Assembly: GCF_000020585.3 (NCBI RefSeq)
Contig: NC_011138.3
Location: 2,584,324-2,648,323, forward strand
DNA: 64,000 nucleotides
Direction: 5' to 3'
Source: Alteromonas mediterranea DE
GTDB lineage: Bacteria; Pseudomonadota; Gammaproteobacteria; Enterobacterales; Alteromonadaceae
The notes beneath the pieces are model-generated. The model made no database searches. It had not been told where the DNA came from and worked only from the letters and a program-made list of their open reading frames with translations. How positions within the stretch are numbered: position 1 is the stretch's first letter; each line of letters begins with the position of its first letter. Positions 1 to 64,000 of this stretch are shown here, piece after piece. A program made the position numbers and the translations under genes.

Positions 1-9
1 GGGTACATC

Positions 10-366
10 ATGAAACGTTTAGCTATTCGACCATCAGCAAAACCTTATATTGACCGTCAAAAATTTCCCTATGGATTTCGCAAATCAGGTGACTTTAGCA
101 TTGCAGAAGCAGATCTTCTTACTCAATACGGTAAAACGTTACTGCAATTAGAAACGGGTGAACTTACACCACAAAACGACGATGAAGCGCATTTTGTTGA
201 CTTCATTAGCGGCAAGGTTGAAGCAAGTAACAACCTAGAAAAGGCGTGGGCGAAGTATGTCCGGTTAGCAAGAGGCAAGAAGCACTTTTATACGCTTCAC
301 AGCAGCGCGAGTAATCAATCGGATTATGACGACGACTTTTCCGACGATGAATTCGATGTAGCATAA
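10..366 (+). CDS. maoP: DUF413 / MaoP family macrodomain Ori protein
   Basis: This 118-residue protein matches the DUF413 family, whose E. coli member MaoP (YifE) works with the maoS site to organise the Ori macrodomain of the chromosome. The family signature is visible: KFPYGFRKSGDF near residues 18-29, ETGELTP near 49-55, and AWAKYVRLARGKKHFYTL near 80-97, all aligning well with remembered YifE. The tail is acidic (DYDDDFSDDEFD), as in E. coli. The reading frame is open to the window edge, but the ATG at 10 gives the usual family N-terminus. A terminator follows, so the gene is probably the last of its transcript. Whether a maoS site exists in this organism cannot be seen here. Confidence 0.9.
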   Translation: MKRLAIRPSAKPYIDRQKFPYGFRKSGDFSIAEADLLTQYGKTLLQLETGELTPQNDDEAHFVDFISGKVEASNNLEKAWAKYVRLARGKKHFYTLHSSASNQSDYDDDFSDDEFDVA

Positions 367-381
367 TCATTTGACCCTCTT

Positions 382-409
382 AAAAAAGCTCGCTCCGGCG
401 AGCTTTTTT
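382..409 (+). terminator. Rho-independent terminator after maoP
   Basis: A stem with AGCTCGC against GCGAGCT and a short loop is flanked by an A run and a T run, 16 bases after the maoP stop. The symmetric A and T runs would let it work in both directions. Confidence 0.85.
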
Positions 410-561
410 GTTTTACGACTCGAAATGATCTCAATCAACTTTTGGCAAGAACAAAATGAAGAAACGTTAAGGACTGTCTACACTTAGACTAATACAAAGC
501 GATGCCAATTTACTTGTTAATATCGCTTTGAATAACGAGCCCAAGCAAAGGAGGCGCAACG

Positions 562-1311
562 ATGATCATTAGTTCAAAACAGCTTACTCACTTTTCCATT
601 CACGCCGTGGATGACAAAGTGGGCGGCATCCGCGATATCCTTTTTGATGACGAGACCTTTACCGTACGCTATTTGGTTGCAGATACAAACACCTGGCTTC
701 CACTTAGCCGCAAGGTTGTGATATCTCCTATCTCTGTGACAGGTTTAGAAGCCGAGGAGGAGTCCATTCAAATAAACATGACGGTTGATACTCTTAAAAA
801 CAGTCCGTCTATTGATGAGCATAAACCTGTATCTCGTGAATATGAGGAGAATCTCTTCAAATACTTCGGGTATGGCTATTATTGGATAGGACCAGGAGCT
901 TGGGGGGAGTTTGCTCATCCCGATGAGTTAGTTGAATTACAGCACGCTGAGGAATCAGACACGGTCCACCCTAAAAAATCCACGAATCACCTGCGTGCTG
1001 TTGCAGAGGTGGGCGGATACGAGGTGGCTACAACCACTGATAATGTCGGCCACATCAGTAACTTTATTATTGATACGCGAAGCTGGGAAATTGTACTGCT
1101 GGTTGTAGATACCAATAATTGGCTTCCAGGCGGAAAACACCTTGCTCTTCTACCGACCGATGTAGATAAAATCGACTGGGCTGCACACTGCGTCAGCGTT
1201 AAGCTAAGCCATGACGAGCTAATTAATCGACCAGAAGTAGACAGTGATAAAATTACTGAAGAATCTTATATTCCTACATTATGCGCACAAATAAATAGTG
1301 AAACGCGTTAA
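562..1311 (+). CDS. PRC-barrel domain protein (two PRC barrels)
   Basis: The 249-residue protein has two PRC-barrel-like repeats. The first covers about residues 5-75 (VGGIRDILFDDETFTVRYLVADTNTWLP) and the second about residues 145-220 (VGHISNFIIDTRSWEIVLLVVDTNNWLPGG). The shared pattern is a G.I.D..FD...W.VRYLVVDT..WLP-type strand series. There is no signal peptide or membrane segment, so it is probably cytoplasmic. PRC barrels occur in photosynthetic reaction centres, RimM and many stress-associated proteins; the actual role here is unknown. A good Shine-Dalgarno (AAAGGAGG) precedes the ATG. It lies alone between maoP and a convergent ArsR gene. Confidence 0.85.
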   Translation: MIISSKQLTHFSIHAVDDKVGGIRDILFDDETFTVRYLVADTNTWLPLSRKVVISPISVTGLEAEEESIQINMTVDTLKNSPSIDEHKPVSREYEENLFKYFGYGYYWIGPGAWGEFAHPDELVELQHAEESDTVHPKKSTNHLRAVAEVGGYEVATTTDNVGHISNFIIDTRSWEIVLLVVDTNNWLPGGKHLALLPTDVDKIDWAAHCVSVKLSHDELINRPEVDSDKITEESYIPTLCAQINSETR

Positions 1312-1344
1312 GGACTAACGAGAAAATTTCATGCTGATAGATAA

Positions 1345-1380
1345 TGCAATGTCCGTTTGCTAAGGCGGACATTGCACTTT
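1345..1380 (+). terminator. Hairpin between convergent PRC-barrel and ArsR genes
   Basis: An 11-base perfect inverted repeat (TGCAATGTCCG / CGGACATTGCA) with a 10-base loop lies between two convergent genes. The T run is short (CTTT), so terminator activity is probable but not certain. Confidence 0.6.
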
Positions 1381-1397
1381 AGAAAGGAAGAAAAACA

Positions 1398-1709
1398 CTA
1401 CTCGCAGAAAAATTCGTACATTAACGCAATTAAACGTTTAACACGTTCGTCAGCTAATCGATAATAAATGGTTTGACCTTCCCTTCTCGTGGCCACCATT
1501 TTTGATTCTCGCAGTAGGGCAAGATGTTGTGAAATTACAGGTTGTGATACGCTAACGACCTCAAGCAGCTCGGTTACCGATTTCTCCTCCTTTAATAGCG
1601 AGCAAAGCACCATAAGGCGCGTTTTGTTCGCAAATTGCTTAAGGAAGATCTCAGCCTCCACCGCATGTTCCATTATATCATCTGAACCTATCACCATATC
1701 CTCGGACAT
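1398..1709 (-). CDS. ArsR-family regulator, SqrR/BigR/YgaV-like persulfide sensor
   Basis: A small winged-helix ArsR/SmtB repressor of 103 residues. The recognition region reads SVSQPVISQHLALLRES and is followed by the wing (RREGQTIYYRL). It has only two cysteines, in LVLCSLL (Cys36) and the C-terminal FFCE (Cys102). That placement matches the reactive pair of SqrR, BigR and YgaV, which form a sulfur bridge when persulfide is present. The divergent neighbour is a rhodanese, a sulfur-transfer enzyme, which supports sulfide or persulfide sensing. I chose the ATG at 1709 because AGAGAG sits five bases before it; a GTG six bases further upstream is the alternative. Metal-binding motifs of the ArsR metal sensors are not evident. 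Confidence 0.82.
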   Translation of the reverse strand: MSEDMVIGSDDIMEHAVEAEIFLKQFANKTRLMVLCSLLKEEKSVTELLEVVSVSQPVISQHLALLRESKMVATRREGQTIYYRLADERVKRLIALMYEFFCE

Positions 1710-1757
1710 AAGCACTCTCTATCTGTAAAGTATTTCAACGTCAATTTATCCATTTAC

Positions 1758-1771
1758 TATACTAAAGTATA
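1758..1771. promoter_or_regulatory. Palindrome TATACTAAAGTATA, candidate ArsR-family operator
   Basis: TATACT-AA-AGTATA is a perfect inverted repeat in the AT-rich divergent region between the ArsR regulator and the rhodanese. BigR-type repressors bind AT-rich palindromes overlapping promoters. It would be suited to control both genes; binding is inferred. Confidence 0.5.
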
Positions 1772-1906
1772 AGGCAATTTGCCGACTTGCCATTTTATGC
1801 GATGAATTCCCGTATTTTATGAAATTTTGTAGTGCTACCCTATGAATATTGATTTTATCTTATTTATACCTCAGTTTCAGCGAAAGCGATTTTTAAAGGA
1901 AATATA

Positions 1907-2260
1907 ATGCTAATTGATATCAAGAAACGGCTAGAAAATATCGACCTGGACATAAGAACAATAACGGCAGAACAAGCCGTCAGTGAGCAAAAAAATAATG
2001 GGGGTACGCTTATTGATGTTAGGGAAGCAGCAGAGGTCAGCAAAGAGCCCGTCCCTTGCGCCCTTCATATCCCGCGTGGCGTTTTAGAAATGAAGGCATT
2101 GGAACACTTTAGCGATGCTTCCACGCCTCTTTATATTCACTGTGCGTCTGGCGTGCGTGCTACGCTCGCAGCAGAACAGCTATTAAAGATGGGTTATGAG
2201 AATGTGTCGGTTATCACGTGTTCTGTACCTACAATTAATCAAGCCAGCACAAATGACTAA
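1907..2260 (+). CDS. Rhodanese-like domain protein (sulfurtransferase)
   Basis: The 117-residue protein is a single rhodanese domain. GTLIDVREAAEV (about residues 34-45) is the CH2A-type motif, and YIHCASGVRA (about residues 75-84) is the active-site loop with catalytic Cys. No signal peptide is present, so it is cytoplasmic. A clear Shine-Dalgarno (AAAGGA) precedes the ATG. Divergence from a SqrR/BigR-like repressor suggests a role in persulfide handling: rhodaneses move sulfane sulfur from persulfides to acceptors such as glutathione, sulfite or cyanide. The acceptor cannot be told from sequence. No sulfide:quinone reductase or ETHE1 dioxygenase gene is nearby. Confidence 0.88.
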   Translation: MLIDIKKRLENIDLDIRTITAEQAVSEQKNNGGTLIDVREAAEVSKEPVPCALHIPRGVLEMKALEHFSDASTPLYIHCASGVRATLAAEQLLKMGYENVSVITCSVPTINQASTND

Positions 2261-2311
2261 GTAAAGCCGTATGTGCTATAAGAGACGCTAAACGAAGTCA
2301 AAAGGCGTTTT

Positions 2312-3235
2312 ATGCTTAAATCCACACTAGAACAGTGGCGTATGTTTAAAGCCGTTGTAGATGCAGGCGGCTTTAATCAAGCCGCTGCAGAAGTACATAA
2401 AAGTCAATCAAGCGTTCACCACGCAGTACAAAAGCTAGAAAACGCGATTGGGGTTACTTTATTTGAAAATATAGGCCGCAAAGTAAAGCTTTCTCCACAG
2501 GGTGAACTTATGTACCGCCGTGCCTCTTTTCTGCTTAGTGAAGCCCATAAGTTGGAAGCGGTGGCTGATAGCCTACAGGCCGGAACAGAAACAACACTAC
2601 GTATAGCGGTGGACATAATCTTTCCCTCTGAGCTGTTATACAACGTTCTCGCTAAAGTCTCTTCTGAATTTCCCCAGTTGCGCATTGAGATAGAAGAAAC
2701 CGTATTAAGTGGCGCTAATTCACTGTTAAGTAGTGGAAAAGTAGATTTAGGAATATCCCCTTTCGTGTTGCCCAATGGGTTCAGCGAAGACCTTTGTGAA
2801 ATTGAGTTTGCCGCTGTTGCTCATGTAGACCACCCGCTACATCAGTTAAACCGAACACTCACCCTTGAAGATTTAAAGGCACATAGGCAAATAGTAGTGC
2901 GCGACTCCTCCGCCGAGCGAAAGGCAGATATTGGGTGGCTAGGCGCCGAACAGCGCTGGACAGTAAGCCATGTAAGAACATCACTGGATATCATTGCCCA
3001 AGGATTAGGATTTGCATGGTTACCAATTGCTATTATTAAAGAAGAGCTAGAAAGCGGTACTTTGCAACCACTCCCTTTAGACAATAATGCCGCGCTAAGA
3101 AAAGCATTACTGTATTTGTCGTTTGAAGATGGTGATACCTTAGGCCCCGCAGCTCGCGCGTTCATCGGAGAGCTCAGGTATCAAACGATGCATCTGCCCT
3201 CTTCGGACTTTATTATGGACGAATGCAAAAATTAG
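2312..3235 (+). CDS. LysR-family transcriptional regulator
   Basis: A 307-residue protein of typical LysR length. The N-terminal helix-turn-helix spans about residues 5-64 (FKAVVDAGGFNQAAAEVHKSQSSVHHAVQKLE). A periplasmic-binding-protein-like effector domain covers about residues 90-295, including VDLGISPF and a GLGFAWLP stretch. The effector is unknown. It starts 51 bases after the rhodanese on the same strand and is followed by a convergent ExoD-like gene, so its target may be elsewhere. Confidence 0.92.
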   Translation: MLKSTLEQWRMFKAVVDAGGFNQAAAEVHKSQSSVHHAVQKLENAIGVTLFENIGRKVKLSPQGELMYRRASFLLSEAHKLEAVADSLQAGTETTLRIAVDIIFPSELLYNVLAKVSSEFPQLRIEIEETVLSGANSLLSSGKVDLGISPFVLPNGFSEDLCEIEFAAVAHVDHPLHQLNRTLTLEDLKAHRQIVVRDSSAERKADIGWLGAEQRWTVSHVRTSLDIIAQGLGFAWLPIAIIKEELESGTLQPLPLDNNAALRKALLYLSFEDGDTLGPAARAFIGELRYQTMHLPSSDFIMDECKN

Positions 3236-3257
3236 AGAACTTACGCGTTCAAATGGT

Positions 3258-3863
3258 TTAGACGATTAGGGCAGCGAGTCGTTCAAACCCCAAGACAAAG
3301 CCAAATAACGAAATTGAAACACCGACAAGTGCCACTGCCCCGTCATCGGTGGCCATTCCTATTGCCATAATAAACACAGCAGAAGCAGGGATTAGCCCCA
3401 TAAAAGGAATGAGCTCTAAAGGAATCATCACAAGACCGCATGCTACGCAATTCAACGCAATGAATGAGCGAACAACTGGCTGGCGCATGAAAAACCAACG
3501 CGGAACTAAAAACCTGTCCACGCGCACTGCGAGCGGTTTGACCTTTTCAACGATGTATCTAAGTTGGTCGGCATCACATGTTAACTCCATTACCCTTTCC
3601 GGTAGCCAAGGGTGACGACGACCGAGTAATATTTGCAAAGCGATGAGTAATATCGTCGCACCCGCTAAAGATGGGATGCCTGGAATGGCGCCAATGGGTG
3701 TACAGGCGATAAACGACGGCAAAGCTAGCATTGGCCCAAACCCGCGCTTTTCCATTACGGTCCAGAAGTCAGCAAAAAGAAACTCGTCCCGCCTCGCATG
3801 GGGTTGCATTTTCCCAAGCAGCTCATACAAGGTCATTGATCTTTCAGCTGTTTTTCCTAACAT
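3258..3863 (-). CDS. ExoD-family exopolysaccharide synthesis membrane protein
   Basis: A 201-residue integral membrane protein resembling ExoD of rhizobia (Pfam ExoD). The hallmark stretch near the centre is FIACTPIGAIPGIPSLAGATILLIALQILLG with a following W-P motif (RRHPWLP). About four hydrophobic segments lie near residues 47-80, 125-150, 150-170 and 180-200. ExoD homologues affect exopolysaccharide production and alkali tolerance, but their biochemical role is unknown. I chose the ATG at 3863, which has AAGGAA eight bases upstream; the open frame extends 18 codons further without a better site. Confidence 0.8.
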   Translation of the reverse strand: MLGKTAERSMTLYELLGKMQPHARRDEFLFADFWTVMEKRGFGPMLALPSFIACTPIGAIPGIPSLAGATILLIALQILLGRRHPWLPERVMELTCDADQLRYIVEKVKPLAVRVDRFLVPRWFFMRQPVVRSFIALNCVACGLVMIPLELIPFMGLIPASAVFIMAIGMATDDGAVALVGVSISLFGFVLGFERLAALIV

Positions 3864-4350
3864 ATTCAATTCCTTTGATTTAACAACTCGAATCGTCCGC
3901 CAAGCGGTTAAGCACAATCCTTATCTATAAAACGGCAGCCGAACCCAATTGGCCTATATAAGGTGGGCTGTATGTAAAAAGAAGTTAATAGCCCCTTGTT
4001 GTGCGAAAAATATGCCATTGGACGATTAACGGCCCTTTTTGCGCGTGTAGGAATAGTTTTTGCAATTTTTGTAAAAACGACAGAGTTGTTACAGAGTAAA
4101 TTTGTAATAACAAGGGGAAATATTTACGAACGCTAATGACAAATAAAGTCGTGAAATGGTTATAAAAACCTTGTCATTGATAAGTGCGTTAGCTATTTCG
4201 TTTTGAAAAACCAATTAACACACTTTTTGGATATCAAAATAGTCGAAACTTGCGCTTTGATACCCAAAGACTGTTAAATTATGATAAAACTATAACATTG
4301 TTTTTATTCCGAATTTTTCCGAATAGGAATCTAAAGAGAGGGACATCCAC
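3864..4350. other. Intergenic region upstream of the NtrC-type regulator
   Basis: About 490 AT-rich bases without a convincing gene. They must hold divergent promoters for the ExoD-like gene and the phosphorelay operon. An imperfect inverted repeat (GTTGTTACA at 4085 and TGTAATAAC at 4103) is the clearest structure. I could not find a convincing sigma-54 promoter (TGGCAC-N5-TTGC). Confidence 0.5.
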
Positions 4351-5682
4351 GTGCTAACCGTACTTTTAGTTGATGACGACGCTGAGTTCACAGAAGTTGC
4401 CTGTACCATTATTGAATTCTTGGGTCATGAAGTGCTTACCGCAGGAACATTAAAAGAAGCCCGAGACTGGTTAGAAAAAGAAACCTTCGACCACGTATTA
4501 CTCGATTTTATGCTACCAGATGGTAGTGGCGCGCATTTATTTAATGAACTAGACGCGCTTCCTAAAAGACCAAGAGTTACCCTTATAACCGGCCACCCTT
4601 CTGTCAAAAGCGTTATTAAAGGGCTGTGTGGGCCTACGGTTGACTATCTCGTTAAACCTATACAACGAGAAGAAATTGAGGCGGTTTTAAGTCAGAAAAA
4701 CAAACAAAAAGCGCCTAAAGAAGAGAAGATAGAAAAACATTTCGATTTGCTTATCGGTGAGTCACCGATAATGAAAGAGCTTTATAAGTTAATTTCTCGT
4801 GTAAGTAAAACAAGCGCAAATGTCATGCTGCTCGGTGAAAGTGGCGTGGGTAAAGAGGTGGTCGCCGCCGCCATTCATCGCGCTTCAGAAAGTGAAGGCC
4901 CCTACATTGCCACAAACTGTGGTGCCTTTTCTAAAGAACTCATTGGTAGTGAACTGTTCGGTCATGAAAAGGGCGCATTCACTGGCGCTGTGGGTCGAAA
5001 AGAAGGGGTATTCGAACAAGCCGAGGGGGGAACACTCTTTCTGGATGAAATTACTGAAATGCCCATAGATATGCAGCCAAACCTGCTTCGCGTTTTAGAA
5101 AACAAGGTCGTGCTTCGCGTTGGCGGCACTAAAACTATCCCCGTTAATTGTCGCGTTGTATCTGCAACAAACCGGACAATGGAAGAGATTGCGCAAAGTA
5201 AAGTGCTGCGCGAGGATATATATTTTAGGCTTGCCGTTTTTCCTATCACTATCCCCCCACTAAGAGAGCGCAAAGAAGATATTCCTTTGTTAGCTAAAAC
5301 GTTCATCGCTGAATTTAATAAGGATAATGGCTCTAACTTTAGGTGGGAAGACGCTCAACTTGATACACTTCAAGCCTACGATTGGCCGGGCAATGTTCGT
5401 GAATTAAGACACTTTGTGCATCGTGCAGCTATCATGAGTGACCCCGAAAAAAGTGAAATAGAGTTACCAAAAACCATTGAATCGCCTTTCGCTCAAAAGC
5501 AAAGTACGACACCGGCACTTCAGGCAGGACGCACCATTGAAGACGTTGAGAAAGAGCTTATTTACGCCACGCTAGAAAAGGTCAACGGCAATAAAACAAC
5601 GGCTGCTGAAATGCTGGGGATCAGTACTAAGACCCTCTATAACCGCCTTCACGCATATGGTGACTTAAGCAAAGACGAATAA
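4351..5682 (+). CDS. Sigma-54-dependent NtrC-family response regulator
   Basis: A 443-residue three-domain regulator. The receiver (about 1-120) has phospho-acceptor Asp52 in LLDFMLPDGSG and switch Lys in YLVKP. The AAA+ sigma-54 interaction domain (about 133-365) has Walker A GESGVGKE from residue 162, the GAFTGA loop at 208-213 and a Walker B LFLDE. A Fis-type helix-turn-helix lies at the C-terminus (about 400-440: NKTTAAEMLGISTKTLYNRL). It should activate RNA polymerase carrying sigma-54 when phosphorylated. It begins with GTG behind AGAGAGG and heads the kinase operon; partner kinase and targets are not known. Confidence 0.95.
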   Translation: MLTVLLVDDDAEFTEVACTIIEFLGHEVLTAGTLKEARDWLEKETFDHVLLDFMLPDGSGAHLFNELDALPKRPRVTLITGHPSVKSVIKGLCGPTVDYLVKPIQREEIEAVLSQKNKQKAPKEEKIEKHFDLLIGESPIMKELYKLISRVSKTSANVMLLGESGVGKEVVAAAIHRASESEGPYIATNCGAFSKELIGSELFGHEKGAFTGAVGRKEGVFEQAEGGTLFLDEITEMPIDMQPNLLRVLENKVVLRVGGTKTIPVNCRVVSATNRTMEEIAQSKVLREDIYFRLAVFPITIPPLRERKEDIPLLAKTFIAEFNKDNGSNFRWEDAQLDTLQAYDWPGNVRELRHFVHRAAIMSDPEKSEIELPKTIESPFAQKQSTTPALQAGRTIEDVEKELIYATLEKVNGNKTTAAEMLGISTKTLYNRLHAYGDLSKDE

Positions 5683-5701
5683 AAACAATGAGGTATTCAG
5701 T

Positions 5702-5926
5702 ATGACTAGCGACGAGTTTTCTCAACTTAGTGTTTTTGTTCACGACGCGCGTAAGCCGCTGAACAGGATTTCGATGCAAGCTGAGCTAGTAAAAATGGCA
5801 TTAAACGGAGACGTTCCGCCTGAAAAGGCGTTAACGGCATTGGATAAAATAATAAGCAGCGCAAAAGACTGCAGCCACACCCTGACTGAAATGACTTCAG
5901 AACTGGGCGAAAATGTTTCGGAATAA
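5702..5926 (+). CDS. Stand-alone HisKA-like (DHp) mini-protein
   Basis: A 74-residue protein whose N-terminal half looks like the H-box helix of a histidine kinase (VFVHDARKPLNRISMQAELV, candidate phospho-His14, with the conserved P-L). A second helix follows (about 42-66). There is no ATP-binding domain, no receiver and no membrane segment, so it cannot autophosphorylate by itself. A strong Shine-Dalgarno (GAGGT) precedes the ATG. It lies 19 bases after the NtrC-type gene and 4 bases before the CHASE3 kinase, hence surely co-translated with them. Possible jobs are a phosphotransfer shuttle, a dimerisation decoy or a kinase inhibitor. The domain call rests on motif similarity alone. Confidence 0.7.
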   Translation: MTSDEFSQLSVFVHDARKPLNRISMQAELVKMALNGDVPPEKALTALDKIISSAKDCSHTLTEMTSELGENVSE

Positions 5927-5930
5927 ATAG

Positions 5931-7442
5931 ATGATTTCTAAAGTATTGTCTTCGATATACAGTTGGATTGTTATCGTTGTGCTTGTTATCGTTGTGATAA
6001 CGGCAAATTCATTTTATGTGGTAAGCACACTAAATGACCTCTCTGCGCTTGAAGCCAGATTGTTTACTACAAACCGTGTTATTAATGCCATAAACAGGCT
6101 ACACGTAGCGGTTTTGCGCGTAGAGTCTGGACAACGTGGCTATATGTTAACAGACGATGAAAAATACCTGACGGACTACAGCGAATCATTAAGTGTTATT
6201 GGCGAACTGATGAGCGAAGTCGAAGTCAGCTCTTTTTCTTCCGATATCGATGACCAATCCGTTAGGATTGAAGAGCTACTCGACCTTACTAAAGCGAAAG
6301 TCAATGAGGTGATTCGAGTTGTTGAACTCATAAAAGAAGGCAATGAACAACAAGCCATAGAATCATTAAATAGTGATAAAGGCATTGCCCTTTATCGGCG
6401 TTTTGAAACCGTATTTAATGATATTCACAACTCAGAAAGAGATATGCAGGGAACACACCTTGCCAACTTGATGAGTTTAAGACGTGATTCTGTAAATACG
6501 CTGATTATTTCATCAGCGACAACGCTTCTTCTCATAATCACCGTATTTTTATTATTAAAAATTAACTCCCGTGAGCATGAAAAGTATCAAGCTGACCTTG
6601 AGTCTGTAAATGAAGATTTGGAGTCGCGGATTGTAGAGCGTACTCAGGAACTCAGCGTTTACTCTGACGAACTTGCCAGAAGTAATAGAGAGCTTGAAGA
6701 CTTCGCTTTTGTCGCCTCTCACGATCTTCAGGAGCCGCTGCGAAAAATCAGGGCGTTCGGCAATAGGTTAGAATCCGGCTACAACGACGTGATTGACGAG
6801 AGGGGCAAAGATTACCTTGCTCGCATGCTTAATGCGGCTGAGCGTATGTCTATGCTTATCTCTGATCTTCTGGCTTTTTCTCGAGTATCAACCCGAGGTA
6901 GAGAGTTTGAAGAAGTTAACCTAGATCGGGTTATAAAAAGCGTACTTGGAGATTTAGAGATAGCCATTGAAGAAAAGTCGGCGCAGATAAACGTTTGCGA
7001 AATGCCAACAATTCGAGGGGACAAGTCCCAACTCGAACAGCTCTTTTTGAACCTCATCTCTAATGCGCTTAAATTTCAAAGCGAAGGCGTGGTGCCCATC
7101 GTCAATATAACCGTTACTGATGCGACGGAAGAAGATTTGAAAGATATATTGATGCATGAGGAAAACGAATGGATAAAAATAGCGATATCTGACAACGGTA
7201 TTGGTTTCGAACAGTCTTTTGCAGAAAAAATATTTGCTCCTTTTCAGCGTCTGCATGGTAGAAGTGAGTACAAAGGTACCGGCATTGGACTTGCCGTTTG
7301 CCGACGCATTGTTGAACGACACAATGGCCACATAACCGCGAAAAGCACCCCCGGGGAAGGGGCAACGTTCTTGATGATTATGCCTAAAGATAGCGATCCT
7401 TTTTCAAACAATAATAATGGAGATACACACAATGACGCGTAA
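5931..7442 (+). CDS. CHASE3-domain membrane sensor histidine kinase
   Basis: A 503-residue kinase. A transmembrane helix (about 12-33) is followed by a periplasmic CHASE3-type domain (about 40-180, with VLRVESGQRGYMLTDDEKYL), a second transmembrane helix (about 190-210), a coiled-coil linker, and HisKA with the phospho-His at residue 264 (FVASHDLQEPLRKI). A HATPase domain follows (N box LNLISNALKFQ, G1 DNGIGF, G2 GTGIGLAVC). The H-box is the type often paired with Rcp1-like single-domain receivers, and exactly such a receiver overlaps its 3' end. The periplasmic signal is unknown. Confidence 0.93.
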   Translation: MISKVLSSIYSWIVIVVLVIVVITANSFYVVSTLNDLSALEARLFTTNRVINAINRLHVAVLRVESGQRGYMLTDDEKYLTDYSESLSVIGELMSEVEVSSFSSDIDDQSVRIEELLDLTKAKVNEVIRVVELIKEGNEQQAIESLNSDKGIALYRRFETVFNDIHNSERDMQGTHLANLMSLRRDSVNTLIISSATTLLLIITVFLLLKINSREHEKYQADLESVNEDLESRIVERTQELSVYSDELARSNRELEDFAFVASHDLQEPLRKIRAFGNRLESGYNDVIDERGKDYLARMLNAAERMSMLISDLLAFSRVSTRGREFEEVNLDRVIKSVLGDLEIAIEEKSAQINVCEMPTIRGDKSQLEQLFLNLISNALKFQSEGVVPIVNITVTDATEEDLKDILMHEENEWIKIAISDNGIGFEQSFAEKIFAPFQRLHGRSEYKGTGIGLAVCRRIVERHNGHITAKSTPGEGATFLMIMPKDSDPFSNNNNGDTHNDA

Positions 7443-7884
7443 ACAAACCCAACCAATCAATATATTAATGGCAGATGATGACGAGGATGACCGTCTACTC
7501 ACTGTCGATGCGCTTGCAGAAAGCCGAGTATTAAACAATTTGTTTTGCGTTGAAGACGGTGTTGAGCTTTTAGAATTTTTGCGCCATGAGGGCAAATATA
7601 CAGACCCAGCTTCTGCGCCACGACCAAGCTTAATTCTGCTCGATTTAAACATGCCTAGAAAAGATGGTCGCGAAGCCCTTCAAGAATTAAAGAACGACCC
7701 GAAGCTACGCAGCATTCCTGTTGTTATTTTGACAACGTCGAAAGAAGAAGAGGATATGCTTCGCGGGTATGACCTAGGGTGTGCTTCTTACATTACCAAA
7801 CCCGTAAACTTCGAAGGTTTGGTGGAATTAATGCGGGCCCTCGGACGCTATTGGATTGAGTTCGTTGAGTTACCAAGCGAATAA
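7432..7884 (+). CDS. Rcp1-like single-domain response regulator
   Basis: A 150-residue receiver without output domain. Acidic residues ADDDEDD lie at the N-terminus, the phospho-acceptor is Asp71 in LILLDLNMPRKDG, and the Thr and Lys switch residues are in ILTTSKEEED and YITKPV. It belongs to the group resembling cyanobacterial Rcp1. I chose the ATG at 7432, which has GGAG nine bases upstream and overlaps the end of the kinase gene by 11 bases; an ATG five codons upstream is less well placed. Translational coupling with the kinase suggests they are partners and that it may pass phosphate on within this locus. Confidence 0.92.
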   Translation: MTRKQTQPINILMADDDEDDRLLTVDALAESRVLNNLFCVEDGVELLEFLRHEGKYTDPASAPRPSLILLDLNMPRKDGREALQELKNDPKLRSIPVVILTTSKEEEDMLRGYDLGCASYITKPVNFEGLVELMRALGRYWIEFVELPSE

Positions 7885-7896
7885 TTGGAGTACTAG

Positions 7897-10005
7897 ATGA
7901 CAGAGGTTATAAAAATTCTGTTAGTAGAGGATGATGAAGATGATTACTTCTTAACCTCTGATTATCTAGCACAATGTGAGTCACCTTCGTTTGAACTAAC
8001 CTGGGTGACTAATAGTCTAGATGCCGTAGAGGCACTCAAAACTAACAATTTTGATTTGTGCTTGCTAGATTATTTGTTGGGTGCTGAAAATGCCATCGAC
8101 GTGCTAGGGCTTTTGAAATCTAATCAAATTAGCTTACCCGTGGTGATCCTCACTGGCCAGTCTGACTCAGCGGTTGATGAAATGGTTATGCGTGCTGGTG
8201 CTGCAGACTATCTTCAAAAATCAGAAATAGAAACGCCTCGTTTTATGCGTACTATTCGCTACGCGATGGTGCGCCGCGATATTGAAAACGAACGCATTGA
8301 ACGTAATAAAGTCGAGCAGAAGAACAAGGCGAAAGACAAGTTTCTTGCCCACTTAGGCCACGAACTTCGAACACCGCTAACCTCCATTTTAGGGTACACA
8401 GAGCTCCTTATTGATGACGCGCGCAACAGCGCTTTTCAACAGGAGCTATCGATTATCCACTCAAACGGAAAACACTTGTTAAGCCTGCTAAATGATTTAC
8501 TTGATATGTCCCGTATTATGGCGGAAAAGCTTGAGCTTAATATTCAAGACGTTAATTTATCAGCCTTTTTAACCGATATTCATTCGTTGATGCGGCTTAA
8601 TGCCAAAGATAAGGGTCTTAGCCTTAACGTTGTGTCAAAAACCAAAATTCCAGAGTTTATCCAAACCGACCCAACGCGCCTGCGTCAGGTACTGCTGAAC
8701 TTAATATCGAATGCCGTAAAGTTCACTGATAAAGGAAGTATAACGTTAACCATCGAACTAGATGAATACACGCCTCAGGATGGCTCCCCTCCTCTACTCA
8801 GGTTTTCCGTTGATGATACAGGTATTGGCATGGCGCCAGATAAATTGAAAAATATCTTCCAGCCCTTTGAACAAATTGAAGATGTTATGCGTGCCAATCA
8901 CGGAGGTGCAGGGTTAGGGCTTGCAATCTGTAATGAGTTAGTTTCTAAGTTGGGCGGGGATATTGCGGTTACTTCTCGACTTGGCGAAGGAAGTACGTTT
9001 ACCTTTGATATAAATCCCGGTGAGCTATCTTCACAACCACTGGTTGACTTACAGCTCGGTCAAATTCAACCGGTGGAGTCGAGCAGCATTGACCTGTGCG
9101 TTACAGGTAGAGTGCTAATTGTAGATGACCTTAGAGAGATACGCAGACTAACGGGGCACCTTGTCAGTCAGTCACAAGCTGACATAAGCTACGCTGAAAA
9201 TGGCGTAAAAGCGCTGGAAGCCGTATTAGAAGCTGATGAACACAATCAACCTTTCGATTTGGTTCTTATGGATATTCATATGCCCGTAATGAACGGTATT
9301 GAAGCCCTCCACGCTATCCGCCGGCACGGGCAAGATATTCCTGTTATTGCTGTCACCGCCGCGAGCCGTAAAGGCCTGCGGGAGTCGCTAATTCGAGAAG
9401 GGTTTAACGATGTTATAGGCAAACCTATAGACCGCTTTGCATTGGCAAATTTGCTTTCTCAATATTTGCCTCCAGGCAATTATGTAACCTTTACTAATGT
9501 AGAGAGTCAAGTCGCTGATATGCCAATGGAAAAGCCCTATGCACCGGAAGAAAACAAGACGCCTAAAAGTAACCTCTATCTAGAGAACATAGGTGAAACA
9601 ACAGTGCAAAGCTCGGACAATAAGCCAAACGATACTCACCCAGAAAATGGCGAGGCTGCGCCAAAACATAAGCGCATTCTTGTCATTGAAGACGACGAAG
9701 ACGCAGCTGAATTGCTACAGCTTTTTCTCACTCATTTAGGCCACGCCGTCACCACAGAGTATTGTGGGGCTGACGCGTTAAACACAGCAGAAGGTCAGAA
9801 TTTTGATCATATCCTGATGGATTTAACCCTGCCTGACTATAATGGCTACGACCTTGCCGCAGAACTGAAACAGAAACTCCCTGATGCCGTACTAACGATT
9901 GTAAGCGGCCACGAAGCAGACACCGATGCCATGTCATCTATTGGCATAGATAGTGCGCTTTTAAAACCCGTATCTAAAGACGATTTGGCCTCCGTAGTAG
10001 GTTAA
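7897..10005 (+). CDS. Soluble hybrid histidine kinase with three receiver domains
   Basis: A 702-residue protein with order REC-HisKA-HATPase-REC-REC. Phospho-acceptors are Asp58 (LCLLDYLLG), Asp459 (LVLMDIHMP) and Asp642 (ILMDLTLP). The kinase phospho-His is residue 155 (LGHELRTPL). The ATPase boxes include LNLISNAVKF, DDTGIGM and GAGLGLAIC. There is no transmembrane segment or sensor domain, so the N-terminal receiver is the likely input. No histidine phosphotransfer domain is fused, leaving the neighbouring small DHp-like protein or an unlinked Hpt as candidate relay. It starts 12 bases after the Rcp1-like gene with GGAG eight bases before the ATG, and a terminator ends the operon. Confidence 0.93.
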   Translation: MTEVIKILLVEDDEDDYFLTSDYLAQCESPSFELTWVTNSLDAVEALKTNNFDLCLLDYLLGAENAIDVLGLLKSNQISLPVVILTGQSDSAVDEMVMRAGAADYLQKSEIETPRFMRTIRYAMVRRDIENERIERNKVEQKNKAKDKFLAHLGHELRTPLTSILGYTELLIDDARNSAFQQELSIIHSNGKHLLSLLNDLLDMSRIMAEKLELNIQDVNLSAFLTDIHSLMRLNAKDKGLSLNVVSKTKIPEFIQTDPTRLRQVLLNLISNAVKFTDKGSITLTIELDEYTPQDGSPPLLRFSVDDTGIGMAPDKLKNIFQPFEQIEDVMRANHGGAGLGLAICNELVSKLGGDIAVTSRLGEGSTFTFDINPGELSSQPLVDLQLGQIQPVESSSIDLCVTGRVLIVDDLREIRRLTGHLVSQSQADISYAENGVKALEAVLEADEHNQPFDLVLMDIHMPVMNGIEALHAIRRHGQDIPVIAVTAASRKGLRESLIREGFNDVIGKPIDRFALANLLSQYLPPGNYVTFTNVESQVADMPMEKPYAPEENKTPKSNLYLENIGETTVQSSDNKPNDTHPENGEAAPKHKRILVIEDDEDAAELLQLFLTHLGHAVTTEYCGADALNTAEGQNFDHILMDLTLPDYNGYDLAAELKQKLPDAVLTIVSGHEADTDAMSSIGIDSALLKPVSKDDLASVVG

Positions 10006-10043
10006 ATCGAATCCAATGGCGCAAAGACTAAGAAAATATTACA

Positions 10044-10090
10044 AGGGTTTGCAAACGAACGTGTGAGACTTGCAAACCCTCTCCTTTTTT
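10044..10090 (+). terminator. Terminator of the phosphorelay operon
   Basis: An 11-base perfect inverted repeat (AGGGTTTGCAA / TTGCAAACCCT) with a 15-base loop is followed by CTCC and a T run. It lies 38 bases after the hybrid kinase stop. Confidence 0.85.
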
Positions 10091-10158
10091 CCAAACCCTA
10101 TATATACATAAAAAACTAATAAAACAATAGCTTACATACATGGTATACAGGTTGCACC

Positions 10159-10184
10159 CTTAATATTGAACCCAAAATATTAAG
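10159..10184 (+). promoter_or_regulatory. 5' leader hairpin abutting the Shine-Dalgarno of the YqjD-like gene
   Basis: CTTAATATT and AATATTAAG form a perfect 9-base inverted repeat with an 8-base loop. Its last base is the first G of the GGAG ribosome binding site. In RNA the AU-rich stem could partly mask translation start, as in thermosensor-like leaders. Alternatively it is a DNA operator. Function is inferred. Confidence 0.4.
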
Positions 10185-10193
10185 GAGAGTATT

Positions 10194-10523
10194 ATGGCTA
10201 CACAAGCATCAGCAAAATCGCAAACGGTAAAAACGAGTACGACTAACGGCGTAACTGAGCCGAGCCACCCAGTAACGGATCAACTGAAAGAATCTCTTCA
10301 CTCTTCGGTAGACAAGTTAGCAGACAGTGCCGGTATCGCCGAAGAAAACATTCGTAAAACAGCATCGTCTTCTGCGGAAAATATGTCGGCACGAAAGCGC
10401 CTTGCAGAACAAAAATGGCAAGCGTCAAAAGTACGTAAATACGCCATAGAAAACCCGGTAACCACTGCGGGTATTGCATTCGCCGCAGGCATGTTGGTAA
10501 CTTCACTACTTCGCAAGAAATAA
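10194..10523 (+). CDS. DUF883-type YqjD/ElaB-like membrane-anchored protein
   Basis: A 109-residue protein with a polar, helical N-terminal part (about 25-85) and one C-terminal hydrophobic helix (about 88-105: NPVTTAGIAFAAGMLVTSLLRKK). This tail with glycine spacing is typical of the YqjD/ElaB/YgaM group, RpoS-controlled inner-membrane proteins that can bind ribosomes in E. coli. It leads a tandem set with a YqjE-like and a third small protein, mirroring E. coli yqjD-yqjE-yqjK. Similarity is at the level of architecture and tail, so orthology is not proven. Confidence 0.72.
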   Translation: MATQASAKSQTVKTSTTNGVTEPSHPVTDQLKESLHSSVDKLADSAGIAEENIRKTASSSAENMSARKRLAEQKWQASKVRKYAIENPVTTAGIAFAAGMLVTSLLRKK

Positions 10524-10526
10524 CCG

Positions 10527-11039
10527 ATGACAGTGCCTGATTTTCACAAAGCACAATTTTCATTGTGTGAAGAAAATCCGTTTCGCCTGACGCCTCCTGG
10601 CGCTCAGGCGACGCTTAACGCCGATAGACATTCAAGCGCTAATAAATCAGCAAATTCTACTACTGAGCAAAACTACCCCGACCCTTCCTTCTCAAGCATC
10701 ATATCTGCGCTTAAAGAAGCATTTTCTCAAAGAAAAGCACAAGGGTTCGCGTTTTTAGAACTGACTAACAGTGAATTGATGCTCATAAAAAAGAGTATTT
10801 TTGTTACGGTATTCGCTTGCTTAGCTGCTTTTGCGGTAGGAACTGTTTGCTGGCTTATCTTAAACATCGCTATTGGCGCTTTTCTTCACAGTATGGGTGT
10901 GCATTACGTGATAGTACCGTTAGTGCTATTGGCTATTAATGTGTTAACAGCATTTGGACTATTTAGACTTGCTCAAAACGCGTTTGGGTACATCAGCTTT
11001 CACCGGCTTGTACAAACGTGGAGACGAGTTTTCGGTTAG
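10527..11039 (+). CDS. YqjE-like / phage-holin-superfamily membrane protein
   Basis: A 170-residue protein with a long polar N-terminus (about 1-85) and two adjacent transmembrane helices (about 92-117 and 123-148). It ends with a basic tail. The region around LTNSELMLIKKSIFVTVFACLAAFAVGTVCW and the two-helix hairpin resemble YqjE-like proteins of the putative holin-X type. It begins 3 bases after the stop of the YqjD-like gene, so the two are translationally coupled. The function is unknown; E. coli YqjE is a stress-associated inner-membrane protein. Confidence 0.65.
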   Translation: MTVPDFHKAQFSLCEENPFRLTPPGAQATLNADRHSSANKSANSTTEQNYPDPSFSSIISALKEAFSQRKAQGFAFLELTNSELMLIKKSIFVTVFACLAAFAVGTVCWLILNIAIGAFLHSMGVHYVIVPLVLLAINVLTAFGLFRLAQNAFGYISFHRLVQTWRRVFG

Positions 11040-11098
11040 CTATTCCCTGCTACAAACTAATTCATATCTTTTGTCAAAAATAGCGTAAGGTAACCACG

Positions 11099-11356
11099 AT
11101 GAACATTTTTTTAAAGGCTAATATGCGTGACATCGCAGAAAAGGAACATGCTTACTTTTCGCAAAAGCATCATGCAGATGTTGCAGTTACGCAAGCAAAA
11201 AGGCAATGTAAGCTATTAATGGGCAAACCCGAGACGCTATTGGGTATTGCTGCATTTGGCGGTTACAAAGGTGCAGTTGATGCTAAGCCTAAAGCAAAAC
11301 GCAATCAGGCCATGATGGCGCTAGGCAGAACCGCGCTATTGTCATTGTTTCAATGA
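11099..11356 (+). CDS. Small YqjK-position hypothetical protein
   Basis: An 85-residue basic protein I do not recognise by sequence. It has one weakly hydrophobic stretch (about 48-58, LLGIAAFGGYKG) and a hydrophobic end (ALLSLFQ). It occupies the place held by yqjK in the E. coli yqjDEK cluster. A good Shine-Dalgarno (AAGG) precedes the ATG. It follows the YqjE-like gene by 59 bases and is probably in the same operon. Confidence 0.6.
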   Translation: MNIFLKANMRDIAEKEHAYFSQKHHADVAVTQAKRQCKLLMGKPETLLGIAAFGGYKGAVDAKPKAKRNQAMMALGRTALLSLFQ

Positions 11357-11382
11357 CCTAAATAATCTAAGGAGTACGTGAG

Positions 11383-11958
11383 ATGACCGGAAAACCTACG
11401 TCGAAAAGTCGCAAGATGCTTGCTGGTATTGGTATAGCATTTAGTCTTGTAATAGTAGGTTGCTCATCGACGCCAGTCGCTGCGCCTACCCCTTATAAAT
11501 CGGCAAACACAAAAGCCGGTTATGGATACTCTAGTGAGAAACTTTCGGGCAGCGAATACAAAGTTCTCTTTAAGGCCACAGACAAAACTCCTGCAGATAA
11601 AGTTCAGCAATACGCCCTCCATCGCGCTGCACAAATTGCGCAAAAGCAGGGGTACAGCTATTTATCTATAGTAAAAACTAACGTAGATAAAAAGCCTGTA
11701 TTGGCACGAGAAATTGTGGCTAATAATGAAAAGCCGGCAGCTTTTCAAATTGATAGACAATGCACCATGTCCGGATGTGAAGAAGTGGCACAGCCGATGT
11801 CCGTGCCTAATTCCAGTGACGTGGTAAAAACACAGATCAACGATATTTATTTTACCATCGTCGTTAAAATGGCAAATGATATGGCAAGCTTAGGTAAAAA
11901 CGCCTTCACTGTAGAAGAAGTGCTTGCTGAGCCGCTTGAGACTAAAGGCAGTAATTAA
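11383..11958 (+). CDS. CC0125/CC1285-like outer-membrane lipoprotein
   Basis: A 191-residue lipoprotein. A basic N-region and hydrophobic core lead to the lipobox VGCSS, with lipidated Cys about residue 27. The mature part contains YGYSSEKLSGSEYKVLFKATDKT followed by a helix with HRAAQIAQKQGYSYLSIV, the pattern of the CC0125/CC1285 lipoprotein family. An internal Cys pair (CTMSGC, about residues 127-132) could form a disulfide in the periplasm. A strong Shine-Dalgarno (AAGGAG) precedes the ATG 26 bases after the previous gene. Function is unknown; the setting suggests an envelope-stress role. Confidence 0.75.
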   Translation: MTGKPTSKSRKMLAGIGIAFSLVIVGCSSTPVAAPTPYKSANTKAGYGYSSEKLSGSEYKVLFKATDKTPADKVQQYALHRAAQIAQKQGYSYLSIVKTNVDKKPVLAREIVANNEKPAAFQIDRQCTMSGCEEVAQPMSVPNSSDVVKTQINDIYFTIVVKMANDMASLGKNAFTVEEVLAEPLETKGSN

Positions 11959-11993
11959 ACCGGTAAATACTCGGACCTTTCCATTTTAGGCAT

Positions 11994-12647
11994 CTAAGCG
12001 TCATCTGAGGTGAGGTGAAGCGTATTAGCGCGCTCTATCCACTCTAGGCTCTTGGTTTGCTCGTCTAACGTACCCTTTGCATCTTCTAAGAAGACCTGAC
12101 AGAAATAGTCTACCGCGGGCAGCTTTTCGCGGTAGCGCTTTAGCTGAACTTCCATTTCTCTCATCGCGTTAGAAAACTCAGAATTTGATTTTGACAGTTC
12201 ATAATCGCACTTTAAATATGCGCATAAGACATCGGCAGCTTTTGCTAGCGTTACGTGATCGTCATCTTTATTTTGCTCAATTAGCGGAATATATCTAGCC
12301 TGTAATTCCTCGGGCAAAGTCTTAATGAGCATTAGCTCAAAGCGACGCTCTAGCTTTTTTATTGCAGCCGTGGTTTCCGGGTCGTGGTATTTAACCGGGC
12401 TAGGTATATCACTCATCCCTGCAATTTCACTTCCCTCGTGAAAGATAGCCATTGCCGCAACCCTATCAGGGTTGATGTCTTCGTTAAATACATCGCACGC
12501 TATCGCACCAAGCATGTGGGCCACAAAGGAGGCTTCGTATATGTGGGTCGATAACATCTCTTCCTGGAATTGTGCCATAAGCGGCCACCGTTTCACATTG
12601 CGAGCGCGCTGCATAAGACCGATAAACGCAGAATGTGTTTCTGCCAT
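11994..12647 (-). CDS. yfbR: HD-superfamily 5'-deoxynucleotidase, YfbR-like
   Basis: A 217-residue member of the HD phosphohydrolase superfamily that aligns along its length with E. coli YfbR, which dephosphorylates deoxyribonucleoside 5'-monophosphates. Shared landmarks are RWPLM (20-24), the first metal His35 in STHIYEASFVAH, DIPSPVKY (80-87) and AKAADVLCAYLKC with the last metal Asp. The defining HD pair is instead His70-Glu71 (FHEGSE), an Asp-to-Glu change at a metal ligand; the catalytic Glu equivalent (Glu74) is kept. The protein may therefore have altered metal use or activity. It is single and convergent to the lipoprotein gene. Confidence 0.85.
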   Translation of the reverse strand: MAETHSAFIGLMQRARNVKRWPLMAQFQEEMLSTHIYEASFVAHMLGAIACDVFNEDINPDRVAAMAIFHEGSEIAGMSDIPSPVKYHDPETTAAIKKLERRFELMLIKTLPEELQARYIPLIEQNKDDDHVTLAKAADVLCAYLKCDYELSKSNSEFSNAMREMEVQLKRYREKLPAVDYFCQVFLEDAKGTLDEQTKSLEWIERANTLHLTSDDA

Positions 12648-12903
12648 AAACTTTTTTCCTTCACTTTCATCTTAGACGTTTCTAACCTATCACCTTAGCA
12701 AACACACTGCTAATACCATAGGTGATCACGAGCCTGTAAAAAATGCATTTTTTCGTGTAATCGTGACTTCCATAATTGGAAATAAACTAAACCAAACATT
12801 GGTCAAATTAAAATTTAGTCATATATATCATAAACATACAAACTCGGCACGAAGCTAGCATTATTCATAGTGAAAGTAACGGAAGCAATACGAGGATTTA
12901 GTT

Positions 12904-13080
12904 ATGTTAGGTTGGGCAATCACATTTTTTATCATCGCCATTATTGCAGCAGTTTTTGGTTTTGGAGGCATCGCTGGTGCAGCAACAGGTATAGCACAGT
13001 TTTTATTCTTTGTGTTTATCGCGCTGCTAGTAATCTCACTTATCGCTAACGCGCTTCGTGGCAGAGCACCAAAAGCCTAA
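12904..13080 (+). CDS. DUF1328 (YtjA-like) small membrane protein
   Basis: A 58-residue hydrophobic protein translated from the ATG at 12904 (begins [12 protein letters not shown], ends RGRAPKA) with GAGG upstream. Two short transmembrane helices (about 4-20 and 30-50) surround a glycine-rich turn [15 protein letters not shown], the signature of DUF1328. Members are induced by stress and stationary phase in several bacteria; biochemical function is unknown. It is followed after 38 bases by a tiny lipoprotein gene, probably co-transcribed up to the terminator at 13331. Confidence 0.88.
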
Positions 13081-13118
13081 AAGTAATAATTATTTTAGTA
13101 GGAAAAAGGAGTAAGGAT

Positions 13119-13313
13119 ATGTTTTCATTTAAAAATCTATCAAAAGTACTAGTAGCATCAGCATTTGCTTTATCACTAGCCGCATGTGGCGATGGTGAAG
13201 CAGAAGACGCAGGCGAAGAGCTAGACGAGATGGTTACCGACGCAGGTAACGCCGTTGAAGACGCGTGTGAAGATGTGAAAGAAGGCGTAGAAGCTGAAGA
13301 TAAAGACTGTTAA
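13119..13313 (+). CDS. Tiny acidic lipoprotein
   Basis: A 64-residue precursor with signal peptide MFSFKNLSKVLVASAFALSLAAC ending in a lipobox (LAAC, lipidated Cys23). The mature 42 residues are strongly acidic (many Glu and Asp) with two further cysteines (Cys50 and the C-terminal Cys). The size resembles entericidin-like lipoproteins but the sequence does not. AAGGAG lies before the ATG. It sits downstream of DUF1328 and upstream of a strong terminator. Function unknown. Confidence 0.8.
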   Translation: MFSFKNLSKVLVASAFALSLAACGDGEAEDAGEELDEMVTDAGNAVEDACEDVKEGVEAEDKDC

Positions 13314-13330
13314 TCAGCACTTTATCGCCA

Positions 13331-13358
13331 AAGGGCCAGACATATGTCTGGCCCTTTT
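13331..13358. terminator. Bidirectional terminator
   Basis: A perfect 26-base palindrome built on AAGGGCCAGAC / GTCTGGCCCTT with a T run. It follows the tiny lipoprotein gene by 17 bases and faces the end of the convergent DUF349 operon, so it can serve both. Confidence 0.85.
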
Positions 13359-13379
13359 AGTTTGTGTTAAGGCTAACGG

Positions 13380-13598
13380 TTACGCCACCTCTTCACCGCC
13401 TAACTCCCTGGCTAAATCATCAAGAGTGGACAGTGTGGAATCGAACACGCCTACCACGTAGCGATATTTAACGCTTACGTGATGATCTGACCGCCCAAAT
13501 TTCACTTTTAGCCCTTCAGCATCAATATGTTTAACCGTGTTTAAAAATCGATAAGCGGACATTTCTGTCTCGAAATGATATTCAACCGCGTTTTCCAT
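13380..13598 (-). CDS. Small hypothetical protein downstream of DUF349 gene
   Basis: A 72-residue protein I do not recognise. It starts MENAVEYHFETEMSAYRFLNTVKH and is predicted to be soluble with mixed alpha/beta content. Its ATG directly follows the stop codon of the DUF349 gene, giving tight translational coupling. It shares the transcript with the DUF349 and YeaC-like genes and is followed by a terminator. Function unknown. Confidence 0.7.
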   Translation of the reverse strand: MENAVEYHFETEMSAYRFLNTVKHIDAEGLKVKFGRSDHHVSVKYRYVVGVFDSTLSTLDDLARELGGEEVA

Positions 13599-16505
13599 TT
13601 AAGCCACCACCTCTGGGTACGCATCAATAACCGCAACAACCCGTTGCGCCAAGTGTTTGTCCTTTTCACACAGCACATCAAAGGATAGCCAATCGGCCAA
13701 AATATCGGGCGCTGTAGCGGCTTGCCCTTGTTCTAACTTCGCCGTCATCATTTGTAACTGTACGCTGGAACGTATTGATGCATCAGCGGCCGGACTTGGC
13801 ATATCTGTAGCAACTTCTAACGCCACCGTTAGCCACTGCCTATCGTGCTGACAGCTGGCATTACCATCAGATTGCCTAAGAAGGCTTGACCACCGTCTGC
13901 CCACTGTTTCAAGTAAGGTCTCTTCATCGCCTTCCCGAGCGGTGCCGCCCTCCCCTACGTTAAGAAGAAGTAATGAACTAAGCGCTTGTGCTTTTTGTAC
14001 CCGAGCTTGAGATTGAGCGCTTTTCGCGAGCGAAACACGTTTTGCCTCTAAGGCTTCTAACTTTCTTTCCACTTTACTGCGTTGTGGTTTAGGTAAATCA
14101 CGAAGTTGTTCGTTGATTTCGCTTACTATCTCATCGAAAGCCGCGCTGTCACTCTTAATATCGATATTATCGACTTTACTAAGCAGCTCATCGACTTGCG
14201 CATTAAACGCGTTACTTTGTACTTTTCTCTCAGCCTTAAGTCGCTCGAAAACCGCGTCATTTGCCGCTTTAAACTCTGCCCAAAGCTTACTTTCTTCTCG
14301 CTTGCCTGCATGCCCGATTTGCTTCCACTGAGCCTGTAAACCCTGTGATTTGTCGGCAGCGCTATGCACATCATCTTCCGTAGCAAGTTGCTGAGCCTGT
14401 GCAACCAAGGCGCGCTTTTGCGCTTGATTGCCACTTTGCCACTGCTGTATTTTGCTTTGAATTGGCGACGATACCGCTTTCCACTCTTGTTTAAGTGGTT
14501 CGTATATTTCGCGCTCAACTTGACCGGCGCTATGCCATTGTTTCGCAGCTTTATCGAACACTTTTACCAACTCTGATTCAGGCGTATTGATGTCTATCGC
14601 CTTAACAGTTGCAATGATCGACATACGCTTTTCACGAGCCTGAGCGCGTTGCTCATCAAGCTTGGCATAATGTTCTCGGCAAGGCTCAAACGCTTTTTCA
14701 AGAGCTTCGTCAAACTGCTGCTGTAATGCAGCGTCTTCACCATCGTCACTTCCATTACTGGTAGATGAGGGGGTTAACGACAGCCACTGCTTGCGCAAGT
14801 ATTTAATTGCTTCGCTTCGTGCTTTTATATTGTCGGCCTGTGTTGAGGCTAGCGCTTTGGCTTCTTCAACCAACGCGGGCTTTCTTGGCGCCGCAAGGTA
14901 ATCTTGCCAGCCTTCCAAATGCGACACCTCCTCAGCTGTTTTTACAAAACGTTTTTCGACCTGCTTTTTCGCATTACTAGGCAGCGCATGATAGCTTTCG
15001 TCAAGCTTAGCAAACTTAGCAATAGCGACGCGGAACTTACCCTGCCCGATAAGGTTATCGATAACGCTAATTTGCTTTCTAACGTGCTTCACTTGCTCAC
15101 TTTCTTTCGATTTCTTCGCACGCTCGTTAGCGTTCACCCGTTTAGTCGCAGCGTTAAAGCGCTTCATCAACGCTTTTGGAATAGTCGCTAATTCACGGCT
15201 TAACACTTGATAATCGTTTCGCGCTTCAATGAAAGCACCGTTAAGGCTGGCCACGTTATTACTTTCTGCTGCTAGACCTTCACTAGCGCTATCTTCGTTC
15301 ACATCGTTTTGAGAAGCATCAACAATTTTAGCGGCAATATCTTCTAACGTTTGCAGCTTAATAAGCAGCTTTTGTCCATATTGCTGCTGCATTGAAAACC
15401 GCTCTAGTTGGTCATTCAACCCGTCCACTTCGCGCTTAATTTCTGCAATACGTTTCTCGTTTGAGTTTTCGCTTTCCATTCGAGAAAGCTGTTCTAACGT
15501 CGCTTCTACGCCGCGTACACTTTCGTTGACCGTGGCGACATCGGCAAGCGTAGCCTCACAAAGACGATTATTATATAGCCAAGATACTTGCTCGTTAGCG
15601 TATGTTAGCTGTTGCTCGCACAAAGCCTTCGTATTGGCAAGCTGCGCGGCCTGCTGCTTCTCTTCCCACGCCGGACGAATACGTTGTAAATAACGCTCGA
15701 CCTGTTCAGATATACGGGTGCGTTTTTCGTCATACTCTGCGCGCTCGTCCTGAGTGAGTAAATCAAGTTGCGCAAATAATCCCGTTAACTCGCTGTCGAA
15801 TTCCCGCTGTTTTTCATCGATGAATTGCACGTCAGACTTATCGAGCAGCGCTTGGTATTTAGACAACACTAACGTAAGCTGTTTTTTAAGCTCCACGGGG
15901 CGGCGCTGAGCGTCTTTTATCGCCGCTACTCGCGTATCAATCTGCGCAAGTAACTCGCTATCTGAGACCTTTTTGGCCAGCTTCTGCAACTCGGATATTT
16001 TATCTTGAGCATTGATGAGCTGGGTTTGTAAACCCGCACTCGCCCCTTCCAGAAATACGTATTGCGTAAACGAGGGCTTGTCGACTTTTTCGATTAACGC
16101 TTTCGCAAGACTATCGTCTGATAAAAGCGCGGGGTCTTTTGATAGCATTTGCGGTAGCATCTGCACCACTAAGTCAGCACTGGCCGTTTCGGTTAAAAAC
16201 GAAAACTTTTCCTGAGATGAAAGTGAGAGGTCGCCTTCCCCTACGAGCGCTTCGTTTACCTTTTTTTCAGCGGTTTTCTTTACTCGTGTTTGCTTTGCAA
16301 TTTGCGACATTTTAAGCCAAAGAACAAAGCTATTAAGCTTTTCAAGAGCAGCCAAACTGACATTACTGTCTTCGTCATTGAAGGCTAATTCGTGAAGAAT
16401 TGTTTTTTCTTGTGCCTTAACTGGAGAGAGACTTTCAATTGCCTGAATGCGTTTCTCTGGTTTTGGGCTTTGGTGTGAAGGCGTAAATATACGACTAAAT
16501 ATCAT
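13599..16505 (-). CDS. DUF349-domain protein
   Basis: A 968-residue, highly charged, mostly helical and coiled-coil protein. Several DUF349-like repeats are recognisable between about residues 540 and 830 by W-(KQ)-rich segments such as AIKYLRKQWLSL, VFDKAAKQWHSAGQ and GLQAQWKQIGHAGKREESKLWAEFKAANDAVF. Its N-terminal 100 residues resemble a HEAT-like lead. No signal peptide or membrane segment is present. DUF349 proteins occur in many bacteria and have no settled biochemical role. The gene overlaps the end of the YeaC-like gene by 11 bases and is coupled to the small protein downstream. Confidence 0.85.
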   Translation of the reverse strand: MIFSRIFTPSHQSPKPEKRIQAIESLSPVKAQEKTILHELAFNDEDSNVSLAALEKLNSFVLWLKMSQIAKQTRVKKTAEKKVNEALVGEGDLSLSSQEKFSFLTETASADLVVQMLPQMLSKDPALLSDDSLAKALIEKVDKPSFTQYVFLEGASAGLQTQLINAQDKISELQKLAKKVSDSELLAQIDTRVAAIKDAQRRPVELKKQLTLVLSKYQALLDKSDVQFIDEKQREFDSELTGLFAQLDLLTQDERAEYDEKRTRISEQVERYLQRIRPAWEEKQQAAQLANTKALCEQQLTYANEQVSWLYNNRLCEATLADVATVNESVRGVEATLEQLSRMESENSNEKRIAEIKREVDGLNDQLERFSMQQQYGQKLLIKLQTLEDIAAKIVDASQNDVNEDSASEGLAAESNNVASLNGAFIEARNDYQVLSRELATIPKALMKRFNAATKRVNANERAKKSKESEQVKHVRKQISVIDNLIGQGKFRVAIAKFAKLDESYHALPSNAKKQVEKRFVKTAEEVSHLEGWQDYLAAPRKPALVEEAKALASTQADNIKARSEAIKYLRKQWLSLTPSSTSNGSDDGEDAALQQQFDEALEKAFEPCREHYAKLDEQRAQAREKRMSIIATVKAIDINTPESELVKVFDKAAKQWHSAGQVEREIYEPLKQEWKAVSSPIQSKIQQWQSGNQAQKRALVAQAQQLATEDDVHSAADKSQGLQAQWKQIGHAGKREESKLWAEFKAANDAVFERLKAERKVQSNAFNAQVDELLSKVDNIDIKSDSAAFDEIVSEINEQLRDLPKPQRSKVERKLEALEAKRVSLAKSAQSQARVQKAQALSSLLLLNVGEGGTAREGDEETLLETVGRRWSSLLRQSDGNASCQHDRQWLTVALEVATDMPSPAADASIRSSVQLQMMTAKLEQGQAATAPDILADWLSFDVLCEKDKHLAQRVVAVIDAYPEVVA

Positions 16506-16788
16506 CCTGTTTAAACCGCGCTATAGTATTTTTATCATCATGCTCGTTACTTAACGAGCGTTTAAAGTCGGCTTTGCTTTTATGAACAATTTCACCGCTT
16601 TCCCCTACAGTCATGTGCTCTGAGGACTTTTCAATTTTCGCTTGATAAAGCATTACGGCCTGCATACTGCTAGCCTTTTGCTCTTCATTAAGTGGCGTAC
16701 CGTCGGGCCACTTTCCGGTTTCAACTGCTTGACGTAAACGCTCATATATTTCTGGCGTCATGCTGCCTACAAGTGCTTCTATATTCAT
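16495..16788 (-). CDS. DUF1315 family protein (YeaC-like)
   Basis: A 97-residue protein whose middle closely follows the DUF1315/YeaC pattern: PEIYERLRQAVETGKWPDG, LNEEQKASSMQAVMLYQAK and a later EHMTVGESGEIVHKSK. The family is small, cytoplasmic and of unknown function. Its ATG directly follows the stop of the zinc-ribbon gene and its end overlaps the DUF349 start, so the three form a tight operon. Confidence 0.88.
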   Translation of the reverse strand: MNIEALVGSMTPEIYERLRQAVETGKWPDGTPLNEEQKASSMQAVMLYQAKIEKSSEHMTVGESGEIVHKSKADFKRSLSNEHDDKNTIARFKQDDI

Positions 16789-17115
16789 TTAGGAAAAACG
16801 CTTTATATATACAATTCGCGCGCGGTTTACTAAGTACCATACAAAGCCAACCACTGCGCCCAAAATAGCCAGGTTATGTTGCAAGTCGCCAGGGCGCGTT
16901 CCGCCCCAGTACATGAATCCAAAACTTGCTACGAAGATCAGCATAGCAAGGAGTGACTGGTTCTGGATACTCTGCAACTTTTTAAATCTTTGTAAGCTTT
17001 GCTTTCGCTCGATGTCTTCGGAAGTCGCATCGCCTATCTTAAAACCGCAGTGAGGGCACGTCTGGGCTTTATCAGACGTTTTTTTATTGCACGAAGGACA
17101 GTCAACTAATGCCAT
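16789..17115 (-). CDS. Zinc-ribbon membrane protein
   Basis: A 108-residue protein. The N-terminus is a double CxxC zinc ribbon (CPSCNKKTSDKAQTCPHCG, about residues 6-24). A charged linker and two transmembrane helices follow (about 54-72 and 80-98). Such zinc-ribbon plus two-helix proteins are common and mostly uncharacterised. AGGAGC precedes the ATG. It leads the operon with the YeaC-like and DUF349 genes. Confidence 0.8.
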   Translation of the reverse strand: MALVDCPSCNKKTSDKAQTCPHCGFKIGDATSEDIERKQSLQRFKKLQSIQNQSLLAMLIFVASFGFMYWGGTRPGDLQHNLAILGAVVGFVWYLVNRARIVYIKRFS

Positions 17116-17251
17116 ATGTTGCTCCTATTGATTGGGTGCGAAATGGAAATACTCGCGCTATCTGTGCTGAGCATTTATACGCGGACGAGTATCATACTTA
17201 AGTTCAGCACAACAATGAAGTCGATTATGTTGATTAAGCTGACAACCGCAA

Positions 17252-17305
17252 AACAAAAAATGCGCGGGGTGTTAACTTTTGAACAAAGTACACTTCCGCG
17301 CATTT
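17252..17305 (-). terminator. Terminator of the AGCS symporter gene
   Basis: Read on the minus strand, AAATGCGCGG pairs with CCGCGCATTT. An inner near-palindrome (GTGT..AAAGT) extends the stem, which is followed by a T-rich run. It lies about 70 bases past the symporter stop codon. Confidence 0.7.
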
Positions 17306-17375
17306 CAATGGGTTGACCTACCGTTTTTGCCTTTGCTCTGTTTCTGACAAAAGCGAGCGATAAGCCTATTTACAC

Positions 17376-19034
17376 TTACTTTTTATGGCGAGCCCAGTAG
17401 TCGTTCACGGTCTCTTTCATTTCTTTGCAAAGCAGCATAATACCGAATAAGTTCGGCAGGGTCATAACGACAATTGCCACTGCAGAAAGTGCCCATACTA
17501 GAGTCGTATCAGAGAACGCTGCCCATACAAAACCGGCTACGTAAATAACGCGATAAGGCATCACTGAGCGCGGCCCTAAAAGGTATGTCATGGCACGGTC
17601 GCCGTAGTAAGACCACGCGATAGCGGTAGAGAAAGCAAACAGCATTAGACCAATAGAAACAATGTATTGACCCGCGTCACCGAAGAAGCCTCGGGTAAAC
17701 GCAATGGTTGTCAATGCCGCAGAGTGAACCAGCGACTTACCACTTACTTCTAAATTCTCTTTTACTGGCTTACCGTCTACAACTTTTAGCGTACCTGTAA
17801 ACAGATCTTCACTTCCCACCGCGTACTTAACATCTTCAGCAATTGAGCGCGCGTTAAGTAGTGTGAAACCGTCACTGACTGCGGTGCCGTTAACAACCGT
17901 AATAGAGCCGGTGTAAGGCTCAACCACATTGCCTTCAACCTCATTGAGGTAGCCATAAAGTTTATCGACATCCGCTTGGTTCGTGTCGTCATACTGGCCG
18001 GCAACGAAATACATGTCAGAACGGTCAAACACGTTCTCATGTTTTTCTTTCCAAACACCCGACGACAGGATAACTAAACCTGTCACTGTACAAATAAGAA
18101 TGGTATCGATGAAAGGTTCAAGCAATGACACCATCCCCTCTGACGCTGGCTCTTTTGTTTTTGCTGCAGCGTGTGCAATAGGTGCAGAACCTTGGCCGGC
18201 TTCGTTTGAGAATAGACCTCGGTTTACACCTCGGTTAAATGCATAAGCAAGCGAGGCCCCTAAAAACCCTCCCGCAGCCGCAGAGCCAGTGAAAGCATCA
18301 CCGATAACCGCAGCAAACGACGGCCCGATGTTTTCAAGGTTTGCGAAGATAACCGCGAGTGCACCAATAAGGTAAATCACCGCCATTACCGGCACTACAC
18401 GAGCAGTAAACGCCGCAATTCGCTGAATACCGCCAAGAATAACCAAGGCCAGAAGAATACCAAGTACACTGCCTACCGCCCAAGGTTCAAAGCCAAAAGT
18501 CGCTTCGATACTTTGTGCAATGCCGTTACTTTGCGGAAGGTTACCTGTACCGAATGAGCTCACTACCGTAGCAATCGCGAAAGCAACAGCTAGCCACTTC
18601 ATGTTTAGGCGTCGGTCCATATAGTACATGGGCCCACCCGCCATGGTACCATCTTCCGTTTTAACGCGGTACTTGTGCGAAAGGGTCACTTCAACAAATT
18701 TCGTTGTCATACCTAAAAAGGCGGTAACCCACATCCAAAATAACGCTGCTGGGCCACCTAAGAAGATAGCAAAGGCCACACCTGAAATATTACCCGTCCC
18801 TACGGTGCCAGACAGCGCCGTGGTTAAGGCACGAAAATGCGTGGTATCGCCTGGATCACTTTCTTTATCAAACTTACCGGTAACTACTTGCCAGGCGTGT
18901 TTGAAGAAACGAATTTGCGGAAACTTGAGATAAACTGTGAAGAAAAGACCTACACCTAACAGCACATAAGGGAACCAGAACGCCCCCCCTAAGAAACCAT
19001 CGAGCATAGTTAGAAAACCATATAACCCTTCCAA
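17376..19034 (-). CDS. Alanine/glycine:cation symporter family (AGCS) transporter
   Basis: A 552-residue polytopic membrane protein of the AGCS family, which imports alanine or glycine with sodium or protons. Family signatures include [34 protein letters not shown] (about 75-108), the GGPMYYM motif, and [25 protein letters not shown] (about 264-290). Between about residues 330 and 430 there is an extra hydrophilic stretch (ending before [19 protein letters not shown]) that makes the protein longer than the usual 450-480 residues. The start appears to be TTG at 19034 with AAGGGGA at normal spacing; the next ATG is ten codons later. It is a single gene. Confidence 0.92.
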
Positions 19035-19088
19035 GGTAATTCCCCTTTTTTATTATGTTTAATTATTTTTTGTCTTATTTTAATAATT

Positions 19089-19117
19089 AAAAGGCCTCTT
19101 TTTGTCGAGGCCTTTTT
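19089..19117 (-). terminator. Terminator after the M14 carboxypeptidase gene
   Basis: AAAGGCCTC and GAGGCCTTT form a 9-base stem with an 8-base loop and T/A runs on both sides, between the M14 gene end and the symporter start. Confidence 0.8.
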
Positions 19118-19146
19118 ACGGAAGCTTTCACTTCCTGATTCCTATT

Positions 19147-20286
19147 TTACTGTTTAGCTGCTTTCAGTTTTTTCACAACAGCATTAACACCAATAAGTAA
19201 ATCTTCGCCTAACTGACGACTGCGCTGTACTGACCAGCCATAAATATCGTCAGGCACATCTGCGTTATCTTTAAACGGCATTTCAACCGTGTAGGCCATG
19301 CACTTAAACTTCTCACCCACCGCGTTCGATGCAACGGTAAGGTTAGCTTTGCCTGGCTCGTCTTTATCGTAACCAAATTCATCCTGGAACTCAGGCGTTG
19401 CGTTTAACAGTGCATCTTTAAACGTGTTTTCAAGCATTTTTATGTTGTCGGTGTAGCTAGGGTTACCTTCAGTTCCTGCCACAAAGTTGTACGGCAATGC
19501 CTCATCACCGTGCAAATCAAGATACATATCTACACCAATTTCACTCATTGCATTGAGAACGTAAAGCACTTCAGGGCTTTTTTCCACCGATGGTGTCGCC
19601 CATTCACGGTTAAGATTGGTACCTACAGCGTTAGTACGTAAATGGCCTCGGGCATTCCCATCTGGGTTCATATTTGGTACTACGTAAAACACGGCATTAT
19701 CAAGCAACTGTCGCGCCAAACCATCTTGCTCGTCGAGCAAGCGATATATAATACCTTCAGCACACCACTCGGCCATGGTTTCACCTGGGTGTTGACGGGC
19801 CGTTATCCACACTTTTTTCTTTTCTGGCGTTTCTTCACCGATAACAAGTAAAGACATATCGCGGCCGTCTAGGGTAAGGCCTAAAAACTTATGCTCACAC
19901 AATAAAGACATTTGCGCATCGTGAACAAGGTCTAAATGGCGTTCGTAGCTATAGGGAATGAAATAAGCAAAATACACGCTGGGTTGTTCAAGCGTTAACG
20001 AAAATGACAAATTATCACCGTCGAATTCACTTGGAATTCTAAACCACGTTTGGCGGTCGTAAGACGCTAAAACCTTATATCCCTTCCAACCTTCGGGATA
20101 CGCTGATTTTGCTAGGTTACCAATGGTCATTGTGTGCGTTACAAACGTTTCGCCCACTAGACGAAAATGGAACCACTGCGCAAATTCAGATTGATTGTCG
20201 TTGGGAATGGTTAGACGGATATCATCTGGTGATTGTGCGCTAACTACTTCAATGTTACCGCTGTCGAATTGACTGGAAATATGCAT
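19147..20286 (-). CDS. M14-family zinc carboxypeptidase (cytosolic carboxypeptidase-like)
   Basis: A 379-residue peptidase. An N-terminal beta domain (about 1-120) of the type found in cytosolic carboxypeptidases is followed by the M14 catalytic domain. Zinc ligands are in RQHPGETMAEW (His and Glu, about 163-173) and LDLHGDE (His, about 258-264). The substrate carboxylate motif is NPDGNARGHLRTNAVGTNLNREW, and the catalytic Glu lies in YTVEMPFKDN (about 340-349). No signal peptide is present, so it should act in the cytoplasm. Bacterial members remove C-terminal residues from peptides or modified proteins; the natural substrate is unknown. Confidence 0.9.
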   Translation of the reverse strand: MHISSQFDSGNIEVVSAQSPDDIRLTIPNDNQSEFAQWFHFRLVGETFVTHTMTIGNLAKSAYPEGWKGYKVLASYDRQTWFRIPSEFDGDNLSFSLTLEQPSVYFAYFIPYSYERHLDLVHDAQMSLLCEHKFLGLTLDGRDMSLLVIGEETPEKKKVWITARQHPGETMAEWCAEGIIYRLLDEQDGLARQLLDNAVFYVVPNMNPDGNARGHLRTNAVGTNLNREWATPSVEKSPEVLYVLNAMSEIGVDMYLDLHGDEALPYNFVAGTEGNPSYTDNIKMLENTFKDALLNATPEFQDEFGYDKDEPGKANLTVASNAVGEKFKCMAYTVEMPFKDNADVPDDIYGWSVQRSRQLGEDLLIGVNAVVKKLKAAKQ

Positions 20287-20398
20287 AGACTGTCGTTTTC
20301 CTCATTATTTGAGCGCTAATTTAGCATAGACGTAAACAAAAATTCCACGCACTCGACGGGTTTTGTACTGACCAAAGTATCCAAAATGTTTACACCAT

Positions 20399-20429
20399 TA
20401 AAAAACCGACCACTTGGGTCGGTTTTTTT
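20399..20429 (-). terminator. Terminator after the long GAPDH gene
   Basis: ACCGACC and GGTCGGT around a short loop with A and T runs on both sides, between the long-form GAPDH end and the M14 start. Confidence 0.85.
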
Positions 20430-20492
20430 ATACAATTTAACGCTTAACCGTTATCGCTTTCGCTTTCGTTTTCGCTTGTTAATAGCTTGCCT

Positions 20493-21938
20493 TCATAAAG
20501 GCAGCGTTGGGAAGCTCAATCCTGCCATATCGCGCACCACGCGCAATACTTGACAGCTGTAACCAAACTCATTGTCGTACCACACATACAGTGTCAGCCG
20601 GCTATCAGCGGCAATAGTCGCTTGCGAGTCAACGACTGAGGCGGCACGTGAGCCCACTAAATCAGTCGATACGATTTCTTTACTCGCTGTGTAATCAATT
20701 TGATGCTGCAATTTAGAAAACAGTGCCGTATCACGCAAGAATTCATTTACGGCAATACGATCTACCGACGTCTTAAGGTTCAAGTTTAAAATGGCTAACG
20801 ATACGTTAGGGGTTGGTACGCGAATAGCGTTGCCCGTTAGCTTGCCATCAAGCTTTGGATACGCTTTCGCCACGGCTTTAGCCGCACCTGTTTCGGTAAT
20901 TACCATGTTCAGCGGCGCGCTTCGCCCGCGACGGTCGCCTTTGTGATAATTATCGATAAGGTTTTGGTCGTTAGTGTAAGAGTGAACCGTTTCAACGTGA
21001 CCATTTTCAATACCATATTCTTCATCTAGCGCTTTAAGTACCGGCGTAATCGCGTTAGTGGTACAGCTAGCCGCAGAAACGATAGTATCTTCTGGCGTTA
21101 CTTCTTCATCGTTAACACCGTGAACGATGTTTTTGATGTCGCCTTTACCCGGTGCAGTAAGGATGGCTTTAGCCGCGCCTTTCGCTTTAAGGTGAAGCCC
21201 TAGGCCGTCGCGGTCACGCCAGATACCTGTATTATCGACGACAATGGCGTTGTCGATACCGTACTGGGTGTAATCAACCTCATCAGGGCTGTTAGCGTAA
21301 ATCACTTGTATGTAAGAGCCGTTAGCTTTAAGCGCGTTGCGCTCGTGGTCAATCGTAATACTGCCGTTAAATGGCCCGTGAACTGAATCGCGGCGAAGCA
21401 AGCTTGCGCGTTTTTCTAAATCACCTTCACGGCCTCCACGCACTACAATAGCGCGTAAACGAAGCTTGTTGTTTTTTCCCTGACGTTCAATCAGTAAGCG
21501 AGCGAGTAAGCGACCTATACGGCCAAAACCATAAAGTACAACGTCTTGCGGTTTCTGGTCGTCCGCTTTGCCTGCAACGTCGTTTAGTTTTTCATTGAGG
21601 TAGGCCGTAAGGTCGCTGTTGTCAACCGCAGAACCGTAATGGAAATCGAAAGCAAGTTTGCCGATATCAATTTGAGCAGGCGCCAATTGCATAGCGCTCA
21701 ACGCTTCCAAAATTGGATAGCTTTCACGTAGGCGTAATTTGATCCCTTCATGCAAACGCACTTTGCGGTGCGCTTTGATAATATCAATCGCGCTGGCATT
21801 GAGTAGCGAGCGTCCATAAACTGAAATTTCAACTGCCTTATTGCGATATAGCTTGCCAATAAGGGGCAACATCATTTCTGCGTATTCCTGACGCTCTTGC
21901 CAGCTGCCTTGTAACTCCTGCTCAAACTGTTGATTCAT
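20493..21938 (-). CDS. Long-form glyceraldehyde-3-phosphate dehydrogenase
   Basis: A 481-residue GAPDH with about 130 extra residues before the Rossmann start ([19 protein letters not shown]). The catalytic Cys is residue 292 in SAASCTTNAITPV. Further family marks are DNTGIWRDRDGL, VHSYTNDQNLIDNYHKGDRRGRSAPLNM and the C-terminal WYDNEFGYSCQVLR. This long class occurs beside classical GapA in Pseudomonas, Vibrio and relatives and may work in the gluconeogenic direction or with another cofactor. It is monocistronic with its own terminator. Compared with gapA at 32504, the proteins are clearly paralogous types and not recent duplicates. Confidence 0.92.
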   Translation of the reverse strand: MNQQFEQELQGSWQERQEYAEMMLPLIGKLYRNKAVEISVYGRSLLNASAIDIIKAHRKVRLHEGIKLRLRESYPILEALSAMQLAPAQIDIGKLAFDFHYGSAVDNSDLTAYLNEKLNDVAGKADDQKPQDVVLYGFGRIGRLLARLLIERQGKNNKLRLRAIVVRGGREGDLEKRASLLRRDSVHGPFNGSITIDHERNALKANGSYIQVIYANSPDEVDYTQYGIDNAIVVDNTGIWRDRDGLGLHLKAKGAAKAILTAPGKGDIKNIVHGVNDEEVTPEDTIVSAASCTTNAITPVLKALDEEYGIENGHVETVHSYTNDQNLIDNYHKGDRRGRSAPLNMVITETGAAKAVAKAYPKLDGKLTGNAIRVPTPNVSLAILNLNLKTSVDRIAVNEFLRDTALFSKLQHQIDYTASKEIVSTDLVGSRAASVVDSQATIAADSRLTLYVWYDNEFGYSCQVLRVVRDMAGLSFPTLPL

Positions 21939-22155
21939 GCTTCTGCCTTCATCGATATTAAATTAACGGTGTTGTCGTTGTTTATAGCTTTGTCCACCAT
22001 TGATAGTGGGCTACGGCCTATAACAAATCCTAAGTACGCGTCAGTTTTTTATTATTTTTAGGGTACACTAGGTGAGTTTTCGTCTGACGGTGACGAGCAG
22101 TATCTTAAATAAACAAGCAAGGAAGACCAAATTGTTGATAAGTTTCAAAACCACC

Positions 22156-23016
22156 ATGAAAACTCACACCACGAAGAATTTATTTAGTAAGTTTCCAACA
22201 AAAAAGCGCTTATCAGCGATGGGTTTAATATCGGCCGTTGCCCTTAGTGGCTGTGGCGATCTTTTCGAGCCAACGATCAGTGAGATATGTGAATCGCACA
22301 GTGAATTATGCCTAGACCTGAGTTTAGATGCCCGCTGCCGGGCCGAACGCGCTGAAATAATACGCATACGGTATTACAGTCAAGACCCTGAAAATGATGC
22401 GTATAAGTACCCGCTTCTATTAAACTTCGAAGAATACCTAACTTGTGTGGAAGAAGTGCAGCACATTGAACATGTAAAGCGCAAAGGAAAAGAAGCGACC
22501 CGGCTTAAAGGCGTGATCACGGCTCAAAGAGAGATTAAGCGACTAAGCAGAGAAACCAAAAACTCCTTAGACCCCTACCTGTCGTACTACCACTGGACTC
22601 GCTTCAATGACAAGGCGGCATTTCATCGCTTTGAACGCTACGCGGCAAGTAATCGGGTTACTGATCCTGCACTACTGGTATCCCTAGCGTCTGTCCAAAT
22701 AAAGACTGACCTACCGCGCACTGTAGAAACGCTGTATCGGGCATTGAGTTTGTATACAGATAGCGACGATATCGATGTCAGCATTTTTTATTCACTTGCC
22801 TCAATTGGAATGGACTTAGATAACTATCGACTTGCGTATGTTTGGTACGGCGTTGCCGAAAACTTCGATGAGAGGCTTGATGCAACACAGCGATTACAGC
22901 TAGGGGAGAAATACCACCTTCCCACAGAAATCCTAAATAATATCGTTGATGAGATAACCAACCATTTAGAAAGCGCGACCTTTAATGCAGAAACGCTGAA
23001 ATTACAAAAGCTCTAG
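22156..23016 (+). CDS. DUF2989 lipoprotein
   Basis: A 286-residue protein with a long basic N-region and a lipobox ALSGC, then FEPTISEICESHSELCLDLSLDARCRAERAEIIRIR, the start of the DUF2989 family. The rest is helical and tetratricopeptide-like (for example LASVQIKTDLPRTVETLYRALSLY). The frame is open to a GTG at 22072, but the ATG at 22156 gives a more normal lipoprotein signal; neither has a strong Shine-Dalgarno, so the start is uncertain. It should be a periplasm-facing lipoprotein of unknown function. Confidence 0.82.
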   Translation: MKTHTTKNLFSKFPTKKRLSAMGLISAVALSGCGDLFEPTISEICESHSELCLDLSLDARCRAERAEIIRIRYYSQDPENDAYKYPLLLNFEEYLTCVEEVQHIEHVKRKGKEATRLKGVITAQREIKRLSRETKNSLDPYLSYYHWTRFNDKAAFHRFERYAASNRVTDPALLVSLASVQIKTDLPRTVETLYRALSLYTDSDDIDVSIFYSLASIGMDLDNYRLAYVWYGVAENFDERLDATQRLQLGEKYHLPTEILNNIVDEITNHLESATFNAETLKLQKL

Positions 23017-23057
23017 TATTTTGAAATTAACTTTCATGATTTTAATGCTAAATAATT

Positions 23058-23088
23058 AAAAAAACCGCCGTTTATGGGCGGTTTTTTT
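23058..23088 (+). terminator. Terminator after DUF2989 gene
   Basis: ACCGCC and GGCGGT with a 7-base loop, A and T runs at both ends, 41 bases after the DUF2989 stop. Confidence 0.85.
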
Positions 23089-23178
23089 ACAAATTCAAAA
23101 CAGGCGACACCAACAAGGTTATAATTTGACCAGATGTTTACCTTTAGTTGTTTCTCGCGAAGGCGCCCAAAAGCTTAT

Positions 23179-23607
23179 TCACCCTTTAACCTCAACGTTA
23201 TCTTCCCCTTTAAACGTCATAGATAGAGAGTTTACGCAATAGCGTTGCCCTGTAGGTGCTGGGCCATCAGGGAAAACATGGCCGAGGTGCGAGCCACATT
23301 GCTTACAGAAAATCTCAACACGACGCATACCGTGAGACACATCTTCTCTATAATCTACATTTCCATCATCAAGCTGTTTATAGAAAGAAGGCCATCCACA
23401 GCCTGCATCAAACTTCGTATCTGAGGGAAACAGCGGGGCTTCACAGCACTTGCATACATACAGCCCATCTCGCTGTTCATCAAGCAATACACCGGTAAAC
23501 GGACGTTCAGTTCCCGCTTCGCGGCATACATAGTACTCCTGTTCGCTTAATTCAACTTTCCAATCTTTTTCAGCAATGGATTCGTCTTGTTTTTTATCTG
23601 TCGACAT
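23179..23607 (-). CDS. msrB: Peptide-methionine (R)-S-oxide reductase MsrB
   Basis: A 142-residue reductase that repairs the R form of methionine sulfoxide. Two zinc-binding CxxC motifs are present (CKCCEAP and CKQCGSHLGHVF). The catalytic Cys lies in GQRYCVNSLSM near the C-terminus. CGWPSFY and the DGPAPTG motif are typical. No signal peptide, so it acts in the cytoplasm with thioredoxin. Length and motifs are normal. Ribosome site GAGG precedes the ATG. Confidence 0.96.
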   Translation of the reverse strand: MSTDKKQDESIAEKDWKVELSEQEYYVCREAGTERPFTGVLLDEQRDGLYVCKCCEAPLFPSDTKFDAGCGWPSFYKQLDDGNVDYREDVSHGMRRVEIFCKQCGSHLGHVFPDGPAPTGQRYCVNSLSMTFKGEDNVEVKG

Positions 23608-23625
23608 AACTTACCTCTTATCATT

Positions 23626-23660
23626 AAAAAAGGTGTATTTGAGACCAAATACACCTTTTT
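23626..23660 (-). terminator. Terminator after gnd
   Basis: AGGTGTATTT and AAATACACCT form a long stem with a 6-base loop and A/T runs. It lies between the gnd stop and the msrB start. Confidence 0.85.
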
Positions 23661-23723
23661 CCAACTTTCGCATATTGGCTAGGCTTTAGTGACCCTAGCG
23701 CTGATTGCAATAATCGTCAGCCG

Positions 23724-25277
23724 TTATCTTTTGATAGCGGTTTGAGGCCGCGCAGGATCACTCCACTCAATGTGATATTTTTTGCCTGCTGGCTTATCGA
23801 CACGTTGATAGGTGTGAGCACCAAAATAATCGCGTTGACCTTGCAATAAATTTGCAGGTAATACCGCAGTGCGGTACGAATCGTAATAGCTCAATGCAGA
23901 CATCATCGCTGGGCATGGCACTCCTGCCAGCGTGGCTTGCGCGATAGACTCGCGCCAGTCTGATTGGTATTGCGTAATTTGCTCGGCAAAGAAGGGGTCC
24001 ATTAGCAAGTTTGCAAGGTCTTCATTGTTTTCATAGGCCTTGGAAATTGATTGCAAGAACACCGCACGGATAATACAGCCAGCACGCCAAATTTTAGCAA
24101 TTTCGCCAAACTCTAACGTCCAACCATGTTCTTTGCCCGCCATCGCCATTAGCTGGAAGCCTTGCGCGTAAGCACATATTTTAGAACAATAAAGCGCTTG
24201 TTCTAGCTTGTCGATGATAGCGGTTTTTTGCTCGTCGCTAAACGTGGGGGTATCTGGGCCCGCGAGTACTTTACTAGCGGCAACGCGCTCGTCTTTCAAA
24301 CTTGAAATACTGCGAGCGAACACTGCTGATGTAATGGTTTGTGCAGGGCTACCTACTTGTAAAGCGCTCACTGCTGTCCATAGCCCTGTGCCTTTCTGCC
24401 CTGCTCTGTCTAAGATAACATCAACAAGGGGCACATGGGTTTCAGGGTCCATCTGCTCTAGTACTTCTGCACTAATTTCCATCAGATAGCTATTTAGCTT
24501 ACCTTCATTCCATTTGCGAAATACGTCGGCAATGTCGGCAGGTTTCATATTCAGGGCTTCACGCATCACGTGATACGTTTCACAGATCAGCTGCATATCG
24601 GCGTATTCAATACCGTTATGCACCATTTTCACATAGTGCCCAGCACCAACTGGCCCGATATACGTTGCACACGGCTCACCTTCTACCACAGGTTGGCCAG
24701 GTATATGACTTTCTAAAGGCTTACCTGTTTCAGGATCAACTTTTGCAGCAATGGCGGTAAGCACAGGTTCAATACGCGTCCAAGCATACGGGTTACCCGA
24801 CGGCATTAAAGAGGGTCCGAATCGCGCGCCGACTTCGCCACCTGAAACCGCAGTAGAGAAGAAAATGAATTTGCCTTTGTATTGCTCTTCACGCGCGACC
24901 GAGTCGGTCCATAAGCTATTACCCGTGTCTACAACGATATCATCAGCGTGAATACCGGCATCGATAAGATGATTACACACGTGGTCAACGGGGGCGCCTG
25001 CTGGCACAGAGATAATGATTAGATGCGGGGCTTTTAACTTGCTCAAAAGCTCGGTGTAAGAACTGCAGCCTTCCACTCGAGGCTCAGTATTTTCAGCTCT
25101 TTCGCTTGCGTCTTTAGCCAGAATAGACTCAACTTTATTTTGATCTAAATCGAAACACGCGACACGATAGCCATGGTCTACTAGGTTCATGGTCAGGTTA
25201 CTTCCCATTACCCCCAAACCGATAAAACCAATATCACACGACTTGTCGTCGTGGGAATTACCACCTTTATTTTGCAT
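23724..25277 (-). CDS. gnd: 6-phosphogluconate dehydrogenase (decarboxylating)
   Basis: A 517-residue enzyme of the oxidative pentose phosphate pathway, which converts 6-phosphogluconate and NADP to ribulose 5-phosphate and CO2. The N-terminal dinucleotide motif is IGFIGLGVMGSNL, and the substrate region includes GPVGAGHYVKMVHNGIEYADMQLI, with the catalytic Lys, and ILDRAGQKGTGLWT. I chose the ATG at 25277, which has GAGGG six bases upstream; an in-frame ATG 11 codons upstream lacks one. It is longer than the 468-residue E. coli enzyme, mainly from the polar N-terminus. It gives the cell an alternative to the Entner-Doudoroff route encoded nearby. Confidence 0.95.
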   Translation of the reverse strand: MQNKGGNSHDDKSCDIGFIGLGVMGSNLTMNLVDHGYRVACFDLDQNKVESILAKDASERAENTEPRVEGCSSYTELLSKLKAPHLIIISVPAGAPVDHVCNHLIDAGIHADDIVVDTGNSLWTDSVAREEQYKGKFIFFSTAVSGGEVGARFGPSLMPSGNPYAWTRIEPVLTAIAAKVDPETGKPLESHIPGQPVVEGEPCATYIGPVGAGHYVKMVHNGIEYADMQLICETYHVMREALNMKPADIADVFRKWNEGKLNSYLMEISAEVLEQMDPETHVPLVDVILDRAGQKGTGLWTAVSALQVGSPAQTITSAVFARSISSLKDERVAASKVLAGPDTPTFSDEQKTAIIDKLEQALYCSKICAYAQGFQLMAMAGKEHGWTLEFGEIAKIWRAGCIIRAVFLQSISKAYENNEDLANLLMDPFFAEQITQYQSDWRESIAQATLAGVPCPAMMSALSYYDSYRTAVLPANLLQGQRDYFGAHTYQRVDKPAGKKYHIEWSDPARPQTAIKR

Positions 25278-25596
25278 AGGAACACCCTCACATTTCAGAT
25301 GGCTGCGCATGATACCACCTGAAAGAATAAAGAACAGTCAAACCTAATAATTTAGTGCGCACTGGTGTAAATGCCACCAACGGTAAAGGTAATCAGGTTG
25401 AGCAGGCGAATTAAGCTTTATTTACACAACCTATTTCGCGCTTTTGAATCACGCCTGTACAAAAATAATACAAAGGTAAAGAGTGGGCTACAAAAATTTC
25501 ATAGCGCCCTTTAAACCTCTCGTTTAGCGCCCGATTCACCTGCGTTATTATAAAACATACATTCAGTGACGCTGACTACGTTTGTAAAACAGTCTC
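25278..25596. other. Intergenic region between gnd and the glycogen genes
   Basis: About 320 bases holding the gnd promoter on the minus strand and the 3' end of the glgX transcript. GCGCCC occurs twice near 25504-25530 as a short direct repeat. No gene or clear terminator is seen. Confidence 0.4.
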
Positions 25597-27684
25597 TCAA
25601 CCGGAAAAATGCGCAAAGCTAAATAACGTGAGCGATTTGCTTGCTTGTAAAAACACCTTTTGTATACAAATTGAAGGTTGTTCTTCAAGAGAGTTATAGC
25701 GCGTATCAAGATGCATCGTCCACCCCCCTTTAGGAAGCACGGAAGGCAAGTGAAACCGCACGTCGTTTTCACTGGCATTTACGCATAAAAACCAGTGTTC
25801 TGGTTTTTGGTCGCCCACGATACAACCTTTAATTTCAACGCCAAACGCTTTGTTGTGATGCACATTCCAGTCTTCAGATGCTTTATCAGAACCATCCGGC
25901 TTATACCAATTGATTTCCTTCACGTTTCGAGACAGTGTGAATGCATCATCATGAAGCTTTAACTCACTTAACAAGGTAGACGACTGACGCAACCGAATAG
26001 CGTATTGGCAGAAGCGCAGAAAGTCTTGTTTACGCTTATTCATCTCCCAGTTTAACCAGCTAATAGGGTTATCTTGGCAGTACGCATTATTATTGCCGTT
26101 TTGAGTGCGACTTAGCTCATCTCCCCCAAGAATGTGAGGTGTACCCTGAGAAAATATTAGCGTAGCAAAAAGGTTTCGCTTTTGACGTTCGCGCATGTCG
26201 ATAATCGATTCGTCGTTGGTTTCGCCTTCAACGCCATAGTTTGCCGAGAGGTTATGGCCGTGGCCATCTCTGTTGTCTTCTAAGTTATCGAGATTATGAC
26301 GTTCGGCATAAGTCACCATATCGTGTAGCGTAAAACCATCGTGGTAGGTTACGTTATTTACCGAGGTACTAATATGTCGATGGCCTTTGTGGAATATATC
26401 TCTGGAGCCCATCAGCCGGGTAGCAAAGTCTGCCGTTACACCGTCATCGCCGCGCCAAAAGGCGCGAACCGTGTCGCGGTACTTATCGTTCACTTCTAGC
26501 CACGGAGAAGGAAAATTACCCACTTGATAACCACCTGGGCCAATGTCCCACGGCTCAGCAAGTAAAACCTTATCTCGCAACACTGGATCGCTACTTATTG
26601 CGCGTAGCAGTCCTGACTTTTTATTGTACTCCTGCGGCTCTCGGCCCAAGCATACGGCTAAATCAAACCTAAAGCCATCAACCCCAATGACCGTAACCCA
26701 ATGGCGCATCGCATCGAGAATAAGGCCCATCATGAAAGGTTGCGCGGTGTTCACCGTATTGCCACAGCCTGAATGGTTGGAATACACCAGTTCTCCGGTT
26801 TTAGTCTGCTCAAGTAAATACGCTTGATACGGGCAAAACCCTTTATACGATAAAATAGGGCCGCCATTGCCTGCCTCTGCCGTGTGGTTAAATACCACAT
26901 CGACGATGACTTCAAGCCCCGCGCTGTGATAAGCATCAACCATCTCCTTTAACTCGACCAGGGCATCTGACACACCATAGCGAGGTTCAGGCGCGAAAAA
27001 GTTTACCGGATTATAACCCCAGTAATTCGTTAATCCCTTATCGGTGATGAAGGGTTCTGGCATAAATGAACACAGCGGCATAAATTGTACTGTTGTGATA
27101 CCCAGCGCTTTAAGGTGTTTAATAACGCTTGAATGCGCCGCCCCGATAAACTTCCCCCTGTGCTCTTTAGGAACACCGGGGTGAAGCTTGGTAAGCCCTT
27201 TAACGTGAGCCTCATACACAACCCGTTTGTGTTTAGGGATGACTGGTGCACTGGCGTGACTGATAGCGTAATCACTGTCGTCGATGACAATACACTTGGG
27301 GGTCATAAATTGAGAGTCATGCTTGTATCGTCGCGCGTCCCACTTTATTGCACGGCTTATTTTTTTCGCATAGGGGTCTATCAGCAATTTGTCTGTAGGT
27401 ACTGAGTGCAAACCAGCTTCATTGCGCTCAACCCGGTAACCATAGTACTGCCCGGCGCTTACGCCAGTAAACAGGCCATGCCACACATCGCCTGTTTTTT
27501 CGGGTAACGGGAACTCATCTAGCGCTTCTTCTGTATCACTATTAAAGAAGCACAACACCACCGCTTTTGCATCGGGGGCATAAACAGCAAAATTACAGCC
27601 TTCTTGTGTAATTGTGGCGCCAAGAGGGAACGCTTTTCCCATTCCACTTTGTTTAATTGGCGCAGCGTTTTGTATCTCTTTCAC
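25597..27684 (-). CDS. glgX: Glycogen debranching enzyme GlgX (isoamylase type, GH13)
   Basis: A 695-residue GH13 enzyme that cleaves alpha-1,6 branches of glycogen limit dextrins. An N-terminal CBM48 domain (about 15-110: FPLGATITQEGCNFAVYAPDAKAVVLCFF) is followed by the catalytic barrel: VVFNHTAE, GFRFDLAVCLG (nucleophile Asp), LLAEPWDIGPGGYQVGNFP (acid/base Glu) and NNVTYHDGFTLHDMV. The start is a GTG. It lies 29 bases after glgB in the same direction, and the glycogen synthase genes glgA and glgC are not in the window. Confidence 0.93.
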   Translation of the reverse strand: MKEIQNAAPIKQSGMGKAFPLGATITQEGCNFAVYAPDAKAVVLCFFNSDTEEALDEFPLPEKTGDVWHGLFTGVSAGQYYGYRVERNEAGLHSVPTDKLLIDPYAKKISRAIKWDARRYKHDSQFMTPKCIVIDDSDYAISHASAPVIPKHKRVVYEAHVKGLTKLHPGVPKEHRGKFIGAAHSSVIKHLKALGITTVQFMPLCSFMPEPFITDKGLTNYWGYNPVNFFAPEPRYGVSDALVELKEMVDAYHSAGLEVIVDVVFNHTAEAGNGGPILSYKGFCPYQAYLLEQTKTGELVYSNHSGCGNTVNTAQPFMMGLILDAMRHWVTVIGVDGFRFDLAVCLGREPQEYNKKSGLLRAISSDPVLRDKVLLAEPWDIGPGGYQVGNFPSPWLEVNDKYRDTVRAFWRGDDGVTADFATRLMGSRDIFHKGHRHISTSVNNVTYHDGFTLHDMVTYAERHNLDNLEDNRDGHGHNLSANYGVEGETNDESIIDMRERQKRNLFATLIFSQGTPHILGGDELSRTQNGNNNAYCQDNPISWLNWEMNKRKQDFLRFCQYAIRLRQSSTLLSELKLHDDAFTLSRNVKEINWYKPDGSDKASEDWNVHHNKAFGVEIKGCIVGDQKPEHWFLCVNASENDVRFHLPSVLPKGGWTMHLDTRYNSLEEQPSICIQKVFLQASKSLTLFSFAHFSG

Positions 27685-27713
27685 AGCGTTCTCGACTTAT
27701 TATTTAGCTAAGC

Positions 27714-29906
27714 TTATTCACTCAAATCAGCAACGTAAAACACCGTAGCAAGTGGCGGTAAGGTTATCTCTACTGAATGTCTACGATCATTCCACGGAAC
27801 AAGTTGTGCGGTTGTGTTGGCAACGACTTCGTAGTTGCTACCCCAATAAACCCCATCGTCGGTGTTCAGCGCCAGCGTCAACGTGCAGGCTTCATCCACA
27901 CCAATTCTAAAGTTCTTGCGCGGGACAGGCGTAAAGTTAGACACCACGTAGACTTTTTGCTTTGCATCTTTTGAAGTGCGAACAAACGACACAACGCTTT
28001 GATCCGCATTGCTGTGATCAAGCCACGCAAAACCCGCCGGGTCATGATCTTGTTCATAAAGGGCTGGGGTGGAGGTGTACAAATGGTTTAACGCCTTATA
28101 CAGCGCTTGGATACCTGCGTGCTTTTCGAAGTCAAGCAAGTGCCAGTCTAAGCTGCTATCGTGATTCCATTCCCGTGCTTGCGCCAGTTCGTTACCCATG
28201 AAGTTAAGCTTCTTGCCTGGATGGCCATACATGAAACCTGCGTAACAGCGCAAATTAGCGGCTTGTTGCCACTCATCGCCCGGCATCTTATGTAGCATGC
28301 TGCCTTTACCATGTACGACTTCATCATGGGAAATGGGTAAAACAAAATTTTCATCAAAGGCATAAACCATGCTAAACGTGATATCACCGTGGTGGTAATT
28401 CCGATATGCAGGGTCTTTTGCAATGTAGTGCAGCGAGTCGTGCATCCAGCCCATGTTCCATTTAAAGCCAAAGCCTAAGCCACCGTCGAAAACAGGGCGA
28501 GATACTTTGGGAAATGACGTGGACTCTTCCGCTATAGTCATAGCGTCTGGGAAGTGCTTGTATACTTCCTCGTTCATCCATTTAAGCAGGCTTATCGCTT
28601 CGTAATTTTCATTACCGCCGTCAACGTTCGGGATCCACTCGCCTTCGTTGCGGGAGTAATCTAAATAAAGCATAGACGCTACCGCATCAACCCGAAGTCC
28701 GTCCACGTGAAACTTGTCAAGCCAGTAAAGAGCATTGGCAACTAAAAATTGACGAACGGTATCTTTGCCAAAGTCATAGATACATGAGTTCCAATCTGGG
28801 TGCCAGCCTTTACGAGGGTCTTCATATTCATACACACACGAACCGTCAAACCTTGCCAGACCGTGTCCATCTTCAGGAAAATGAGCAGGTACCCAATCGA
28901 TGATAACGCCCACGCCGGCTTGGTGACATTTATCGACAAAGTATTTGAAGTCATCTGGATTGCCAAACCGACTGGTAGGCGCGAACATACCTACCGGTTG
29001 GTATCCCCACGAGCCGTCGAAAGGAAACTCTGATATTGGTAGCAGTTCCACATGGGTGTAGCCCATATCGCTAACGTAACCAATCAAATCATCGGCAAGT
29101 TCTTTATAGGTAAGATACCGCGCCTCTGTAGCAGCGTCAGGTCGTTTCCATGAGCCTAAGTGAACCTCATAAATGCTCATAGGGCTGGCGTATTTATCCC
29201 CCTTGCGATTTTCCATCCAATCACTATCGCTCCACTGGTAGGAACGGTGATTATAAATTTTCGACGCATGAGAAGGATACTGCTCAGCACAGAATCCTAA
29301 GGGGTCAGCTTTATGCGGTAAATCATGACCATTGGCGTCTTTGATATGATATTTATAGCGTTCGCCTTCAGTGAGCTCGGGTACGAAGAGCACCCAATAC
29401 CCCATCGACGTTTTCTCCATCGGGTGAGTACGTCCGTCCCACTGGTTGAAATCGCCAATGAGTGATACCGCGCTTGCATTTGGCGCAAATACACAAAACC
29501 TCACGCCACTTACCGTCTTGCCCTGTGGTGTAGAGATATCAATTAACTGCGCACCCGCTTGTTCGTACAAATTTGCTGGCGTGCTATCGATATAATGTAC
29601 GGCATGGTAAGCCTGTTCAGTAAATTGATAAGGGTCGATATAACCATTATCCCCTCTCCCCTTATTAGCGACTACGCGGTAAATTTCACCGTTGTACTCA
29701 GCGGGAAGTGACGCTTCAAATAAGCCATTCGCATTGTCCGATTTAATAACTCGATCAGCTAGCGCAGAATTCTCCCATTTAATCGTTACTTCGCTGGCGT
29801 CAGGACACCAAACACGAAGCATTGCACCTTGTTGACTGGCAATGACGCCAAGATGAGAAAATGGTTGGGAACATGTTACTTGTTCGAACTGCTGCGCTAA
29901 ATGCAT
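27714..29906 (-). CDS. glgB: 1,4-alpha-glucan branching enzyme GlgB (GH13)
   Basis: A 730-residue enzyme of standard length that makes alpha-1,6 branches in glycogen. The N-terminal half holds two CBM48-like modules (second: GVRFCVFAPNASAVSLIGDFNQWDGR). The barrel shows PISEFPFDGSWGYQPVGMFAPTSRFG, the nucleophile in GLRVDAVASMLYLDYSR, the acid/base in IAEESTSFP and PISHDEVVHGKGSM. AGGAG precedes the ATG. It is followed by glgX in the same direction and preceded by malQ, with hairpins in the leader. Confidence 0.96.
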   Translation of the reverse strand: MHLAQQFEQVTCSQPFSHLGVIASQQGAMLRVWCPDASEVTIKWENSALADRVIKSDNANGLFEASLPAEYNGEIYRVVANKGRGDNGYIDPYQFTEQAYHAVHYIDSTPANLYEQAGAQLIDISTPQGKTVSGVRFCVFAPNASAVSLIGDFNQWDGRTHPMEKTSMGYWVLFVPELTEGERYKYHIKDANGHDLPHKADPLGFCAEQYPSHASKIYNHRSYQWSDSDWMENRKGDKYASPMSIYEVHLGSWKRPDAATEARYLTYKELADDLIGYVSDMGYTHVELLPISEFPFDGSWGYQPVGMFAPTSRFGNPDDFKYFVDKCHQAGVGVIIDWVPAHFPEDGHGLARFDGSCVYEYEDPRKGWHPDWNSCIYDFGKDTVRQFLVANALYWLDKFHVDGLRVDAVASMLYLDYSRNEGEWIPNVDGGNENYEAISLLKWMNEEVYKHFPDAMTIAEESTSFPKVSRPVFDGGLGFGFKWNMGWMHDSLHYIAKDPAYRNYHHGDITFSMVYAFDENFVLPISHDEVVHGKGSMLHKMPGDEWQQAANLRCYAGFMYGHPGKKLNFMGNELAQAREWNHDSSLDWHLLDFEKHAGIQALYKALNHLYTSTPALYEQDHDPAGFAWLDHSNADQSVVSFVRTSKDAKQKVYVVSNFTPVPRKNFRIGVDEACTLTLALNTDDGVYWGSNYEVVANTTAQLVPWNDRRHSVEITLPPLATVFYVADLSE

Positions 29907-29920
29907 TCGCTACTCCTAGT

Positions 29921-29943
29921 AAAAACCCGCATGGCAGCGGGTT
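29921..29943 (-). terminator. Terminator-like hairpin just upstream of glgB
   Basis: On the minus strand AACCCGC and GCGGGTT form a stem followed by a T run, ending 15 bases before the glgB start codon. It may end malQ transcripts or act as an attenuator for glgB. Confidence 0.65.
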
Positions 29944-29950
29944 GAATTGA

Positions 29951-29982
29951 GAGCTTAAGCACGTCTTTATGTGTTTAAGCTC
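29951..29982 (-). promoter_or_regulatory. Leader hairpin between malQ and glgB
   Basis: GAGCTTAAGCAC and GTGTTTAAGCTC form a 12-base stem (one wobble) with an 8-base loop and no T run. It precedes the terminator-like hairpin at 29921, an arrangement that could regulate read-through into glgB. Function is inferred. Confidence 0.45.
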
Positions 29983-30068
29983 TATCAAAAGCACCCTTGT
30001 GATACTTTATCTTACTCGATTAAGTTAACTAGGCAACTGCCTATTAACATTTTTTTAATAGTGAAAGC

Positions 30069-32267
30069 TTAACCTTGGCTGGCTTGCTTTCTTGCATGAG
30101 TAAGTTTAGATGCTAATTCGTTTATATCATGTCTTTCGAACATCGACTCGATATTCTCTGTCAGCTTTCTACGCCAGTTAGGATATTCGTCAAAAGTACC
30201 AGGGATATTAACTGGCTTGTCCATTTCCAGCCAGTCTTCTAATTGAAGACTGAGCAGAGCACTAGAGCCCCCTGCCATGTGTACCTGCATTCCGTTGTTT
30301 AATTCACGGTTCATACCCGTAAAATTAACATTGTGACTGATACTATCGCTAATTGAACCATGCCCGTGCAAGGTATCTAGAATAGCCTGCTTATTTTTGT
30401 GACGGTCTGTATACAAGATTTGCAGGATTTCTTCTGTTGGATACAGCCCAATCTCTTTGCCTAATTCTAAATCTAAACAATGCCAGTACCCGATAAGTGT
30501 GGGCATATCGTGAGTGGTTAACGTCGACATCGACTGAACCGGATAGTGACTTGGCGAGAAGAAACCGCCGTCTTCGGCTTGCTCAAAGAAGAAAACGCGA
30601 TACGAATACACGCCATTTTCAGCAAGCTTACTGCGAATCTCTTCAGGTACTGTGCCTAGGTCCTCGCCAATTACAAGGCTTTGGTTACGATGACTTTCTA
30701 GCGCAAGAATGCCTAACAAATCATCTACCGGATAGTAAACATAACCGCCTTCTTTTGCATCGTCACCCTTAACGACCCACCATAATCGCAGAAGCGCCAT
30801 TACGTGGTCGATTCGTAGCGAACCTGATGACGCCATGTTAGAAGCAAATAAGTCGATAATGGGCTGATAGCCTTGTTCATATAATTTGTGCGGGTCCATT
30901 GGTGGAAGACCCCAGTTTTGACCAAGGGGGCCTAAAATATCTGGTGGCGCGCCTACACTGGCATCAGTACAGTAAAGGTCTTTATTGCCCCAAATCTCCG
31001 CGCTTCCCTCGCTAACACCTACCGCTAGGTCGCGATACAAGCCAATGGTCATGCCAGCATCACTGGCTTTGTTGCTCGCCTGCTCTAGCTGTTGCGCAGC
31101 AATCCATTGTAAGAACAAGTAAAATTTCACTTCGTGTTCGTTGGCGCGCTTAAATTTAGCGACGGCTGGATTGTGATAATCTTTAAACTCTTCTGGGAAT
31201 ACAGGCCACCCCCAACTTTCTTTCCCCTCACCCTTAAGGTGAGATTGCAGCGCATCATACACCGCAAGCATATCTAAACTTTCACCGCCTGCTTCAACAA
31301 ACGCTTTGAATGCTTTGTTTTGCTTTGTGTTCTTACGAAGGTATTTGGCTTCATACACTTCAAATACAGCCTTAAGCGCGGCTAACTTAATATGTGCTAC
31401 GGCTTCGTAGTTCACATGCTCTACATTGCGCGCATGCTCTAAAGTAGCGGTAAACTCGTCATCGTTCACTATTGTTTGCACTGATGTGTCGTCGTAGCCT
31501 TCAATCGACGTAACGTCGATGTACAGGTAATTTAACCAGCGGCGAGAACTTGGACCATAAGGAGAGCATGCATTTGGGTTCGCTGGGTATAAGGCGTGAA
31601 TAGGATTTAAGCCAATAAAGTCTGCTCCAACGCCCGCTGCTTTTTCAATAAGTTGAGAAAGGTCCGAGAAGTCACCAATCCCCCAGTTATTTTCACTACG
31701 CACACAATATAACTGTACGCTTAGGCCCCATATTTTCTTGCCTTCTTTAATTTCATTCGGCGTGTAGCAGGCTTCTGGTGCAACAATAATGCGAGAGCGG
31801 GCAAATTCATCGTCATCGGCACTTAGTGCGACATCGTGATATCCCAACGGCAAATCTAAAGGTAGCGTTACAACGTATTCATGAAATTCAACATCATCAA
31901 TGTGCGCCATGGTTGTCATTTCTTGGTCAACCGGCGTGAAGTCATGAGTAAGTACGTTACCCGCTTCACAGGTAACAGTTAGGGTGTGTACATCGTTTAC
32001 CAACTCAATAGGTAAGCGCACGGCTAGATTGATCTCTTGAGTGTTGCGCACCACCTGAACAGGATTTAGTGGCGACAACCACACCGACTTTATATCTTGT
32101 GTAATTTGTGACTGAATTTTTTCGTCACTGCTGGTGTCATAGCCAAGTGTATTGAGCAATTTCGCTTTGCTTGATTCTGCGATGGTTGCTGGTTTTCCCC
32201 ATGCGTCTACGTATTGGGTTTCTATTCCCCGCATTTCAACCAGTTGTTGCAGAAGTTGTTGTGTCAT
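30069..32267 (-). CDS. malQ: 4-alpha-glucanotransferase (amylomaltase), GH77
   Basis: A 732-residue GH77 enzyme that transfers alpha-1,4-glucan chains and releases glucose from maltodextrins. Motifs are LYCVRSENNWGIGDFSDL, PYGPSSRRWLNYLYIDV, LRIDHVMALLRLWWV (nucleophile Asp region), VIGEDLGTVPEEIRSKL (acid/base Glu) and TTHDMPTLIGYW. Roughly 150 N-terminal residues form the extra domain of the long, E. coli-like MalQ class. It is divergent from gapA and upstream of glgB and glgX. Released glucose can enter the Entner-Doudoroff path through the glk encoded nearby. Confidence 0.95.
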   Translation of the reverse strand: MTQQLLQQLVEMRGIETQYVDAWGKPATIAESSKAKLLNTLGYDTSSDEKIQSQITQDIKSVWLSPLNPVQVVRNTQEINLAVRLPIELVNDVHTLTVTCEAGNVLTHDFTPVDQEMTTMAHIDDVEFHEYVVTLPLDLPLGYHDVALSADDDEFARSRIIVAPEACYTPNEIKEGKKIWGLSVQLYCVRSENNWGIGDFSDLSQLIEKAAGVGADFIGLNPIHALYPANPNACSPYGPSSRRWLNYLYIDVTSIEGYDDTSVQTIVNDDEFTATLEHARNVEHVNYEAVAHIKLAALKAVFEVYEAKYLRKNTKQNKAFKAFVEAGGESLDMLAVYDALQSHLKGEGKESWGWPVFPEEFKDYHNPAVAKFKRANEHEVKFYLFLQWIAAQQLEQASNKASDAGMTIGLYRDLAVGVSEGSAEIWGNKDLYCTDASVGAPPDILGPLGQNWGLPPMDPHKLYEQGYQPIIDLFASNMASSGSLRIDHVMALLRLWWVVKGDDAKEGGYVYYPVDDLLGILALESHRNQSLVIGEDLGTVPEEIRSKLAENGVYSYRVFFFEQAEDGGFFSPSHYPVQSMSTLTTHDMPTLIGYWHCLDLELGKEIGLYPTEEILQILYTDRHKNKQAILDTLHGHGSISDSISHNVNFTGMNRELNNGMQVHMAGGSSALLSLQLEDWLEMDKPVNIPGTFDEYPNWRRKLTENIESMFERHDINELASKLTHARKQASQG

Positions 32268-32462
32268 GGTGTGTCATTCCTGTTATTCGGTGAAAGACGC
32301 AAAGGCTGAAGCAGCAAGATACGTCTACATACAAATTTTTAACATTATTCTAGAAACAAGGGCTTCGCGATATCTGAATACGATTGCAATAGCATTAATT
32401 CGTAATTTTGCAACACTTTAGCAATTTATTTTGCTAATTATGGCATTTTGATCCATACTTTA

Positions 32463-33499
<1,037 letters not shown>

Positions 33500-33554
33500 T
33501 TAATAAAATTTAGATCAAATAGTTAAACTATTTGCTTTAAAGTTGAGTTAATCT

Positions 33555-33586
33555 AAAGGTGTAAACACTGCGTTTGCACCTTTTTT
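33555..33586 (+). terminator. Terminator after gapA
   Basis: AAAGGTGTAAAC and GTTTGCACCTTT form a 12-base stem with one wobble pair and a short loop, followed by a T run. Confidence 0.85.
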
Positions 33587-33722
33587 GTTTTAAGTGGTCT
33601 TAGTCATTACTAAAACTTAACAAAAGCGATACTTGGGTTATTTGCTATTTAGTTTTAATTCGCCCAAGAGCTTTCCTGTCGCTTTTTCTTTACCTGTTTC
33701 TTTATTCGTCCAAGGAGGGCTT

Positions 33723-34574
33723 ATGCCACCCGTTAGTTCAGTCACTGTTAGCGAGTCTAATGGACTTACCTTTTTAGATGTCGATAACGCATTAGCCACG
33801 GCGCGAATAAGCCTGTTTGGCGGCCATATCTTGTCTTATGTACCTAAAAGCGATGATAAAGAACGCCTTTGGGTCAGCCCTCACGCCTATTTAAACGGAG
33901 AGCGGCCAATTCGCGGCGGTATTCCCGTTTGCTGGCCGTGGTTCAGTGACGACCACGGGCGGGAAAAAGGTGCCCTTCCCTCCCATGGCTTTTTAAGAAC
34001 CCAAGTGTGGAAGTTGATTGATTCAAAAGACGACGATAGCGGCACAACCATCGAATTGTCACCAAGCTTTACACGGGCAGATGGCTTTGAAAATGAGTGT
34101 AACGTGTCCATGGTGATCAAGGTGGGCAATACAATGGACATCTCTTTAATTACTGAAAATACCGGCGTGGCACCTTTCGAATTTAACTGTGCGCTTCACA
34201 CTTATTTCCATGTTGACCATATTCAACATACGCTAATTAGTGGTATTGAAGGCCAGTACAAAGATAAACTGGATAACTGGGCGTTAAAAGCAACACCCAC
34301 CCCTTACGCCATTACCGGTGAAACTGACCGCATTCACTTAGCGCCAATCAAAACGGCCGACATTGAAGTGGACGGTAATGCTTTTACTCAAGTCGTTTCT
34401 GAGGGTAATGACTCACTTGTAGTATGGAACCCATGGCAAAGTGCCGCCTCTATTTCAGACATGGACCCGTTTGGTTACAAGCATATGCTGTGCGTAGAGA
34501 CATCATTAACGCAAGGGAAAACGTTAGCACCTAGCGAGTGCCACACGCTGAAACAAACTATCGTTCCACGATAA
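33723..34574 (+). CDS. D-hexose-6-phosphate mutarotase (YeaD-like aldose epimerase)
   Basis: A 283-residue aldose-1-epimerase superfamily protein. It shows GGHILSYVP near the start, ERPIRGGIPVCWPWFSDDHG, LPSHGFLRTQVWKL (catalytic His) and a C-terminal VCVETSLTQGKTLAPSECHTLKQTI with the catalytic Glu. This is the YeaD-type group that interconverts alpha and beta glucose 6-phosphate, often linked to gapA in proteobacteria. I chose the ATG at 33723 because AGGAGG stands just before it; the frame is open 30 codons further upstream. Confidence 0.9.
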   Translation: MPPVSSVTVSESNGLTFLDVDNALATARISLFGGHILSYVPKSDDKERLWVSPHAYLNGERPIRGGIPVCWPWFSDDHGREKGALPSHGFLRTQVWKLIDSKDDDSGTTIELSPSFTRADGFENECNVSMVIKVGNTMDISLITENTGVAPFEFNCALHTYFHVDHIQHTLISGIEGQYKDKLDNWALKATPTPYAITGETDRIHLAPIKTADIEVDGNAFTQVVSEGNDSLVVWNPWQSAASISDMDPFGYKHMLCVETSLTQGKTLAPSECHTLKQTIVPR

Positions 34575-34666
34575 GCCAACGTCTAAAGTTTGCGTATACA
34601 AGTGTTTGGCTATAGATAGTTTGGGTTGGTAAAATAACGTTTTATACGTTCTTAATAGCTAAAAAG

Positions 34667-34695
34667 AAAAAACCTGCCGCAAGGCAGGTTTTTTT
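34667..34695. terminator. Bidirectional terminator between the epimerase gene and eda
   Basis: AACCTGCC and GGCAGGTT with a 4-base loop and long A and T runs. It serves the plus-strand epimerase gene and ends the minus-strand Entner-Doudoroff operon. Confidence 0.88.
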
Positions 34696-34718
34696 AAAAT
34701 GTCGAAGCAATACTTGGT

Positions 34719-35363
34719 TTATTGCTTAGCACCAGCAACGGCTTCTTTAGCCAGTTGAGTGATACGCGCCCAGTCACCTGACTCGATTGCATCATCAGGT
34801 GCTAACCACGAACCACCTACGCACTTCACGTTTTTAAGCGCTAGGTAATCGTTGTAGTTGTTCGGACCAATACCGCCTGTTGGGCAGAATGTCACATCAG
34901 GGAAAGGGCCACTGATAGACTTAATCGCCTTTACGCCACCTGATGCTTCTGCAGGGAAGAATTTCATGTGAGTATAACCCGCATCTTTACCCTTCATCAG
35001 GTCAGACGTTGAAGAAATACCCGGAATGAGAGGAATATCCGCATCCATACCCGCTTTAAGCAGGTCTGCAGTCATTCCCGGGCTGATAGCAAACTTAGCA
35101 CCGGCTTCAACAACAGCTTTTAGCTGTTGTGCATTAGTTACCGTACCTGCACCGATTAAAGAATCAGGCACTTCATCGGCAATTCGCTTAATCACGTCAA
35201 TGGCCGCTGGTGTACGTAAGGTTACTTCTAGCACTTTGATACCACCTTCCATTAGCGCTTTCGCCAGAGGTACCGCTTTTTCTACGTCATTGATAACCAA
35301 CACAGGTACAACTGGGCCGGCCGCAAAAATTTCCTCTGGAGAGGTTTTCCATTTCGATGTCAT
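34719..35363 (-). CDS. eda: KDPG aldolase (2-dehydro-3-deoxyphosphogluconate aldolase)
   Basis: A 214-residue class I aldolase that splits KDPG into pyruvate and glyceraldehyde 3-phosphate. The catalytic Glu lies in [21 protein letters not shown] is the phosphate loop, and the Schiff-base Lys is in [26 protein letters not shown] is also typical. It is the last gene of zwf-pgl-edd-glk-eda, 3 bases after glk, and is followed by a terminator. Confidence 0.97.
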
Positions 35364-35366
35364 AAT

Positions 35367-36320
35367 TTAGCTCGCTGTATTTTGATTCAGATATGCAGCC
35401 GCACCTAATAGACCATGATCAGGCTCTGCAATTAAAAAGGTGGGAATGTCTTTCACGTAATGCTTCATTTGCCCCTTTGCTTCAAAACGCGCTCTAAAGT
35501 CACTGTTTTGAATAAACTCAGGGAAACGGTTGGCAATGCCACCACCAATGAAGATACCGCCTGTTGTCGCCATATTAAGGGCTAGATTACCTGCAAAGCT
35601 TCCCATTATGCGACAGAACTGCGTTAAAGTGGCTTCTGCTATCTTGCAGGTTCCGTTTAGTGCAGCTTCGGTGATTTGCGCTGGCTCAGTAAATGCTACC
35701 GGTGCAGACGCATCGTTAGCTAACGCGGTATAGATGTTGTGTAAACCACGGCCAGACATGACTTCTTCAGCAGACGCTCGGCCTAATGTTGTTTGTAGAT
35801 GACGCCATACCACTACATCAGTCTCATCAACGGGAGCAAAATCGACATGACCGCCCTCACCATCCAGGGTTTGCCAGCCTGACGAGGTCATGGTGATGTG
35901 CTCAACACCTAATCCCGTCCCAGGCCCGAAAACAGCAATATTGCCATTTTCTTTCGCTATGCCTTCACCAATTTGAACGACTTGGTCTTCGCCTAATACA
36001 GGCAAGGAGTGCGCTACCGCAGTAAAGTCGTTTATCACAAATAATGCGTCTAACTTAAGCTGAGTGCGCAAGGCATTTTGTGAAAATGCCCAGCTGTGAT
36101 TGGTCATTTCGACCTGATCGCCAAGTACCGGACAAGCTATGGCAATACAACCTTGAGTAAAGTTGTATTGCGGCATGTCAGCAAAGTATTGTCCTATAGC
36201 TAAATCAATGCTGGCAAAGTCGTTACACATGTATTTTTTAATGTCAGCGACACCTGAGTCGGTTACTCTCGCAACACGAATGTTCGTTCCGCCAACATCA
36301 GCCACAAACTTCTGACTCAT
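35367..36320 (-). CDS. glk: Glucokinase
   Basis: A 317-residue bacterial ROK-unrelated glucokinase (Glk family) that phosphorylates glucose with ATP. It has the ATP phosphate loop in FVADVGGTNIRVARV, the sugar-binding FVINDFTAVAHSLP, GPGTGLGVEH and ETDVVVWRHLQ, and a C-terminal GGIFIGGGIANRF. I chose the ATG at 36320, which overlaps the edd stop codon (TAATG) and has GGAG eight bases upstream; the frame is open 11 codons further. It feeds glucose to zwf. Confidence 0.95.
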   Translation of the reverse strand: MSQKFVADVGGTNIRVARVTDSGVADIKKYMCNDFASIDLAIGQYFADMPQYNFTQGCIAIACPVLGDQVEMTNHSWAFSQNALRTQLKLDALFVINDFTAVAHSLPVLGEDQVVQIGEGIAKENGNIAVFGPGTGLGVEHITMTSSGWQTLDGEGGHVDFAPVDETDVVVWRHLQTTLGRASAEEVMSGRGLHNIYTALANDASAPVAFTEPAQITEAALNGTCKIAEATLTQFCRIMGSFAGNLALNMATTGGIFIGGGIANRFPEFIQNSDFRARFEAKGQMKHYVKDIPTFLIAEPDHGLLGAAAYLNQNTAS

Positions 36321-38146
36321 TACGCTTGCTCCTGCGTGTAAAACAGTGAACACGCACCTTCTTCAGCGCCAGTTAGAATGGCTCGCATACCTGCAAACAT
36401 TTCGCGTCCCATACCAACATGGTGTTTAGCCAAGCTAGCAGGCGCAGCTTCACGAGCAGCTAGCGTTTCTTCATCGACATGTAAGGTAAGCGCACCAGTT
36501 TCTGTGTTTAGCTCTATAATGTCGCCCTCGTGCACTTTAGCAAGTAGGCCGCCCTTATACGCTTCTGGAGTCACGTGGATTGCAGCTGGTACCTTACCTG
36601 ACGCACCAGACATTCGTCCGTCTGTAACAAGCGCAACCTTAAAGCCACGATCTTGCAGCACGCCTAGCGGAGGCGTCAAGCGGTGAAGCTCTGGCATACC
36701 AATCGCTGATGGGCCTTGGAAGCGAACAACAACAATGCAGTCTTTATCTAGCTTGCCAGATTTAAACGCGTCATCCAGTTCAAACTGATCTTCAAAAACA
36801 ACCGCAGGCGCTTTAATAGTGCAATGTGGTGTAGGTAGCGCTGACGTTTTGATTACGCCTCGGCCAAGGTTACCGTCGAGCACGCTTAAACCACCATCAG
36901 GTTTGAACGGTTGCTCTACCGTTGCAAGTACTTCTTTATCGAGTGATTCAGTTGGGCCATCGCGCCATTTTAGTTCACCGTCTTTAAGCACAGGCTCTTT
37001 GGTGTAGAAATCTAAGCCTTCACCCACAATCGTTTTTACATCGTTGTGAAGAAGTCCAGCATCAAGCAGCTGTTTGATAAGCAGCGCCATACCGCCCGCA
37101 GCCACAAAGTGGTTAATGTCTGCAGAGCCGTTAGGATAAATACGGGTAAGCAAAGGAACAGCGTTTGAAATATCTGAGAAGTCATCCCAGTTCACGATAT
37201 AGCCAGCGGCACGAGCAACAGCAATAAGGTGCATCGTGTGGTTAGTTGAACCACCTGTAGCTAATAGACCAACAAGGCCATTTACAATCGCTTTAGCATC
37301 GACAATATGACCGATTGGCGTGTAGTTATCGCCAAGATCTGTTAGGCGCGTTGCTTGAACAGCAGCGGCTTTTGTTAGTGCATCACGTAACGGCGTGCCT
37401 GGGTTAACAAATGAAGAGCCAGGTAAGTGCAAGCCCATCATTTCAACCACTAACTGGTTAGAGTTCGCGGTACCGTAAAAAGTACAGGTCCCTGCAGAGT
37501 GATAAGACTGAGACTCTGCTTCAAGTAGTGCATCACGGCCTACTTTGCCTTCTGCAAATTCTTGGCGAACCCGCGCTTTCTCTTTGTTTGGTAAACCCGA
37601 TGGCATTGGGCCGGCTGGCACAAATACTGTTGGTAGGTGACCAAAGGTAAGTGCACCCATTAGTAGACCAGGTACGATTTTATCGCAAATACCTAGCATC
37701 AATGTGCTATCAAACATGTTGTGCGAAAGTGCGATAGCCGCGCCTTGAGCAATGTTGTCACGACTCATTAGGCTCAAGTCCATACCAGACTGACCTTGGG
37801 TAACACCATCACACATTGCAGGCACACCACCCGCGAACTGAGCAACACTGCCTACTTCTTTCACGGCGTCTTTAATAAGCGCAGGGTAAGTTTCGTAAGG
37901 CTGGTGCGCAGAAAGCATATCGTTGTATGCAGACACAATAGCCACGTTGGCTTTTGTCATTGAGCGAAGATCGGATTTTTCACTCGTCCCACAGGCAGCA
38001 AAGCCATGGGCAAGGTTACCACATGACAACACGCCACGATGAGGCCCCTGACGACGTGCTTCTTCGATTTTTTCTAAGTACGCTTTACGCGTCTCTTTAC
38101 TACGCTCGATAATTCGTTGCGTAACTTCAGCAATTTTTGGATTCAT
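36320..38146 (-). CDS. edd: 6-phosphogluconate dehydratase
   Basis: A 608-residue IlvD/Edd-family [4Fe-4S] dehydratase that makes KDPG from 6-phosphogluconate. Characteristic stretches are [55 protein letters not shown] and [10 protein letters not shown], with conserved cysteines for the cluster, and the C-terminal [24 protein letters not shown]. Length is standard. AGGAGA precedes the ATG. It is the third gene of the operon and overlaps glk by one base. Confidence 0.97.
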
Positions 38147-38155
38147 GTTTGTCTC

Positions 38156-38848
38156 CTATGGCGCCCACATCAAGGTAACCGGCGCTCGGTTAACAACGGC
38201 TGTGATGGGCTTTTGCGCTTCGGTGGCATTGTCAATAGCGTCAAGCAATACTTGCTTCTTCTTTTCGCCCGTTAAATGCAAAAAGATATTTCGACTATTA
38301 AGTAACGCAGGCAGCGTTAATGAAATACGTTGATGAGGTGCTGTTGTAGGTTGAACAGCAATGCAGGTTCTGCCGCTGCTCATATCTAAACCGTCAAGTA
38401 CTTGCTCAGAACAAGGGAAAAGCGATGCAGTGTGACCGTCTTCCCCCATGCCAAGAATTAATGCATCAAAAGGCTGCGACATACTAGCTAAGTTAGACTC
38501 AGCAGCATTCACGCCTTCATTTGCATCATCAGCATCGCTTTTAAGTTCGATAAAACGTGCTGCTGCGGCTTTATTTTGAATTAAGTTATTTTTTACTAAG
38601 CTGGTATTGCTGGCCTCATGACCTTCTTCAACCCAGCGTTCGTCGGCAAGCGTTACATCAACCTTATCCCACTCAAGTTCGGTTTCGCTTAGCTGCTTGA
38701 AAAGCGCAAGAGGCGTACGACCACCACTCACGATAAGCGATGCACGACCACGAGTTTTTATCCCTGTTTTTAAAATACTTACCAAGTCTTGCGCAAAGGC
38801 GTCGGTAAGTGCGTCAGGTGTTTCAAATGATAGAGTTGTTAATGCCAT
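38156..38848 (-). CDS. pgl: 6-phosphogluconolactonase
   Basis: A 230-residue enzyme of the DevB/Pgl (SOL) type that hydrolyses 6-phosphogluconolactone. It shows LIVSGGRTPLALFKQL, VTLADERWVEEGHEASN and LILGMGEDGHTASLFP, the standard motifs. It starts one base after the zwf stop and ends nine bases before edd, so it is fully embedded in the operon. Confidence 0.95.
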   Translation of the reverse strand: MALTTLSFETPDALTDAFAQDLVSILKTGIKTRGRASLIVSGGRTPLALFKQLSETELEWDKVDVTLADERWVEEGHEASNTSLVKNNLIQNKAAAARFIELKSDADDANEGVNAAESNLASMSQPFDALILGMGEDGHTASLFPCSEQVLDGLDMSSGRTCIAVQPTTAPHQRISLTLPALLNSRNIFLHLTGEKKKQVLLDAIDNATEAQKPITAVVNRAPVTLMWAP

Positions 38849-38849
38849 A

Positions 38850-40343
38850 TTATTTTTTCTTCCCTGTTTTACTTTCGTACCAGCTGCGATTTTCTCTAGC
38901 TAAAAGGCCAATAGAGTCAACCGGACCCCATGTGCCTGCTTGATAAGGCTCTGGTGGCTCGCTTGACTGCTTCCACGCTTCGAGGATTGAATCTACCCAT
39001 GTCCAGGCCTGTTCGATTTCATCTCGGCGTACGAATAGCGCCTGATTACCTAGCATAACTTCAAGCAGCAGTTTCTCATACGCATCAGGAATGCGCTCAT
39101 CGGCAAACGCCTCAGAGAAGCTTAGGTTAAGCTTAGATTTTTGAAGGTCCATAGAGCCTGAACTGGTTAAGCCAGGTACTTTGTTCATTACGGTGATTTC
39201 AACACCTTCGTCAGGCTGTAAGCGAATAACCAGTTTATTCGGCGGAAGGTTTTTAAAGCTATCGCCAAATAAGTTGTGCGGCTGACGCTTGAAGTAAATA
39301 ACAACTTCACTCACCTTGGTTGGCATACGTTTACCGGTGCGTAGGTAAAACGGCACACCCGCCCAACGCCAGTTGTCGATCTCGGCTTTAATCGCAATAA
39401 AGGTTTCTGTTTTACTTTGCGTATTGGCACCTTCTTCTTCAAGGTACCCAGGTACTTCCTCGCCCTTCACAAAGCCAGAGGTGTACTGACCGCGAACCGT
39501 GCTTTCGTTAATATTGAACGAATTGATAGAACGCAGCGCCTTAAGCACTTTCAGCTTTTCGTCACGAATGCTGTCAGCGTCAAGCGTAGTTGGCGGCTCC
39601 ATTGCTACCAAGCTCAAGATTTGAAGTAAGTGGTTTTGAACCATGTCACGCATTTGACCTGCGTCATCAAAGTAACCCCAACGACCTTCAATACCCACTG
39701 ATTCAGCGACTGAAATTTGAACATGGTCAATACAGTTATGATCCCAGTTTGTCGCGAAAATAGAGTTTGCGAAACGCAGTGACACTAGGTTAAGAACGGT
39801 CTCTTTACCTAGGTAATGGTCTATACGATAAATTTGTTTTTCATCGAAGTACTCAGCCACTTGTTCGTTGATAACTTTTGACGATTCCAAATCGTGACCG
39901 ATTGGTTTTTCAAGTACAACGCGTACGCTTGAATCGATGATTTTACAGCTGTGCAGACCACGGCATATATCGCCGTATATAGCAGGAGGTGTTGCTAAGT
40001 AACACACCATGGTGCGGTTTGGGTTAACATGGTCGTCGAGAACACAGTAGCTACCAACATCTTTCATGTCGACGCAGGCATAATGCAAGCGAGCTTTCAT
40101 GCGCTCCCAAGTTTCTTCACACAGGTTCTTTTCGCCAAACTTAACCAAGTTAGCGTGCACTTCTTCTATATACGTGTCCAGCTCCATCTCTTGACGCGCA
40201 ACACCAACAATGGTGGTGTCTGGGTGCATCAAGTTCGCTTTCTCAAGCTGATATAAAGAAGGCAATAACTTGCGTCGTGAAAGATCTCCCAGCGTACCAA
40301 AAAGCACAAAATCACAGGGTTCGTAGGAATTATCCAATACCAT
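38850..40343 (-). CDS. zwf: Glucose-6-phosphate 1-dehydrogenase
   Basis: A 497-residue enzyme that oxidises glucose 6-phosphate to the lactone and reduces NADP. It shows the dinucleotide motif VLFGTLGDLSRRKLLPSLY, the active-site RIDHYLGKETVLNL and VVLEKPIGHDL. AAGG precedes the ATG. It is the first gene of the Entner-Doudoroff operon and is divergent from its repressor hexR, with a perfect HexR box in the shared promoter region. Confidence 0.97.
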   Translation of the reverse strand: MVLDNSYEPCDFVLFGTLGDLSRRKLLPSLYQLEKANLMHPDTTIVGVARQEMELDTYIEEVHANLVKFGEKNLCEETWERMKARLHYACVDMKDVGSYCVLDDHVNPNRTMVCYLATPPAIYGDICRGLHSCKIIDSSVRVVLEKPIGHDLESSKVINEQVAEYFDEKQIYRIDHYLGKETVLNLVSLRFANSIFATNWDHNCIDHVQISVAESVGIEGRWGYFDDAGQMRDMVQNHLLQILSLVAMEPPTTLDADSIRDEKLKVLKALRSINSFNINESTVRGQYTSGFVKGEEVPGYLEEEGANTQSKTETFIAIKAEIDNWRWAGVPFYLRTGKRMPTKVSEVVIYFKRQPHNLFGDSFKNLPPNKLVIRLQPDEGVEITVMNKVPGLTSSGSMDLQKSKLNLSFSEAFADERIPDAYEKLLLEVMLGNQALFVRRDEIEQAWTWVDSILEAWKQSSEPPEPYQAGTWGPVDSIGLLARENRSWYESKTGKKK

Positions 40344-40435
40344 ATTCGTCGACCTTTTAAATGTATGTGTTCGCGGTGTATTGTACAGTTATTTACAACA
40401 CCAACGACTATTTTTACCGTATAGTTAACACCAAA

Positions 40436-40450
40436 TGTAGTAAAATTACA
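40436..40450. promoter_or_regulatory. HexR box TGTAGTAAAATTACA upstream of zwf
   Basis: The 15-mer matches the HexR consensus TGTARTWWWAYTACA at every position. It lies 93 bases before the zwf start in the divergent zwf-hexR region. HexR releases DNA when KDPG binds, so the operon should be induced by its own intermediate. Confidence 0.88.
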
Positions 40451-40530
40451 ACTTGAACCAACTATAGGATCTGATTCTTTACAGTTTCCTTAAGTTTACC
40501 TGCATTTACCCTGTTAGAAACAACAAAAAT

Positions 40531-40545
40531 TGTCAAAAAATTACA
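40531..40545. promoter_or_regulatory. Second HexR-like box near hexR
   Basis: TGTCAAAAAATTACA matches 13 of 15 positions of the HexR consensus and lies about 80 bases before the hexR start. It is a likely autoregulatory or cooperative site. Confidence 0.6.
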
Positions 40546-40627
40546 TTTTTCTTGTCACAGTCGTCACATTGGGTACTATTACCCCTGTACCTTACAATAA
40601 ATTGTGCCAACTAATTGCTATATATGT

Positions 40628-41479
40628 ATGAACATTTTAGAAAAAATTACACAAAATCAAGCCGCGTTCAGTAAATCAGAGAAGAAGGTAGCAGAAGTAA
40701 TTCTCGCTAACCCTCAAACTGCCATTCACTCTAGTATAGCAACCCTCGCTAAGATGTCGGATGTTAGTGAACCGACCGTAAATCGATTCTGTCGAAGACT
40801 CGACACAAAAGGGTTTCCAGACTTTAAATTACATTTAGCGCAGAGCCTAGCTAACGGCACGCCTTATGTTAACCGACACGTTGATGAAAACGACAGTCCA
40901 GACGAATATACTAATAAAATATTCGAATCGACTATGGCATCGCTGGAAGTAGCGCGCCAGTCAGTTGATGTTAATGTCGTCAATCGCGTTGTCGACTTGC
41001 TTACCCAAGCACAGAAAATCTCTTTCTTTGGGCTTGGCGCATCAGCGTCAGTTGCTCACGATGCACTTAATAAGTTTTTCCGCTTCAATGTACCTGTTGT
41101 TTACTTTGAAGATATTCTGATGCAGCGAATGAGCTGCATGAACTGTTCAGCCGGCGACGTAGTTGTACTTATTAGTCACACGGGACGCACAAAAAGTTTG
41201 GTCGAGATTGCCCAGATAGCGCGCATGAACGACGCCACCGTTGTGGGCATTACTTCTGCGGAAAGCCCTTTAGCGCAAGAGTGTAGCTATGTGCTATCTC
41301 TAGAGGTGCCTGAAGACACGGACATGTACATGCCGATGGCATCACGCATTGCCCAACTGACGCTTATCGACGTGCTGGCAACAGGCTTTACCCTGCGTCG
41401 TGGTAATAAATTCAGAGAAAACCTAAAGCGCGTGAAAGACACACTGCGTGGATCTCGCTACGAAAAGCGTGGCGATTAG
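40628..41479 (+). CDS. hexR: RpiR-family transcriptional regulator HexR
   Basis: A 283-residue RpiR-type regulator. The N-terminal helix-turn-helix (about 1-77) follows E. coli HexR closely, with MNILEKI, KSEKKVAEVIL, AIHSSIATLAKMSDVSEPTVNRFCRRLDTKGFPDFKLHLAQSLANGTPYVNR. The C-terminal SIS domain (about 125-265) binds sugar phosphates, here presumably KDPG (FFGLGASASVAHDA, LISHTGRTKSLVEIA). I chose the ATG at 40628 from the match to E. coli; a GTG eight codons earlier is possible. It sits between the operon it should repress and pyk. Confidence 0.96.
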   Translation: MNILEKITQNQAAFSKSEKKVAEVILANPQTAIHSSIATLAKMSDVSEPTVNRFCRRLDTKGFPDFKLHLAQSLANGTPYVNRHVDENDSPDEYTNKIFESTMASLEVARQSVDVNVVNRVVDLLTQAQKISFFGLGASASVAHDALNKFFRFNVPVVYFEDILMQRMSCMNCSAGDVVVLISHTGRTKSLVEIAQIARMNDATVVGITSAESPLAQECSYVLSLEVPEDTDMYMPMASRIAQLTLIDVLATGFTLRRGNKFRENLKRVKDTLRGSRYEKRGD

Positions 41480-41544
41480 CGTTAGCCGTAACTGATCATT
41501 GTAGGTTTTATCACCGTACAAATAATAGGCTTATAAATATAACG

Positions 41545-41580
41545 AAAACGCCTAACTGGTCGAGCCAGTTAGGCGTTTTT
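41545..41580 (+). terminator. Terminator after hexR
   Basis: AACGCCTAACTGG and CCAGTTAGGCGTT form a 13-base perfect stem with a 5-base loop, with A and T runs. Confidence 0.9.
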
Positions 41581-41621
41581 CTTTATTTCATTCACATTTT
41601 TGTCAAATTAAACTATTATTC

Positions 41622-41636
41622 TGTAATAAAATTACG
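41622..41636. promoter_or_regulatory. HexR-like box upstream of pyk
   Basis: TGTAATAAAATTACG matches 14 of 15 positions of the HexR consensus and lies 83 bases before pyk. HexR regulates pyk in several related genera. Confidence 0.75.
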
Positions 41637-41718
41637 TAAAGCGATTACAGGCGTGCCGTTAAGAAGCACTGCCTATCACTCTTTGTCTTTTCTAACTTAG
41701 AAACAGCGACGGAATCAC

Positions 41719-43155
41719 ATGACCAGAAGAACGAAAATTCTTGCCACCCTAGGACCTTCAACCGACTCTTTAGAAAAAATTCAGGCGTTAATAGCCGCCG
41801 GCGCAAATACGGTGCGCATGAACTTTTCCCACGGCCAGGCTGAAGATCACATCGAGCGTGCAAAGCGCGTACGCGAGGCAGCGAAGAACTTAGGAAAGTA
41901 TGTAGCAATATTAGGTGACCTGCAGGGCCCTAAAATTCGTGTTGCACGCTTTGCTGAAGGCGCTGTTCGTTTGGAGGTAGGTGCGAAGTTCATTCTCGAC
42001 GCTGAGCTAGGGCGAGACGAAGGCGATATTAACCAGGTAGGCATCGACTATAAAGCCCTACCTGATGATGTCTCTGCGGGTGATATCTTGCTTCTTGACG
42101 ATGGTCGCATTCAATTAAGAGTAACCGGTGTTGAAGGTCGTAAAGTAATTACCGAAGTAACGGTAGGTGGTAAACTTTCAAACAATAAAGGCATTAACCG
42201 TCAAGGCGGTGGTCTTTCTGCCGATGCGCTTACTGAAAAAGATAAAGAAGACATTAAAACGGCCGCTAAAATTGGCGTTGACTATCTAGCGGTATCGTTT
42301 CCGCGTAGCGGAGCAGACCTAAACTACGCACGGGAGCTTGCAGAAGCTGCAGGTTGCTACGCAAAAATTTGTGCAAAGGTTGAACGTGCTGAAACCGTAG
42401 CTTCTGACGAAGCCATGGACGATATTATCGTAGCCTCTGATGCTGTAATGGTAGCTCGCGGTGATTTGGGTGTAGAAATTGGAGACGCAGAACTTGTTGG
42501 CGTTCAGAAAAAACTTATCGCCCGTTCACGTCAGTTAAATAAAGTGGTTATTACTGCGACCCAGATGATGGAGTCGATGATCGATAGCCCTATGCCAACA
42601 CGTGCTGAGGTAATGGATGTAGCAAACGCTGTACTAGATGGTACAGATGCCGTCATGCTTTCTGCTGAAACCGCTGCGGGTAACTTCCCTATTGAGACTG
42701 TTGCTGCAATGGCCCGTGTTTGTGAAGGCGCAGAAACTCACCCAAGCGTGAAGATTTCTAAGCACCGCATGGATCAGCAGTTCTCATCAACGAGCGAGTC
42801 AATTGCACTGTCTGCAGTATACGCGGCAAACCACCTTTCAAGCGTTAAAGCGATTGTAGGCTTAACGGAAAGCGGCACTACGCCAACCTTAATGTCGCGC
42901 ATTACTACGTCGCTTCCAATCATTGCGATGTCTCGTCACGAGTCAACACTTAATACTATGGCACTTTGCCGCGGCGTTAAGCCTGTTTACTTTGACTCAT
43001 CAAACAGCGAGCCGGGTAAACTGAAGTACGACGTCATTGCTTCGCTAAAAGAGAAAGGGTTAGTCGAAAGTGGCGACAGCATCATCTTAACCTACGGCGA
43101 TGAGATGGAAAAAGTGGGCGCAACGAACACATTGAAAATTGTTGAAGTGGAATAA
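41719..43155 (+). CDS. pyk: Pyruvate kinase
   Basis: A 478-residue pyruvate kinase, PykA-like in size. It shows [10 protein letters not shown] at the N-terminus, [33 protein letters not shown], the active-site [10 protein letters not shown] region, [13 protein letters not shown] and [44 protein letters not shown]. The C-terminal regulatory domain (about 350-478) includes [13 protein letters not shown]. It converts phosphoenolpyruvate to pyruvate. It follows hexR after a terminator and has its own HexR-like site. Confidence 0.96.
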
Positions 43156-43170
43156 AACCACTCGGGTATT

Positions 43171-43199
43171 AAAGCGAAGCAAATGCTTCGCTTTTTTTT
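43171..43199 (+). terminator. Terminator after pyk
   Basis: AAAGCGAAGC and GCTTCGCTTT form a 10-base stem with a 4-base loop and a long T run. Confidence 0.9.
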
Positions 43200-43336
43200 G
43201 CCTAAAATCTGCTGATACTTCAGCACACGCCAAAAAATAAGCAATCGGGCGTTTTTATTCTTTAATCTAAAGCGCCAAAACCGCTACATATATACCTAAC
43301 TGATAATTAGTCAGAGCGATAATAACAAGGATAAGC

Positions 43337-44242
43337 ATGAACAGTATTAAAAACATTTTCCGTTACTCGATAAAGGTAATCACACTAGCGTTAATGCTTA
43401 CAGGCGTAGTGTGGGGAAACACGACTGTACAAACTGCAATGAAGAGTACAGAGGTAAGCTCCCAAGTGGTACCTTTACAACCTATTATGATACAAGGCCC
43501 TATGCCCATAGAAGCGGAATATTTCGCCGCGCTTTTAGACAATGTAAACATTGAGTATTCGGGCAATGCCGTATTCTACCGAGGTACATTAGACGGCTAC
43601 CCTATCGTCGTGGCGAAAACCGGCAAAGGACTTGAAAATACGGCAGCCGCCACAGCAATAGGTATAGAAAGATACCGTCCACGTCTTATCATTAACCAAG
43701 GTACATCAGGTGGTCATGACCCAGATTTAAACGTAGGCGATATAGTCCTTGGCGAACGCAGCGTGAACGCATCAAACTTTAAAACCCAAAAACTTGCTAA
43801 GGGTGAAGGTTCAAAGCCATTTCAATGGCTACCTATGGATCTTATGGCCTCAGAGAAAAGTGCTGGTGAAGGCAGTAGCGCGAAAGACGCTGAAAAGCTA
43901 CGATTTTACCTTGGTGATAAGACGCTGATTGCGCTGGCTTCATCACTTTCTTCGTCATATAAACGGGGTAAGGTTGTGACAGGTACTATTGGCAGCGGCA
44001 ACTTTTGGAATAACGAGATAGACAGAATAGCTTGGTTACACAAAAATATGGGCACTAGTGTTGAAGAGATGGAAACCTCTGCAGCCGCGCAAATTGCCCA
44101 TGCATACCACACACCGTTTTTAGGTATCCGCGTGTTATCAAATAATATTACTAATCACGGTGAATATGACCCCACTACAGCGAAAGATTGCCAAGCGTTT
44201 GTCGCTGACGTGGTAAAAGCGTACATCAAGTCGTTAAATTAA
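43337..44242 (+). CDS. Exported nucleosidase/phosphorylase-like protein (PNP_UDP superfamily)
   Basis: A 301-residue protein with a signal peptide (about 1-27, ending VVWGN) followed by a domain similar to MTA/SAH nucleosidases and purine nucleoside phosphorylases. It shows IMIQGPMPIEAEYF, YPIVVAKTGKGLENTAAATAIGIERYRPRLIINQGTSGG, GDIVLGERS and SVEEMETSAAAQIAHAYHTPFLGIRVLSNN. At the place where MTA/SAH nucleosidases carry a catalytic Asp (S-D), this protein has Ser-Asn, as in trimeric phosphorylases or storage-type relatives. It would act in the periplasm, perhaps on extracellular nucleosides. The substrate is uncertain. AAGGA precedes the ATG. Confidence 0.8.
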   Translation: MNSIKNIFRYSIKVITLALMLTGVVWGNTTVQTAMKSTEVSSQVVPLQPIMIQGPMPIEAEYFAALLDNVNIEYSGNAVFYRGTLDGYPIVVAKTGKGLENTAAATAIGIERYRPRLIINQGTSGGHDPDLNVGDIVLGERSVNASNFKTQKLAKGEGSKPFQWLPMDLMASEKSAGEGSSAKDAEKLRFYLGDKTLIALASSLSSSYKRGKVVTGTIGSGNFWNNEIDRIAWLHKNMGTSVEEMETSAAAQIAHAYHTPFLGIRVLSNNITNHGEYDPTTAKDCQAFVADVVKAYIKSLN

Positions 44243-44269
44243 ATAAACTAGATGCCTAATTTCGCAATG

Positions 44270-44294
44270 AAAAAGGCCCCTTGCTAGGGGCCTC
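44270..44294. terminator. Terminator between convergent genes
   Basis: AGGCCCC and GGGGCCT with a 6-base loop and a preceding A run, between the nucleosidase-like gene and the convergent small gene. Confidence 0.7.
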
Positions 44295-44297
44295 TCG

Positions 44298-44675
44298 TTA
44301 AATTGCTTGGGCGGTATAAATTTCCACTTCTTTCGAAACATCGTTTGCGTACTGCATTAGATGATGACTTAAGATGTTGTCAGCGCGCTCGACAAACTCA
44401 TCTCGCTTAAACTTCCACCCGCGCAGGTCAGCTTGTTTTGCTTGGGCAATATAAAAGTCTAAACGGGTTTTTCTTAGTAGGTGCGCTTTGTTCTTCAAGT
44501 CGAATTCGACTAATGAAAACCTTCTCTCAACTTTCTGTATATCAGCGTGAAGGGGGCGCTCTACGTCATCGGCCGTTGCTTGGCTTACAGACAGTTTCCC
44601 CTGCCCTAACACACCAACTACAACAATAAGTGCAGAAACTACAATACCTGAATATATCCACTTTAATAAGTTCAT
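44298..44675 (-). CDS. Small membrane-anchored hypothetical protein
   Basis: A 125-residue protein with one N-terminal transmembrane or uncleaved signal helix (about 6-26, WIYSGIVVSALIVVVGVLG) and a charged, mainly helical remainder. I recognise no family. The domain after the anchor probably faces the periplasm. AAGGAG precedes the ATG. It is a single gene, convergent with the nucleosidase-like gene. Confidence 0.65.
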   Translation of the reverse strand: MNLLKWIYSGIVVSALIVVVGVLGQGKLSVSQATADDVERPLHADIQKVERRFSLVEFDLKNKAHLLRKTRLDFYIAQAKQADLRGWKFKRDEFVERADNILSHHLMQYANDVSKEVEIYTAQAI

Positions 44676-45084
44676 GTCTCACTCCTTGAACCAATTTTAA
44701 ACTGCGTTGGTTTTTACCAAGTACCCATGCATTCATTAGGGCACTCTTTCTAGCTATGCGTTTATTCACATCGCTTTTCGCAGGTTGAAATTCATTGTCT
44801 AGCTGCGACTAATACTCAAAGGAAAGCAGCTTTCATACCATATAAATTTATTATTAGAATCAAAAGGATATGAAAATTAACCACTACACCAAAACCTGTA
44901 GAAGGAACTTTCTACACGCTTTAAGAGAAAATTTACCCTGTCTATTCTGCATATTGTTTAAATAACAACTACTGACCTAAACATACTAAAGAAGATATAG
45001 CGTTTTGCGCATATTTGGTATTACCAAAATTATAAACATTAGTATAACTGAATAAGGTAAGCCCCTGCCCAACAAGAGGTTTCA
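44676..45084. other. Intergenic region upstream of the alginate lyase
   Basis: About 410 AT-rich bases with no convincing gene. They contain an inverted repeat TGTAGAA/TTCTACA (44897-44916) and the operator-like palindrome listed separately at 45014. Divergent promoters are expected here. Confidence 0.5.
45014..45028. promoter_or_regulatory. Palindrome TTTGGTATTACCAAA, GntR-type operator candidate
   Basis: TTTGGTA-T-TACCAAA is a perfect inverted repeat 57 bases before the alginate lyase start. TGGT-N-ACCA cores are typical of FadR-subfamily GntR regulators of uronate and alginate pathways. No such regulator is encoded in the window, so control from elsewhere is inferred. Confidence 0.6.
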
Positions 45085-46677
45085 ATGTATCGCTTTAAAG
45101 GAAAATCTAAGTCCCCTACGTTATGGAAATATGCAGCTCCCCTATGGGCTGCACTCACGTTTGCATTTTCTAACACTAGTATAAGTGCGGAGTTAAAACC
45201 CGCAGACAAATTCGATTTAAGTGAGTGGAAAATTACACTGCCTACCGATAACGATGGAAACGGCAAAGTCGATGAAGTGTCGGTAAAGAATATTCAAAAA
45301 CTCAGTCATCCAGACTTCTTTTATCTAGATGATGAGGGAAATATGGTGTTTGCTGCGCCTAATAAAGCGCTTACCACACAAAATTCATCTAATACCCGTA
45401 GCGAACTTCGACACATGCTTCGCGGTTCTAACACGCGTATAAAAACTCACTCCCCCAAGAATAACTTTACCGTCGCTAGCAACCCTATTTCAGACCGCTT
45501 TGCGCAAGTAGGCGGAAAATTAAACGCCACGCTTAAAGTGCAGCACGTTGCTACCAGGGCAAAATATCCCGACAAAGCGCCGGCTTTTTCAGTGGTAGTG
45601 GGCCAAATACACGCCAGTAAATGGAAGAAAAAGGTCAAAGGATTTGGTTGGGGTAATGAACCACTAAAGATTTATTATAAAAAGTGGCCACAGCATGAAA
45701 CTGGTTCTGTATTCTGGACTTACGAGCGCAACTTGCCCAAGAATGATAAAAACCGTACTGATATTGCTTATCCAGTTTGGGGAAATTTATGGACCGACCC
45801 TGAAAACCCGGATAGCGAGGGTATTAAACTTAACGAGAGCTTTAGTTATGAAGTGAACGTTCACGGTGATGTGATGTACCTAAGCTTCAAATCAGACGGA
45901 CACAAGACCGTTAATTATGCTATTAATCTTGCCAATGGGGTAAATGCCTATGGTGAGTTGGACCAGCACGATCACCCTTACGGCTATACGCTAGATTGGA
46001 ATTATTTTAAAGCGGGCGCTTATAACCAGTGCAGTACTAAAGATGATGACGGCTTTTGGTACGCTGCATGTATGGGTACAGGAAACTGGGAAGAAGATAA
46101 GAAAAACGGTGACTATGTTCAGGTCGCGTTTTCCCACTTAACGGTAGGTGAAAGCAGCGAACCTACTGAAACCTTCAAAGCTAACCTTGTCATGCAAAGA
46201 CCCGTGGCGAAAAGCGACAACGTTAAGATTGGCGCTACGCTAAACAAAAAAGAAGCGATATCTATAGATGCTATTCCCACTTCCGCGTTAACGGCAATAA
46301 AAAGTGTTGCTCCTAATTTTGCGGTACAAGAAGTTGAGAAAAAATACAAACACGATCATGTATATCTTGATGTTGAAGGTAAAGACGCTAACGGAAATGA
46401 AATAGAATTCGATATGCTGCAAGATGGCGAGCGGTGGCAAATTGTTGAAGTGCAGCGGGATATGACTTTGGAAGATTTACCTTTTGCTGTAAAAACACTT
46501 ATCAAGAAGCAGGAAAACTCTGATCAAGTTAGGCGTATCATTGAAAGTAAGCAATACGGCACTGACATTACGATTTATGAATTTTATCTTGTGGCAGAAA
46601 ATGGCACTGAATCCCGTAAAGAAATTAAATCTGAAAATGATGAAGTTGTCTTGTTGGATGAAGAGTGGAAACATTAG
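45085..46677 (+). CDS. Secreted PL7 alginate lyase with C-terminal PepSY-like extension
   Basis: A 530-residue exoenzyme. A signal peptide (about 1-35, ending NTSISA) precedes a family 7 polysaccharide lyase domain (about 38-370) with the three PL7 motifs: RSELR at 105-109, QIH at 174-176 (catalytic Gln and His) and YFKAGAYNQC at 307-316 (catalytic Tyr). It should cleave alginate from brown algae by beta-elimination. The last 140 residues (about 390-530) are not part of the lyase fold; repeated patterns such as AVQEVEKKYKHDHVYLDVEGKDANG suggest PepSY-like units. GAGG precedes the ATG. No other alginate genes are nearby. Confidence 0.92.
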   Translation: MYRFKGKSKSPTLWKYAAPLWAALTFAFSNTSISAELKPADKFDLSEWKITLPTDNDGNGKVDEVSVKNIQKLSHPDFFYLDDEGNMVFAAPNKALTTQNSSNTRSELRHMLRGSNTRIKTHSPKNNFTVASNPISDRFAQVGGKLNATLKVQHVATRAKYPDKAPAFSVVVGQIHASKWKKKVKGFGWGNEPLKIYYKKWPQHETGSVFWTYERNLPKNDKNRTDIAYPVWGNLWTDPENPDSEGIKLNESFSYEVNVHGDVMYLSFKSDGHKTVNYAINLANGVNAYGELDQHDHPYGYTLDWNYFKAGAYNQCSTKDDDGFWYAACMGTGNWEEDKKNGDYVQVAFSHLTVGESSEPTETFKANLVMQRPVAKSDNVKIGATLNKKEAISIDAIPTSALTAIKSVAPNFAVQEVEKKYKHDHVYLDVEGKDANGNEIEFDMLQDGERWQIVEVQRDMTLEDLPFAVKTLIKKQENSDQVRRIIESKQYGTDITIYEFYLVAENGTESRKEIKSENDEVVLLDEEWKH

Positions 46678-46722
46678 TTATGTCGGTGTGCTAACCATTC
46701 TACCTTACTTACGTCAGGCAAG

Positions 46723-46747
46723 AAAAAAGGGGCGAGCGCCCCTTTTT
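46723..46747. terminator. Bidirectional terminator
   Basis: AAAGGGGCG and CGCCCCTTT with a 3-base loop region and A/T runs, between the alginate lyase gene and the convergent BON-domain gene. Confidence 0.85.
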
Positions 46748-46771
46748 CCATTAAGTCGAATAAAGAAACCC

Positions 46772-47371
46772 TTAATTCATTGCAGTTTCAGTAACAACAC
46801 GTAGGTCACTTTCAACGTCTTTAACATCTGACGCGTTTTTAGCAATTTCCACTGCTAGGTCACGCTCAGCGTCGGAATCAACTTCACCGGTTAGCTTCAC
46901 AATGCCGTTTTCCACATCAACATCGATGTCGAAGCCCGAAATGTCGGTGTCCATTAATAGACGAGTTTTTATAACTGTTGCAATTTTTGCATCTGTCAAT
47001 TCACTCGTACCTTCCTCTACGCCTTCTTCCATGTCATCTGACATGTCAGAATGCATATCGTTATCAGCAACAACGGTAAGCTTATTGTCTACAGAAGTTA
47101 CGCCGTCGATATTTGCTACTAGCTCTTCTGCCAGCTTTTTATCGACAGAGTTTTCAACCTTACCGGTTAAAACGACGTTACCGTTTTTAACGTCTGTATT
47201 AATGTCAAAAGAGTCAAGGTTGCCGTTAAATAACAGCGTCGCCTCGGCTTTACCGTCTATCCATGCGTCTTTGGCACCTTTTTCCCATTTATTATCTGTG
47301 TCCATATCACCTGCATATGCAGCAGTAGTTAAAGATGTGGCAACAATCATCGAAAGTATTGAACGTTTCAT
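46772..47371 (-). CDS. Periplasmic BON-domain protein (OsmY-like)
   Basis: A 199-residue protein with a cleavable signal peptide (ends TTAAYAGD, about residues 1-21) and two BON domains (about 42-95 and 120-195). Each has the FDINTDVKNGNVVLTGKVEN / FDIDVDVENGIVKLTGEVDS pattern. An acidic Met/Asp-rich linker joins them (NDMHSDMSDDMEEGVEEG). OsmY is the best-known relative, an osmotically induced periplasmic protein that binds phospholipid interfaces. I chose the ATG at 47371, which has AAGGAG upstream. Confidence 0.9.
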   Translation of the reverse strand: MKRSILSMIVATSLTTAAYAGDMDTDNKWEKGAKDAWIDGKAEATLLFNGNLDSFDINTDVKNGNVVLTGKVENSVDKKLAEELVANIDGVTSVDNKLTVVADNDMHSDMSDDMEEGVEEGTSELTDAKIATVIKTRLLMDTDISGFDIDVDVENGIVKLTGEVDSDAERDLAVEIAKNASDVKDVESDLRVVTETAMN

Positions 47372-47815
47372 AACATTTCTCCTTTGTCGAAACTCGAACT
47401 TAGCAATGCCAGAACCTTGCCAACAAAGTAACATATTGAAATAATTTCTTTTTATTGATTATTCGCCTGGATACTCTACCCCACTGATTGCAAACTTTGC
47501 CTTAGGTCGAGAATTTTTTACTTGATGATTTTGCGGTTATCAAAGGTGGTCTGATTGTTAAATAGGTAGTTGAGTAGATAGTTAAGTTGATCGATGAGTT
47601 AATGCTTGAATAATGTAACGAGCAAGCGAAGTACAACAAGGAAGATTAAACTGATTTAACAAAATCCGCGTAATGATAGCTGGCATAGTTTCGATACTTC
47701 AATTAACTAAGGTATCGAACACTTTTCTTAATATATCGCTATTGTCTGCAGTTAACTCTGATGCAGATTAAAGACAAGCAAGACACTTAATTTTTAAATC
47801 AAGGACGCCCAAAAG
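47372..47815. other. Intergenic region between BON and EEP genes
   Basis: About 440 AT-rich bases. I see loose TAGTTGA/TAGATAG-like short repeats near 47565-47610 but no gene, RNA structure or clear terminator. Divergent promoters are expected at the two ends. Confidence 0.4.
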
Positions 47816-48793
47816 ATGGATATTGCGCTCATTATCGCATCGCTACTCTTTATAATAGTCAGCTTTACCCCGTTACTTCCTTCTTCCCACTGGTTAGTTA
47901 GAGTGTGGGAATTTCCGCGTCTTCAAATTTCCGTTATTATAGGTTTCCTGCTTATATGCCACGTGGTTAATTGGCCTTCTACCAATATTCCTTTTTTCGT
48001 TAACGCACTCGCCGTAGGTGGCTTAACAATAAGCCTTGTTTACCAAATTATCTGGATTATTCCCTACACGCCGTTTTACAAGCGTGAAGTTACTAGAATA
48101 AAAAACGCGAAACCACAAGACACCCTCAGCGTGTTGTCTAGCAACGTGTATATGCCCAATAATGATTTTCGTAAACTTATTGAGCATGTTAGAAATAAGC
48201 AGCCTGATTTTTTGGTTACGCTAGAATCCAACGAGAAGTGGCAAAAAGGGATTAGCGAAATTGAATCGGAATACCCTTATCGAAAATTTTGTGCGTTAGA
48301 AAACCTCTATGGCATGCACTTATACAGTAAGATCCCTTTTGAAGAGGCCACATTGAACTTCTTGATTGAAGATGATGTACCGTCAATGAAAGTGAAAATA
48401 AAGCACAAAGGTAAAGATGCGTTACTCTATTTTCTTCATCCGAAACCGCCTAGCCCTACAGAAAATACTTACGCGAAGCCGCGGGACATTGAGTTAACGG
48501 TAGTGGGCGAAGAAATAGCTAAAACAGAAGGGCCGATAATTGTAGCGGGCGACCTTAACGACGTAGCCTGGTCTCCTACCACCCGTAAATTTAAAAAAAT
48601 TAGCGGGCTATTAGACCCAAGAGAGGGGCGTGGCTTTTATAATACATTCCACGCTAAGTACCCGTTAGTAAAATGGCCCCTTGACCATGTATTTCACTCT
48701 AGGCACTTTGCGCTCGTTCATATTGAAAAATTAGAGGGCATTGGCTCTGACCATTACCCTTTATACACGGAGCTCGCGTTTATTGAACAGTAA
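47816..48793 (+). CDS. Membrane-anchored endonuclease/exonuclease/phosphatase-family protein
   Basis: A 325-residue protein. Three hydrophobic helices occupy the first 90 residues (about 3-20, 37-52 and 62-85). An EEP-fold domain follows (about 100-320) with LSVLSSNVYMPNNDF, DFLVTLESNEKW, IIVAGDLNDVAWSPTTRKF (D-x-N motif) and a C-terminal GSDHYPLYTELAF (D-H motif). All four EEP signature regions are visible, so a metal-dependent phosphodiesterase or nuclease facing the periplasm is likely. Substrate unknown. AAGGA precedes the ATG. Confidence 0.87.
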   Translation: MDIALIIASLLFIIVSFTPLLPSSHWLVRVWEFPRLQISVIIGFLLICHVVNWPSTNIPFFVNALAVGGLTISLVYQIIWIIPYTPFYKREVTRIKNAKPQDTLSVLSSNVYMPNNDFRKLIEHVRNKQPDFLVTLESNEKWQKGISEIESEYPYRKFCALENLYGMHLYSKIPFEEATLNFLIEDDVPSMKVKIKHKGKDALLYFLHPKPPSPTENTYAKPRDIELTVVGEEIAKTEGPIIVAGDLNDVAWSPTTRKFKKISGLLDPREGRGFYNTFHAKYPLVKWPLDHVFHSRHFALVHIEKLEGIGSDHYPLYTELAFIEQ

Positions 48794-48826
48794 ACCTATA
48801 AGCGCGAACCAAACTATTGTTTGTTT

Positions 48827-49375
48827 TTAGTGAGAGCCTCTGTGTTCTACACACCACATTAGGCTTTCGCATGCGTCCTCGCGCCTTTTAAAATGCGCTA
48901 AGCCGATAAGCTTCCCTTCTCTGGGCCAAACAGCTTGGTCTAGTACCCTTTGCTCTTCCTCTGACAGCTGGTCAGTGTCTAAAACAATCTCTATTGCTTT
49001 CTTGTTTGGCTTGATAAGCGTTGGATTCGCCGCCTTAACAAGCGAAGACTTCACACAAATATACTCGCGCTTAACCGGATCGCATACCACGCCAATCAAG
49101 TCGTCATCGCAAATAATAGCTGGCCACCCCTCTGATATCCGGCTTTGACCGAACATAATAAGCGTGAAAGCAACGAGCACAAAAAGCGTTAGGCCGATAA
49201 ATTGCGTACTTAAATCTGGCGCCACACTAATGATGACGCCGACAACAGCGGCAAAAAATATCCAACCACCAAACACCCGACGCATTGCGTTAGGAGAAAT
49301 ACCCGATATGACATCCACGACTTTAAGCGATTGCTTGTCGTACTGCCTTATAATTACAGACGATTGTGATTCCAC
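48827..49375 (-). CDS. Hypothetical protein with two transmembrane helices
   Basis: A 182-residue protein I do not recognise. Two transmembrane helices (about 35-52 and 58-78) are followed by a soluble domain (about 85-182) with ICVKSSLVKAANPTLIKPNKKAIEIVLDTDQLSEEEQRVLDQ. The start is a GTG; the ribosome site is not ideal, so the N-terminus may be a few codons off. Convergent with the EEP gene. Confidence 0.62.
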   Translation of the reverse strand: MESQSSVIIRQYDKQSLKVVDVISGISPNAMRRVFGGWIFFAAVVGVIISVAPDLSTQFIGLTLFVLVAFTLIMFGQSRISEGWPAIICDDDLIGVVCDPVKREYICVKSSLVKAANPTLIKPNKKAIEIVLDTDQLSEEEQRVLDQAVWPREGKLIGLAHFKRREDACESLMWCVEHRGSH

Positions 49376-49808
49376 AGCCTTTGTCCACCGAAGAAAAAGA
49401 AATACCTAAATTAATACGTTACAAGTAAGGCTGAAGATTTACCTACACTCAGACCGAACAACTCTTAGAAAAGAAACCCAAGTTTTTCGATAAACAACGT
49501 GTTTAATGATACATGTAGGGACATTTAAATTGTTGAATTGTAATGCTTAAACCTACTATCAAAGCATAGCAAAATAAGAGGCTGGGGCAAAGCTATTGCG
49601 TTTGCTTTGTAAATTTTTCTCCTTCTTTGCACCTATTGCTCGCTTGCGCGAGTAACCAATAGCGAAATTGCCACAAAAAAGAAAAATAAATCATAACTTT
49701 CAACAACTTAAACATTGGGAACGCACCTTGCTTACTACGAAAGTATAACGTGCAAGGTGCACCGTTGAAGCTAATAAGCATTCACAGGGTTATCAAAGGA
49801 GGTTGAGT
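49376..49808. other. Intergenic region with inverted repeats upstream of the GT-YcgG-DUF1989 cassette
   Basis: About 430 bases. Two structures stand out: GCACCTTGC/GCAAGGTGC (49723-49760, 20-base loop) and CTATTG..CTCGC/GCGAG..CAATAG (49633-49662). An open frame on the minus strand covers part of this but has no convincing ribosome site. The repeats could be a small RNA or regulatory leader for the downstream cassette. Confidence 0.4.
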
Positions 49809-50792
49809 ATGCGTTCGCCAGTAAGTGCAGTAACTATTGTTAAAAGTAGAACCGAAAAACTTTGCAATTTAATTTCGCAACTGGAGCAGTGCTCTCCAAC
49901 GCCTGACGAGCTTGTACTCGTTTGGATGGCCCCACCGTCAGACCTTTCGCTGATTAAAAGCGATAAATTCGACATCGTGCACAAGTTTACAACGCAAGGC
50001 GAATTACCCATTGCGAAAGCGCGAAACAAAGGTATGCAAGCAGCTAAACATGCAAACCTCGCATATTTAAACGTTGATGCCGTGATTTCGCCATCACTAT
50101 TTAGAGATGGTTTGCTGGCTTTAAAGGACAACTCAGTAGTTTTTACTTCAGTAGTCTTTTTACCCAGTGAACGCTGCAATAAGACTTATTCAGACATTTC
50201 AAAAAATGAACAGCAAATTGGTTATCTAGCGAGTAACGATGAAACGTTGCCGGAAGATGATAACAACGAAATACCTTCGAGAGAAAAGGAAAACCATCAT
50301 GGAAAGTTTAGTGACGATAGTATTTGTTCTACAGTGTTTTTTATTCGTAAGGCAGACTTTCAGAAAACCGGCGGCTTCGATGAAGGCTACGCGGGTTTCG
50401 GACTAAACGACGAAGACTTTTTTACCAATTGTCGAGCGTTAGGATATTCACTCGAGCAATTACCTACCCGCACGTTTGCGCCGCAGCGCCCTAACTATCA
50501 ATGTCCGGTAAATCATTTGTTGGACTTTGTGCATAACGCCCAGCGTTTTTATTCGAAATGGGGCTTTTACCCTTGCGAAAATGTGCTTAATGCCTATGCA
50601 GAAGAAGGCTATATCAACGCAGACTTTAAAGCGAATGGTGTGAAGATAGTTCAGCTTCCTGAACATGAAGACGAGGCGGCTATAACCCCCTCTGTAGATA
50701 CTTTAAGCCCTAGTTCTAACGCTAATACAGTCGCATTCACCTCTTTTCATTCGCCGGCTAAAAACCAAGAGGTTTTAAGCACAACGGCTTGA
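49809..50792 (+). CDS. Glycosyltransferase family 2-like protein
   Basis: A 327-residue cytoplasmic protein of GT-A fold. It shows SAVTIVKSRTEKLCNLISQLEQ at the start, GELPIAKARNKGMQAAKHANLAYLNVDAVISPSL with the metal-binding DxD-like position, and FFIRKADFQKTGGFDEGYAGFGLNDEDFFTNCRALGY, the galactosyltransferase C-terminal (Glyco_transf_7C) motif with catalytic ED. Acceptor and donor are unknown. The ATG at 49809 has AAAGGAGG just upstream. It leads a tight three-gene cassette with the YqcI/YcgG and DUF1989 genes, an uncommon partnership for a glycosyltransferase. Confidence 0.85.
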   Translation: MRSPVSAVTIVKSRTEKLCNLISQLEQCSPTPDELVLVWMAPPSDLSLIKSDKFDIVHKFTTQGELPIAKARNKGMQAAKHANLAYLNVDAVISPSLFRDGLLALKDNSVVFTSVVFLPSERCNKTYSDISKNEQQIGYLASNDETLPEDDNNEIPSREKENHHGKFSDDSICSTVFFIRKADFQKTGGFDEGYAGFGLNDEDFFTNCRALGYSLEQLPTRTFAPQRPNYQCPVNHLLDFVHNAQRFYSKWGFYPCENVLNAYAEEGYINADFKANGVKIVQLPEHEDEAAITPSVDTLSPSSNANTVAFTSFHSPAKNQEVLSTTA

Positions 50793-50815
50793 ACACGTAG
50801 GAAAGGAGATATGGA

Positions 50816-51490
50816 ATGTCTATAGTAAAGCCGGACTTAGAAGCCCGTTTTCTCTCCTTCGTGGAGGACGATGAGTTTCCCTGCGTAGGGGCTAAAAGCG
50901 CGCTTACTAAGCAACAAATTCATATAAATCAGTATGATGATTTTCGCTGTGATTCCAACGAAACTGACATTTTGGCGTCCATCCACAAATTCGTAGAAAC
51001 GTTTACGTTAAAGCGCGATATGTACTCTTCACTTGTTGTTACCTTTGAGCAGCCTGATACGATTAGCGAGAGCGAATTTGATAAAGTGCTCTGGGAAAAA
51101 CTACAACGCCTGCATGAAGTGGATGCCTGTTTAAAGTCTTGGGATAGTAAAGTTTCCAGCGATCCACACAGTGCGCAATTTAGTTTAAGTTTAGGCGGAA
51201 AAGGTTTTTTCGTTATCGGCTTACACCCAAATGCGTCGCGTAAAAGTCGACGCTTTTCCAACCCCGCTATTGTATTTAACTTACACGAACAGTTTGAGCT
51301 ATTGCGAGATCAAAAGCGCTTTGAAGCATTCAGAGATCATATTAGAAAGCGCGACGTCGCCTATTGCGGCAGTAAAAACACGTTGTTAGCAAACCACGGC
51401 GATAGCTCAGAAGTTTACCAGTACAGTGGAAAGAAACATTCAGAAAATTGGGAATGCCCGTTTAAACAGGTAAAACATCAATCTTCATAA
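50816..51490 (+). CDS. YqcI/YcgG-family putative heme-dependent N-hydroxylase
   Basis: A 224-residue protein with the YqcI/YcgG pattern: FLSFVEDDEFPCVGAKSAL at the N-terminus, GGKGFFVIGLHPNASRKSRRFSNPAIVFNLHEQFE (about 124-158), FRDHIRKRD and the C-terminal ENWECPF. The family includes GntA of guanitoxin synthesis and DcsA of cycloserine synthesis, heme enzymes that N-hydroxylate guanidino groups. That function is carried over by family only; the substrate here is unknown. AAGGAG precedes the ATG; the gene is 23 bases after the glycosyltransferase and 17 bases before DUF1989. Confidence 0.82.
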   Translation: MSIVKPDLEARFLSFVEDDEFPCVGAKSALTKQQIHINQYDDFRCDSNETDILASIHKFVETFTLKRDMYSSLVVTFEQPDTISESEFDKVLWEKLQRLHEVDACLKSWDSKVSSDPHSAQFSLSLGGKGFFVIGLHPNASRKSRRFSNPAIVFNLHEQFELLRDQKRFEAFRDHIRKRDVAYCGSKNTLLANHGDSSEVYQYSGKKHSENWECPFKQVKHQSS

Positions 51491-51507
51491 AGACAAAAAG
51501 GTCCAGT

Positions 51508-52101
51508 ATGAGACAAACAATTCAGCCAAGAAGCGGCACAGCATTTACGATTAAAAAAGGCGAACTGCTGAAAGTAATCGACCCAGAAGGGGAACAAGTG
51601 GCCGACCTTTATGCATTTAATGAGCATGACAAAGAAGAGTTTATTTCTTCGGGTCGAAGCCTAGATTACAACGAAAGTATTCAATTTAAAAAAAGCAGCA
51701 AACTTTATTCGAATCGAAGTAATGTGATGTTTGAAATTGTAGAGGACACGGTAGAGGACCACGATTTCCTTTTAACCCCTTGCAGCGTTGACACGTTCAA
51801 ACACTTTTACCCAGATGAAGCACCTGTGCCAGGCTGTCACGGTAACCTCGTTGCAGCGTTCTCAGAGTTCGATATTCCTGAACATCATGTGTGTACTACC
51901 TTCAATACGTTTATGAATGTAGAGGTAGACAGTGCAGGGAAAATTGCCGTGTTACCACCGAAAAGTAAAGCTGGCGACTATACCGTATTTGAAGCGAAAA
52001 TGGATATGATTGTAGGTCTTACCGCATGCTCAGCCGGTGAATCGAACAACTTCAGGTATAAGCCTATCCAATTTGAAATTTTGCCCGCGAACACACTTTA
52101 G
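51508..52101 (+). CDS. DUF1989 / urea carboxylase-associated family protein
   Basis: A 197-residue protein of the DUF1989 family, whose members lie beside urea carboxylase, allophanate hydrolase or N-hydroxylation genes. It shows GTAFTIKKGELLKVIDPEGEQVADLYAFN (about 11-39), DYNESIQFKKSSKLYSNRSNVMFEIVEDT, FLLTPCSVDTF, GCHGN and HHVCTTFNTFMNV, with three conserved Cys and several His that could bind metal. The family has a cupin-like beta fold by prediction. It is the last gene of the cassette and probably acts on the product of the YqcI/YcgG protein, but the reaction is not established. Confidence 0.85.
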   Translation: MRQTIQPRSGTAFTIKKGELLKVIDPEGEQVADLYAFNEHDKEEFISSGRSLDYNESIQFKKSSKLYSNRSNVMFEIVEDTVEDHDFLLTPCSVDTFKHFYPDEAPVPGCHGNLVAAFSEFDIPEHHVCTTFNTFMNVEVDSAGKIAVLPPKSKAGDYTVFEAKMDMIVGLTACSAGESNNFRYKPIQFEILPANTL

Positions 52102-52138
52102 TTCACGAGCAAACGCTCATTTTCAGACTGAACTTTAA

Positions 52139-52164
52139 GCGCTATCGCGTTTCTGCGATAGCGC
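52139..52164. terminator. Hairpin between convergent genes
   Basis: GCGCTATCGC and GCGATAGCGC form a perfect 10-base stem with a 6-base loop, overlapping the stop of the cytochrome gene and 38 bases after DUF1989. No good T run, so termination is possible but not certain. Confidence 0.5.
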
Positions 52165-53884
52165 TAGGCGCTTCAGCTTGCCAGTTAAGGCGCATATCCC
52201 ACTTAAAACGGTGTTCAGGCTTAAGCGGGGGCTGCTCTGCATCTATCGTGCTGAGTACATTCGTCGCTTCAGTGAGCGTTGCGTCACGACCAAACAAATA
52301 GCTTTGCTCTTTCACGATAGTTAAATAGGCTTTATTAAGCGCATAAGCGCGCTCTGGTGAAGGCGTAATGATGTCGTACACTGATTTGGCACGCTGTACT
52401 TCTTCGACTTTCACCATGCCTTTTTCATCAAACCATTTAGCAAGCATCTCGCCGTTTTGACGGAATTCATCACCACCACCGACCCGCTCCATATACGTCA
52501 AAAACTCACCTTTTTCTTCATTGATATTCGGCACGTCTTCAATTTCTTTAAGGTTAATGTAACCCCACCCTGCTTGGCCTGGTACTTTTCGAGCAAAGGA
52601 GAAAGTTTGATCGAAGGTAGAGCCCACAGTCTTGTGACAGCCATTACAAAACGCGAGTTCTTGGTCGTGTTGGGCCCGAAGCTCGCCCTGTTCGTTTTCG
52701 ATGAAACCATTGATGGTCCAGCCAAAGCCATTATCAATACCTTTTTCACCTAAATAACGGGTTTGAGGCAGCTTCTCAAAGTGCTTATCTTTTGCCTCAG
52801 CATAATAGGCAGAAGCGAGGCTCTCACGGCTTCTAAACATGTGCTTTTTCATGTAGCGTACTTCTTTCATACGCGGTGCATTGTATATAGTGCCATCTTC
52901 ATCGACACCGATATAGCGCACGGTATGTAAGAATTCTGTGCCTTCAGGGTAAAGCATATGGGCGAGCGGAACTGCTTTTGCATCGCCAACATAATGAGAG
53001 GAACGGGCAATTTCAGTCACTGATTTTGTGAGCTTACCGTCTTGGTTTACGTCAATGTTCAGTACTAATTCATTGACCGGCGCTACAGTTAATGTATCAA
53101 GCTCTTTAAGCGCCATTTCAACCAAGCTTAGGTTCAATGTATAGATAGCCTTGTTGTACTCCCCATTTAGCGTTTGAAAGTCATCAGGAAGCCTGATCAT
53201 GGCGTCGCCTGTCGAACCATTAGTCGGCCAAAACGTACTTGGAAAAGGCTTGTAATTGTAAGACACCCACCCGCTTCCATCTTTCGCGAAGCCGTCTTTA
53301 TCAAACGCGTTGTCAGCAGAACTGAGGTTTTCAATGCGCATATAATCAGGCATGACATCTTTTTCTAACGACGCCGTATAATTATCTTCTTTTACATATT
53401 TTTTGATCGTTGCGTCGTCAATACCCCCTATAAGCGACGTACGGTCAATAAACAGGTTCTTCCAGCTATTCGTTAACCCCACATCGGAAAATTCATAGTT
53501 GCCTTGTAGCGTACCATCACCCATTTGATTAGGGCGCTTCTCTATCGAATCGTAACTTTGGTGGCACGCATAGCACGGGTTGTTAACCCCGTCGGTCTTG
53601 GTATAGCACTGGGGAGGGATCACAGATTCAGGGTTATACACTTCATTATGCTCAATATACGCAAGAGCGGGAATATCGTCCCCTTCTCGGTATGGGTAGG
53701 AATGTGCGCTATCGGCATCTGTTTGAGCCGATGAAGGCCCGTCTCCATTGGCAGAGTAAGTACTTGCGCTTACTCCGGTATTTGATTGATTGCTTAAATC
53801 AGCACTTGTGCTTTCAGTGCATCCTGCACTGATAAGTAGTGAAAGCAGAATGCCTGCACCTGGAATTATTTTTAGTATTTTCAT
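52142..53884 (-). CDS. Di-heme c-type cytochrome lipoprotein
   Basis: A 580-residue exported lipoprotein (lipobox ISAGC, lipidated Cys22). Two heme c attachment motifs are CYACH (104-108) and CNGCH (413-417), so two c-type hemes are expected. Between and after them the sequence is unfamiliar; it contains a dockerin- or EF-hand-like DVNQDGKLTKSVTE. I do not recognise a named family. The ATG at 53884 is preceded by an in-frame GTG (53893); no clear ribosome site. It lies downstream of the DUF839/PhoX-like gene, with a terminator-like hairpin between them, and could be an electron partner or an independent function. Confidence 0.78.
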   Translation of the reverse strand: MKILKIIPGAGILLSLLISAGCTESTSADLSNQSNTGVSASTYSANGDGPSSAQTDADSAHSYPYREGDDIPALAYIEHNEVYNPESVIPPQCYTKTDGVNNPCYACHQSYDSIEKRPNQMGDGTLQGNYEFSDVGLTNSWKNLFIDRTSLIGGIDDATIKKYVKEDNYTASLEKDVMPDYMRIENLSSADNAFDKDGFAKDGSGWVSYNYKPFPSTFWPTNGSTGDAMIRLPDDFQTLNGEYNKAIYTLNLSLVEMALKELDTLTVAPVNELVLNIDVNQDGKLTKSVTEIARSSHYVGDAKAVPLAHMLYPEGTEFLHTVRYIGVDEDGTIYNAPRMKEVRYMKKHMFRSRESLASAYYAEAKDKHFEKLPQTRYLGEKGIDNGFGWTINGFIENEQGELRAQHDQELAFCNGCHKTVGSTFDQTFSFARKVPGQAGWGYINLKEIEDVPNINEEKGEFLTYMERVGGGDEFRQNGEMLAKWFDEKGMVKVEEVQRAKSVYDIITPSPERAYALNKAYLTIVKEQSYLFGRDATLTEATNVLSTIDAEQPPLKPEHRFKWDMRLNWQAEAPSAIAETR

Positions 53885-53898
53885 AATCGTCACAACGG

Positions 53899-53926
53899 AA
53901 AAAAGCCGGGCGCGTAAACACCCGGC
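53899..53926 (-). terminator. Terminator of the DUF839 gene, just before the cytochrome gene
   Basis: On the minus strand GCCGGG and CCCGGC with a 10-base loop are followed by a T run, ending about 15 bases before the cytochrome ATG. Partial read-through or an attenuator is possible. Confidence 0.75.
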
Positions 53927-53949
53927 GTATTTTAAATTAAAAAGAAAAC

Positions 53950-55824
53950 TTACTTATCTGCTGGTTCATACATCCACAGCGTGTTGTTTTCTTGGAAACC
54001 GTCTTCACCGATAAGAATACGGCCGTCGTTCATGACTACAACGTTATCTGGTTGAGAAAGCTGCTCAACGTCACAACGCTCTGCACCAGTTAGGCTTGAG
54101 CGGTACGTACCGCCCATTACAACAGGTTCAATACGCGTAATGTTATAGCCTGCTTCAAGCTTAGCGCGGTATACACCACCGCAGTCTTTTACCCGGGCAG
54201 ATAGCTGCATGTCGCCTTCACCGTCAACCATCGTGTTGTCGATATCTGCTATACCGATATATAGGTAAGCATTTTCCACGACTTCACCTTCAATGGTATC
54301 AACACCTTCAACCGCTTCTTTTGCGCGCTTCTGGTTAATAGAGATACCTTCAAGCTTTCTCCACTCTGCCGTTGCGCCTTTAAGTCGCGCTGCGGCGCGG
54401 CTTTCAAGGAAAGCGACACGGTTATCCATTGGTTCTCCCGCGGTTACGCTTGAACCACCTTCTTCTACTGTGGGGTAAGTCGCATCGCCGTCTGCCCATG
54501 CTTGAACGTCAGCCATGGTGATATAAGAGCTTTGGCCATCCACGTAGTCGTCCGTTCCAATACCGTTGTATTCGTCAATCCACGCGCGAATTGTCATATT
54601 ATCGCCACTTGCCAATTCAACCCACTCAACAGCGAAGCCCGTTGTCGCTGGGTCGTTTTGACCCGCATCTTGGGTAAGTTTGGCGCCGTAAAGCGTACCA
54701 GCTGATAAGTCTTCTGCTGTGTCTGCTACAAATTTGAACAGCACGCCGCCGGTATCATCTTGTGAAAGATAAACCGTTTTTCCATCGGGCATCACCGTTG
54801 AGTTTTCATGCTCGTAGCGACCCATGGCAAAATGCTTAACAATTACTGGCTCGTCGGCAAGCGGATCGGTCACCTCTGCGATATAACCGTAGTTGTATGG
54901 GTTTGGCGCATCAGGCGCGGTCATCTGCCACATACGACCTAAGCGAGCGTCAGTTGATACCGCTTCAGGGTTGTTCCAGCTAGGTGATGTGGTTGAATCT
55001 ACAGAAGAGTTAACGACCCACTCCTCCGAGGTAAGTGGCGTGCCCCAAGGCGACATAGAACCAAAGCAGTTTGCCGCAGTGCCCCATACTGGCGAAAAGT
55101 CTAGCATCATAGCTTCTGTAACTTCCCACATGCCAAATTCATCTTTTTCTACCTTCATGCGGCTCATGCCACCGGGAAGCTCTTCCCAGTTAGAAAAAAG
55201 GTAACCCTCACCTTCTGCTGTTGAAATGAAGCCATTGAAGTCTGGCATATCGTTTTCAAGCACTAACTCTTCGCCATCAAGGGTGTAGATGTGGCCAAGG
55301 CCTTCAGGTAAATCTGTACCAAAAGTGTCGCCTGTTTGGCCGAGTACCTGGTATTGACCAATGGCAGAAACCACCAACTCTTTTTCTTCGTCAGAGCTAG
55401 GTACTGGAGAGTTGGGTAAAGTAACGGGTAAATTGTTGAAATTTGCGCCTGCTAACACTCCTACCGTACCCGTGTTGATTGGCATTTCGTTTACACTTGT
55501 TGTTGCCGCATTCGTGCCCGACGGGTGCTGTACGTTAAAAAACAAATCGCCTTCGTCAGTGAGAAAAATACCCGTTACTTCTGCGCCAAGGGGCACCGTA
55601 GCAATACGGGTAAGCGTTCCCGCAGTATCGCCTTCTGGGCCTTGTTCGCCTACTGGACCTTGTTCGCCTACTGGGCCTTGCTCACCTACTGGGCCTTGAG
55701 CGCCTTGTGCGCCGTCTTCACCGTCTTCACCGTCATCACCTTCTAGTGAACAGGCTGATATACCTACTGTTACCGCTAATGCAATCGCTGAATACTTAAT
55801 CCCACGAAGAGTTTCGCTTTTCAT
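53950..55824 (-). CDS. DUF839/PhoX-like phosphatase lipoprotein with collagen-like linker
   Basis: A 624-residue exported lipoprotein (lipobox GISAC, Cys25). An acidic run (EGDDGEDGEDGAQ) leads to a collagen-like linker of Gly-X-Y triplets, with GPVGEQ repeated three times (about 38-65). The main domain (about 70-620) resembles DUF839, the PhoX alkaline phosphatase family: YIAEVTDPLADEPVIVKHFAMGRYEHENSTVMPDGKTVYLSQDDTGGVLFKFV (about 308-360) is its most typical stretch. PhoX enzymes hydrolyse phosphate monoesters using iron and calcium; whether the active site is complete I cannot confirm. A Pho-box array lies upstream, supporting phosphate-starvation control. Confidence 0.82.
   Translation of the reverse strand: MKSETLRGIKYSAIALAVTVGISACSLEGDDGEDGEDGAQGAQGPVGEQGPVGEQGPVGEQGPEGDTAGTLTRIATVPLGAEVTGIFLTDEGDLFFNVQHPSGTNAATTSVNEMPINTGTVGVLAGANFNNLPVTLPNSPVPSSDEEKELVVSAIGQYQVLGQTGDTFGTDLPEGLGHIYTLDGEELVLENDMPDFNGFISTAEGEGYLFSNWEELPGGMSRMKVEKDEFGMWEVTEAMMLDFSPVWGTAANCFGSMSPWGTPLTSEEWVVNSSVDSTTSPSWNNPEAVSTDARLGRMWQMTAPDAPNPYNYGYIAEVTDPLADEPVIVKHFAMGRYEHENSTVMPDGKTVYLSQDDTGGVLFKFVADTAEDLSAGTLYGAKLTQDAGQNDPATTGFAVEWVELASGDNMTIRAWIDEYNGIGTDDYVDGQSSYITMADVQAWADGDATYPTVEEGGSSVTAGEPMDNRVAFLESRAAARLKGATAEWRKLEGISINQKRAKEAVEGVDTIEGEVVENAYLYIGIADIDNTMVDGEGDMQLSARVKDCGGVYRAKLEAGYNITRIEPVVMGGTYRSSLTGAERCDVEQLSQPDNVVVMNDGRILIGEDGFQENNTLWMYEPADK
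55632..55699 (-). repeat. 18-bp tandem repeat coding for GPVGEQ
   Basis: Near-identical 18-base units encode the collagen-like Gly-X-Y linker of the DUF839 lipoprotein. Copy number may vary between strains by slippage. Confidence 0.85.
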
Positions 55825-56209
55825 TATGGTTCCTTGCTTATATTTGTTTTCTATTTTGAGTGGAGGAAAGCAGAAGACTTACCTCTGTAAACGGTCTTAG
55901 CGGCCAAAAGTGTGGATGACATTTGTGACACTTCAGTGACATAGTCTTGACACGAAAATGACGATTTGTTGACAACCCGATAGAAAAATAGAAAAACGTG
56001 AAGAAAAATGCCTTTGCAGCCAGCGAGGTTACTGAGGTTATTGAATAGACATTCAATAAAGCTGAACCATTCGGTCAGTTTGTGAATTTTTTATTGCTAC
56101 CCACGATATTGGAGTTAAAAGGGGAACCTTTTATTTAGTTTAGTAGTTACATTGCGTAACTACTTGGTATCTATTATCTTTTAGTTACCACTGCGCCAAA
56201 CTTACTTTT
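55825..56209. other. Intergenic region between DUF839 gene and hybrid kinase
   Basis: About 385 bases containing the Pho-box array (55917-55976), which faces the DUF839 gene, and the promoter of the kinase gene on the other side. An open frame on the minus strand here (55838-56056) is not convincing. Confidence 0.5.
55917..55976 (-). promoter_or_regulatory. Pho-box array upstream of the DUF839/PhoX-like gene
   Basis: Read on the minus strand, TGTCA-type half-sites recur at exactly 11-base steps five times (GTCA plus-strand complements at 55970, 55959, 55948, 55937 and 55926), and once more after 9 bases. This is the geometry of PhoB binding sites. The array ends about 95 bases before the DUF839 start codon. 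Confidence 0.85.
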
Positions 56210-58342
56210 ATGTCTATACGTGTCCGTTACATCGCTGCCCTCGTGCTTATAGCTACACTTGTCACGCTTTCATTTATAGTGATGCACGACTTGATTAGCG
56301 AGCAAAAACAAGATGCTGAGAATATTAATGTTGCGGGTCAACAGCGTATGCTTTCTCAGCGTATAGCGCTAATGCTATCTACCGGCGAAACGTGTAGCAG
56401 CGGCCCGGAGCGGGAGTATCTAGAACAAGCACTGGCACAATTTAAAGCAAACCACCAGCAGCTAGTCTCGAAAAACAACCTTCCCCTTCCAATATTCGAT
56501 ATATATTTCGTCGAGGGGAAATTAGATAGAAGCGTTAACCAGTACATCAAAAATGTCGAACGCGCTTTAACAGCCACCGATTGTCAAACCATTGCGCCGT
56601 TAGATATTCAGGCACTCACCGAATTATTGAAGCAACTCGATTACGTGGTAACGCTTTTCGAGCAAGATGCGTCGAACCAAGTAGATACGGTCTTATCCAT
56701 AGAGTTTTACTTATGGTTAGCCACGCTAGCACTGCTTTGCATAGAAGCGGTTTTTATCTTTTCCCCCATGGAACAAACCGTAAAACAGGCATTTTCGAAA
56801 CTTACGCGTTTGAAGGCAGAAGCAGAAGAAACGGCTGAAAAAGCACGAAAAGCAAGTAAAGCAAAATCTGAGTTTCTTTCTAGCATGAGCCACGAACTTC
56901 GCACCCCGATGAATGGGCTGTTCGGCATGATAGAGCTAGCCATTGATAACCCTGAAAAAAGTAGTATCTATCTAAAAAAAGCCAAAACAGCGGGGCGCCA
57001 ACTGCTGGTACTGATCAACGACATATTAGATGTATCTAAAATTGAAGCGGGCAAAATAAAAATAGAGCGAGCACCAGTAGACTTGTTGCAGATACTCGAT
57101 GACGTGGTGTCACTACAACGCGTGTACTGTCAACGAAAAGGTCTTGAATTTATCTATTTGAAAGACCCAGATTTACCACATGTCGTGGAAGGTGATATAA
57201 CGCGGATTTCGCAAATCTTACATAACTTATTGAACAATGCTATTAAGTTTACCGAACGTGGTTCGGTAACGCTTAAAGTGCGATATACCAAACATCCAAA
57301 CGGCAACTTCTTGTCCTTTGATGTCATCGATACGGGTATAGGTATAGCGTCGTCGAAACTAGACAATATTTTTAGAAAATTTGAACAAGCAGACAAAACG
57401 ACAACCCGGGACTTTGGCGGTACCGGGCTCGGTTTAAGCATCGCAAAACAACTTGCTCAATTAATGAATGGCGATATCACTGTCACCTCATTTATCGGTC
57501 AAGGCAGCACGTTTAGTTTTACAATGGCCGCAAAAGAGTGCCACCTGCCTGAGATAACCGTACAGCCAGGTTCTTCCGTGCGCTGCGCTGTTGTAGATGA
57601 TTTGCAGACCAGTCGCGAATATTTTGAGCACGTGGTCAATGCAATGTCTATCAGCTCTCAAAGCTACGGTAGTGCAAAAGCATTCCTGTCAGACACTCCG
57701 TTAAGTTTTGACGTTATCATTTTGGATTTATCCATGCCGGAAATGAGCGGTGTTGATTTACTCAAACAATTAAAGACATTGAACCCCAAACCATTTCCGA
57801 AGGTTATTTTAATATCTGCGGAGCTCGAAAGATTAGAAGAGGAAAGCGACGATGAAATAATCGGGCTAATTTGGCGAACTCACGTGAAACCGATTAATCG
57901 TAGAGAGCTAGAACACGACCTAAATAAGCTTGTTGATACAACGCCTCAGGTAACTACCGATACCGCAGCGGCTAACAAAAAGAAACGTATTTTACTTGCC
58001 GAAGATAACGAAATTAACGCTGAAATCGTTAAAACGATCATGCAGGCTGAAGGCTATAAGTTTCTGCACGTCAAAAATGGTAAAGATGCCATTGACGTGG
58101 TTAAACGCCATAACTTCGATCTCATTTTAATGGATTGTAATATGCCCATAATGGGCGGCATCGAAGCGTCTTCTATTTTGCGGAACGCTTTGGATATTAC
58201 AACGCCAATAGTGGCCCTTACGGCTAATGCGTTTGCAGAAGATAAAGAAGAGTGTTTGGCCGCGGGAATGACTGACTTTATGGCGAAGCCAATAGACAAA
58301 GGCACCCTTTTATCTTGTATCAGAAAACACTTAGCAAGCTAA
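56210..58342 (+). CDS. Hybrid histidine kinase with PilJ-type N-terminal domain and two receivers
   Basis: A 710-residue membrane kinase. Transmembrane helix 1 (about 6-26), a periplasmic PilJ-N-type four-helix domain (about 32-160, with ENINVAGQQRMLSQRIALML), transmembrane helix 2 (about 165-187), then HisKA with phospho-His228 (MSHELRTPMNGL) and HATPase (LNNAIKF, DTGIGI, GTGLGLSIAK). Two receivers carry Asp506 (LDLSMPEMSG) and Asp642 (LMDCNMPIMGG). In nitrate-sensor relatives of this N-domain the ligand is nitrate or nitrite; here it is unknown. No Hpt domain or adjacent response regulator is present. No clear ribosome site precedes the ATG. Confidence 0.9.
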   Translation: MSIRVRYIAALVLIATLVTLSFIVMHDLISEQKQDAENINVAGQQRMLSQRIALMLSTGETCSSGPEREYLEQALAQFKANHQQLVSKNNLPLPIFDIYFVEGKLDRSVNQYIKNVERALTATDCQTIAPLDIQALTELLKQLDYVVTLFEQDASNQVDTVLSIEFYLWLATLALLCIEAVFIFSPMEQTVKQAFSKLTRLKAEAEETAEKARKASKAKSEFLSSMSHELRTPMNGLFGMIELAIDNPEKSSIYLKKAKTAGRQLLVLINDILDVSKIEAGKIKIERAPVDLLQILDDVVSLQRVYCQRKGLEFIYLKDPDLPHVVEGDITRISQILHNLLNNAIKFTERGSVTLKVRYTKHPNGNFLSFDVIDTGIGIASSKLDNIFRKFEQADKTTTRDFGGTGLGLSIAKQLAQLMNGDITVTSFIGQGSTFSFTMAAKECHLPEITVQPGSSVRCAVVDDLQTSREYFEHVVNAMSISSQSYGSAKAFLSDTPLSFDVIILDLSMPEMSGVDLLKQLKTLNPKPFPKVILISAELERLEEESDDEIIGLIWRTHVKPINRRELEHDLNKLVDTTPQVTTDTAAANKKKRILLAEDNEINAEIVKTIMQAEGYKFLHVKNGKDAIDVVKRHNFDLILMDCNMPIMGGIEASSILRNALDITTPIVALTANAFAEDKEECLAAGMTDFMAKPIDKGTLLSCIRKHLAS

Positions 58343-58388
58343 GAGACATGGAGTGCACGGATAGTCGTTACTCATACCCCGAGGCCTG

Positions 58389-59276
58389 CTATGCCGTATA
58401 GGCAGCTTGTTCTGCAGTATACCCTGGCGCAATAGCAAGATTATCCGTATCAGCAAGGCTTTGGCGGTTTTTAAGCCAAAGTTGATATTCACCTGAACGC
58501 AAACTTGCATGCTTGGTACAGTCTACATTCCAGCGCCTCAGTAAATAGCCCGCCATAGCGGCGCGTACTTCTAAGGTGAGTACGCCTTCTTCCATCGCAT
58601 AATCAAGCTCAATGGCAGTAGGAAATTTAATGTTTTTAGGGTGAGGCACAATCTCAAGAGGGATCAACCTTCCCCACTCTTCATCCTGCTCAATGCACTC
58701 ATGCACTTCAGGCTCTGCTTTAACCGTTACCTTGCTAATGCGGGTTAATACAAAGTCTCGAAAGCTCTGCGACTTTCTGTCAAATGCGCGAACATGCCAT
58801 CGCTGACCATTATCAACAATACTATGGGGCACAAGTTCACGTGCGCCACTGCCGCTAGATAACGATGTGTAAATAACGCTCATCGCTTTTTTGTTAACTA
58901 TGGCTTGTACTACTTTCGCTACCACAAAAATATCAGGTACGTTCAGCGAAGACGCACTTTCTACCGGAAAGTGCAAATCGCCAATGGCATCAAACCCGTC
59001 TGATATGTCGTTGGCAAGCTTTACCAAGGTACGTTTGGCATCGTGCTCGAAAACTGGAAGAAAGTTTTCTGTTTGAAAGTAACGCTTTTCTCTTGGATCG
59101 TAGATTAAGTTATCGGGCGCTAGTTCTTTGTAGAGCGTAAAGTCACGAGAGCCGGCCGATAGCCCCACTTCAAAGCGATTTATTAAGTCTTGGCGATGAA
59201 TAGCCCCTTTAAACAAAAGGCAGAAATCGATATACGCCAGTCGTTGGCGTTGAGAAAAAGAAATGGTTTCTAACAT
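58389..59276 (-). CDS. WYL-domain transcriptional regulator, BrxR/CapW type
   Basis: A 295-residue regulator of three parts. A winged helix-turn-helix N-terminus (about 5-95) reads SFSQRQRLAYIDFCLLFKGAIHRQDLINRFEVG, DFTLYKELAPDNLIYDPREKRYF. The WYL domain follows (about 120-200, with LVPHSIVDNGQRWHVRAFDRKSQSFRDFVLTRI). The C-terminal dimer extension ends with LRRWNVDCTKHASLRSGEYQLWLKNR. This architecture is that of BrxR and CapW, which repress BREX and CBASS operons and respond to a nucleic-acid-like ligand. No defence operon is next to it here. I chose the ATG at 59276; a GTG three codons upstream is possible. Confidence 0.85.
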   Translation of the reverse strand: MLETISFSQRQRLAYIDFCLLFKGAIHRQDLINRFEVGLSAGSRDFTLYKELAPDNLIYDPREKRYFQTENFLPVFEHDAKRTLVKLANDISDGFDAIGDLHFPVESASSLNVPDIFVVAKVVQAIVNKKAMSVIYTSLSSGSGARELVPHSIVDNGQRWHVRAFDRKSQSFRDFVLTRISKVTVKAEPEVHECIEQDEEWGRLIPLEIVPHPKNIKFPTAIELDYAMEEGVLTLEVRAAMAGYLLRRWNVDCTKHASLRSGEYQLWLKNRQSLADTDNLAIAPGYTAEQAAYTA

Positions 59277-59344
59277 GGTGCGCACTTATTGTAATTTTAT
59301 TCAGTGTGGTTCATTTAAAGCCGCATGTAAATAGCAAAAGAAAT

Positions 59345-60209
59345 ATCGAGTAGGGTGAGGCTTGCGCCTCATCCCTCTCACAGAACCGTACGTACGGGCC
59401 TCGTATACGGCTCCTGCATACTTCATATCACTTGCTAAGTGACACAATGCTAATTTGCAATCTAGTATCGTGCGCCCTATGGACATCGTTCATTTTCTAA
59501 CATTGTGGTAACTTTCATTGCAGGGTTTGGCGTTCTAGCACTGAGGCAATCTACCAAATTTGACTACAATTACTTCCCATATACGGCCTGTCTCACCAGA
59601 CATCACTATTCCTAGCGCACCGATTCGACTTGTCCCGCTGATCAGGCGGCTTGTGTATCAATGATAAAAAAAACTCACAACTCATCAGAGTCTTAAAGTC
59701 TGCTTCCCCCCTTCGCAATCCATTTAAGCTTTTGGCTAAAATGGATCCTATCAAACACAATGCTGATAGTCGGCTTGGTTTTACCCTCCACACCATTACT
59801 GGCTTTCATCGGCCTAGCCTTACTCACTACTACGGGTTCATCTGCCACCTCACACTCGCAACATTCTTGGATCACTCCTTGAACGATACGTCCAACCATT
59901 TGATTGGATCCAATGCCAGGCTTCCCCAGTTACTGTTCTGGTAACCACGTTATGGCTCCCTGTTAGAAATTCCACCCTCAAACACAAAACAGGTCTGACT
60001 GAGTATCGGGCTTCGCGCTATTTTGCACGCTTACCCACCTGCCTTGCCGAATCAGGTTCACTTTCATTGTGTACCTCTAACTTCCTATGGCTTCCTTCGG
60101 ACCCTGTCGTTGGCCAACAACGCCCTTGCCATTCGGATTATCTTCCCCTCAGTCAGGGTGATTCAGGTTTCTTTCAACCTGACGGGTTTGCCAGCTTCGC
60201 TGGGCAAAC
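59345..60209 (-). mobile_element. Degenerate group II intron (ribozyme ends retained, most of the ORF lost)
   Basis: On the minus strand the 5' end starts GTTTG (near the GTGYG consensus) directly after the T run of the PEP-CTERM terminator, followed by domain-I-like sequence such as GGCAAGGGCGTTGTTGG and GGGTCCGAAGGAAGC. The 3' end has a domain V hairpin with catalytic AGC triad, a domain VI-like hairpin and TACTCGAT at the boundary. Only about 865 bases remain; intact introns with reverse transcriptase are usually near 2 kb. The open frame at 59693-59899 looks like the start of the lost maturase. Insertion right behind a terminator fits the habit of class C introns, but the class is not established. 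Confidence 0.72.
59383..59413 (-). ncRNA. Group II intron domain V
   Basis: Minus-strand GAGCCGTA pairs with TACGGTTC, and TACG with CGTA, with a two-base CG bulge and the AGC catalytic triad near the 5' end. At 31 bases it is 3 shorter than the usual 34, with a changed terminal loop, in keeping with decay. Confidence 0.75.
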
Positions 60210-60236
60210 AAAAAAGCCCAGCACTTGGCTGGGCTT
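60210..60236 (-). terminator. Terminator of the PEP-CTERM gene
   Basis: AAGCCCAGC and GCTGGGCTT form a 9-base stem with a 5-base loop, followed on the minus strand by six Ts and then the intron start. Confidence 0.85.
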
Positions 60237-60256
60237 AGCTTTTAAGTATTTAAGGT

Positions 60257-60856
60257 TTACTGCTTTGCACGTTTGCGTGCGAAAACCATACCGCCTAGAG
60301 CTAAAAGAGATAGCGCAAAGGTACCTGGTGCAGGTACTTGGGCGATTTCAAAGCTTGTGCTCTCAGTTGAAACGTTTGGTAAAGCAACCCCGCCGTTATT
60401 GGTTATCACCGAACTTACAGGTGATAACTCTACAATGCCAGCATTAAGCGCTAGTAAATTGAACGAAAACAGTTCGACAGTACTTTTACCATTTTGCGCA
60501 AATTCAGCACCTTCAAATAAAGGAACTATCGCGGCAAGAAATGATTCAATTGAGATAATACTTAAAGTACTTTCGGTGCTTCCATTAGTACCTACAACTG
60601 GCTGATTACCTAATGCGCCTAAGTCAAAGATAGACGAAACATCAAGGCTTAAAAGTGTACTATCGAAATTAAAAAGTGCGTTATAGCCATAAAAGTAAGT
60701 CTGAACGGCGTTATCGTCGATCAACTCAGTTGCACTTACCGTGGCCATTATTGTTTCGCCAACGCTATAAGTGTCTTTATCTGTTGTAATCGAAATTAGT
60801 GCTGCGTTTGCGTTGAAAGTAGCGACAGCCATTATTAGTAAAAAGAATTTTTTCAT
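60257..60856 (-). CDS. PEP-CTERM-like exported protein with cohesin-like domain
   Basis: A 199-residue protein. A signal peptide (about 1-18, MKKFFLLIMAVATFNANA) precedes a beta-rich domain (about 19-170) whose opening DKDTYSVGETIMATVSATEL and FNFDSTLLSLD are like type I cohesins and related beta-sandwiches. The C-terminus VPAPGTFALSLLALGGMVFARKRAK has the three-part PEP-CTERM layout, though the usual Glu is Ala. That signal is recognised by exosortase and marks exopolysaccharide-associated proteins. It starts 16 bases after the dockerin-bearing nuclease and is in the same operon. I chose the ATG at 60856 with AGGA upstream. Confidence 0.78.
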   Translation of the reverse strand: MKKFFLLIMAVATFNANAALISITTDKDTYSVGETIMATVSATELIDDNAVQTYFYGYNALFNFDSTLLSLDVSSIFDLGALGNQPVVGTNGSTESTLSIISIESFLAAIVPLFEGAEFAQNGKSTVELFSFNLLALNAGIVELSPVSSVITNNGGVALPNVSTESTSFEIAQVPAPGTFALSLLALGGMVFARKRAKQ

Positions 60857-60872
60857 TGTTATTTTCCTAAAA

Positions 60873-63800
60873 TTAAATTGCACAGTTAGCGCGTGTACAC
60901 ATCGCCATTAATGCTTGAATATCGAAGAAGCTGATTTGGCCGTCGCCGTTAAAATCGTAGCTTTCAGCCGTCGCTTGCCCTTGTAAAAACAGTTGATAGA
61001 AGGCCATGATATCGTTGTAATCGACATCGTTATCACCATCAAAGTCTCCTACTGTCACTTCTTCTGGGAAGTTAAGCACAACCACTACCGGGTCATGATC
61101 TGACGAGCGATAAGCATCCGCGCCATAATAGCTAGAAAGCTGAGTTTCTGATTTGAATTCAACGTTATAGTCGAACACGCGAGGTTCATCGGCATTGATG
61201 TGCCATACCGTTGCGTCTACCACATATTCAGTTAACGATGGACTTGATAAAGCGTGGTCGAGATATCCCATTTCGCCGCCGAAGCTATACGAATAAGCAC
61301 TATCGCCATCAAAGAAGTTAACTAAGTTACTGTAGCCAGCCTCTTCAAGCGCAAGGATAGGCTCTTCCTTCGCATAGGCATTTAAATCACCCATTACGAT
61401 AACGCGGTCAGACAAAATATCGCTGTTTTGCTCAACAAGTGAAATAATGCCTTGTGCTGCTTGAGTACGCAGTTCGTTCCAGCAGCCTTGGCCGTCACCT
61501 AAATCGGCATTGTTACCCGTAGCACTGCCACAGCTTCCTTTCGACTTGAAGTGGTTTATCGCTAAGGTAAAGTCTTCGCCATTGCTGTTCACACTAAAGC
61601 TTTGTAGTAAAGGCTGACGGTTACCATAGTCAAACGGTGCGTTAGATGAAGTAACAGGGTTACCCTGAAGTGAAACTACCGCTGGCTTATAGATAATGCC
61701 TACAGCTATTTCATCTCCGCCTAGTTGAGACTCTAATGCAACATAGCTGTACTCATCGCTGCCTAGTTCAGCGTTAACGCTGTCAACTAATGTCGCAATC
61801 GCCGATTCACTGCTATAGCCATCGTTTTCAATTTCAACAAGGCCAAGTACATCGGCATTCATCGCTACAATAGCAGCAATGGTTTTCACTTTCTGACGTT
61901 CGAACTCGGCAACTGAATCTGCGCCGCGAGGGGTCGGGAACTCAGGGCCATTGAAGTAATTGAGCACATTAAAGCTAGCCACTTTTACATCACCGATAGC
62001 ATTTAGCTGTGGTGCAGCAATTCGTGGATTAGTGCGCACGGTTTGAATATCACCAACAGGGATGAGGTTGTAAGCACCAAAGGCATAATGTAATACACCT
62101 TCTAAGGCCTCAACACTGTCTCCCAAACGCAGTGGGTTGTTATGCGATAATCCGCCAACAGGGAAAGGAATATCATCCAAATTCTGTGATGTTTTTCCGT
62201 CATCAACCAATAAGGTGTTTCGTGCATTGGCTTCAGCTAGCGCCAACGCTTCTTGTGAACCTGCTACAAACTGGTTAGTAGGAATCATTAAGCGCTGAGA
62301 CGACACGTTGAACTGACCGTAGCGACCAAGATTGTAGATATCAGAGACTTTGAGCGTTTGCTCAAAACTAATATGCATGCCCTCTAGTGCTTCTAAATCA
62401 GTACCCGGGCTAAACGGCATAGCAACTGACGTGTAAAGCACGCTGCTACCAGACCCCGTAACCTCTACATCCGCAGATAAAGCGATTTGAGTTACACCAA
62501 AGCGCTCACCTACTGTACCTTGTAAACGCACCGCATCGCCCGCTACAGGTAGGCTAAATGAACCTGCGTAAACAAACACACCCTCAGATGTTGATGTATT
62601 GTCATCCGAATCAGCTGCTTCTTCCTGAACGAAAAACCCGCTCATATCAGGCACCACTTTTGTGACGACCGCTTCAACAATGACATCACTGCCAATAAGT
62701 GCCGACTCCTCGCCGTCGCCTTGAATTGCGCTGATGAGTACCACTTCAGGAGTGGGATCCGTTGGGTCGGTTGGGTAGGTTGGGTCTGTCGGGTCTGTCG
62801 GGTCGGTTGGGTCAGTAGGTTCACTTACTGAACCGTTATGGGAGCCAAAATTACTTAGCGTATCCTTAGGAAAGCTATCCCACTCATCAGTAGTAAAAGC
62901 AGGGTTTCGGTTAGCGTTTCCGCCTGTCACGGAACTCTTACGCACTAACGTGACGTCTTTACCCCAATTAGTCCTAACGCCGTAAGTACCTAGTGCATCT
63001 ACCACTTGGCCGTTGTATACCAACTCAACGTAATCGTCGCCGTTAAAATTTATTACGAAGCTGCTAAGGGTAGAACCACTTGTCAGTAAGGCATCGGCAT
63101 CTGCATGAGCAAATGTTGCCACACCACCTGCAGGAATTTCGCCTTCTAGCGCTAAAACTTTACGGTCTGCATCGGCGGTATCGCCGTTTGAAAGTAGTAC
63201 CAACTCATAGCCAGATAGGCTTACAGGCTGAGTAGAACTATTGAAAAGCTCTATCGCTTTGTTAAAGCTACCACCCTCAATATACTCTGAAATGTAAACG
63301 CTATTGGTTGATGGTGCTGTGTCGCCTCCTGTATCGCCACCTGTGTCACCACCGGTATCACCACCTGTGTCACCACCGGTATCACCACCGGTATCACCAC
63401 CTGTGTCACCGCCCGAGTCTCCGCCTGTGCCATCGCAGCTTTCGTTGAAGATAAGCGAGGCCAGTTCCGGCTTGTCAATAAACGGGTTTCGATTACCTTG
63501 GAATTCATAAACGCGTTCATTACGGCGACGTTCGAATTCATCTACTGGGTCGCTTTCATGCCACTGAAGCAAAACACAAAGCTTGCCGAAGGCCGCTTCG
63601 TCAGTAGTGGTTAAGCGATTCAGCAAGACTAAGTCTTCTTCCGTATCACCCGCGGTATTGCCATCGTATCGCACATCCATGTAAAGCATAGAGCGCGCAA
63701 CGTCACCTTTTACCGCGTCACGTGGTTCAAACGAATCACTGTCTACGCGGTTTGCTGGCGCTTCATTAAGTTCGTTATCGCTGAAGTCAAAATCTAGATT

Positions 63801-64000
63801 CCCGCGTGAGCTGTTAACTGAAATGTCAGTAGGACGTAGGTGCAGGATGTCGCTATAAGCCGTTAAACTTGTGCTTGAGAAGCCATGACTTTTCGCCCAA
63901 ACATGCTCGCGGTTCCAATTGTCTTGGTTAGTACTTTGACTACCGCTTCCGTTAGTAAATTTATCTTGCGATATGCCCTTGTAAAACAAAATGACGTTTT
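60873..64000 (-). CDS. Multidomain extracellular nuclease (endonuclease I + ExeM-like) with C-terminal dockerin, partial
   Basis: The frame is open to the window edge, so the true start and signal peptide lie outside; at least 1038 residues remain. In order (residues from 63989): an endonuclease I domain (about 1-190; NREHVWAKSHGF, DILHLRPTDISVNSSRGN), a (GGDT)n linker (about 187-223), a lamin-tail domain (about 225-385; ISEYIEGGSFNKAIELFNSS), a (DPT)n linker (about 390-412), an OB-fold-like part, an EEP nuclease domain (about 665-970; VASFNVLNYFNG, RVIVMGDLNAYAKEEP, RSSDHDPVVVVL), and a dockerin-like pair of EF-loops (DFDGDNDVDYNDI and DFNGDGQISFFDI, about 980-1035). The LTD-EEP part is ExeM/NucH-like. 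It should degrade extracellular DNA. Confidence 0.9.
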   Translation of the reverse strand, partial: NVILFYKGISQDKFTNGSGSQSTNQDNWNREHVWAKSHGFSSTSLTAYSDILHLRPTDISVNSSRGNLDFDFSDNELNEAPANRVDSDSFEPRDAVKGDVARSMLYMDVRYDGNTAGDTEEDLVLLNRLTTTDEAAFGKLCVLLQWHESDPVDEFERRRNERVYEFQGNRNPFIDKPELASLIFNESCDGTGGDSGGDTGGDTGGDTGGDTGGDTGGDTGGDTGGDTAPSTNSVYISEYIEGGSFNKAIELFNSSTQPVSLSGYELVLLSNGDTADADRKVLALEGEIPAGGVATFAHADADALLTSGSTLSSFVINFNGDDYVELVYNGQVVDALGTYGVRTNWGKDVTLVRKSSVTGGNANRNPAFTTDEWDSFPKDTLSNFGSHNGSVSEPTDPTDPTDPTDPTYPTDPTDPTPEVVLISAIQGDGEESALIGSDVIVEAVVTKVVPDMSGFFVQEEAADSDDNTSTSEGVFVYAGSFSLPVAGDAVRLQGTVGERFGVTQIALSADVEVTGSGSSVLYTSVAMPFSPGTDLEALEGMHISFEQTLKVSDIYNLGRYGQFNVSSQRLMIPTNQFVAGSQEALALAEANARNTLLVDDGKTSQNLDDIPFPVGGLSHNNPLRLGDSVEALEGVLHYAFGAYNLIPVGDIQTVRTNPRIAAPQLNAIGDVKVASFNVLNYFNGPEFPTPRGADSVAEFERQKVKTIAAIVAMNADVLGLVEIENDGYSSESAIATLVDSVNAELGSDEYSYVALESQLGGDEIAVGIIYKPAVVSLQGNPVTSSNAPFDYGNRQPLLQSFSVNSNGEDFTLAINHFKSKGSCGSATGNNADLGDGQGCWNELRTQAAQGIISLVEQNSDILSDRVIVMGDLNAYAKEEPILALEEAGYSNLVNFFDGDSAYSYSFGGEMGYLDHALSSPSLTEYVVDATVWHINADEPRVFDYNVEFKSETQLSSYYGADAYRSSDHDPVVVVLNFPEEVTVGDFDGDNDVDYNDIMAFYQLFLQGQATAESYDFNGDGQISFFDIQALMAMCTRANCAI
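62752..62820 (-). repeat. 9-bp repeat coding for (DPT)n linker
   Basis: Repeated GGGTCNGTT-like units encode Asp-Pro-Thr linker residues in the nuclease. Such runs change length by slippage. Confidence 0.85.
63319..63428 (-). repeat. 12-bp repeat coding for (GGDT)n linker
   Basis: About nine 12-base units encode Gly-Gly-Asp-Thr in the nuclease linker between endonuclease I and the lamin-tail domain. Alternating variants (GGTATCACC / TGTGTCACC) suggest unequal recombination. Confidence 0.88.

Follow-up and report, generated by a model that had tools for sequence, protein, structure and literature searches.

We identified in Alteromonas mediterranea DE two adjacent genes, encoding a dockerin-bearing double nuclease and a small cohesin protein with a PEP-CTERM tail, which probably form a module that keeps the nuclease at the surface in trans. 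In this reading the dockerin would act as a trans-acting anchor by binding the nuclease's own exosortase-sorted cohesin, with binding and cleavage both inferred. The domains of the two proteins, the order and spacing of their genes, the exosortase cluster of the genome, the conservation of the pair and the exchange of its enzyme are observed, and form the basis of the module. These observations support a preliminary description of the locus, in which the small protein was suggested to tether the nuclease, presumably by direct binding. Positions refer to the 64,000-nucleotide stretch analysed (the window), and all features lie on its reverse strand.

Domain architecture of the gene pair

The nuclease gene, which encodes 1346 aa in full, occupies 60873..64000, the 913 bases of its 5' end falling outside the window, and joins Endonuclease I, a lamin tail domain (LTD), an ExeM/NucH nuclease and a dockerin. 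The part of the Endonuclease_1 domain inside the window is at 63465..64000 (PF04231), the LTD at 62985..63317 (PF00932), and the exonuclease-endonuclease-phosphatase (EEP) catalytic domain at 61095..61976 (PF03372). The protein scores 623.9 bits with NF033681 (ExeM/NucH nuclease; cut-off 300). The part inside the window does not reach NF033680, the model for ExeM with GlyGly-CTERM (438.4 versus 1300 bits), and its C-terminus is a dockerin. No membrane or sorting tail is visible there; the dockerin occupies the position held by a C-terminal tail in some other ExeM proteins.

Two calcium loops of dockerin type had been proposed at the end of the nuclease, and PF00404 places a type I dockerin with two calcium-binding loops at 60906..61049 (27.3 to 31.4 bits, cut-off 22.9). 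A structural search with this domain returned 2ozn_B as the top row, rows within 1 Z being tied. The gene ends in a short tail, CTRANCAI (60876..60899), with a C-x4-C motif that also ends 127 of 138 dockerins collected from such pairs. PF00404 found one dockerin in the genome containing the window.

The small gene (60257..60856, 199 aa; ORF and AlphaFold2 model) lies 16 bases downstream, confirming the reported adjacency. It is preceded by a candidate ribosome-binding site, AGGA (60865..60868), and followed by a hairpin resembling an intrinsic terminator, of nine pairs and a T-rich run (60214..60236). By inspection of the sequence pattern, residues 1–18 (60803..60856) are a likely signal peptide. 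Residues 19–172 (60341..60802) form a predicted cohesin domain: the AlphaFold2 model has the cohesin beta-sandwich fold, all 50 Foldseek rows shown are cohesin entries, and the top row of a structural search is 2vo8 (rows within 1 Z tied), bearing out the suggestion of a cohesin-like beta domain. The small-protein family profile matches PDB cohesins at 5e-11. PF00963 searched with the window protein alone gave no match at E<=1, and 11 of 30 relatives matched at E<=0.1, so that a check by Pfam only would wrongly reject the cohesin. PF00963 likewise found nothing in the whole genome, where the anchor-family profile gave one full-length match and one partial match (model positions 69–196, E=5.7e-4). 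Translated cohesin proteins in sets of 30 and 34 are 172–205 aa long, with room for one cohesin apiece. Five cohesin matches seemed to contain in-frame stops, which proved to be normal gene ends.

The tail at 60260..60340 comprises VPAPG, a hydrophobic helix and a basic end. It had been called PEP-CTERM-like, and this holds: PF07589 scores 21.5 bits (cut-off 20.7), TIGR02595 (PEP-CTERM domain) is barely reached (16.2 versus 16), and residues 179–198 are helical in the model. Of the full-length PEP-CTERM protein families in NCBIfam, none is matched above its cut-off by the window protein. The genome encodes an exosortase (PF09721, 218.8 bits), recognized as exosortase A (XrtA; 307.8 versus an NCBIfam cut-off of 208), in a polysaccharide cluster whose deacetylase, EpsB_2, export and chain-length genes exceed their NCBIfam cut-offs. 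Across genomes, an exosortase was matched in 108 of 112 with a strong match versus 153 of 283 others; the four without one count against anchoring. Genus g19 gave one weak exosortase match among ten hand-picked genomes, and its cohesins carry a plain membrane helix in all three loci seen.

Recurrence of the pair in other genomes

The pair is found well beyond this genome. Among the 150 small-protein matches listed, a dockerin-bearing gene lies directly upstream in 139 of the 147 places examined, and the paired loci span 107 genomes and 28 genera of one family; similar loci are also found in further families of Gammaproteobacteria. In 27 genomes more than one listed pair is present. A comparison by coordinates only had given 50 of 150 pairs among the matches listed; many such dockerins are missed or left unlisted by PF00404, and reading the loci therefore raised the number. 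Eight places lack an upstream dockerin gene and count against the pairing; one of them is masked sequence and two have a dockerin gene downstream. Within a set of 110 loci, L010 duplicates L043, and L023 duplicates L047 at a masked place; neither place is counted twice in the 150-place census.

The seed of our in-house dockerin model came from genes lying upstream of cohesins and chosen by a two-loop pattern, so the model's upstream matches arise partly by construction. Outside the upstream gene it matched in only two of the 110 loci (L099 and L103), in each case a gene downstream of the cohesin. Independently of that model, PF00404 matches 55 of 69 non-redundant partners at E<=0.01. The partners include M9 collagenases as well as nucleases, along with one cluster of M43 peptidases and one that is porphyranase-like. 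Thus the two-gene part of the proposed nuclease-anchoring module stands and its restriction to nucleases does not. Judging from the sequences, an arrangement found with further digestive enzymes across many relatives looks like a general way of keeping such enzymes at the surface.

The named ExeM loci came from the best 80 of 556 relatives in an ExeM alignment search, two of which (L199, L226) were dropped for having <700 bases downstream (n=78). A cohesin gene lies downstream of 33 of the 42 nucleases that bear a dockerin versus one of the 36 that do not (Fisher 1.4e-12), and the sole dockerin-negative exception (L190) does have a dockerin that the model missed. Two results count against anchoring: the cohesin model matches nothing downstream in nine of the 42 ExeM loci with a dockerin, and nothing directly downstream of 24 of 40 dockerins chosen at random from those without a listed cohesin.

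Divergence of cohesin and dockerin

In six close Alteromonas relatives the cohesin domain is 38–54% identical to that of the window, and in four of them (L004–L007) the dockerin is 92–95% identical. The canonical dockerin-binding face of a cohesin is formed by strands 3, 5, 6 and 8; strands 5, 6 and 8 are among the less conserved parts in this comparison. Fast divergence of the cohesin where the dockerin does not diverge counts against a simple lock and key. In one Alteromonas (L008) the dockerin and the cohesin are both strongly divergent, although the nuclease part before them is 95% identical and the PEP tail after them 92% identical. Over 15 comparisons, cohesin dN exceeded nuclease-part dN ~3- to 23-fold. 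As dS was also higher in 14 of the 15, fast evolution and exchange are indistinguishable here, and positive selection was considered as the cause and set aside.

Mapping onto the cohesin tree requires at least 19 switches of enzyme partner and only three of dockerin type, compared with minima of 52 and 9 in 200 shuffles. Cohesin–dockerin distances correlate more strongly for true pairs than for within-genome swaps (0 of 300 swaps), a result that linked inheritance alone would also be expected to produce.

Proposed mechanism and alternative explanations

We propose that the nuclease is exported with a dockerin in place of its own C-terminal tail, and that the next gene supplies its receptor, a single cohesin exported via its signal peptide and held by the PEP-CTERM helix. 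Exosortase A would process the small protein and deliver it to the surface or exopolysaccharide. There the cohesin may capture the dockerin, in a calcium-dependent manner by analogy with known pairs, so that cutting of DNA would take place on the cell surface or within the matrix, with the products remaining near the cell, to its presumed benefit.

The pair might instead be co-regulated without binding, the dockerin using calcium to steady the enzyme or guide its export and the small protein serving as an exopolysaccharide matrix protein whose cohesin fold takes another ligand. The much faster divergence of the small protein in near-identical loci would fit, as would the matrix location indicated by the PEP-CTERM tail and the dockerin-bearing ExeM loci without a downstream cohesin match. 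We nonetheless regard this as unlikely, since the pairing is kept across unrelated enzymes and 28 genera, the cohesin in ExeM loci goes with the dockerin rather than with the nuclease, dockerin and cohesin differ together in L008, and dockerin type follows cohesin lineage.

Two further readings are compatible with binding. The cohesin could be a general receptor for dockerins encoded elsewhere or by neighbours, giving a small cellulosome-like assembly; dockerins of some relatives bear the same tail with no adjacent cohesin (e.g., L229, L247), and genomes with several pairs would offer such partners. We think this doubtful, at roughly one chance in four, given the single dockerin match in the window's genome, the adjacency of the pairs, the lower distance correlation after swapping and the one-cohesin size of the translated proteins. 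Slightly less probable still is release, with the cohesin a transient holding site at the inner membrane pending further export of the enzyme, and exosortase processing freeing the complex into the medium. Shewanella ExeM is reported in the inner-membrane fraction, with its C-terminal anchor little needed for extracellular activity (PMC6085458), and exosortase is the proposed PEP-CTERM sorting enzyme (PMC3237569); the plain-membrane-helix cohesins of genus g19 mildly favour lasting attachment.

Retention in trans thus remains our preferred reading. We would go on, with some reserve and on balance in favour, to suggest that exosortase-bearing Gammaproteobacteria use the dockerin with its C-x4-C tail as an interchangeable code for anchoring in trans. 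Such a cassette could be joined to many catalytic domains, would move together with its matching receptor, a PEP-CTERM protein with a single cohesin, and would be a trans counterpart of GlyGly-CTERM, PEP-CTERM and LPXTG tails. If true, cohesin–dockerin assembly would extend from cellulosomes to one-enzyme surface anchors in Gram-negative bacteria, exosortase would gain an indirect role in hydrolase display, and there would be a way for secreted nucleases, collagenases and peptidases to stay near the cell and not be lost as shared goods. A group of PEP-CTERM proteins is given a testable role, and many natural cohesin–dockerin pairs are offered for orthogonal protein display.

Comparison with known systems

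Our literature search returned no paper joining dockerin with PEP-CTERM, an older mention being possible, and none combining dockerin with an extracellular nuclease. Among the matches listed, exosortase occurred together with dockerin or cohesin only in PMC5244752, on methanotrophic archaea, and by title and opening of the abstract none of the papers on dockerin, cohesin and Alteromonas concerns such a pair.

The module shares with the cellulosomes of Acetivibrio, Clostridium and Ruminococcus the same two folds, an exported dockerin enzyme and a cohesin protein that carries a surface anchor of its own. It differs in having one cohesin per anchor in a dedicated gene pair, where cellulosomes have multi-cohesin scaffoldins, and in relying on exosortase, where they use SLH domains or sortase (Ruminococcus anchoring scaffoldins are sortase-linked; PMC11557425). 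The substrates of the partner domains here are DNA, collagen and proteins, and probably also algal polymers, and the hosts are Gram-negative, largely marine bacteria. A multi-cohesin scaffoldin with several dockerin enzymes was not found in the window's genome, which gave one dockerin match and one full-length single-cohesin anchor match.

Use of cohesin and dockerin beyond cellulose breakdown is shared with Clostridium perfringens NagJ/NagH (2ozn, 2vo8) and the Archaeoglobus cohesin 2xdh. In NagJ/NagH the cohesin is carried on the enzyme, and no separate exosortase-sorted anchor protein is known there. With the extracellular nucleases ExeM/NucH and Xds the window nuclease has the LTD and EEP core in common; unlike them it adds an N-terminal Endonuclease I, and a dockerin replaces the GlyGly-CTERM-type helix-plus-basic tail. 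The small protein bears the signal of the PEP-CTERM/exosortase A system, and XrtA and polysaccharide genes are present. Unlike in the usual form of that system, the sorted protein consists, beyond signal peptide and tail, of one cohesin, so that the exosortase system would anchor another protein indirectly.

The gene pair and its genome

The upstream nuclease gene (60873..64000, - strand) reaches the window end and lies partly beyond it, encoding at full length a 1346-aa protein with Endonuclease I, lamin tail and ExeM/NucH nuclease domains and a C-terminal type I dockerin. The small gene (60257..60856, - strand; 199 aa), with its cohesin domain at 60341-60802, starts 16 bases past the nuclease stop, carries AGGA 8 bases 5' of its ATG and has a terminator-like hairpin 3' of it. 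Domain matches and gene spacing bear out the preliminary description of a nuclease with a C-terminal dockerin closely followed by a cohesin/PEP-CTERM gene. Scans detected neither a terminator-like site in the gap separating the genes nor, within 59200-61200, anything promoter-like on the strand they share, so the pair looks like a single predicted transcription unit. Downstream lies a 298-aa gene (58389-59285, - strand), which we take to be regulator-like and whose position is kept in Alteromonas relatives (loci L004-L011).

The HMM search for dockerins proposed in that description returned one PF00404 match in the window's genome (E≤0.001). The A1 profile, built on the small cohesin/PEP-CTERM protein family, gave one full-length and one partial match there, the latter (model positions 69-196, E=5.7e-4) in a different protein bearing a PEP-CTERM tail. 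A single exosortase, type A, is adjoined by a polysaccharide deacetylase, EpsB_2, an export protein and a chain-length determinant, each above its NCBIfam cut-off. The genome is equipped with what the pair would require.

Conservation of the pair

Within the family, 395 genomes were searched: the small protein by itself as query matched in 74 of them and the A1 profile in 242 (E≤0.001). Weaker profile matches can be PEP-CTERM tails only, so the census was confined to the 150 matches listed (all at least 79.2 bits; 112 genomes, 29 genera). The upstream gene was checked at 147 of these places, from PF00404 positions in the list or by inspection of the locus itself, and three were left out. The pair is found beyond this genome, a point the preliminary description had proposed to survey: among the matches listed, a dockerin-bearing gene lies immediately upstream of the cohesin gene at 139 of 147 places, spread over 107 genomes and 28 genera. 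The remaining eight include a masked stretch (L047) and two loci, L099 and L103, with the dockerin gene downstream instead. Census loci were chosen without use of the dockerin, and our dockerin model was itself seeded from upstream genes; PF00404, independent of that model, matches 55 of 69 non-redundant partners (E≤0.01). Outside the upstream gene, the model matched in L099 and L103 only (110 loci searched). In other families of the class, 9 of 18 loci (21 examined minus L119, L120 and L124 of the window's own family) have a dockerin match on one side or the other of the cohesin-like gene within the stretch fetched; the match in L136 is weak, and L131 has an intervening gene. We hold the pair to be a recurring two-gene module of an exported dockerin protein, often a hydrolase, and a single cohesin predicted to be exosortase-sorted; its domains, gene order and conservation are observed.

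Enzymes and dockerins

The partners at 101 loci with an upstream dockerin comprise 56 ExeM nucleases (one place being represented by two loci), clusters represented by an M9 collagenase (17), an M43 peptidase (10) and a porphyranase-like protein (6), three IgGFc-binding-like proteins, one pair and seven singletons, including a calcineurin-like phosphoesterase, a CBM6 protein and a BNR-repeat protein. A Pfam scan of ten partner representatives gave no match in two. The anchoring idea of the preliminary description holds, although its restriction to nucleases was too narrow given the collagenase, peptidase and porphyranase-like partners. The C-x4-C end is present in 127 of 138 dockerins from non-identical pairs and absent from 11. 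On a quick maximum-likelihood cohesin tree, changes number 3 for dockerin type and 19 for enzyme class, against minima of 9 and 52 in 200 shuffles. By these sequence comparisons, the enzyme is what varies across pairs, and the dockerin varies less. Dockerins of a second type, which lack the C-x4-C tail, are paired with cohesin-like genes of their own in L170, L190, L230, L234, L246, L252, L254, L260 and L262; L260 lies outside the 11 pairs typed short.

Of the best 80 of 556 ExeM relatives, 78 could be compared, at least 700 bases downstream being required. A cohesin gene follows 33 of 42 dockerin-bearing nucleases but only 1 of 36 dockerin-negative ones (Fisher 1.4e-12, loci treated as unrelated), and in this sole exception, L190, a dockerin is present that our model missed. 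In these loci the cohesin gene goes with the dockerin rather than with the nuclease. Nine of the 42 have no cohesin match downstream. In three ExeM nucleases (L164, L165, L169), two of Aliiglaciecola and one of an uncultured Alteromonadaceae bacterium, the dockerin ends in CSTR and no cohesin-model match follows; in Methylomonas, the ExeM of locus L202 has a dockerin-like end and precedes a 274-aa protein with a PEP-CTERM-like tail, which the cohesin model did not match.

Among 40 random dockerins of the 99 without a listed cohesin partner, 16 have a cohesin-model match directly downstream and 24 none. Some of these 24 share the C-x4-C tail, and such dockerins may use a cohesin encoded elsewhere. 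In five genomes of genus g5 (genome:contig G054:C105, G141:C1, G161:C31, G226:C73, G263:C1), the dockerin gene paired with a cohesin gene has another dockerin gene ~5.4 kb away; possibly two enzymes have one common anchor.

Divergence of the cohesin domain

Dockerin and cohesin distances correlate (Spearman 0.37, 113 pairs), and swapping partners within the 17 genomes with two or more of these pairs reduced the correlation in 300 of 300 trials; linkage by itself could be a sufficient cause. Weightier, albeit a single case, is L008. Compared with L003, it is 95% identical in the nuclease C-terminal part before the dockerin, 61% in the dockerin, 38% in the cohesin domain and 92% in the PEP tail, and in 90-base windows DNA identity falls at the boundary of catalytic domain and dockerin and is partly regained at the PEP tail. 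This reads as dockerin and cohesin having been replaced together.

Against the window's sequence, L004-L007 keep only 38-54% identity in the cohesin domain but 92-95% in the dockerin and nuclease part; across L004-L009, all close Alteromonas, the values are 38-54% for the cohesin domain, 85-95% for the nuclease C-terminal part and 62-96% for the PEP tail. In 15 comparisons, cohesin dN exceeds nuclease-part dN ~3- to 23-fold. Cohesin dS is also above nuclease-part dS in 14 of the 15, and fast evolution and exchange are therefore not separable, the variability pointing to either rapid evolution or repeated domain exchange. Strands 5, 6 and 8 are poorly conserved in the Alteromonas comparison, and the canonical dockerin-binding face comprises strands 8, 3, 6 and 5. 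If these bind the dockerin, either one unchanging dockerin has to accommodate many different cohesin surfaces or binding depends more on better-kept strands (e.g., 3). Fast cohesin divergence beside a constant dockerin does not fit well with anchoring in trans, and neither do the ExeM-borne and random dockerins with no cohesin match downstream.

Predicted membrane attachment and known sorting systems

Of the 112 genomes with a strong small-protein match, 108 have an exosortase match, versus 153 of the 283 others, genomes being treated as unrelated. Genus g19 gave one weak exosortase match among ten genomes picked from tables. Its cohesin-like genes (L263, L267, L268), recognised two by model and one by eye, each follow a dockerin gene, and the protein of each closes with a plain membrane helix and basic tail and has no PEP motif. 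This suggests that the constant feature would be membrane attachment rather than the PEP motif. We propose that an exosortase-sorted single cohesin would pair with the dockerin of its exported neighbour; binding, exosortase cleavage and cellular place are what we infer for the module.

No report of a dockerin enzyme with an exosortase-sorted single cohesin was found in the literature searched, which covers few subscription journals; the components are already known, and their combination was not met there. A hydrophobic helix with basic residues ends 12 of 38 dockerin-negative nucleases among all 80. Shewanella ExeM is reported to occur with the inner-membrane fraction and to have a putative anchor at its C-terminus (PMC6085458). 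GlyGly-CTERM, LPXTG and PEP-CTERM signals are described as being exchanged within one protein family (PMC3237569). In those families the sorting signal stands at the C-terminus, whereas here the dockerin occupies that position.
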